Shown here piece after piece: positions 1-24,329 of a stretch of DNA of 24,329 nucleotides (within the stretch, counting starts at the first letter, position 1; every line of letters starts with the position of its first letter). Position numbers and translations under genes: made by a program. The notes beneath the pieces are model-generated. The model saw nothing but the letters and a program-made list of their open reading frames with translations, was not told the DNA's origin and did not search any database. The DNA is from a virus. The stretch is from IMG/VR virus record IMGVR_UViG_3300025141_009680, positions 1 through 24,329 of that record. One strand, given 5' to 3'.

Positions 1-1
1 C

Positions 2-112
2 TTCCCTGCTCTCGACCTCACGCCAGGCCGGAAGGTCAAGCCCGACGACAACCTTGCAGACGCTGCGCTGATAGCGGAGTGGGCTCGCAGAGTCCTCGGG
101 GGTGAGGGGTGA
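2..112 (+). CDS. C-terminal end of a possible RuvC-like resolvase (partial)
   Basis: An open frame runs from the window edge to a TGA at 110-112 and gives 36 residues. The segment [16 protein letters not shown] resembles the C-terminal acidic helix of RuvC-type Holliday junction resolvases and phage RuvC-like nucleases, where an Asp of the form D-A-x-x-x-A completes the metal site. The stop overlaps the GTG start of the next gene by four bases (GTGA), so the two were probably translated together. Only the tail is present, so the assignment rests on one motif and context; any phage DNA-metabolism protein is possible. Confidence 0.35.
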
Positions 113-1344
113 GGGGCTGGGAACTGAGGCAAGGTGACTGCGTCGAGCTGATGCGGGAGCTCCCCGAGAACTCGATCGACGCTATCGTCACCGATCCGCC
201 CTACGGCCTGAGTCCCGACGGGAAGGCCCGGACCTGGGACGACATCGAGGACGGCAAGGCTCGGGGCGGATTCATGGGCAAGGGCTGGGACGCTGCCGTC
301 CCTGGCGTGACCTGGGCTCGGGAGTGTCTGCGAGTGCTCAAGCCCGGCGGGCACATCGTGGCCTTCGGCGGGCAGCGGACGATCCACCGCCTGACCGTCT
401 CGCTGGAGGATGCCGATTTTCAGATTAGAGAATTATTTGGCTGGCTCAACTGGCAAGGCTTCCCAAAAAGTCTCGACGCTAGCAAGGCACTCGACGCGCA
501 CCACGGCGCAGAGCGGGAGGTGGTGGGGCGGTCCAAGCTAAACCCAAGAGATAAGCGGGCCTATACGCCCAAGGCTGCACCTAACTGGGCGGGCGACTTC
601 TCAAGCCCAGAGAAAGGCAACCTCATCACCGCCCCAGCAACCGAAGACGCCCGCACCTGGTCGGGCTTCGGCACCGCGCTCAAGCCTTGCCTGGAGCCTG
701 CGGTCATCGCTCGTAAGCCTCTGATCGGGACCGTCGCGGAGAACCTGCTTGAGTGGGGCACAGGGGCGCTGAACATCGACGGGTGCCGGTACGCATACGG
801 GGACGAGGCTTGGCCTGGGCCGGGGGATGCGCCCCCCGTTGGGAGGTCTGGAGCCTCCGCAGGGAGCCGGATCGGGATCAGCGTGAGCAACCCCGACGCC
901 TGGGACGTTCCCGACCTCGGTCGCTGGCCCGCGAACGTCTTCGCCACGCCGAAGGCATCGAGGGCCGAACGCGAGGCGGGCTGCGAGGGCTTGCCGGGCA
1001 GGACCGGAGCCGAGGCGGTCGAGCGCGAAGAGGGCAGCGCGGGAACGCAGAGCCCGAGAGCGGGGGCAGGGCGCACCGCTTCGACCGTCCGCAACCATCA
1101 TCCAACCGTCAAGCCTGTCCGCCTGATGCGCTGGCTTTGTGTCCTCGTCGGGTGCCAGCCTGGATCGTTGATCCTCGACCCCTTCGCCGGCTCGGGCACG
1201 ACGGGGATCGCAGCACTCCGCGCGGGCTTCCGCTTCCTCGGCATGGAGCGTGAGCCCGAGTACGTCGAGATCGCCCGAGCTAGGATCCGTGGCGACTCGC
1301 CGCTATTCAATCAAGAGAGGCCGGTGCTCGATGCCTCGCCCTAA
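109..1344 (+). CDS. beta-class DNA methyltransferase (N6-adenine or N4-cytosine)
   Basis: This 411-residue protein would transfer a methyl group from S-adenosylmethionine to an exocyclic amino group of adenine or cytosine in DNA. Catalytic motif IV, TDPPY, is at residues 28-32 near the N-terminus. HPTVKP is at about 331-336, and the SAM-binding motif [10 protein letters not shown] is at 357-366, followed by the acidic partner in GMERE. Motif IV before motif I is the permuted order of the beta class. DPPY is more usual in N6-adenine enzymes, but N4-cytosine cannot be excluded. The central 120-330 region would be the target-recognition domain. The start is the GTG at 109, coupled to the preceding gene by GTGA. 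No restriction endonuclease is visible, so it is probably an orphan enzyme used for anti-restriction or regulation. The 410-560 stretch is locally richer in A+T. Confidence 0.92.
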
Positions 1345-1552
1345 GATCGCGCACTACGCAGGGAACACCTACCCAAGCATAGGCTGGGCGCTCGGTGACG
1401 TGCTGCTAGTCGAGCCGCGAGCGAGCGATCAGCGGGTGGCCGAACTGCTCGACGTGACGCCGCAGACGGTACAGTATTGGCGGGCGAAGGCGGGGATCCC
1501 CGCGTACAAGCGGAGGAGCGCCCGCAGTCCTTACTTGGAGGCGACCCCGTGA
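1331..1552 (+). CDS. small helix-turn-helix protein
   Basis: A 73-residue basic protein starting at the ATG at 1331, which overlaps the end of the methyltransferase by 14 bases. Residues from about 36 to 61 read [20 protein letters not shown] followed by AKAGIP. This is a clear helix-turn-helix: an A-x-x-L turn, then a recognition helix with TVxxWR, as in MerR-, Xre- and homeodomain-like phage regulators. It probably binds DNA as a regulator or as an accessory to DNA packaging or modification. The frame is open further upstream, but those codons lie inside the methyltransferase and give an unrelated basic sequence, so the ATG is preferred. The target is unknown. Confidence 0.7.
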
Positions 1553-1617
1553 ACTGCGTTGAACTCTTCGCCGGGGTGGGAGGTGCTATCCTCGGAGCCA
1601 TCCTCCGCCGCCCCTGA
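1549..1617 (+). pseudogene. 22-codon stub resembling the N-terminus of a cytosine-C5 DNA methyltransferase
   Basis: A GTG at 1549 overlaps the TGA of the helix-turn-helix gene (GTGA) and opens a 22-codon frame ending at a TGA (1615-1617). Residues 4-16 read VELFAGVGGAILG, an almost exact match to motif I of Dcm-type cytosine-C5 methyltransferases (consensus E/D-L-F-A-G-x-G-G-x-x-x-G), which in that family begins within the first few residues. The rest of the roughly 300-residue enzyme is absent, and a hairpin and an opposing gene follow at once. I infer a remnant left at a recombination boundary. A chance 22-residue match or a tiny functional peptide cannot be ruled out. Confidence 0.5.
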
Positions 1618-1632
1618 CCTCCTGGCGGCACT

Positions 1633-1668
1633 GAGAGCCCTCGGGGTGCGCAAGCCTCGGGGGCTCTC
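1633..1668. terminator. strong hairpin between convergent gene blocks
   Basis: GAGAGCCCTCGGGG (1633-1646) pairs with CCTCGGGGGCTCTC (1655-1668) in a 14-bp stem containing two G-T pairs, closed by an 8-base loop (TGCGCAAG). It lies just after the last rightward codon and touches the stop of the leftward gene ending at 1668, so it can serve as a terminator in both directions. No clear T-tract follows on either strand, so it is not a textbook intrinsic terminator. Confidence 0.65.
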
Positions 1669-1865
1669 TACTTGGCTGAGTCGTCGTCGTCCGCGCTGTC
1701 GTCGTCGTCTGTGCCGCTGTCGTCGTCGTCAGGGGGCACAGGGGCGGCGGCGCTGTCGTCGTCGTCTGTGGCGGTCTCATCGCCTCCACCTCCCAGCCAA
1801 GCGGCGAGGATGGCGGCGAGGAGAATCACCGCGAGAATCATTGCTTGCTTTGCTCGTGTCGTCAT
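1668..1865 (-). CDS. small membrane protein with DDDDS-repeat acidic tail
   Basis: This 65-residue protein has a short basic N-terminus, one hydrophobic segment at about residues 9-24, a GGGG hinge, and a tail made largely of four DDDDS units. The predicted form is a single-pass membrane protein with a highly acidic, flexible tail that could bind divalent cations. The start ATG overlaps the stop of the upstream gene (ATGA), making it the last gene of the lysis-region chain. Its stop codon abuts the hairpin at 1633-1668. No family is recognised. The DDDDS low-complexity pattern is familiar from lipoproteins of deltaproteobacteria-like genomes, but there is no lipobox cysteine here. Confidence 0.6.
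   Translation of the reverse strand: MTTRAKQAMILAVILLAAILAAWLGGGGDETATDDDDSAAAPVPPDDDDSGTDDDDSADDDDSAK
1678..1766. repeat. four copies of a TCG-triplet repeat encoding DDDDS
   Basis: Near-identical units of the form CTGTCGTCGTCGTC occur at 1696-1709, 1717-1730 and 1753-1766, with a related copy (GAGTCGTCGTCGTC) at 1678-1691. On the minus strand they encode the DDDDS units of the membrane protein. Unit spacing is a multiple of three, as expected for in-frame duplication or slippage. Confidence 0.85.
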
Positions 1866-2281
1866 GATCCCTGCTCCAGTCTCTTGATCCTTCGTTCGAG
1901 GCGGGTCTTGGCGAGCCTCGCCATCCTTGGCCCCTTCTCCTCGAGTCGCTTCTGGAGCTTCCCGAGTCTCTCCTTCTTCCTCTTCGCTGCCGAGCTGATC
2001 CCGTCAACGATGGCGAGGAATATCAGAGATCCGAGGAAGTAGCCGAAATAGTCGAGAGCCTCCGCCAGTGGGTTGAAGGTCGATAGGTCGGTCATCGCGT
2101 CGAGGCGATACGCCATCTCCGCCGCCTGGCGGGCGCGGCGGGTGGCGCGGGGGAGGCCCACCAGTTCGGCCCCGAGGTCGCGGGACACATCCTCGAAGAG
2201 GGCGGCCATTGGCCCGTGATTCTGCTGGATCCAATCGGAGGCGACCCGCTCTCGAGCGAGCCTCTTCTCTCTGTCACCCAT
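1862..2281 (-). CDS. membrane protein of the lysis region, function unknown
   Basis: A 139-residue protein with a charged N-terminal half (about residues 1-65), one membrane segment at about 78-95 (DYFGYFLGSLIFLAIVDGI) and a strongly basic, helical C-terminal tail (about 99-138) rich in Lys and Arg that may form a coiled coil. The ATG at 2281 overlaps the end of the holin-like gene by 8 bases, which favours it over in-frame upstream starts lying inside that gene. Its stop overlaps the next start (ATGA). Position within the lysis cassette suggests an accessory membrane role such as a spanin or antiholin, but no sequence family is recognised. Confidence 0.6.
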   Translation of the reverse strand: MGDREKRLARERVASDWIQQNHGPMAALFEDVSRDLGAELVGLPRATRRARQAAEMAYRLDAMTDLSTFNPLAEALDYFGYFLGSLIFLAIVDGISSAAKRKKERLGKLQKRLEEKGPRMARLAKTRLERRIKRLEQGS

Positions 2282-2504
2282 CGATCGATCCCTCCACTTC
2301 CTCTGCCACTGCCGCGACCTTCCGGCCTGACCGGATAGCCCCCGCGACATCGACGAGAGATTGACCCCCGACGAGCCCGAGGCCCATCGTAATGATTGCC
2401 TCGATCGTCTTGTCCTCGAGCTGGAACCCGAACACGTCAGACGCGGCGACGAGGAGCACGATCAGGATCGTAACTGCGAGTTTCTTACTTGCGAATTGCT
2501 GCAT
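2274..2504 (-). CDS. holin candidate
   Basis: A 76-residue protein with two hydrophobic stretches: about residues 9-27 (LAVTILIVLLVAASDVFGF) and about 33-56, ending in GLVGGQSLVDVAGAI. Small two-segment proteins with a GQ(S/G)xxD motif after the second helix are common beside phage endolysins and are usually taken as holins, which form pores that release the endolysin through the inner membrane. A good ribosome-binding site (GAGGAAC) precedes the ATG and overlaps the stop of the preceding 47-codon gene. The C-terminal tail is acidic, unlike the basic tails of many holins. Confidence 0.55.
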   Translation of the reverse strand: MQQFASKKLAVTILIVLLVAASDVFGFQLEDKTIEAIITMGLGLVGGQSLVDVAGAIRSGRKVAAVAEEVEGSIDG

Positions 2505-2510
2505 AGTTCC

Positions 2511-2654
2511 TCACTGGTAGAAGCTCTCGGGGGGCGCGGTTGGTCGTCCGTCCTGGGGTCCCATCCCCAGGCAAGACCGAGCGATCAACAGGCCGACGAC
2601 CAAAGCGATCAGGCACAGGAAGACCGCGACGTCTTCGGCTCGCTGATTCCTCAT
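2511..2654 (-). CDS. 47-residue single-pass membrane peptide in the lysis cassette
   Basis: The ATG at 2654 overlaps the endolysin stop codon (ATGA) and the frame runs to a TGA at 2511-2513. The peptide has a charged N-terminus (MRNQRAED), a hydrophobic helix at about residues 9-25, a cysteine in ARSC, and a proline-rich polar tail (GMGPQDGRPTAPPESFYQ). The overlap geometry and the good hydrophobic segment support it as a real gene. The layout of a membrane anchor, Cys and short Pro-rich tail recalls outer-membrane spanin lipoproteins, but ARSC is not a proper lipobox, so a small holin or anchor peptide is equally possible. Confidence 0.6.
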   Translation of the reverse strand: MRNQRAEDVAVFLCLIALVVGLLIARSCLGMGPQDGRPTAPPESFYQ

Positions 2655-3418
2655 TCAGCCCCGGCGATCCTAGCGTATGCCTCCCGCATTGCGGACGAAT
2701 AGCGGAGGACGTTTGGTCCGTTGCCGTTGTAAATCCTGGCGACTCTCACCCAGTCCTTATCACGGATCGCGCTGAGGAACCTAGGGTTCTCCCGCACCCA
2801 GGTAGCGAAGACGGCATAGGACACAGCCTCCGGCGAGGCGAAGAAGTTCAGCGTTGCTTCTGTGGGGTCGGGCCAGTGGCGGAGGAGAGCCCAGCCCATG
2901 ACCTGCCAGAGCCCCCAGCTCGTGGACTCGATAGCGTCTTGGGGTGCGAGGCTGAAGGCGTGATCGAATGCGGCGCGGTTGGTCTCTGCTGCCGTGGTGC
3001 TCCACGCTCCGCGAGATCCTCGAGTGTAGGGGATCTGCCCCTTCAGGTCTGGCCGCTTCCTCAAGAAGACGTGGGGCTCGAAGCGGGTCAGGTCTGGCCG
3101 ACTGCGCGATCCGGTCTCGACGTGGCGCAGGGCTTCGAGTGCTTCGGGCTCGATGCCTAGGGACGTGGCGACCTGGGCGACCATCTCGGGGATCGTGTTG
3201 GCTGGATCCCAGCCCCTCTCCTTCGCCGCGGCCTGGGTCTTCGGCCCGGCGATCCCGTCGACCGTCAGGCCGGCAGCCCCCTGAAAGATGCGGATCCCCT
3301 GGTCGGTGAGGGCTCCGGCTATCCCGTCGGCTGGGGGCTCCATCGCATTGCGGCCGATCAGGAACCTCTGAAAAGACTTGACCAGCTCGCCGCGACTTCC
3401 TCGGCGGATCGTGCTCAT
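2651..3418 (-). CDS. endolysin: peptidoglycan-binding domain plus N-acetylmuramidase
   Basis: A 255-residue cell-wall hydrolase. Residues about 5-66 form a PG_binding_1-like domain with two DGIAG units typical of that fold. Residues about 78-252 match the phage N-acetylmuramidase family (DUF3380 type): LRHVETGS with the likely catalytic Glu 101, then FEPHVF with Glu 114, the SWGLWQVMG motif at 167-175, and a terminal DWVRVARIYNGNGP at about 222-235. The enzyme would cleave the N-acetylmuramic acid to N-acetylglucosamine bond of peptidoglycan at the end of infection. No signal peptide is seen, so export should depend on a holin; candidates lie directly downstream. Start and stop both overlap neighbours by four bases (ATGA). 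Confidence 0.9.
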   Translation of the reverse strand: MSTIRRGSRGELVKSFQRFLIGRNAMEPPADGIAGALTDQGIRIFQGAAGLTVDGIAGPKTQAAAKERGWDPANTIPEMVAQVATSLGIEPEALEALRHVETGSRSRPDLTRFEPHVFLRKRPDLKGQIPYTRGSRGAWSTTAAETNRAAFDHAFSLAPQDAIESTSWGLWQVMGWALLRHWPDPTEATLNFFASPEAVSYAVFATWVRENPRFLSAIRDKDWVRVARIYNGNGPNVLRYSSAMREAYARIAGAE

Positions 3419-3615
3419 GCGTCGGCGGCGGCTCCGGTTCCATTGGTGACCGGCACCCGGACTCGACCGTCGTCGTCGTGAGTGTGCTGGGCGAGCATTA
3501 CCTCGATCCTCCTCGTGCTCGTTCGCAGCTCGCGCCCCATCGAGTAGAAGTGGGCATAGCCTCCTACGATGAGGATTATCGTCGGGAGTTGTTCGAGGAT
3601 CTGAACCGCGCTCAT
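3415..3615 (-). CDS. small membrane protein upstream of the endolysin
   Basis: A 66-residue protein with one hydrophobic segment at about residues 8-24 (EQLPTIILIVGGYAHFY), a basic stretch (RELRTSTRRIE) and a polar tail with HTHDDD. It is the first gene of the lysis chain, and its stop overlaps the endolysin ATG (ATGA). A weak ribosome-binding site (TAGG) lies upstream of the ATG. It could be a holin or antiholin, but no family is recognised. Confidence 0.55.
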   Translation of the reverse strand: MSAVQILEQLPTIILIVGGYAHFYSMGRELRTSTRRIEVMLAQHTHDDDGRVRVPVTNGTGAAADA

Positions 3616-3649
3616 GCTTTAACCTACAGGTGAGGGGCTTCGGGTTGCA

Positions 3650-5230
3650 CTAAAAAGTCTCGCGAGCCGGGTTGTCGATCGCTCTTAGGATCAGCCCCAC
3701 CGATCCTTGTTCGCTCCACGTCACCGAGTCCACGAGGCACACGAGATCCGTTGCCGCGATCTCTTCGTCGGTGAGAGTTACCACATCTCCCGGCGCGAGA
3801 TAACCATATTTCGGAGCCGCACTGTAAGCGATCGTCCTCGACGGAAGGGCGTAGGCGGAGGCGAGCCAGTGGCAGATCCTCCCGGCTGTCGGCTTGTCAT
3901 AAATAGCCGAGGCGGTGACCTCCTTCTCTCGAAGCCCGAAGCGATCCCGGCTGATGCGGCACGCGAGGTTACTCACTGCCTTGGAGTTCTGCGCCAGCGT
4001 CTCGTCGTCGCCAGTCAGGACAAAGGTCCGGGCCGGCTTGTCCTCCTTGGCGTAGGGGGCATAGGAGAGGCGGATCTCGTTAGCTATCTCGTCGGGCGAG
4101 CTATACGCGACCGCGCCCTCCCTGGACGCCTCGAGCAGCTGAACGTCGATCGAGTCGATAGCGTCGGCGGCGGAGGCGTCATAACGGAAGAGCGCGAAGT
4201 ACAGGCCCTCGGGTCCTTGCCTCGCCGAGATGGGCAGGATCGGGACGAGTTGTTCTCGGATCCACTGAAGGGGAGAGAACCGTCGGGCTGGGCTGGCGAC
4301 GATCGCGCAGTCGATCTTGTAGAGGTTCAGCGCCGGGACGATTGCAGCGATCCGCCCCTGGTCCCAACGGACCGCGCTCTGCTCCATCATAAACCGAAGG
4401 ACGTCACCCGCCCCGCGGCATACCGTCCCGTCGTGGGTTGCGATACCCCCGGCTCCGCTGGTCGACCACTCGATCCAATACTCGTCTTCCTCATCGCTGC
4501 CAGACATTGCGGAGATATCGACCACGGTCACGTCAAGCCCGAGGCCGTCCTCGCTCGCCGTGATCGTCGGGGTGAGGCTGGTCGCGTCCGTTGAGTTCCG
4601 AACGACTACGGTATTCCCCGTCCCGGTCGTGACGGGATGCCCCGCGATCAAGAGCGTGTCCGTATTGATCCACAGTCCCGGGCTTCCGTAGATTGCCCCG
4701 TCTCCCGGGTGCCCGAAGATCCAAGGATACCTCTCGAGGTCGACCGAGTCCCTCGCGCTGGGCCAGGTCGTCGAAGTGATCTGGGCGAGAGCCGGAGGAA
4801 AGAGGGCGCGATCGTCGAAGGCGTTCTCCTCGAGCCCGAGGGTTACCGGCTGGGAGCTCGACCCGTAGCTAGGATCGGTTACCCTCCCGTCGATGATCAA
4901 GAGTCGCTCTGCGGTGCCTCGCGCCCAGAGATAAAGCTTCCCCGTCGCGGCTGCCAGGTCGTGACCGTCGGCGACAGCCTGGGGGACGTCTATGAGGTCC
5001 TGAAGGTAGAGAGTCAGGCTCACCTGATTGGGGCTCGGGGCGTCAGTGAGTAGATCGATCTGGTCCTCGAGTACGCCGCCCCAGTCGAGCCCGGGTCTGT
5101 ATCCGTAGGTTGTCCCGTCGAAGGTCCCCTCCTCGTGATCCTTCGAGAGATAGAAGGTCTCCCCCGCAAAGGAGAGGTCAAGGAGCCAGACGAGGTCCTT
5201 GCCGATGAGGTCGGAGAGGCTAAACGCCAT
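3650..5230 (-). CDS. tail hub / baseplate-like protein (candidate)
   Basis: A 526-residue, mostly beta-rich protein following the fibre-like gene by three bases. The N-terminal part (about residues 1-140) reads as a two-strand hub-like region ending in LLIIDGRVTDPSYG and VTLGLEENAFDD. The C-terminal part contains YGYLAPGDVVTLTDEEI, a pattern often seen in tail-hub proteins where a beta domain closes the tube end. Its position after the tape measure and fibre gene and before lysis fits a tail-tip structural protein. No enzymatic motif is seen. The family call is inference from position and composition. Confidence 0.5.
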   Translation of the reverse strand: MAFSLSDLIGKDLVWLLDLSFAGETFYLSKDHEEGTFDGTTYGYRPGLDWGGVLEDQIDLLTDAPSPNQVSLTLYLQDLIDVPQAVADGHDLAAATGKLYLWARGTAERLLIIDGRVTDPSYGSSSQPVTLGLEENAFDDRALFPPALAQITSTTWPSARDSVDLERYPWIFGHPGDGAIYGSPGLWINTDTLLIAGHPVTTGTGNTVVVRNSTDATSLTPTITASEDGLGLDVTVVDISAMSGSDEEDEYWIEWSTSGAGGIATHDGTVCRGAGDVLRFMMEQSAVRWDQGRIAAIVPALNLYKIDCAIVASPARRFSPLQWIREQLVPILPISARQGPEGLYFALFRYDASAADAIDSIDVQLLEASREGAVAYSSPDEIANEIRLSYAPYAKEDKPARTFVLTGDDETLAQNSKAVSNLACRISRDRFGLREKEVTASAIYDKPTAGRICHWLASAYALPSRTIAYSAAPKYGYLAPGDVVTLTDEEIAATDLVCLVDSVTWSEQGSVGLILRAIDNPARETF

Positions 5231-5233
5231 GGG

Positions 5234-8200
5234 CTACACGATCTCAGAGATCGTGATCGTTCCGAGCCGATCTACGTCGGTCTTCTCTTCGTCGCCGAGG
5301 ATGTTCTGGCGAGAGTGATCAGACGTGATCCTCCCGTAGACGTAATGCCTCGGGTTGTTGGTCTGGTCGTCTGTAGACTCCGGCGCGATCCGGGCAAAGT
5401 AAACGACGGGAGAGACCGCCCCGCCCTGCCGTCGGAGCAGCCCATCCATCAGATAGATAGAATCCTTCACCGAGGCGATCCCGCCGCCGGCTGCACTGGC
5501 CGCTACATAGTCTGGAACCGGGTCGTCCTTGTTAATCTGTGTCGCGTCGACTCCGTCCGTCCACGAGAACTCGACCTCCCGCGCCGCAGGACCCATTCGG
5601 CTAGCTGCTGAAGATCCGTTGGGGAGCGTGAAGATCTCAGAGTTGGCCCGCGTCACGACCTGCCGCCCCCTCGCGTATTGTGTCCCGAAGATCGCGAGCG
5701 GGCCGATCAGGGCTTGGCCGATCTCAAAGTAACCGTCCGCAGTCGTCTGGGCTGGGATCCTCAGTCGGTAATAGCGGGCGGTCGGTGACTGGGAGTGGGC
5801 GATCCCCGCGGCGCTCGGCGCCCAGATCTCACAGTCTCCGCTCGTCGCCTCGGTGTCGTCGGCGCCCTCGAGGAAGATCGTCGGGTGCTTCGCGGCCTCC
5901 TCCGTCCACGCGCCCTCGGAGTTCTTCTCGATCTTCCTGTACTTCGTGTTCGTGGAGTCGACGAAGGTCCCGCCCTCCAACTCCTGATACATGATGTAGC
6001 GCCCCGCCTTGTGAGCCCCCCCTCCGGTCTCAGGATAGACGGTCTCCCCCTTCCGCTCGAACCTCAGAGAGGTGAAGCCCTCGGCGGCGTTGATCGTGCA
6101 AAGGGTCGTCCAGCCCGCCGCGTACTTCTCAAGGTATGCGGTCTTGAAGTTGATCCCCAGGAGGACAACCCCGAAGCTGTGGTTCTCGAGGTGACCATAG
6201 GCGAGCTCGGAGATGTCCCAAGCAATGATCTGCTCCGTCGCGTCCTTCGATCTCCACGCCGCCCGGGGGCTCTGAGCCACCGACGGGAAGACGTTCCTGA
6301 GGGGGTGAGAGTAGTCCGCGTCGATCTGCCACCTCTCCTTGTATCTCGTCGGGCCGGCGACCGCTGCGATCTTCACGTTGTCGAAGATCTCGGACGGCTG
6401 TGTACTGAAGCTCCGCGGGTGTAGATCTCCCGGGGTGCTCCACGAGTCCGCGAAGCCCGCGGAGGTCGGAGCCCATCGTCCCGGCCAGAAGCAGTAGCCC
6501 ACATAGCCCCATCGCGAGACGTCGCTCCCCGTCTTGTGATTTCCGAACGTCACCCGGGAGTTGTCGGCGTTTGCGCCCGCGTCGGACACGGCGCCCCCAG
6601 GACCCTCGGTCCACTCCCTGAATTGGTCGCGACGGGCATACCAGGTCTTGACGTTCCCTTTGTCCATCGCGATGCGGATATGTAACCGCTTTGTCATGTC
6701 CTCTGTGATCGCCGATCCGATCTGAGCCCCTGCCGTGATGTCCCGGAGCGCCCAGCCCGAGTCGGCTATGCAGACTGCGATCTCGTACTTGAAGCTGGAG
6801 GCATCAGAGATCCTGATCAGGAACCCGACATCTGTGTCCGTCAGCGATCCCGATCCCGCGTCGACCGAGACCCCTATCTCGGCGAATACGTCCTCCTGCT
6901 CGTTCCCGCTGCTGAACTCGCGAAAGAAGTACCGGGTGTTCGCTGTCGTGTCGATCTTCAGAACGCTACTCGCCAGATCGTCGGCCCCGGCGCCGCTCGC
7001 CGTCCACCCCACGCGCCGCGGATCCACGATCGGAAGATAGCCACCCCCGCCCGTGCTCGTGCTCGTGTTCTTGTTGAAGGCGACGTAGTCGGTGTCTTGG
7101 AAGTTCACCGTCCCGTGAGCCGCCGGCCCGGTGTGAGTCGAGAAGCCGCCAAGGTAGACGACGCCGAGAGACTGCGGATCTTCGTCTGAGCTGTCCGCCG
7201 TCCACCTACTGAGAACCACGACCTGGCCCGCGCTGGACGCCGCCGCGTAGGTGTCAAGCCTCGCCTCGGCAGTGTCGCCCGAGAAGTACGCCGCCTCGGA
7301 GAAGGTCGACCAAGTGTCGCCCCCGTCGTCGCTGCGGACGGGGTGGAGGTCATCGTCCGAGACATCTCGGCTCACCAGAGCGAACACTACGCCGCTATCG
7401 TCTCGCCACGAGGCGCACCCCGGCTTGGTGACGGAAACCATCCCGTTGTAGATGTCGACAGCGGTCGCCAAGAGAAGTCGGTCGTATGCCGATCCGATCC
7501 GCCGGCTCAAGTACTTGTTCGAGCCCGCCGCGGGGTCGGAGTGGTAGGTCATCAGGAAGGCTCCGTCAACCTCCACTAGATTGATCGCGAGCACCTCCTC
7601 GCTCCCATTCGTTACCCAGTCGTCCTCTACCTGGGTGAACCGCCCGCCGAGGTCATCGCTCGCATATTGGGCACAGTTCGACTTGGACGCGCCGTCCTCG
7701 AACTGGATCACCAAGAGCACCTCGCCCCCGCTATAGATCGCCCGCATCTGCCGGATGTCGTCGTTGCTGATCTTCGTATCAAGACAGCGGAACGAGTAGG
7801 GTTCCCAGTTCGCCCCGTCGTCGTCGGAGAAGTACACGTCGACCTGATCCCCCGAGGCGATGTACGCGAGAACGCGCCCGCTTGGAAGCTGGCAGAGGGC
7901 CGGTCCCTTCTGGGCTGTGGCGCTGTCCGGGGTCAGGGTTCCCGCCGTGCTCCACCCGCTGCCGGGCGTCGTCGTCGGATCGTAGATGCTGACGGTCTGG
8001 GCGAACGTGGTCTTGTGCTGGAGTCCGAGGGCTAGCAGCTTGCCCGACTGTAGTCGGATCACGTCGGGATAGGCCGACAGCTCGGAGGCGTCGTCAGACC
8101 AGAAGAGAGTTTCCCAGCCCGAGAGGAGTTGGGGTCCGTCCCATCCGTACTTGTCGGATTCCGCGGCTTCGTCTGACCAGAGATAGCCGGCCCGCTCGAG

Positions 8201-8437
8201 CCCGGGGTGTCCAGCTCGCGCCGACATCACCTCGACCGATCCGTTCGCGCTCTGGCCTCCGCTGGTTTGAAGGACCATCCTCGTCGACTGCTGCGCCTCT
8301 GGGATCCCTGGCTTCGCGGTGACCTGGGAATAGCTGCTCGGCGCCGTCGCGTGGGTGCTGCTCGTCAGGTTGTCGAGCCCAAAGCGCGGATCGGGGATCA
8401 AGATCCCTTGATACCTGTCTTTGACGAATTCGGTCAT
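5234..8437 (-). CDS. tail fibre or tip protein with sialidase-like beta-propeller
   Basis: A 1067-residue protein directly after the tape measure; its ATG shares one base with that gene's TGA (TGATG). Residues about 100-430 contain BNR/Asp-box repeats of the form S-x-D-x-G-x-x-W: SDDDGANW at 204-211, SDDGGDTW at 369-376, and a degenerate SDDLGGRF at about 260-267. These mark a multi-bladed beta-propeller of the sialidase superfamily. The rest is beta-rich, with no catalytic residues I can assign. I infer a receptor-binding or glycan-binding tail protein. Sialidase or other glycosidase activity is not shown, because Asp boxes are structural and not catalytic. Confidence 0.7.
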   Translation of the reverse strand: MTEFVKDRYQGILIPDPRFGLDNLTSSTHATAPSSYSQVTAKPGIPEAQQSTRMVLQTSGGQSANGSVEVMSARAGHPGLERAGYLWSDEAAESDKYGWDGPQLLSGWETLFWSDDASELSAYPDVIRLQSGKLLALGLQHKTTFAQTVSIYDPTTTPGSGWSTAGTLTPDSATAQKGPALCQLPSGRVLAYIASGDQVDVYFSDDDGANWEPYSFRCLDTKISNDDIRQMRAIYSGGEVLLVIQFEDGASKSNCAQYASDDLGGRFTQVEDDWVTNGSEEVLAINLVEVDGAFLMTYHSDPAAGSNKYLSRRIGSAYDRLLLATAVDIYNGMVSVTKPGCASWRDDSGVVFALVSRDVSDDDLHPVRSDDGGDTWSTFSEAAYFSGDTAEARLDTYAAASSAGQVVVLSRWTADSSDEDPQSLGVVYLGGFSTHTGPAAHGTVNFQDTDYVAFNKNTSTSTGGGGYLPIVDPRRVGWTASGAGADDLASSVLKIDTTANTRYFFREFSSGNEQEDVFAEIGVSVDAGSGSLTDTDVGFLIRISDASSFKYEIAVCIADSGWALRDITAGAQIGSAITEDMTKRLHIRIAMDKGNVKTWYARRDQFREWTEGPGGAVSDAGANADNSRVTFGNHKTGSDVSRWGYVGYCFWPGRWAPTSAGFADSWSTPGDLHPRSFSTQPSEIFDNVKIAAVAGPTRYKERWQIDADYSHPLRNVFPSVAQSPRAAWRSKDATEQIIAWDISELAYGHLENHSFGVVLLGINFKTAYLEKYAAGWTTLCTINAAEGFTSLRFERKGETVYPETGGGAHKAGRYIMYQELEGGTFVDSTNTKYRKIEKNSEGAWTEEAAKHPTIFLEGADDTEATSGDCEIWAPSAAGIAHSQSPTARYYRLRIPAQTTADGYFEIGQALIGPLAIFGTQYARGRQVVTRANSEIFTLPNGSSAASRMGPAAREVEFSWTDGVDATQINKDDPVPDYVAASAAGGGIASVKDSIYLMDGLLRRQGGAVSPVVYFARIAPESTDDQTNNPRHYVYGRITSDHSRQNILGDEEKTDVDRLGTITISEIV

Positions 8438-10935
8438 CAGGTCCCCGAGTACGGATTATGCCGCCCCAAGGCTCGGGGCTGGGCGGCGCGGAGTGCGTCG
8501 ACCAATGGTCCCTGCTTGGTGCGTAGGTTGTCCGAGACCATCGCGTCCACGGTGCGCGATCGTACCTTAAACACGGTGACGATCGGGGCTGAAGATGTGC
8601 CGCCCCTGTTGAGTTGGCGAACGCCATCGCTGCCCCCAGCTGCTCTCACTCCCTGCGGGCTCAGCACAGCCTCCGAGCGAAGTAGGCGCGCGCTGATCTC
8701 GTCGGGCGCACCAAGGGAGACCATGCCGCCAGCGTGGAAGGTCGGCGGAGGTTGCGCGGCGACCGTCGCCATCTGGATCCCACCGATCGTCAGGGCAGTC
8801 GCCATCATTCCGAGGCCTATCGGGGTTGTCCCGCCGCCAGAGACGAGACTCGCCATCGCAGCCTGTGCCGTGGAGATCGCTATCTCGGAGAGTCCGAGGG
8901 CCTTCTGGATAGCCCAGATCGCCATAGCGCCCGCCTTTTGGTCACCAAGCCTCTCTGCCGTCGCGTCCCGCTCAGCCTCTAGGAAGCTCTGAACGCTCTG
9001 CCTGTGATCCTCCTCGATCATTCGATCCAGCTCGGCGAGCCTGCTTGCTGTCTCGGACATCGACGCTTGAGCGTTCGCGGCGATCTCCGAGAACAGGCGG
9101 TCGATACTTCCAGCCATCTTGGATGCGAAGTCAGCGGAGTCGTCGAAGTCCTTCCGCACCCCCTCCATAGCCTCGCGCCAGGACTCCGCCACCGAGTCCG
9201 CCGCCTCCTTCTCCTCCTCCTTGATCAGGTCGAGGGCTTCCTTTCGCCGGTCTCCGAACTCATCCCTGATCCGAAGAAGGTCAAGGGCGAGGGCGTTCTC
9301 TATCTCCGCGATCTCGCTCGCTGTCCTGGCCTTGGTGTCGATCAGGTCTTGAGCGCGCTCCTCCGCCCGTCCTATCGCGAGCTGCTCCGCAGCGTCGACA
9401 GCCTCGATCCCATCGAGACGATCGACCCACTGATCCTCGAACGACTTCTTGACCTCGTCGGTGTAACGCTGGATCTCTGCAAGCCGCGCCTTGTTCGCAT
9501 CCCTGGCGGACTTCGCGGCAGCTTGCCGGCGAGCCCGATCTTCTTTGTCAAGTGCTGCCAGCTCCGCCCGCATCTGGAGAACCGCTTGGGTGTTCAGATT
9601 GGCGACTTCTTCCCATTGCTCTGTAGCAACACCCCACGAGACGAGAAGGTCGTGTGTCGCGTTATAGCGGGCGCGGATCGCGTCGGCTCCGGTGAGCAGC
9701 GATCCCCGCAGAGCATCGACCTTGGACGTGAGTTCGTCCACTCGGCGCAGTTCCGCCGGGTCTATGAGTTCGAGCCCCTCCTCGCCGCCGACCCCCTCCG
9801 CGTTCTGCGCGATCTGAGCGAGCTCCTCCTTCTGCTGCATGAGGGCGACGACTGTCGACTCTGCGACCCTGTGGTTCTCCTTTGCGACCTTGAGGTATCC
9901 CTCGAGCTCCTTGATATATTCGTCACTCGCCCAGGGGCGCTCCTTCTCGAGCTTCGCGGTCCACTTGTCGATCTTGACCTGCGCGGCCATGACGGCTGCC
10001 GACGCGTCCCAGATCTCACCCGCGATCCCCTCCCCCTCGGTCGGGATGGTCCCCTCTCCGAAGGCGTGCCGGATCCCAAGGGCCAGGTCCTCGAATGCCT
10101 CGGACATCTTCTGTAGGGTCGGCAGCCACGAGTCCACGGCAACCTTGAAGAACGCCCCAAGGTGAACCTTGAGCTTCTCCATCGAGTCTTTGAACTCCGC
10201 AGCTGCCTTAGCGTCCTCATCACTGAGGACCAGACCGAGAGCCCGGGCTTCGTCCTTCGCGCGGCGCATCCCCTCTGATCCGTCGTTCAGGACCAGAGCC
10301 ATCTTCGTTCCCGCCTCTTCCATGAGGCGCATAGAGATCGCGACCTTCGCAGGCCCCTCCGGCATCTTCTGATAAGCGTCGGCGAGATCTGCGAGGACGT
10401 CCTCTGTAGAGCGGACCTGATCCTCCGAGTCCTTCAACTCGATCCGCAGACCCTCGAAGATCCGAGCGGCGTCAGATGTCGGGTTCTGGACCGACTCGAA
10501 TATGACCTTTCCAAGACCCCGGAGCGAGTTCTGCAACTCCTCCTGGGTGACGCCCGCGAACTTCGCCTGATAGCTCAGAGCGGAGAGAGCCTCGACAGAA
10601 ATACCGAGCTGCTCCGACGTCTTGCCGAGACCGTCCGCAAAGTCAACCTGGGACTTGGTGACCTTCCCGATCGCGACTGCCGTCGCTGCGAGTGCCGCGG
10701 CGACCCCGAGCATCGTCTTCTTGAGAGCCCGGGCGTCGAACTTCACCTTCTTTAGGGAGAACGATCCCTTCTTGGCCCAAGTCCCGAAGTCCTTCGTCGC
10801 ACCCTTGAGGCCGGTCCCGATCTCCTCGACGTCCTTCGTCGTTTTCTTGCCGGTCTTCCCCAGGGACCGAAGGGCGGACTCTAGGTCCTTTGTGTCTCCC
10901 TCGAAGTGAAAGACGATGTCTCTACGATCTGCCAT
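8437..10935 (-). CDS. tail tape measure protein
   Basis: An 832-residue protein. Near the N-terminus are a hydrophobic Ala-rich segment (AAALAATAVAIGKV) and the segment FADGLGKTSEQLGISVEALSALSYQAKFAG (given here in outline), which is typical of phage tape measure proteins. A long, mostly helical coiled-coil middle follows, then a hydrophobic C-terminal region ending in FHAGGMVSLG. The protein sets tail length and fills the tube before DNA ejection. Using the known rule of about 0.15 nm per residue, the tail would be roughly 120-130 nm. It lies two bases after the frameshifted chaperone gene, the conserved order in siphophages. The ribosome-binding site is weak. Confidence 0.88.
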   Translation of the reverse strand: MADRRDIVFHFEGDTKDLESALRSLGKTGKKTTKDVEEIGTGLKGATKDFGTWAKKGSFSLKKVKFDARALKKTMLGVAAALAATAVAIGKVTKSQVDFADGLGKTSEQLGISVEALSALSYQAKFAGVTQEELQNSLRGLGKVIFESVQNPTSDAARIFEGLRIELKDSEDQVRSTEDVLADLADAYQKMPEGPAKVAISMRLMEEAGTKMALVLNDGSEGMRRAKDEARALGLVLSDEDAKAAAEFKDSMEKLKVHLGAFFKVAVDSWLPTLQKMSEAFEDLALGIRHAFGEGTIPTEGEGIAGEIWDASAAVMAAQVKIDKWTAKLEKERPWASDEYIKELEGYLKVAKENHRVAESTVVALMQQKEELAQIAQNAEGVGGEEGLELIDPAELRRVDELTSKVDALRGSLLTGADAIRARYNATHDLLVSWGVATEQWEEVANLNTQAVLQMRAELAALDKEDRARRQAAAKSARDANKARLAEIQRYTDEVKKSFEDQWVDRLDGIEAVDAAEQLAIGRAEERAQDLIDTKARTASEIAEIENALALDLLRIRDEFGDRRKEALDLIKEEEKEAADSVAESWREAMEGVRKDFDDSADFASKMAGSIDRLFSEIAANAQASMSETASRLAELDRMIEEDHRQSVQSFLEAERDATAERLGDQKAGAMAIWAIQKALGLSEIAISTAQAAMASLVSGGGTTPIGLGMMATALTIGGIQMATVAAQPPPTFHAGGMVSLGAPDEISARLLRSEAVLSPQGVRAAGGSDGVRQLNRGGTSSAPIVTVFKVRSRTVDAMVSDNLRTKQGPLVDALRAAQPRALGRHNPYSGT

Positions 10936-10937
10936 GT

Positions 10938-11749
10938 CTAGTTATCCCCGCCCATCCAGAAGTTCACCGCGCTGTCGCTTGCGCCGTCCTTCGACATCGC
11001 CCGGCGGACCGATTGGTCGGTTGCGCCATTCCGCCCGCTCGCCGCTCTGCCGGCCTTGCTGGGGTGAGTGAGGAGCCACGCCTCGAGGAGGTCGCCCAGA
11101 GACGCGGGGAGAGACAGCGCGCGCCGAAGAGCCTCGGGAGGGGCTGGCTCGTCGTCGATCTTCGCGGGCTGCATCATCTGCTCCGTCGCGTGCGTCAAGT
11201 GCCAGTAGGCGAACAGTTTCGCCTGCGTCTCCTTGTCGTGCTTCCAATAGCCATGGGGATCACCGCCCAGAAGGTTTAGGCCGATATCAAGTCTGACGAG
11301 ATCTCCGAAGCCTTCTGGGCTTCCCCAAAATTTATAGTGCTCTCCGGCGAGGTCAGGATCGACCCGAACCTCTTCGCCAGCTCCGCCGCCCAAGGGGCAA
11401 GGTGGACCGTGCCGCTTATCCCCTCCTCGTGGAACTCCTCGAGGACCTGCTCTCCGTAGGCGAGCCAGTCACCTCCGCGCCGCGGCTTCTCTGTCTCGAG
11501 GATCCTGGTCGGATCCCACCAAGACGCGCCGACGATCGCCGCCAGGGCATCGACAGATCCACCGAAGCTCAGACCGTCGTCGAGGACTGAGAAGCGGGAG
11601 AGCGTCTCGATCAGCTCGACCACGATCCGATCGTTAGGCAGCCGGAACCACTGGACCGGAAGACCCTCTAACTCGATCTCGAAGTAGAGCGGGTTCGCCT
11701 GACCGTCAGGCCGGCGAGGGACCGCTCGGGGTTCCTTTAGGTTCTTCAT
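10938..11749 (-). CDS. tail assembly chaperone GT, -1 frameshift product
   Basis: The frame from 11327 to the TAG at 10938-10940 lies at -1 relative to the upstream chaperone gene and has no good start of its own. A -1 slip at AAATTTT (11333-11327) would join residues 1-141 of the upstream protein to 129 residues beginning WGSPEGFGDLV, giving a 270-residue fusion. Lambda gpG and gpGT work the same way: a minor frameshifted product recruits the tape measure protein and tail tube subunits. The extension ends with FWMGGDN two bases before the tape measure gene, the conserved position. The frame is also open upstream to 11393, but that part overlaps the G frame and is not needed. Confidence 0.75.
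11276..11749 (-). CDS. tail assembly chaperone G-like protein
   Basis: A 157-residue, mildly acidic, mostly helical protein between the tail tube gene and the tape measure gene, the slot of lambda gpG. The ATG at 11749 is preferred to an in-frame start at 11833 because the extra codons are Arg/Pro-rich shadow sequence inside the preceding gene; the preferred start still overlaps that gene by 44 bases. Core features are LYFEIELEGLPVQWFRLP at the N-terminus and IVGASWWDPTRIL in the middle. The last 16 codons lie past the slippery heptamer, so a fraction of ribosomes would leave this frame. Primary sequence is too divergent to name a family with certainty; the call rests on position plus frameshift. 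Confidence 0.7.
   Translation of the reverse strand: MKNLKEPRAVPRRPDGQANPLYFEIELEGLPVQWFRLPNDRIVVELIETLSRFSVLDDGLSFGGSVDALAAIVGASWWDPTRILETEKPRRGGDWLAYGEQVLEEFHEEGISGTVHLAPWAAELAKRFGSILTSPESTINFGEAQKASEISSDLISA
11307..11333 (-). promoter_or_regulatory. programmed -1 ribosomal frameshift site
   Basis: On the minus strand the G frame reads ATA AAT TTT GGG, so the heptamer A_AAT_TTT (11333-11327) is in the exact X_XXY_YYZ register for tandem -1 slippage to AAA TTT. Three bases later GAAGCC (11323-11318) pairs with GGCTTC (11312-11307) around a CAGAA loop, a plausible stimulatory hairpin. The spacer of three bases is a little shorter than the usual five to eight. Confidence 0.75.
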
Positions 11750-11888
11750 TCTTCCCACCCTTCTTGGCCTTGGCCTTTGCCTTGGCCTCCAGTTCCTTGA
11801 TCCGGGCCGTGCGGCGGACCCGAACCCCGTCAATAAAGCACCACTGCCCGCCCGATGCTTTGAGCTTCTTCAGTTCCGCGGCGCTCAT
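11706..11888 (-). CDS. small Lys/Ala-rich protein, function unknown
   Basis: A 60-residue protein whose ATG shares one base with the stop of the tail tube gene (TGATG), so it is probably translated by coupling. Residues about 1-30 contain LKKLKASGGQWCFIDGVRVRRTARIKELE. The second half is a basic low-complexity helix (AKAKAKAKKGG) ending in a Pro/Ser-rich tail. It lies in the slot between tail tube and chaperone, where siphophages often carry a small variable gene. No family is recognised. Confidence 0.6.
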   Translation of the reverse strand: MSAAELKKLKASGGQWCFIDGVRVRRTARIKELEAKAKAKAKKGGKNEEPKGTPSGPSPA

Positions 11889-12388
11889 CAGGTGATCGAC
11901 GTCGGCAGGACCGCGTAGCTCGTGATCGAAATATTGATCGTATCTGGGTCGCCCTCTCCGAGCGATCCGGTAACGACGCAGAAGGGGACCGTCAGCGAGT
12001 GATCGCTCGCGTCCCCGTGGTCGGTTCCCTCGATCAGCCAGCCAAGGTCAAGCGTGAAGACCTCGGCATTGGCTCCGAGGGTCGAGACCCAGGAGGATCC
12101 CACGTCACCCGACTGGAGGAGGATCTCTTCGAGGGTCGCATACCCAGCATCGGACAGGTCGCGCAGATAAGCGGTGAAGGTCGCGGTCATCGCCTGGTCG
12201 TCAGACTTCCGCAGGGACGGGGTGGCCCCGAACTCACCGCGGTCGAGGTTGGCGACGATGCTCGGGCCGGGAATTGAGAGGTTGAAGTCCCCAGCCTCGA
12301 ACGCGATCACGAGCGTATTCGCCGCCCCGCTGTCCGAGAACGTGAGCTTACCGTCTCGCTTGGTCTTGACTACTGTGGAATAAGCCAT
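11888..12388 (-). CDS. major tail tube protein
   Basis: A 166-residue beta-rich protein starting MAYSTVVKTKRDGKLTFSD. The content FEAGDFNLSIPG, the central TATFTAYLRDLSD, and the closing DTINISITSYAVLPTSIT alternate as expected for a tail tube subunit that stacks in hexameric rings around the tape measure. A good ribosome-binding site (GAGGAG, nine bases from the ATG) agrees with the high expression such a protein needs. Position just before the chaperone pair and tape measure supports the call. Length is typical of short tube proteins. Sequence identity to a named family is not obvious by eye. Confidence 0.72.
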   Translation of the reverse strand: MAYSTVVKTKRDGKLTFSDSGAANTLVIAFEAGDFNLSIPGPSIVANLDRGEFGATPSLRKSDDQAMTATFTAYLRDLSDAGYATLEEILLQSGDVGSSWVSTLGANAEVFTLDLGWLIEGTDHGDASDHSLTVPFCVVTGSLGEGDPDTINISITSYAVLPTSIT

Positions 12389-12401
12389 CTCTCATTGCTC
12401 C

Positions 12402-12983
12402 TCATCTTGACCGAAGGCGGGCGCGCTCTCGGCTTCTTGTGTTCTCTCTAACGAAGCCCGCGACACGGGCGGCAAAAATTGAACCCCGGACCACGCCGCT
12501 ATCCTCTTGAGCCGAGGGTAGGAGGAGGCCCAAGAATTGAGCGGTGCGATCCGGGGAGACGGATAGGTCGGGGCGCCCCGCGATGTCGTCGCGGGCGAGG
12601 GAGTCGATCCGAGACCAGACCCCAGAGAGCAGGCTATCCGCTCGCCGCCCGATCCTCTTCCAGATCTCGGCGGCATCCCTTCCGCTCTCCGGGGTTCCAG
12701 CCGGGTAGACGTAGGCGGCATATTCTCGCGGGTTGCGGATCACCCACTCGAGCCCCTCCGCTGTCGTCTCCCAGTCGGCTTGACTTGCCCCGGTGTCAAC
12801 CGGCCAGACTTCGTCGATGAACTCGCCCAGCTCCCAGGCCAGGTCGTTCACGATCTCCCAGATCTGATTTCTTGTCTCCGGGCTCAGCATCGACGGATCG
12901 AGCTGGCTGTCGCGGAGGCGAGCAGCGATGTCGATCGAGATGTCGACCGCGCCGCCTGACGCTCGGTTCATGGGCTCAGCCAC
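12402..12983 (-). CDS. head-tail joining / tail completion protein (candidate)
   Basis: A 193-residue protein. The core DTGASQADWE (about 68-77) followed by YAAYVYPAGTPE resembles the HK97 gp10 and lambda gpZ-like tail completion family, in which a D-T-G-x-L/S segment precedes a Y-A-x-Y-V/I strand. The tail is Arg-rich (RERARLRSR). The start is the GTG at 12983, overlapping the previous gene by 8 bases; an ATG at 12971 is a possible alternative but has no better ribosome-binding site. It lies between other completion genes and the tail tube. Confidence 0.55.
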   Translation of the reverse strand: MAEPMNRASGGAVDISIDIAARLRDSQLDPSMLSPETRNQIWEIVNDLAWELGEFIDEVWPVDTGASQADWETTAEGLEWVIRNPREYAAYVYPAGTPESGRDAAEIWKRIGRRADSLLSGVWSRIDSLARDDIAGRPDLSVSPDRTAQFLGLLLPSAQEDSGVVRGSIFAARVAGFVRENTRSRERARLRSR

Positions 12984-13440
12984 CGAGAAGCCCCCCGCGA
13001 AGAAGGGTGATCATCTTGGCGGCGACCTTGTCCATCTCCTCCGAGAAGATCTCTTCCGCCGCCTCGGCAGCGTCTCCGGCCTCGCCGCCTGCAAGGTGGA
13101 TGTACTGGGCATAGTAGCCCCCGCCCTTCGATGCCCTGGCATCGTTAAAGACAACGGCAGAGATCCCCCGCTGCCGAGACTTCCAGCCCCGAAGGGACCG
13201 ACCGGAGCGGCGCGACCCTGGCGACCCCATGGGAACGTAGTAGTTCCGCCCGCTCTTCTTGCTCTTGCGGACTGTGCCGATAGGCCAGGGGTTCCCCGGG
13301 CGCTGTCCCGTCCCGCGTAGCTTGTCCTTGAAGCTTGTGATCCCCTCCCCGAGGGCGTCCTGCAAGTCGGAGAACGGGAGGACCTTGGCGTCTTCGATCG
13401 CCTTCCCGAGCTCGCCGGTATCGACAGAGAACGTGGTCAC
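12976..13440 (-). CDS. neck or tail completion protein with a basic core
   Basis: A 154-residue protein starting at the GTG at 13440, which overlaps the upstream stop (GTGA). The same frame is open much further upstream, but those codons translate to Arg/Pro-rich sequence antagonistic to the real gene there, so the coupled GTG is preferred. The middle has KSKKSGRNYYVPMGSPGSRRSGRS (in outline, strongly basic), then YYAQYIHLAGG, comparable to the YAAYV strand of gp10-like completion proteins. The C-terminal helix is acidic and then amphipathic. It probably acts at the head-tail interface. This and the next gene may be distant relatives. Confidence 0.5.
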   Translation of the reverse strand: MTTFSVDTGELGKAIEDAKVLPFSDLQDALGEGITSFKDKLRGTGQRPGNPWPIGTVRKSKKSGRNYYVPMGSPGSRRSGRSLRGWKSRQRGISAVVFNDARASKGGGYYAQYIHLAGGEAGDAAEAAEEIFSEEMDKVAAKMITLLRGGLLGG

Positions 13441-13877
13441 AATTCGAGATCCGTCTCTAGGGAGAACCGGATCGTTCCGAAGAGCCACTCCCGCGACTCG
13501 TGCGCGGTGTAGGAGCTGCTCTGGTGATAGATCGCCCACTGCTGAGATGATGCGGACGCGTCGGCCTCGAGGGCCTGGATCGCGGCGAGGCTGTCCCCGA
13601 GAGCGACGTCTCGCGTCGTGCTGTAGTTGTGAACGTCCTGCGCCCATACGCAGATGAGGTCTAGATCGTACCGGACCCGCTCGACGCCGCTTCCGCCCCG
13701 CTGGTCGCGGTACTGCCCGGTGTTGGCTATAGCCGAAGGCGTGACGGTGAAGGCTCGGTTGAGGGCAGCGTCTGGCGCCCACCGAGGGTTCAGCAGCTCC
13801 GCGGACTCGGACAAGCTCGTCCCCGCCTCGACGATGGTCGCCACGTTGTCGAGAACCTGGACGTGCGTCAGGGCCAC
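13437..13877 (-). CDS. tail terminator-like protein (candidate)
   Basis: A 146-residue alpha/beta protein with a GTG start at 13877 that overlaps the upstream gene by 10 bases. An N-terminal helix region (VQVLDNVATIVEAG) is followed by strands around RVRYDLDLICVWAQDVH, a helix (ALGDSLAAIQALEADA) and a final strand pair (REWLFGTIRFSLETDLEL). That arrangement and size match tail terminator proteins of the lambda gpU type, which cap the growing tail tube. The order connector, terminator, completion, tube, chaperone, tape measure is consistent. The call is structural inference, because no diagnostic motif exists for the family. Confidence 0.5.
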   Translation of the reverse strand: MALTHVQVLDNVATIVEAGTSLSESAELLNPRWAPDAALNRAFTVTPSAIANTGQYRDQRGGSGVERVRYDLDLICVWAQDVHNYSTTRDVALGDSLAAIQALEADASASSQQWAIYHQSSSYTAHESREWLFGTIRFSLETDLEL

Positions 13878-14620
13878 TGGAGCCGCCCAGTCTCGACCCC
13901 GGGGCCTCCGGTGAAGACCACGGGGGCGGCGGCGATCTTAGCGTCGGCCTGACCATCCCTCCCGGTGTCATAGTCGAAAGAGATCGTCGACCACTCCTGG
14001 GCGAACGCTTCCCTGTAGAAGTCGGCCAACTCGGCAAACTTGCCGTCACCCGCTGCGGTGTGTCCGTCGCGGAAGATCAGCTCCAGAGACTTGAACACCA
14101 AGGAGTCGTGGAGGGAGTACGGGGAGAGGATCAGGTATGGGAGGCGCCCACCTTTCAGGAGCAGGCGGAGGATGACGAACCAAGCCTCGGCAATGAAGTC
14201 GTCCGCGTCGTTCCCGCTGGCGATGAGTCGGCTGATGTTCTGGTGACGTGCGGCGAGGTCTGCCTCGACCACGGTCGGGAAGAGGTCGGAGCGAACGAGG
14301 GCGGCAGATCGGACGAACTCGAAGGGATCGCCCGACATCACCAGATCCCACTCGATCCGCCATCCGTCAGCGAGGCTCTTCGATGCGGGGAGGTCGATCG
14401 CCGCGATCGTGTAGTTCGCCCGGGTTGACGCGATGGTCACCGCCGCCCCGTCGATCACCTTCGCGTTCGAGTCGTCGTAGATAGTGACGGTCCCCGAGTC
14501 GGGCGCCGTGAGGTCTCCGCTCGCGTCGTAGATCTTCGCCGTGATCGCGTTCGCCTGACCTCGAACAATGAACTCGGGTATGGGCGCGTGGATCCGCCAG
14601 AGAGTGGAGGCCGTGGTCAC
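13868..14620 (-). CDS. connector/adaptor protein with N-terminal Ig-like domain (candidate)
   Basis: A 250-residue protein. Residues about 12-78 read as a beta sandwich, with ITAKIYDASGDLTAPDSGTV and similar strands, like Ig-like or baseplate-upper-protein domains. Residues about 115-235 are helical (ADLAARHQNISRLIASGNDADDFIAEAW and onward), with a head-tail connector flavour. A strong ribosome-binding site (GGAGG, seven bases from the GTG) sets the start, and the GTG overlaps the stop of the 58-residue gene (GTGA). I infer a head-tail adaptor carrying a surface domain. Confidence in the exact role is low. Confidence 0.45.
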   Translation of the reverse strand: MTTASTLWRIHAPIPEFIVRGQANAITAKIYDASGDLTAPDSGTVTIYDDSNAKVIDGAAVTIASTRANYTIAAIDLPASKSLADGWRIEWDLVMSGDPFEFVRSAALVRSDLFPTVVEADLAARHQNISRLIASGNDADDFIAEAWFVILRLLLKGGRLPYLILSPYSLHDSLVFKSLELIFRDGHTAAGDGKFAELADFYREAFAQEWSTISFDYDTGRDGQADAKIAAAPVVFTGGPGVETGRLQWP

Positions 14621-14793
14621 TGGATCACCTCCCCGTCCGAGTTAACTCTCACAGAGGCTATCACCTCGCCGTCGGCCCCTATCAGGTCTACCTCGAGGAT
14701 CCCGGCGACGAGAAGGGACGATGTCGCCTTGACGGTCACCGGGGACTGTTCGCGGGCCGCATCGAGCGCGCGCATCTGCTGCTTGGATGTCAC
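14617..14793 (-). CDS. 58-residue protein, function unknown
   Basis: A GTG at 14793 follows the TAA of the upstream gene by two bases and is preceded by a very good ribosome-binding site (GAAGGAAG). The frame ends in a TGA at 14617 that overlaps the next GTG. The peptide starts VTSKQQMRALDAARE and continues as beta-like sequence with two DGEVI units (LIGADGEVIASVRV and NSDGEVIQ). The ribosome-binding site and coupled overlaps on both sides argue strongly that it is translated. No family is recognised. A small structural or assembly role is a guess from position. Confidence 0.65.
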   Translation of the reverse strand: MTSKQQMRALDAAREQSPVTVKATSSLLVAGILEVDLIGADGEVIASVRVNSDGEVIQ

Positions 14794-14795
14794 GG

Positions 14796-15611
14796 TTACT
14801 TCCTTCTCAGTACGCGGAACTTTGTATAGGTGACGGTATAGGCGTGAGAGATCGTGCTTCCCCCGTCGTCGTCGTAGTAACCGTGCAAGGCGATGGTGCC
14901 GTTCCCCTTGGTGATGTCGAGGCTCGGGTTCGTCCCTGGGGAGGTTGAGGTCGCCGAGCTGACGACCCCGGAGACTTCCAGCTCAGACGAGGTGAGCGGG
15001 TCGATAAAGTCTGTAGCCGGGTCGACCCCCGCCACGAAGCCGGCAGATCCGACATACCAGACCAGCTCGCGGAACGGCGGCTCTCCCGACCCCACAGCGA
15101 TATAGCGCCCACCGTCCCCAAGCTGAGCGTCGGTTCCCTTGTATGGGCTGGCCCAAGAAGTGTCGCTGTAGACCGCCGAGTTCTCGACCCAGTTGTCCCC
15201 GGTCGTGCCGTCCGAGAGGAGTAGTCCGTACTCCTGCCAGTTGTCGTCCATGCCTGCCGTGCCCAGACACTGGAACGCGATCGTGTCGTCGATGGCAAGG
15301 CTTGAGACGATGGACGAGACTGCGATCTCGATGCGGGGGGCGGTCATCGTCCCGGGGTACAGGGTCGAGTCATCGTTGCCGATAGCGAACTTGATCGTCA
15401 GCCCGGTGCCGTTGATGATCTTGATCTCGTCGCAGTAGGTGCTGCCGCCGTCCGTCATGCTCTTTGCGGTCCAGGTCCCGCCCTCCGCCGCCCGGGTGTC
15501 GTCGTTGCCCGTAAAGGCATAGGTAGTCTGGGCGGTCCAGTCCACCTCGTAGACGACATCCCACAGGGCAGCAGCGCCCCCGCCTCCGCTGATCCTTCCG
15601 CCGACGGGCAT
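14796..15611 (-). CDS. Gly-linker virion protein, paralogue 2 (fibre or decoration candidate)
   Basis: A 271-residue beta-rich protein starting MPVGGRISGGGG, with a variable body and the closing TYTKFRVLRRK. The body has WTAK, LYPGTMTAP, then DDNWQEYGLLLSDGTTGD, which line up with WTAE, IYTTTMAAG and GNNYDAWGLILWNGYTG of the neighbouring gene. The two are therefore tandem paralogues. The shared short N-terminus followed by a Gly-rich hinge looks like an attachment peptide to a common virion site, with divergent display domains after it. The ATG shares a base with the paralogue's stop (TAATG). The function is inferred; no known fibre family is recognised. Confidence 0.6.
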   Translation of the reverse strand: MPVGGRISGGGGAAALWDVVYEVDWTAQTTYAFTGNDDTRAAEGGTWTAKSMTDGGSTYCDEIKIINGTGLTIKFAIGNDDSTLYPGTMTAPRIEIAVSSIVSSLAIDDTIAFQCLGTAGMDDNWQEYGLLLSDGTTGDNWVENSAVYSDTSWASPYKGTDAQLGDGGRYIAVGSGEPPFRELVWYVGSAGFVAGVDPATDFIDPLTSSELEVSGVVSSATSTSPGTNPSLDITKGNGTIALHGYYDDDGGSTISHAYTVTYTKFRVLRRK

Positions 15612-16462
15612 TAGGTCACGTCCATGTAGAGAACGCGGAACTTCGAGAAGATCGGCTGGATGTCGGTTACAGCATTCTCGTCCTGAGCGGTCATGCCGAC
15701 GCGCAGGTTAGCGAGCGTAAACGCGCTGCCGTCCGTCGCATCGCTGAACATTACCGAGGTGCCGATCGTCGGGGTGAAGTCGTTCGGGTCCGGGAAGTCC
15801 CCGTCGTCGGGCATGTTGCCGACCGCACCATATAGGGACGAGATGTAATCCGGCCCGGGCCAGATCGTGATCTGATAGAAGTCGCGGTCTCCCTGGGCTG
15901 CGGTCGTTACCTCGTAGTCCGCCCAGGTAGCCGCCCCTCCGCTGTTCTCGGTGTAGCCGACGATCTGACTCTTGGCGCTGCTCTCGTAGATCGCTCGCGA
16001 TAGAAGGTAACGGACGTCACTCTGCCCCGTTCCGGTGTAGCCGTTCCAGAGGATGAGCCCCCAAGCGTCGTAGTTGTTTCCGACGTCGGTGCTCGAAGTC
16101 GCGGTCGCCTGGATGCAGACCGCCTGCTCGTTCAACGCATATGTCTTGGCGACTCCCACGAGGTCCGCGACCTTTGCCGAGAAGACCCCCGCCGCCATCG
16201 TAGTTGTGTAGATGTTCTTGCTCGAGTCGGGCCAGATGCACAGACCGTTCGATCCGTCCAGCTCGAACCCGTCGGTCTGGAAGTCGCTGGACGTGTTGTT
16301 TTCCGCCGTCCAGTCGACGCCGCTCATAGTCCTGGTTGCCGTGCCGGCGCTGCTCAGATCCTGGGCGCTCTCGGAGCTCAAGTCGAGGGAGTACGCCTCG
16401 ACCCAGAGGTTGTCACCTCCGCCGCCTCCGCCGCCCCCGCTGATCCTTCCGCCGATCGGCAT
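15611..16462 (-). CDS. Gly-linker virion protein, paralogue 1 (fibre or decoration candidate)
   Basis: A 283-residue protein starting MPIGGRISG followed by eight consecutive Gly, then a beta-rich body ending in FSKFRVLYMDVT. It aligns along its length with the following gene, and the first 30 or so bases of the two genes are nearly identical. The body is low in Lys and rich in Ser, Thr, Asp and Gly, as in extracellular beta-sandwich or carbohydrate-binding domains. It lies between capsid and tail-connector genes, so a head-decoration or neck-fibre role is more likely than a tail-tip one. No signal peptide is present. Function is inference. Confidence 0.6.
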   Translation of the reverse strand: MPIGGRISGGGGGGGGDNLWVEAYSLDLSSESAQDLSSAGTATRTMSGVDWTAENNTSSDFQTDGFELDGSNGLCIWPDSSKNIYTTTMAAGVFSAKVADLVGVAKTYALNEQAVCIQATATSSTDVGNNYDAWGLILWNGYTGTGQSDVRYLLSRAIYESSAKSQIVGYTENSGGAATWADYEVTTAAQGDRDFYQITIWPGPDYISSLYGAVGNMPDDGDFPDPNDFTPTIGTSVMFSDATDGSAFTLANLRVGMTAQDENAVTDIQPIFSKFRVLYMDVT

Positions 16463-16466
16463 CGTC

Positions 16467-16736
16467 TCACCTGAACCAGACGACAGAAGCGACGGGCGTC
16501 CCGCTTGCGGACTTGATCTTGATCGGGAGATCGGCGCCTATCCCAGGAGGGGGAGGGCGGAGAGACCACGAGGATCCCGCGGGAACCTGCTCTTCGTTGC
16601 CGCTGTCGATCTCGACGGTGAATCCGATCTCGGAATCATCCAGGGTGACCGAGATCGACCGGGCGCCATCTTCGATCGTGATGGCGGATCCGTAGGACGT
16701 CGAGAGCGTTTGAGCCGCTGATCTATAGAGGGACAT
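16467..16736 (-). CDS. small beta-rich protein, function unknown
   Basis: An 89-residue protein with alternating strands (AITIEDGARSISVTLDDSEIG, in outline), an acidic middle (DSGNEEQ), a PPPPGIG turn and the closing IKIKSASGTPVASVVWFR. It looks like a small beta-barrel or beta-sandwich. A compact decoration or stopper-associated protein would fit this position between the capsid and connector genes. The stop lies four bases before the start of the Gly-linker paralogue, so it belongs to the same transcript. No family is recognised. Confidence 0.6.
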   Translation of the reverse strand: MSLYRSAAQTLSTSYGSAITIEDGARSISVTLDDSEIGFTVEIDSGNEEQVPAGSSWSLRPPPPGIGADLPIKIKSASGTPVASVVWFR

Positions 16737-16745
16737 CGACGCCCC

Positions 16746-16955
16746 CTATTCCGGCGCGATCTCGTAGGCGTAGACTGTGGCGCCGAGTCGTCCCTTGATC
16801 TTGAGCTTGTTCCCGTCGCCTCCGTCAATCCAAAGCGAGATCTCCAGGTTGCTGACGTCTCCGTCGTCGGGAGCGCCGTCACCTACAGTTATGAAGAGAG
16901 CGCCGTCGTCGTCGACCTTTAGCGCGCTGTTGAGAATCTTGGTTCCTTTTGCCAT
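16746..16955 (-). CDS. small acidic beta-rich protein, function unknown
   Basis: A 69-residue protein starting MAKGTKILNSALKVDDDGALFITVG, with the acidic loop DGAPDDGD and strands ISLWIDGGDGNKLKIKGRLG. An AAAGGGG ribosome-binding site lies about ten bases before the ATG. Like its downstream neighbour it is small, strand-rich and located after the capsid module; both could be virion decoration or neck components. No family is recognised. Confidence 0.6.
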   Translation of the reverse strand: MAKGTKILNSALKVDDDGALFITVGDGAPDDGDVSNLEISLWIDGGDGNKLKIKGRLGATVYAYEIAPE

Positions 16956-16975
16956 TTCAAGGCCCCTTTGTGAGG

Positions 16976-16999
16976 GGACCGGGCAGGGTGCGCCGGTCC
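16976..16999 (-). other. 7-bp hairpin in the 17013-16956 gap
   Basis: On the minus strand GGACCGG (16999-16993) pairs perfectly with CCGGTCC (16982-16976) around a 10-base loop, between a 53-residue gene and the next start. There is no T-tract, so it is more likely an mRNA-processing or stability structure or a weak attenuator than an intrinsic terminator. Confidence 0.4.
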
Positions 17000-17013
17000 T
17001 TGATTAGCGGTGA

Positions 17014-17175
17014 TCAGTCCCTCTTTTGGTACTTCTCCCCGTGTACTACATAGCGAGCTGCTGCTCGCGACTTCTTCTGTGCTTGCTCGTGGTTCATTGT
17101 CCCGCGGCTCTCGGTTACGAGTCGCTTTGTCATCCGGTCGATCGTCTCGCGCACGCCCTGCTTCTCACCCGACAT
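17014..17175 (-). CDS. 53-residue basic protein, function unknown
   Basis: An ATG at 17175 is preceded, nine bases upstream, by a near-perfect ribosome-binding site (AGGAGG) located inside the end of the previous gene, and it overlaps that gene by 11 bases. The frame ends at a TGA (17014-17016). The peptide begins MSGEKQGVRETIDRMTKRL and ends in HGEKYQKRD. It is very rich in Lys, Arg, Glu and Gln and probably all helical, with no membrane segment. It may be a small nucleic-acid-binding or assembly protein, but this is a guess. Confidence 0.65.
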   Translation of the reverse strand: MSGEKQGVRETIDRMTKRLVTESRGTMNHEQAQKKSRAAARYVVHGEKYQKRD

Positions 17176-17821
17176 TGGAGCTGTCCTCCTGGGGCTTCTT
17201 GCGCGGCTTGCGCGGGGTCTTGGGTGCGGACGCCTTCAGCATCTGATCGCGGGTCGCCTCTTCTCGTCTGAGCTTGCCGGCGGCGATCTGGTTCGCGGGG
17301 TTGAGACTGACCGCTCCTTGAAGGCGTTCGATCCGCCGCTCGACCTCTCGAGTCTTGACCTTCACAATGTTGGGTGTGATGGGCGCGACGATCCCCGAGC
17401 TGATGAGGTGTCGGAGGAACTTGTAGTACTCCTCGCCGCCCTCATCGACGAAGAGCCGACCCGCCTCGACGCTCACCTTTTGGAAGGGATCAAGGTGAGT
17501 GCTGCCGCCCGCCTCGTGCGGGTATGCGACGAGGTAGTCCTGATAGGGACCAAGGCGCGGATCGGATGGCTGGATCACTTGCCAGCCTCGACGCATGCCT
17601 CCGGCGACCGCGAGGTCGACCCCTCCGCCCTCTGTCACGCCGTCGACTCCTGGATCGATCCGCAGCTTTCCGAGCAGCGGCAGCCACTCGCCATCGACGA
17701 ACATGAACCGGAACGGATGATGTCGGAAGAGAAACCGAGACTGCTTCCGCACCCGGCGCGGGATCTTGACCGCGTCATACCTCTCTTCTCGATCTATTCG
17801 CTTGCCTAGTACCTGCGCCAT
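17165..17821 (-). CDS. unrecognised protein of the head module
   Basis: A 218-residue protein with a basic N-terminal half (RRVRKQSRFLFRHHPFRFMFVDGEWLPLLG, in outline), a Gly-rich middle (TEGGGVDLAVAGGMRRGWQV), a helical region with REVERRIERLQGAVSLNPANQIA, and a Lys/Pro-rich C-terminal tail. It follows the capsid and a 75-residue gene, where siphophages often encode adaptor or uncharacterised virion proteins. The ATG lies six bases after the upstream stop. I recognise no family; a DNA-facing or capsid-internal structural role would suit the basic ends. Confidence 0.55.
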   Translation of the reverse strand: MAQVLGKRIDREERYDAVKIPRRVRKQSRFLFRHHPFRFMFVDGEWLPLLGKLRIDPGVDGVTEGGGVDLAVAGGMRRGWQVIQPSDPRLGPYQDYLVAYPHEAGGSTHLDPFQKVSVEAGRLFVDEGGEEYYKFLRHLISSGIVAPITPNIVKVKTREVERRIERLQGAVSLNPANQIAAGKLRREEATRDQMLKASAPKTPRKPRKKPQEDSSNVG

Positions 17822-17827
17822 GAGTTC

Positions 17828-18055
17828 CTACCCTCGCTTGACTGAGTTTGGGGATACACGCCAGGTCGACGTAGCGGCCTTGCCCGCCTTGCCGTCCTTG
17901 GCGTTCTTGTGGAAGCTGATCACCCAGCCCCCCGGAGTTCTCTCGCCTGAGGCGTGGGCGGCATCCTCCCCCGACCGACGGAGGGCGGCGTCTACCGCGT
18001 CTCCGAAGGTCAGGGAGGAAGAATCACGGAGGCTGATGTAACCGTGAACCGCCAT
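17828..18055 (-). CDS. 75-residue protein downstream of the capsid gene, function unknown
   Basis: The protein starts MAVHGYISLRDSSSLTFGDAV, has a helix AVDAALRRSGED, and ends with a Lys/Ala-rich stretch (FHKNAKDGKAGKAATSTWRV). A GGCGAGA ribosome-binding site precedes the ATG, and the gene begins eight bases after the capsid stop. It may be a small head-associated protein; no family is recognised. Confidence 0.6.
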   Translation of the reverse strand: MAVHGYISLRDSSSLTFGDAVDAALRRSGEDAAHASGERTPGGWVISFHKNAKDGKAGKAATSTWRVSPNSVKRG

Positions 18056-18063
18056 CGTCTCGC

Positions 18064-18981
18064 CTATCGGTCGGTGATGATAGCCACGCCGCGGGAGTCT
18101 TCCCCGATGGCGACAGCGTTAAAGGCGTGACCGATGACTCGGGAGAGGCCCGGATCGGCGACTCGCTCGAACTCGGCATACACCGGGCTCGCGGCGGGTG
18201 CCGGGACGGCTCCTCCCATGATGCCAGCGGCGGACGCCTCGGCGTAGGCGACCCCGCCCATTCCGAACATCGCGCCCGCGCTGTCTGCGCCAGCGTTAGC
18301 AGTCACGACCGAGTCACTCGCCCAGACGTCAACGCCCAGGAACTCGCCCTTGTAGCCCGGACCCTTGGCCCGGAGCATCTCGGCGGTCGCCGGCATCCAC
18401 TGAACCGAGCCACCCTCAGACCGCAGGGACTCCTGCAAGTCTGTGAACTGAACGGTATAGAGGACGCAGGCCAGTCGGCCCGGGACCACGCTCTGCTCGA
18501 GCTGGTAGATCGCGGCGTAGAAGTCGTCGACGGTGAGGTCAACCGTCGTCGTGCCGACCGTGTTCGAGAAGTCGTCGATCACTCCGCAGACCTGATCCGT
18601 AAACCGGAGCACGTAAGCGTTGCTCACGGCGGCGGCGAGCTGGGCGAGGCCCAGGTTGCCGGGTCCGCCGGTAACCTGCATCAGATCCGAGATCTCATAG
18701 GCAATGATCTGCTGGGCGACGGTGAGGGACAGCGCGGTATCGGTCAGCGCGGAGTTGCCCGCTGCCGTGGTCTCGTCAGCGTTCGCGGCTGCCATTGCGC
18801 CGTTCCAGGTGATCTGAGGAGTCTCGAGCTTGGAAGAGCCAGAGCCGCCGAGATCGCCAATCTTGAGACAGACAGACCGGAGGTCCGTCGCGTCGTAGAG
18901 GGCATCCCAGATCAGGGAGTTGAACACCTCCGCTGCTCTAAGGTTGTCCCCCTGCCCAGTATAGGTAATTTCATTAGCCAT
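18064..18981 (-). CDS. major capsid protein (HK97-like fold)
   Basis: A 305-residue protein following scaffold and portal genes in the standard order. It begins MANEITYTGQGDNLRAAEVF and has an N-arm, then the LSLTVAQQIIAYEISDLMQV helix region typical of phage capsid proteins, a long spine helix with LAQLAAAVSNAYVLRFTDQV, and a C-terminal strand set ending in HAFNAVAIGEDSRGVAIITD. The length is usual for an HK97-fold subunit without a fused scaffold domain. A GGAG ribosome-binding site and a 180-base leader with a promoter-like sequence suggest high, separately boosted expression. It forms the icosahedral shell. Confidence 0.85.
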   Translation of the reverse strand: MANEITYTGQGDNLRAAEVFNSLIWDALYDATDLRSVCLKIGDLGGSGSSKLETPQITWNGAMAAANADETTAAGNSALTDTALSLTVAQQIIAYEISDLMQVTGGPGNLGLAQLAAAVSNAYVLRFTDQVCGVIDDFSNTVGTTTVDLTVDDFYAAIYQLEQSVVPGRLACVLYTVQFTDLQESLRSEGGSVQWMPATAEMLRAKGPGYKGEFLGVDVWASDSVVTANAGADSAGAMFGMGGVAYAEASAAGIMGGAVPAPAASPVYAEFERVADPGLSRVIGHAFNAVAIGEDSRGVAIITDR

Positions 18982-19034
18982 CGTCGATCACTCCAAAGGC
19001 CAGCGGCCCGCGTTGATGTTGGTTCTCGCTCGCC

Positions 19035-19105
19035 TTCGCCCGTGAGGTGGGAGTGACCTGGCAGCGGTTCGCGTCACAGTTCGCCCGTTACGGTGGGAGA
19101 GACCT
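19035..19105. repeat. two imperfect direct repeats in the capsid leader
   Basis: TTCGCCCGTGAGGTGGGAGT plus GACCT (19035-19059) and TTCGCCCGTTACGGTGGGAG plus AGACCT (19080-19105) are about 85% alike and start 45 bases apart. They lie within the untranslated leader of the capsid gene, downstream of the proposed promoter. They could be binding sites for a regulator or RNA structural elements. Confidence 0.6.
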
Positions 19106-19126
19106 ACTGCGGCGCGGTGTGTATTG

Positions 19127-19154
19127 ATGCAATCCTATGCGGTTCGGATTGTAT
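19127..19154. promoter_or_regulatory. operator-like inverted repeat overlapping the capsid promoter
   Basis: ATGCAATCC (19127-19135) and GGATTGTAT (19146-19154) form a 9-bp inverted repeat (one G-T pair) around a 10-base spacer. It covers the proposed -10 and most of the spacer, the usual place for a repressor site. As RNA it would be a modest hairpin just after the scaffold stop. Confidence 0.4.
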
Positions 19155-19161
19155 GGGTCAA
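19132..19161 (-). promoter_or_regulatory. sigma70-like promoter upstream of the major capsid gene
   Basis: On the minus strand TTGACC (19161-19156) is followed after 18 bases by TAGGAT (19137-19132), which keeps the three most conserved -10 positions. It sits immediately after the scaffold stop, about 150 bases before the capsid start, in the longest non-coding gap of the window. A second site of the same form lies upstream of the portal gene. Confidence 0.4.
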
Positions 19162-19761
19162 CTAATTAAACGGCAGCTTGATTGAGGCGAGAATCTCGGG
19201 CATAGCCGCGGCGCGCTCTTCTCTACTCATCCCGCTGATGCTGCCCGGCGTGTACGGCTGAGCCGGAGGAGGTGCGGGGCGCGTGCCATTGTTGCTCGAG
19301 GGCATGGACGGGGGTGCGGGAACCTCGGGCGCGGACGTCGCGTCGGGTGTCCTGCTCTCTGGGGCGAGGAAGGACGCGACCATGGGCGTCGTCTTCCCTT
19401 CTCTCTGGAACCACTCGCCGAAGTCTCCGGGCTCAGTGGCTCGATCGTACTTCGACCGCAAGAACTCGCTACAGTCCTGGTCCGTAATGCCGGCAGAGAG
19501 GAGAACCCGATCCTGACCCCATCGCGTCTCGGCGGCGGAGTGCTTCTGTTGGAGCTCGGCGAACTGGGAGTTCAGGTCGGAGAGGGCGTCAAGCTCGGCC
19601 TTGAACCCCGTCGCCTTCTTCTCCCAGATCGTCGCGGCTGGTCGGATCTCGTTCAGCTCAGCTTGGAGTGTGTTCCGGCTCTCGCGGATCTCAGCTGTCC
19701 GGGTCTTGATCAGCTCCTGAACCTGGGCCTCGGTGTATGTCTTGCTGGTTTCGTCTGTCAT
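19162..19761 (-). CDS. capsid scaffolding protein
   Basis: A 199-residue protein whose ATG at 19761 overlaps the portal stop (ATGA); longer in-frame starts lie inside the portal gene and give Arg/Pro-rich shadow sequence. Residues about 8-100 form a charged coiled coil (EAQVQELIKTRTAEIRESRN, then LQAELNEI and LSDLNSQFAELQQKHSA). It is followed by DCSEFLRSKYDRA, a Pro/Ser-rich linker and a short C-terminal helix region (MSREERAAAMPEILASIKLP). This is the usual plan of phage scaffolds, which template procapsid assembly and bind the capsid with the C-terminus. The position between portal and capsid supports the call. No protease motif is visible. Confidence 0.82.
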   Translation of the reverse strand: MTDETSKTYTEAQVQELIKTRTAEIRESRNTLQAELNEIRPAATIWEKKATGFKAELDALSDLNSQFAELQQKHSAAETRWGQDRVLLSAGITDQDCSEFLRSKYDRATEPGDFGEWFQREGKTTPMVASFLAPESRTPDATSAPEVPAPPSMPSSNNGTRPAPPPAQPYTPGSISGMSREERAAAMPEILASIKLPFN

Positions 19762-21230
19762 TGTCTCCCGCCTCCTACGTCGGGAAAGAGTGACCGCTCT
19801 CGGCGGATCGTCTCGAGGTGATCGATCGCCTCGGCCCGGTCCATGCTCGGATGCTCGGCGAGGACGAAGTCGACCGGGGACGCGAGGCCCACCTCCCACT
19901 TGGCCTTGATCTCCGCGGCTCGAGCTTGGCGCTCTGACGGGGTCGGCGGGACTGTCATGTAGCGGATCGAGTAGCCGAGCTCGGGGATGGCCGAGCCCTC
20001 GTTCGCGTTCAAGAGGGCGGCGGAGAGGGCGACGACGTCCTTGTCACCGCGCTCGAACTGGGCCTCGCTCGCCTTCTGGAGTCGGCGCACGCTCTCCCGC
20101 TTGAGGGCTATCGCGTAACCCGACTCGGCAGCGCCCCCGCTCCGCTGGAAGTCGTCGGGGCTCAGACCGGCATGGGCCAGGGTTCGCTGTTCGTACTGGT
20201 CGATCGCGAGCTGTAACCTCTCGGGGTCAACGGGAGATGTGAACTGCCCGAGCCTCCCGGAGCCTGGTGCCCCGTCGTCTTGGAAGATCGCGATAGCCGT
20301 CGGGTCGAGGTGGACCTCTCGCCTCACCGACTTGCCGGTCCCTCGAGTAGCTCCGCCGCCGAGGCTGATCCCGACTCCGTACCGCTGAGCGAAACTGGCG
20401 TCTCTTACGACGTAGCCCCAGAAGGACCAGTAGCACGCGATGAGGAGAGTCGCCTCGACCTGCTCGGCACCCTCCCAGCCATTCCAGAGTAGCCCGGTCC
20501 TGGCGGCGTGATACATCGCGTAGGGCAGCCGGGGCTGTCCGTCGACGATATACGGGTAGTCCTGGCCGGAGAACCTCCCGCCGAGGGCTTGCTCGGTGAT
20601 GTCCTTCGACCCTTCGATTTTGTTGCCCGACCGGGGGAGCAGAACCTTGTACCTCGGCTCGCGACCTGGGCGGACGTCGAGGCTGTCCCATGTCCAGAGG
20701 GTCTCGCGCCCCTTCCCTTCTCCGAGGTCGACGTCTCGAAGACGGGCCTCGATCAGGTAGGTGGGGACGTCGGGATCGTCTGGATCTGCCGAGGCCCAGA
20801 CCATGTCGGAGGGGACGGCACGGTAGAGCAGCTCGCCGCGCTCCTTGGCGTAGTCGACTCGGATCAGCCCCTCTCGCATCCCGATCGTGTTGCGGGCGTT
20901 CCTCGCCGCTATCGCCCAGAGTCCGTCGTCGCGGAGGCGGCGAAGGAAGTCGTCGATGTCCGCGGCCTGGTGAGAGATCTTCGGGGGGGCGTCGTACTGG
21001 ATCGCGAGCTGCTTCGTGACCGTCCCAAAGAGGTTCCGGCTAACGTCGAGGTTCCCGAGCCGCGCGACGGTCTGGGCGGGGAAGAAGCTCTCCGCCTTGT
21101 TCAGGAGGTCTTGGCGCCACTGCCCCTCGAGGAGGCGGCGACGGAGGCGCGAGTGTGCCCGCCGGCTCTCGTCGTCCGAGTGCGGCAGCGGGGGCGGGCT
21201 TGTAAGTCCGGGCTTGTTCTCTTGCGACAT
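19758..21230 (-). CDS. portal protein
   Basis: A 490-residue protein between the large terminase and scaffold genes. Portal-like features are the N-terminal helical region (RRRLLEGQWRQDLLNKAESFFPA), LFGTVTKQLAIQYDAPPKI, the beta-rich wing (LIRVDYAKERGELLYRAVPSDMV, in outline), and a long C-terminal helix region (YAIALKRESVRRLQKASEAQFERG) that would form stem and crown. The portal forms the dodecameric ring through which DNA enters and leaves the head. The ribosome-binding site is weak, but there is a promoter-like site in the 64-base gap before it. Length is typical for SPP1 gp6-like portals. Confidence 0.85.
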   Translation of the reverse strand: MSQENKPGLTSPPPLPHSDDESRRAHSRLRRRLLEGQWRQDLLNKAESFFPAQTVARLGNLDVSRNLFGTVTKQLAIQYDAPPKISHQAADIDDFLRRLRDDGLWAIAARNARNTIGMREGLIRVDYAKERGELLYRAVPSDMVWASADPDDPDVPTYLIEARLRDVDLGEGKGRETLWTWDSLDVRPGREPRYKVLLPRSGNKIEGSKDITEQALGGRFSGQDYPYIVDGQPRLPYAMYHAARTGLLWNGWEGAEQVEATLLIACYWSFWGYVVRDASFAQRYGVGISLGGGATRGTGKSVRREVHLDPTAIAIFQDDGAPGSGRLGQFTSPVDPERLQLAIDQYEQRTLAHAGLSPDDFQRSGGAAESGYAIALKRESVRRLQKASEAQFERGDKDVVALSAALLNANEGSAIPELGYSIRYMTVPPTPSERQARAAEIKAKWEVGLASPVDFVLAEHPSMDRAEAIDHLETIRRERSLFPDVGGGRQ

Positions 21231-21259
21231 CCTGGATCGTTCGTCTGTGGTCGGTGGGG

Positions 21260-21275
21260 CGAGGGTAGCCCCTCG
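21260..21275. other. 6-bp hairpin in the terminase-portal gap
   Basis: CGAGGG (21260-21265) pairs perfectly with CCCTCG (21270-21275) around a 4-base loop. On the minus strand it follows the terminase stop by about 20 bases. It could terminate or process the terminase message, or act on the overlapping promoter-like element. No T-tract follows. Confidence 0.4.
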
Positions 21276-21291
21276 GGCACGGGAAGGTCAA
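21262..21291 (-). promoter_or_regulatory. sigma70-like promoter upstream of the portal gene
   Basis: On the minus strand TTGACC (21291-21286), then 18 bases, then TACCCT (21267-21262), in the only sizeable gap between terminase and portal. The -35 sequence and spacing equal those of the site before the capsid gene. The -10 is GC-rich and overlaps a hairpin, so support is weak. Confidence 0.25.
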
Positions 21292-21294
21292 ACT

Positions 21295-22650
21295 CTATCG
21301 GATGCGGATCTTCCTCTCGTCCTTGTGACGAGTGTCGAGGAACTCTCGGCAGATGTAGCGCGAGGCGTCGAGGATGTGGCTCAGGTCCTTGTTCGCCGCG
21401 TTGCCCCCTGGTCCCCGCCAGTGACGGAGGCCGGCTATCAGAGAGGCGCATCGAGGATGGACGGTCACCGACCCCCGGACCATCGCAGCGTGGAGGAGTC
21501 GGGAGGTGTAGGCGACCGAGCCCGGACCCTTGCGAGCCGGGAGGATCTTGAAGGGGGGCTCTGTCGGGGGCAGCCCGGAGACTGCGGCGATCTTCTGCTC
21601 GAGTAGGTGATTGACCCGGTAGCCCACCTCGGACTTGCCCGCGGAGTTCGTGTCTCCTCTCGCCAGGTCCACAGCCTCCGGCCCGACGTCCCACCGACCG
21701 AGCATGTCGAGGATCCCGTTCGCGTCGGCCTCGATCCCAGTCCGCCCGGGGCTCGTGTACTCGTCCAGGAACCAGACCTTGGGGTCGACCTTGTCACGCT
21801 TGAAGGCGACCAGGACCGCAGCCTCTCGGCCCGCGTCCTCTCCGTGGTCGACGCCGATCCCGATCTGGACCTCGTCGCCGGGTAGCTCTTCGCTGATCAT
21901 CGAGTCGACGAAGGCGGCGAAGTAGCGGTCTGGGCTGATCCCCTCCCAGGCGCCGAAGAACCTCTGGTGGAGCTCGGCGGGGAGGATCATCTTTCGGATC
22001 TCCTCCAGCTCCGCCGCGCTGAGCCCGGTGTTCTCTGTGGACGGCTGGACGTGGATATCCTCCGCCCTCCCGTCCTCGCACGCTTGCTTGAGCCAGCCAC
22101 AGGGGCGACCGACGGGGGTGAGGGTTAACCAGATCGAACCCTTGCGAACAATCACCCGAGACTGGGCCTCGGCGAAGATCCTCTCCTCCGGGGGCTCGTC
22201 CAGCCAGACGAAGTCCAGGGTCGACCCGGCAGCGGCGAGGACGCCCGCGGACTGCGAGACGATGCCCATCGAGTCGCCGCTCCTCAGTCGCAACATCCGA
22301 CGACGCCCGACCGTAAAGCCTCGGTCCGGGTGATAGCGGCAGTCGGGATGGAGCAGGCCAGGGGGGAGCAGCTCGTGCAGCTTGCTCTCGATCTCCTTGC
22401 TGCTGTCGTCGGAGTAGGGAACCAGGCGACCGGCTACGGGGCGATCGGGGATGGTCCGGTGAGGGTGGGTGTGAGTTAGCCAGTACAGAGCCTCGGCGCA
22501 TCCCGCGTAGCTCTTCCCGACGATCTGGTTAGGCCCCCGGAGGCATCTCGTCTGCGACTGGCTTCGGTGGAACCTCTCCTGTCCCGGCCTCGGCTGGTAG
22601 GTGGCGAGTGGGTTCGAGGTGATGGCGGCGAGGGCTGAGGCCAGGCTCAC
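21295..22650 (-). CDS. terL: terminase large subunit (TerL)
   Basis: A 451-residue packaging motor with ATPase and nuclease domains. In the ATPase, a Walker A-like RGPNQIVGKS is at residues 38-47, Walker B FVWLDEP is at 148-153 and the coupling motif LTLTP is at 175-179. In the RNase H-like nuclease, candidate metal ligands are Asp 268 in IGVDHG, Asp 328 or 333 in VDLARGD, and Asp 428 in SHILDASRYI. It cuts concatemeric DNA and pumps it through the portal. The GTG start follows the TerS stop directly (TAG then GTG). The loop has no Gly before the usual GK(S/T), an Asn-Gln-Ile-Val version seen in some terminases. Confidence 0.92.
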   Translation of the reverse strand: MSLASALAAITSNPLATYQPRPGQERFHRSQSQTRCLRGPNQIVGKSYAGCAEALYWLTHTHPHRTIPDRPVAGRLVPYSDDSSKEIESKLHELLPPGLLHPDCRYHPDRGFTVGRRRMLRLRSGDSMGIVSQSAGVLAAAGSTLDFVWLDEPPEERIFAEAQSRVIVRKGSIWLTLTPVGRPCGWLKQACEDGRAEDIHVQPSTENTGLSAAELEEIRKMILPAELHQRFFGAWEGISPDRYFAAFVDSMISEELPGDEVQIGIGVDHGEDAGREAAVLVAFKRDKVDPKVWFLDEYTSPGRTGIEADANGILDMLGRWDVGPEAVDLARGDTNSAGKSEVGYRVNHLLEQKIAAVSGLPPTEPPFKILPARKGPGSVAYTSRLLHAAMVRGSVTVHPRCASLIAGLRHWRGPGGNAANKDLSHILDASRYICREFLDTRHKDERKIRIR

Positions 22651-23097
22651 CTAGTGCCGTTGCCTTTGGCGGATAGCCTCGATCATCTCGGGGTCAAGCT
22701 CTGAGGCTAGACGGTCGAGCAGCTCGTCGCGGCTTAGGTTCGAGTGGTCCTCGGCGTCTGGGGCGTTCGCCATCTCGTCGCGAGCAGCTTGCACCAGCTT
22801 GTCGGCAGCCGTTCCCCAGGTCCGGTTCAGGTCCCGGAACTCCAGCCCCTTCCGTTGCTCCTCGTCCTCGAGCCGGGAGAGCATCTCCCCGTAGCTCAGA
22901 GTAGCGAGCTGGGCAGCCTGCTTTAGGATCGCATCCTTTGCGCGTTGTACTCCGGTAGAAAAGCTGGGATCAGTTTCCAGCCAGTAACGAACCGTCGTGT
23001 GTGCCCGGTCCGCCGCCCTGCCTGCGGCTCTCTGGCTGCCGCCGTCCGCTAGCACAGCTGCCGCCCTTTGCTTGGCGCTATGGGTCGTTCGTGGCAC
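22651..23097 (-). CDS. terS: terminase small subunit (TerS)
   Basis: A 148-residue protein directly before TerL. Residues about 18-41 (LADGGSQRAAGRAADRAHTTV then RYW) form a helix-turn-helix for recognising the packaging site. The middle is helical (QAAQLATLSYGEMLSRLEDE) for oligomer formation, and the C-terminal part is acidic then basic (RDELLDRLASELDPEMIEAI). A GTG start is preceded by GAGGGG. It would bind pac or cos and regulate TerL. Position and domain plan are convincing, although small terminases are poorly conserved. Confidence 0.8.
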   Translation of the reverse strand: MPRTTHSAKQRAAAVLADGGSQRAAGRAADRAHTTVRYWLETDPSFSTGVQRAKDAILKQAAQLATLSYGEMLSRLEDEEQRKGLEFRDLNRTWGTAADKLVQAARDEMANAPDAEDHSNLSRDELLDRLASELDPEMIEAIRQRQRH

Positions 23098-23106
23098 CCC
23101 CTCACC

Positions 23107-23733
23107 CTAGCCATTCTCCCTCCCCGCGTCGAGGATCGCTTTGGCCCGGGCCGACTCGGTGGGTGAAAGGGGAGGCAAGGGCTCGCCGCTCTCCCTCAGT
23201 GCCCGCAGCTCCGCGAGCGCGATCGTCGGCGAGGTCCTCTCGGACCTGGACACGAGCCAGACTGTCTCATCTCGGCTGACCTTCAGCGGACTGACCTTCA
23301 ACTCCCATCCTCTCCGCAGAAGTTCCTCGACGTTGTGGCGACCCTCGTAGATCTTCAGGGTTGCCCCCTGGTGCCGCCCTGCCGCGCAGGAGCACGGGAC
23401 CTGCGTCTCGTATCCTTGTGGGTCCGTCATCATAACGTGACCGTGCCGGCAGTACGAACAATAGGGATCGTAGGGGACCGCCGTCTCCGGCCTCGGCCTC
23501 CTCTTGTAGATCCTGATCACATCGTCCAGGTTCAGAGCCCCGAAGGCGCCCCGAGCTCGCCGCTCTGCGGCTTCCTCCCTGGCAGCGACGAACGACGACT
23601 CTAGGTGCTCGGGGACGATCGGGCCGAGTCGGTGGAGAAGGTCTGTCGACCACGCCTTGATCATCTCGTCAGCCGGCAGCCTTCCGTTGTTCAAGCCCAG
23701 CTGCCTCCTAATCACGTCTGCTATCTGTCTCAC
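23107..23733 (-). CDS. Cys-cluster protein, possible replication helicase loader
   Basis: A 208-residue protein. The GTG at 23733 is chosen because a near-perfect AGGAGGT site lies six bases upstream and the start overlaps the upstream stop (GTGA). Residues about 20-78 (ADEMIKAWSTDLLHRLGPIV, then LESSFVAAREEA and LDDVIRIYKR) resemble the small helical domain of SPP1 G39P-type helicase loaders. Residues 92-116 hold C-x2-C and C-x-C pairs with nearby His, a probable zinc ribbon. There is no Walker A, so it is not a DnaC-type ATPase. It follows the putative initiator, as lambda P follows O. The assignment is inference from weak similarity and context. Confidence 0.4.
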   Translation of the reverse strand: MRQIADVIRRQLGLNNGRLPADEMIKAWSTDLLHRLGPIVPEHLESSFVAAREEAAERRARGAFGALNLDDVIRIYKRRPRPETAVPYDPYCSYCRHGHVMMTDPQGYETQVPCSCAAGRHQGATLKIYEGRHNVEELLRRGWELKVSPLKVSRDETVWLVSRSERTSPTIALAELRALRESGEPLPPLSPTESARAKAILDAGRENG

Positions 23734-24329
23734 TGCGCTACCTCCTCTGCCGTCTCCGGCCCAAATATCCTGTCGAGCTGCTCCTCTGCCGTCTCGTCCC
23801 ATCCCCCGTTACTGCGGCGGAACCTCGGCGCGGGGAGATCTGGCTTGGCCCGACCGTCAGCATCGAACAGGGCGAGGAAGTATGCGGCAGGGTTCGCGGC
23901 CCCCGCGCTCTTCCCCAGTGCCGACAAGACCACGTCCTCACCCTGCCCGACAATCCCGATCCACCTCTCGACCTGCAAGGGGGGAACCAGCCCGCGGAGG
24001 CCGAGGCGATGGCGTAGATCGTCGACAGTCATCCCCGCGATCTCTCTCACCCCCTCGGGGGGGTAGGGGGGGTGTTCTTCTTTTATTCTTCTTTTACTCT
24101 TCTTTATAAGGGTGCACTCCTGCTCACTACCTATAGTGCGGTCCTGCTCACTATGTATAGTGCGGTCCTGCTCACTAGGGACCAGCCGCCCCCTAGTGCA
24201 CTCCTGCTCACTAACAGGGTGCGGTTTGCTAGTGCGGTCCTGCTCACTAGTGCGCGCCCACTCACTAGCGGGTGCGAGTTTGTAGGACGACGCCCCCTTT
24301 CCGGGTCCGCCTCGAGTCACTCGGACGAC
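23730..24329 (-). CDS. putative replication initiator with internal iteron array (5' end outside the window)
   Basis: The frame is open to the window edge, so the N-terminus may lie outside; a GTG at 24320 is the first possible start seen. Residues about 19-70 from that GTG are a polar linker of repeated SEQDRT or SEQECT units, encoded by DNA iterons. Residues 71-83 are basic (LIKKSKRRIKEEH), encoded by an AT-rich tract. The C-terminal part (about 92-192) has a compact helical domain with VDDLRHRLGLRG and NPAAYFLALFDAD, a pattern seen in phage and plasmid replication proteins. Lambda O has its origin in the same place, between DNA-binding and partner-binding domains. The link to the next gene (GTGA) also fits. 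The biochemical family is not recognised directly. Confidence 0.45.
   Translation of the reverse strand, partial: VVRVTRGGPGKGASSYKLAPASEWARTSEQDRTSKPHPVSEQECTRGRLVPSEQDRTIHSEQDRTIGSEQECTLIKKSKRRIKEEHPPYPPEGVREIAGMTVDDLRHRLGLRGLVPPLQVERWIGIVGQGEDVVLSALGKSAGAANPAAYFLALFDADGRAKPDLPAPRFRRSNGGWDETAEEQLDRIFGPETAEEVAQ
24075..24110. other. AT-rich tandem 11-mers, candidate DNA-unwinding element
   Basis: Two perfect copies of TTCTTCTTTTA (24075-24085 and 24086-24096) are followed by a shortened copy, CTCTTCTTTA (24097-24106), and TAAG. The 36-base tract has about 22% G+C inside a sequence of over 60% G+C. It is polypyrimidine on the plus strand and directly borders the iteron array. It is also coding on the minus strand (KKSKRRIKEE). 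Confidence 0.6.
24111..24267. repeat. six-copy iteron array, candidate replication origin
   Basis: Copies of a 20-bp unit with consensus TAGTGCGGTCCTGCTCACTA lie at 24111-24129 (19 bases, first base lost), 24134-24153, 24158-24177, 24194-24213, 24230-24249 and 24248-24267 (degenerate, sharing two bases with its neighbour). Three copies are identical. Two have AC in place of the central GG, and the last differs at five positions. Each unit has TAGTG and CACTA arms in inverted orientation. Start-to-start steps are about 24, 24, 36, 36 and 18 bases. Shorter partial matches occur near 24218-24231 and 24271-24283. Confidence 0.75.

Follow-up and report, generated by a model that had tools for sequence, protein, structure and literature searches.

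How does a virus whose tail genes include a short reading frame overlapped by a second one, just ahead of the tape measure gene, make a product from that second frame? The question is raised by an IMG/VR virus record of 24,329 bases with about 62-67% GC, the whole of which we call the window. In phage lambda the G/GT shift site is G_GGA_AAG, and G/GT-type frameshifting is said, after Xu et al. in 2004 (cited in PMC5009743), to be conserved in dsDNA phages. The comparisons described here lead us to regard a programmed -1 frameshift in the tail chaperone gene of the window, which would give G and GT in the manner of lambda, as highly probable.

Overlapping frames and a slippery heptamer upstream of the tape measure gene

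The structural genes of the window lie on the minus strand (Table 1), in the order putative major tail protein, 60-aa lysine-rich ORF, G, T and tape measure. Running without a stop from 11468, the -1 frame overlaps the end of the G frame and closes at 10938. Its stop codon, TAG at 10940-10938, is located two bases before the ATG (10935) of the 832-aa tape measure gene, in agreement with a preliminary description of this DNA, and two overlapping frames thus stand directly upstream of the tape measure gene, as expected of a G/GT pair. No Pfam or PHROG match was found for the putative major tail protein and no Pfam match for the 60-aa ORF, and the 24,329 bases gave no Rfam match and no tRNA. In one relative (L024) a longer lysine-rich ORF occupies the position equivalent to that of the 60-aa ORF. 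Extra genes separate the putative major tail protein from G/T in L044/L045 and in L034 (about 3.6 kb in L044 and about 1 kb in L034), and the order is compact elsewhere. The muramidase gene is likely to encode the endolysin.

Table 1. Positions of features in the window
Feature	Positions	Strand	Remarks
DNA N6/N4 methyltransferase gene	109-1344	+	PF01555, E 3.3e-28; opposite strand to structural genes
Muramidase with peptidoglycan-binding domain	2651-3418	-	PF11860, PF01471
Tail length tape measure protein	8437..10935	-	Directly downstream of T; PHROG tape measure families, e.g. phrog_8462 E 2.3e-31; PF10145 E 5.3e-9
T extension, -1 frame after the putative slip	10938..11327	-	129 codons, TGG (W) to TAG; homologous T frames align from slot onward
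Longer alternative hairpin, 10-bp stem GCCCAGAAGG/CCTTCTGGGC	11265..11320	-	Begins 6 nt past heptamer; possible stimulator, no covariation support
Gene G, putative tail assembly chaperone, zero-frame product	11276..11749	-	157 aa; stop TAA 11278-11276; G homologues in 30 lineages; AlphaFold model, VIA-align neighbours
Short hairpin GAAGCC/GGCTTC of the preliminary description	11307..11323	-	Arms 11323-11318 and 11312-11307; 3 nt after heptamer
Slippery heptamer A_AAT_TTT	11327..11333	-	X_XXY_YYZ register; same slot in relatives
GGAGAG, weak Shine-Dalgarno-like stretch	11340..11345	-	Ends 6 nt before heptamer; anti-SD duplex -6.6 kcal/mol; possible stimulator
60-aa lysine-rich ORF	11706..11888	-	Start/stop overlaps with its two neighbours, putative major tail protein and G
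Putative major tail protein	11888..12388	-	Role assigned by position alone; homologues at 44 IMG/VR loci
Terminase large subunit	21295-22650	-	Distant relatives only among named phages

The heptamer AAATTTT had been described as lying in exact X_XXY_YYZ register, and the zero-frame codons at 11333-11327 and around them, ATA AAT TTT GGG, bear this out: the site is correctly placed for a -1 shift into the second frame. The last base of the heptamer is the T of TGG, the first codon of the T extension, and slippage at this point would join 141 residues to 129, reproducing by computation the 270-residue fusion that had been proposed. AAATTTT is the only in-register X_XXY_YYZ heptamer in the window's G gene. 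Sixteen chosen window genes contain seven in-register XXXYYYZ heptamers in 5702 codons, the other six all being CCCGGGN or CCCCCCN, a rate that predicts about 0.08 for the 190 nt of the overlap.

Relatives of the tail genes

Neither the G nor the T frame matched any of 50,697 phage records, and neither could be placed in a Pfam or PHROG family, where only weak hits with one member each were obtained. The G and putative major tail proteins of the relatives had no match in the phage collection either, and scans of genome contigs found no relative. Searching IMG/VR with terminase and tail-protein queries turned up relatives. With a profile built on the putative major tail protein we recovered 44 loci, in 37 of which the G/T region could be read; six of the other seven are cut off (L023, L025, L050, L054, L058, L069), and L046 has neither frame before the contig ends. 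Five duplicate loci (L035, L042, L045, L052, L056) were left out. The 32 relatives and the window together provide 33 sites, or 30 lineages after dereplication at >90% nucleotide identity. We chose the slots by eye in the last part of G, in six loci following a T-profile search, and then checked them by alignment; the slot count is not blind. L039 and L047 stop within T. Of the 33 sites, 21 are in the T alignment, and the alignment of downstream RNA holds 12 of the 30 lineages.

The terminase matched 14 of the 50,697 phage records, including Arthrobacter and Pseudomonas phages, at <60% identity, and the stretches viewed in two named records among these matches carry no comparable tail annotation. 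Since the terminase has distant relatives among named phages and searches with the tail genes found none, the window is probably a mosaic genome.

A conserved place with a changing heptamer

In 29 of the 30 lineages the second frame is in the -1 relation and a slip-prone heptamer occupies the same slot. Twelve lineages have a canonical heptamer: A_AAT_TTT (window, L041, L065), G_GGA_AAT (L040, L057), G_GGA_AAC (L024, L049, L070, L071, L074), G_GGT_TTC (L038) or G_GGT_TTT (L048). Fifteen have G_GAT_TTY, with T as the last base in 12 and C in 3. One has G_AAT_TTT (L068), one has C_GAT_TTT (L044, where a following TTG creates an overlapping in-register T_TTT_TTG), and one has a +1 relation. Close relatives of the window, such as L036 and L040, carry G_GAT_TTT or G_GGA_AAT at the slot. 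The background is low: upstream of the slot in the same G genes, XXXYYYZ occurs in register 7 times in 3270 codons and GGATTTY not at all, and in long ORFs of the same loci the counts are 73 and 4 in 37,503 codons.

When 21 T parts are aligned, the slots fall in one place, with an invariant glycine 4-6 residues further on, and G always reaches a stop codon of its own 0-84 nt past the slot. On a tree built from the tail protein and G, with the slot codons excluded, the slot changed type at least 15 times, site class at least 11 times, and between AA and TT in the A site at least 5 times. Conservation of the heptamer in relatives, which had been suggested as a check, therefore fails for the exact sequence. 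Loss of the heptamer together with a strong start for the second frame in homologues had been named as grounds for giving up the frameshift; the heptamer does vary, but its variants are shift-prone and no second start is conserved. Judged from the alignments, what is conserved is a slip-prone heptamer at a fixed place, and not the exact heptamer.

In the single exceptional locus, L064 (5820-6100, slot near 5896-5902), the frame of T is +1 with respect to that of G, and the slot reads AGC_TTT_CCT. On a TTT with C after it, tRNA-Phe could slip by +1. An exact-pattern scan for this slot returned only the same contig, and a single contig may contain an assembly error.

Which part of the site matters?

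The A/T-type heptamer had at first been said to stand out in a GC-rich genome. As a bacterial shift site it is not odd: A_AAT_TTT is a member of the H_HH.U_UU.Y class, whose heptamers are among the most efficient shift sites in E. coli, with cognate re-pairing in the A site as the most important factor (PMC4066793). This weight on the A site fits the T_TTY common to 22 of the 30 lineages. Against such a fit are the five lineages with G_GGA_AAC, a heptamer that shifts with low efficiency in E. coli but is likely to be used by IS elements (PMC4066793).

The same observations invite a refinement of the frameshift reading, short of a full rival, in which the A-site tetramer T_TTT alone matters, by a single slip of tRNA-Phe, and AAT in the P site adds little. 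It would account for A-site T_TTY recurring in those 22 lineages beside a variable P-site codon (GAT, AAT or GGT). Precedents can be found in the cited texts: the Pea enation mosaic virus (PEMV) site kept 36-40% of its frameshifting without P-site re-pairing and fell to near background when the U run was lost (PMC4737148), and U_UU.C and U_UU.U function as tetramers in E. coli when a stimulator is present (PMC4066793). However, tetramers in E. coli are about ten-fold below the best heptamers (PMC4066793), and the G_GGA_AAY sites of seven lineages permit re-pairing in both the P and the A site. We consider the tetramer-only version possible, if on the unlikely side.

Codon-phase evidence for a frame change at the slot

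We compared 18 related pairs base by base and summed seven that do not overlap (L055/L063, L060/L061, L038/L043, L070/L071, L036/L039, window/L040, L065/L066). In the 90 nt upstream of the slot, differences at G codon positions 1, 2 and 3 numbered 52, 43 and 106. Between the slot and the G stop they numbered 5, 24 and 9, and past the G stop 28, 66 and 31. Position 2 of a G codon is position 3 of a T codon in the overlap beyond the slot. Most pairs show the third-position bias before the slot, which is slight in the most diverged ones (L024/L049 and L037/L043, for example). In the 21 aligned T parts, conservation of the T frame likewise starts at the slot. The codon-phase counts and the T alignment together indicate selection at the protein level on the second frame from the slip site on. 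The switch of phase can be read without assuming anything about the heptamer, and no other observation points as strongly to a change of frame by ribosomes at the slot.

The second frame had been described as lacking a good start, and this too is upheld. Before the slot in the window, the only start in the -1 frame is TTG 11393, with weak anti-SD pairing (-2.9 kcal/mol). No T-frame start lies within 90 nt of the slot in 14 of the 30 lineages. In the remainder the starts differ in place and codon, and their SD pairing is mostly weak, the strongest being -6.2 kcal/mol (L034). The second frame is thus without a conserved start of its own.

These data bear on the possibility that T is a separate gene, translated without any frameshift from an internal start by re-initiation or coupling. 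Candidate starts do exist in the window, namely the TTG 60 nt upstream of the slot and an ATGATG pair near 11178-11173 with GGAG shortly upstream. Yet a start of the first kind has no consistent counterpart among the lineages, the conserved part of T reaches back to the slot, ahead of any downstream start, and initiation at the ATG near 11178 would forfeit the conserved SPEG...DP part. We regard an internal start as very improbable. Slippage by RNA polymerase, and not by the ribosome, appears less probable again: a mixed A3T4G4 run is present, but its component runs are only 3-4 bases long, as against the 9 A or T given for bacterial slippage in PMC5009743, and what relatives keep is the codon register and the logic of a two-codon slip (GGA_AAC, GAT_TTT, AAT_TTT), not run length. 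That an indel from assembly or sequencing in TTTTGGGG, where the slot adjoins runs of T4 and G4, has split one gene into G and T has next to no probability given the same -1 relation in 29 of 30 lineages, many of them separately assembled metagenome contigs with differing slot sequences, and the G stop that always follows within 84 nt. The proposal of a -1 frameshift leading to a G-T fusion is supported by the comparison on three counts: the 29 slots, the switch in codon phase and the want of a conserved second start.

Candidate stimulators upstream and downstream of the slot

The preliminary description drew attention to the GAAGCC/GGCTTC hairpin. It is present with its 3-base spacer, but its standing as a special or conserved element did not survive: the arms are intact in L036 and have one mismatch in L039/L028 and in L040/L029, which leaves two of three close relatives mismatched, and folding does not rise above the codon null. 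Relative to nulls with synonymous codons, downstream folding in the window gave z scores of +0.4 (70 nt) and +1.7 (50 nt), no stronger than the codons predict.

Folds of individual sequences predict long hairpins about 6-9 nt past the slot in many relatives and in the window, but in shifted registers. We rejected the long hairpin as a conserved stimulator. Besides the register shifts, RNAalifold predicted 0 pairs in the 12 downstream rows, and the family mean folding z just past the slot (-1.13 to -1.17) is nearly matched by control windows in G (-0.82 and -0.83), with values of about -0.3 further into T. Downstream structure may still act as a possible stimulator.

Most relatives have an internal Shine-Dalgarno-like stretch about 12 bases upstream of the slot. 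When anti-SD energies were averaged over the 30 lineages, 8-nt windows starting at -21 to -18 formed a sharp peak, at about -7 versus about -2 kcal/mol nearby. The peak is mostly carried by Glu-Glu-Val-like residues. Compared with synonymous recodings, 0 of 200 reached the observed mean (-8.21 versus -6.41, sd 0.46), and the same 0 of 200 came from one control shift (-30) among 13. Some G genes contain a near-perfect Shine-Dalgarno in the 8-nt windows that start 21-18 nt upstream of the slot, for example AAGGAGGT in L037, L043 and L047. The window and three near relatives have no SD-like element at the family spacing and instead carry GGAG or GAGG 4-7 nt from the heptamer; anti-SD duplexes at about the same place as in the window amount to -9.5 (L036), -5.9 (L039) and -6.3 (L040). 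The element is weak too in L057 and L070, outside the window's clade. Taken across the family, these results are supportive of the upstream Shine-Dalgarno-like stretch as a stimulator, weak and displaced in the window.

Predicted fold of the G protein

An AlphaFold2 model of G built on a 30-row alignment had a pLDDT of 88.6 and a pTM of 0.78. Foldseek against solved structures gave no significant match (best E 1.7); 2ob9, the tail assembly chaperone of HK97, ranked fifth (E 2.4). VIA-align on the Foldseek candidates scored 3fgx_A at Z 6.5, 2ob9_A at 5.7, 3klu at 5.0 and 5ir0_B at 4.9, with unrelated rows at 2.5 or below; a Z under 8 is not proof of fold. We take 3fgx and 3klu to be chaperones. 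Predicted viral structures gave one strong match for G, an uncharacterised protein of a marine virus (E 3.7e-9), and several weak ones that bear the name tail assembly chaperone or GT, N15 GT among them. A profile match of G to 21nr_A (E 3.7e-7), with 0 stretches passing over 26 residues, was taken as chance. The model fits a chaperone fold.

Comparison with known shift sites

The locus resembles lambda G/GT in gene order, in its short G with T in the -1 frame, in a slip near the end of G, and in a T that lacks its own start and ends at the tape measure gene. In contrast, the searches made found no sequence relationship to lambda, and the heptamer is A_AAT_TTT here and mostly G_GAT_TTT in the relatives.

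Closer counterparts of the sites themselves come from plant viruses. G_GAU_UUU was established by mutation as the shift site of PEMV RNA2, and Groundnut rosette and Ethiopian tobacco bushy top viruses have A_AAU_UUU at the same place (PMC4737148). G_GAT_TTT and A_AAT_TTT are thus interchangeable at one homologous slot in umbraviruses as in this family, and the G_GGT_TTT of L048 has a counterpart in G_GGU_UUU of BYDV. The umbraviruses are, however, plant RNA viruses that use eukaryotic ribosomes and downstream RNA elements, and share no homology with the phages; the two groups appear to have converged on the same interchangeable sites. Among bacterial systems, the E. coli dnaX cassette (SD, A_AAA_AAG and stem loop; PMC5009743) is comparable in having an SD-like stretch upstream, as most relatives do. 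It differs in its heptamer and product logic and in its stem loop, for which covariation gives no counterpart here, and the window's SD is weak and nearer.

PRFect describes a 'twoonefour' motif in SEA-PHAGES tail chaperones (PMC10885494). The name may refer to G_GAT_TTT, which GG-A-TTTT would fit; GGATTTT itself has 0 occurrences in the main text of that paper. In the literature searched, no paper linked GGATTTT, frameshifting and phage. The AAATTTT frameshift motif in PMC10299305 belongs to a hydrolase gene, not a tail gene.

Proposed mechanism and implications

Most likely, the window comes from a virus of bacteria that makes two versions of a tail-building helper protein by means of a one-base ribosomal slip. 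Most ribosomes would read G to its TAA and release the 157-aa chaperone. A minority, with tRNA-Asn on AAT and tRNA-Phe on TTT, would slip back one base to AAA and TTT, enter the T frame and produce the 270-aa GT fusion, so that many G and few GT are made. In lambda, gpG and gpGT bind the tape measure protein and the T part recruits the tail shaft subunit (PMC5009743). By this analogy, G would form a coat on the tape measure protein, and GT would bring in the major tail subunit through its T part; slippage, its efficiency and these roles are what we infer for the window.

In kind, the locus is by its sequence an ordinary member of the G/GT frameshift class, in a new family of uncultivated phages. 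A broader joint reading seems to us evenly poised. It holds that the usual site of the family, G_GAU_UUU, which is not of the X_XXY_YYZ form, would work on bacterial ribosomes with an upstream Shine-Dalgarno stimulator; that only the place of the slip is conserved, its at least 15 turnovers converging on the umbravirus and BYDV forms (G_GAU_UUU, A_AAU_UUU, G_GGU_UUU); and that L064 (AGC_TTT_CCT) has reversed to +1.

The findings also carry a caution, in that exact conservation of a heptamer or hairpins nearby are poor judges of such sites, and gene callers that split GT call for the same care. The list of lambda-type tail recoding gains a phage family without a match in the collection of named phages. 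Of further interest are the turnover of the slot, the predominance of a non-canonical site and one possible change of direction, in L064. With place alone conserved, the slot variants form a natural series in which the A-site tetramer, P-site re-pairing and the upstream SD can be set against one another, and thereby offer a direct way of finding out what selection retains in a bacterial shift site.

Follow-up and report, generated by a model that had tools for sequence, protein, structure and literature searches.

The right end of an uncultured tailed-phage contig (IMG/VR record; its 24,329 bases are referred to here as the window) carries an array of short dyad repeats inside an open reading frame that runs off the contig, which raises the question whether this phage starts its replication within its own initiator gene. 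In phage lambda, O dimers attach to iterons and open a 40-bp A+T stretch beside them (PMC5043065). The layout of the locus argues strongly for a lambda-type replication origin placed inside the phage's own O-type initiator gene. The N-terminal winged helix (wHTH) of the initiator would bind the 20-bp dyad sites, probably as a dimer; by stacking, the initiator copies would put strain on the neighbouring AT-rich A/G tract and melt it. Recruitment of the replicative helicase would fall to the C-terminal domain, probably together with the protein that the overlapping next gene encodes. That the initiator binds the sites, that the tract melts, that the helicase is loaded here and that the phage uses the site as an origin is what we infer from this anatomy. 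The design is clearly a known one, in a new example with a private iteron sequence; through it, a phage group without known host acquires a defined putative origin that is open to testing.

Gene order, relatives and the winged helix of the initiator

At the right end of the window a leftward operon begins (all genes on the minus strand), with the order initiator (23730-24329), a gene for a 208-residue protein (23107-23733), terminase small subunit (22651-23097; phrog_4044, 3e-5), terminase large subunit (21295-22650) and further genes. The initiator gene has its stop at 23730 and its start beyond 24329, the 5' end being lost at the contig end; as read, residues 1-20 correspond to the end of the wHTH wing and are followed by the site-bearing linker and the C-terminal domain. 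The GC skew of the contig fragment was uninformative. At the opposite end of the window, a DNA methyltransferase gene (109-1344) and a gene for a small HTH protein (1250-1552) lie on the plus strand, opposite to the structural genes.

Single-protein queries with the initiator and the next gene retrieved a single contig (L002), which was rejected: it matches the antisense strand of a chaperonin gene by chance. The large terminase subunit as query yielded 20 contigs, all from a single group of uncultured phages; four of these (L006, L009, L012 and L022; terminase 74-78% identical to that of the window) hold the whole initiator gene, to which the wing end and C-terminal domain of the window's protein align, and L035 holds a copy of the L009 gene. 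Neither the next gene nor the terminase had a match among 84,980 species genomes that would point to a host for the group.

A DNA-binding N-terminus had been predicted from the letters of the window; the corresponding part of its own gene lies beyond the contig, and in the four relatives the prediction was borne out by an O-family wHTH domain, with whose end in L006 and L012 the first residues of the window's initiator (TRGGPGKGASSYKLAP) align. All four relatives matched phrog_678 ("replication initiation O-like"). The family PF04492 (Phage_rep_O) was passed by L012 (35.6 versus a gathering score of 28.7), L006, L009 and L022 staying just below with 24-27 bits; the NCBIfam equivalog TIGR01610 (phage_O_Nterm) gave 31.8 bits for L012 (E 1.5e-7), under its cut-off of 45.5, i.e. 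the domain was recognised and the equivalog level unreached. The wHTH of L009 as query led to Paraburkholderia phage IPK (E 8e-3), and that of IPK to lambda O, P22 gene 18 and HK97 O (E about 1e-11 to 1e-14); related genes annotated as "replication protein O" were likewise found by the wHTH searches. According to the low-confidence structural model of the L009 initiator (mean 59.6), the linker (pLDDT 31-44) lies between the wHTH and a helical C-terminal domain.

The next gene occupies the position of P in lambda, its GTG start at 23733 overlapping the initiator stop by 4 bp, and it stands behind the initiator in all five relatives holding both genes. Its product possesses four invariant cysteines and helical ends, and had no sequence match in Pfam, PHROGs, NCBIfam or the PDB. 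The structural model (pLDDT 79, pTM 0.44) returned only generic helical fold matches, up to Z 7.6; a match to the DnaD-domain fold (2i5u, Z 5.4) was no better than background and was discarded. Its position suggested the designation as a candidate helicase loader, which is a guess.

The iteron array, the AT-rich tract and the inverted repeat

Six 20-bp iterons had been described in the sequence-only reading; the sites are real, the count is not, as the spacing resolves the array into eight slots, which follow each other in gene order at steps of 18, 18, 18, 18, 18, 24 and 24 bp (all coordinates on the minus strand). Sites 2 (24230-24249), 6 (24158-24177) and 7 (24134-24153) are exact copies of TAGTGAGCAGGACCGCACTA; site 4 (24194-24213, TAGTGAGCAGGAGTGCACTA) deviates by two mismatches, whereas site 1 (24248-24267, TAGTGAGTGGGCGCGCACTA) and site 8 (24110-24129, TAGTGAGCAGGAGTGCACCC, adjoining the AT-rich tract) deviate by four. 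The two slots that had been missed are site 5 (24176-24195, TAGGGGGCGGCTGGTCCCTA), of TAGGG type and with arms resembling the L012 sites, and the decayed slot 3 (24212-24231, TAGCAAACCGCACCCTGTTA), which is nearly identical to slot 3 of L012. The next best match to TAGTGAGCAGGACCGCACTA elsewhere in the window has six mismatches (best matches in shuffled windows, 5-7). The inverted TAGTG/CACTA ends were confirmed by five matches to the pattern TAGTGNG..CNCACTA versus 0.26 expected in the window, and the dyad pairing averages 5.8 of 10 pairs versus 2.5 expected (P 0.005). The exact iteron was absent from the viral contigs searched; a relaxed pattern had two matches there, which lacked repeats and were dismissed as chance, and a literature search on the AAAAGACAA motif brought up no phage-origin paper among the matches listed.

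Slot 3 (TAGCAAACCGCACCC; window 24212-24231, L012 4281-4300) is the best-conserved stretch between the window and L012 within otherwise diverged arrays, and could bind another factor.

The tandem AT-rich 11-mers reported next to the iterons were found at 24075-24105, repeating out of frame. They belong to the presumed unwinding element (24075-24110, minus strand), in which AAAGA recurs on the gene strand at 11-bp steps (TAAAAGAAGAA repeats); the duplex-stability calculation proposed for this region showed that no other 36-bp segment of the whole window has as low a stability (-1.07 kcal/mol per step, followed by -1.24). The window thus shows, beside its iterons, the combination of AT-richness, strand asymmetry and low stability that characterises a lambda-type origin. 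The equivalent tract is the stability minimum of the contig in L006 and L022, the third lowest in L009 and the fourth in L012. A further AT-rich stretch, just 5' of the large terminase gene, ranks among the least stable DNA of the L009 (4485-4559), L012 (6469-6547) and L017 (7890-7965) contigs; none is listed at this place for the window.

Beyond the AT-rich tract, a C/G inverted repeat (CACCCCCCCTACCCCCCCGAGGGGGTG) is positioned at 24048-24074 (minus strand); its statistics are weak taken singly (z -2.5; P 0.07 by codon permutation), and the whole-gene stem test gave no significance in the window. Such a repeat occurs at this position in most of the genes compared, each being weak alone. The window displays each anatomical feature of a lambda-type origin that was compared, apart from the inverted repeat, which is a candidate.

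An array of dyad sites could also be an operator or a centromere-like site, through which the wHTH protein regulates its own gene or partitions a plasmid-like prophage: MarR-type wHTH proteins recognise operators with dyad symmetry, and the fold matches of the initiator wHTH are MarR-like regulators. However, the array is situated in mid-gene, away from a promoter position, the AT minimum follows it at a fixed distance, and the wHTH is of the replication O family; we regard such a regulatory or partitioning role as quite improbable.

Selection on the DNA and joint transfer of domain and sites

Under the reading as a replication origin, the repeats would be kept as DNA; alternatively, they might have been selected as a repeated linker peptide (SEQDRT), the DNA having no role. 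Every spacing in the window is divisible by three and the peptide repeats are in frame, in line with the latter explanation. In contrast, the codons speak for the DNA: the invariance noted earlier for Ser-Glu-Gln is exact, each of the five SEQ copies being written AGT GAG CAG and the sixth sharing AGT GAG, and the serine codon of the TAGTG sites is the rare AGT in 6/6 cases, although AGT provides 4.2% of the serine codons in the other genes of the phage (copies born by duplication would not be independent in this count). When synonymous codons were permuted within the gene, the window's 102 repeated 8-mers compared with a mean of 32 and were reached in 0 of 300 trials; the clustering of AAAGA was equalled in one of 300. 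Moreover, dyad symmetry is meaningless for a peptide, the linker is predicted to be disordered, and the AT-rich repeats have a period of 11, as do those in the linker of the related contig L017, which are out of frame.

The relatives bear on the same point, since they keep the arrays while peptide and site sequence change: L006, L009, L012 and L022 all have at least five dyad sites in the linker, and the SEQDRT peptide is replaced by GEPQIT, STVGYTTP and SDLSVP. The earlier preference for selection on DNA over selection on peptide repeats was upheld. The sites read TAGTACAGTGGGCTGTACTA in L006 and L022, GGTGAGCCACAGATCACC in L009 and TAGGGACCTCAGCGTCCCTA in L012; the dyad excess is significant in every phage (P 0.0005-0.005), and the last two spacings are 24 and 24 bp in all four relatives. 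The synonymous positions of the sites are frozen relative to the wHTH (L006 versus L022: synonymous differences in 2 of 36 site codons versus 23 of 96 wHTH codons). Taken together, we consider a purely peptide-level role very unlikely. Recent functionless tandem expansion or an assembly product, to which repeat arrays are prone and for which the three identical copies in the window might speak, is extremely unlikely in view of the syntenic arrays in independent relatives, L012 having the same eight slots (five steps of 18 bp, then 24 and 24) with a different site sequence.

The initiator genes also revealed how the putative origin changes. Between L006 and L022, identity is 83-98% over the stretch from wHTH to last site and about 45-70% thereafter; the reverse applies to L022 and L009, with an identity of 0.42-0.70 over wHTH and sites and of 72-95% in the C-terminal half. 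From these opposite profiles it follows that wHTH and sites travel as one module, and the sequences place the apparent switch point at the AT-rich tract. The relatives thus constitute a natural domain-swap series, in which the wHTH is transferred along with its sites, separately from the C-terminal half and the next gene; with five initiator genes and four matched wHTH-site pairs, they offer material for reading how a wHTH specifies its site.

In L017, the N-terminus is exchanged for that of another initiator family (phrog_16167) on the same C-terminal domain; its linker contains five tandem 11-bp repeats (5523-5588, CAAGCATGAAC), out of frame and without an adjoining AT tract. The small terminase subunit appears swap-like as well: compared with the window (22651-23097), the genes of L009 (3576-4049), L021 (1554-2027), L022 (4103-4576) and L023 (1196-1669) encode a different N-terminal part and a nearly identical C-terminal tail (DHSNLSRDELLDRLASELDPEMVEAIRQRQRH), and a DNA methyltransferase gene is inserted before them.

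Comparison with known origins and a possible common spacing

The likeness to the lambda plan, first proposed from the window, extends to dyad iterons within the initiator gene, the AT minimum alongside, the O-family wHTH of the relatives and a spacing as in lambda, P22 and HK97. In lambda, as in P22 (gene 18) and HK97 (O), the origin is part of the initiator gene and falls between the segments for the wHTH and the C-terminal domain (PMC5043065, PMC7466680). Window and lambda share the order of dyad iterons and A/G-rich AT tract, and the window's candidate inverted repeat is placed like the palindrome of lambda and the C/G repeat of P22; the first AAAGA follows 14.5 bp past the centre of the last site in both, and the next gene overlaps by 4 bp, as P does O. 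The differences concern the site sequence (TAGTG..CACTA versus ATCCCTC..GAGGGA in lambda), the number of slots (eight versus four), the upstream steps (18 versus 20 bp) and the next gene, which differs from that of lambda and is directly followed by the terminase genes. In the Shiga-toxin phages P27 and 933W, the middle of O contains six iterons and an AT-rich tract (PMC7466680); their iterons are nearly those of lambda, whereas the window's are unrelated in sequence. For Francisella phage KIRK, a lambda-like origin is reported that comprises four iterons and an AT-rich region, the next gene being similar to G39P (PMC7924643); the C-terminal family of its initiator (Phg_2220_C) is different from that of the window phage.

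The last spacings are 24 and 23 bp in lambda, P22, HK97, a Yersinia phage and others, compared with 24 and 24 bp in the window, and the first gene-strand AAAGA of these phages lies 13-15 bp beyond the last centre (reference phages were picked by wHTH similarity only, and site centres were set by hand). The first AAAGA fell within a band of 12-15 bp in 17 of 20 genes versus 7.5 expected by codon permutation; the nominal P of 1e-7 overstates the significance, as there is relatedness among many of the phages and the peptide partly dictates the AAAGA codons. Under permutation the register itself arose with a frequency of 0.33 in the window and of 0.15-0.71 in the other matching genes, and can partly follow from conserved Lys-Asp/Glu codons. 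We tentatively raise the possibility that O-type origins, from enterobacterial phages to this clade, might share a fixed ruler: spacings of about 24 and 23-24 bp between the last iterons and gene-strand AAAAGA(CAA) repeats from 12.5-14.5 bp past the last centre, an element that the initiator or a partner may read single-stranded, as DnaA reads DnaA-trios, while the iterons drift freely. Such a common ruler is testable against lambda. In Pseudomonas phage D3, the sites within the O-type gene (L045, 1419-1495) have AGTGAG/CTCACT ends, which resemble the half-site TAGTGAG of the window.
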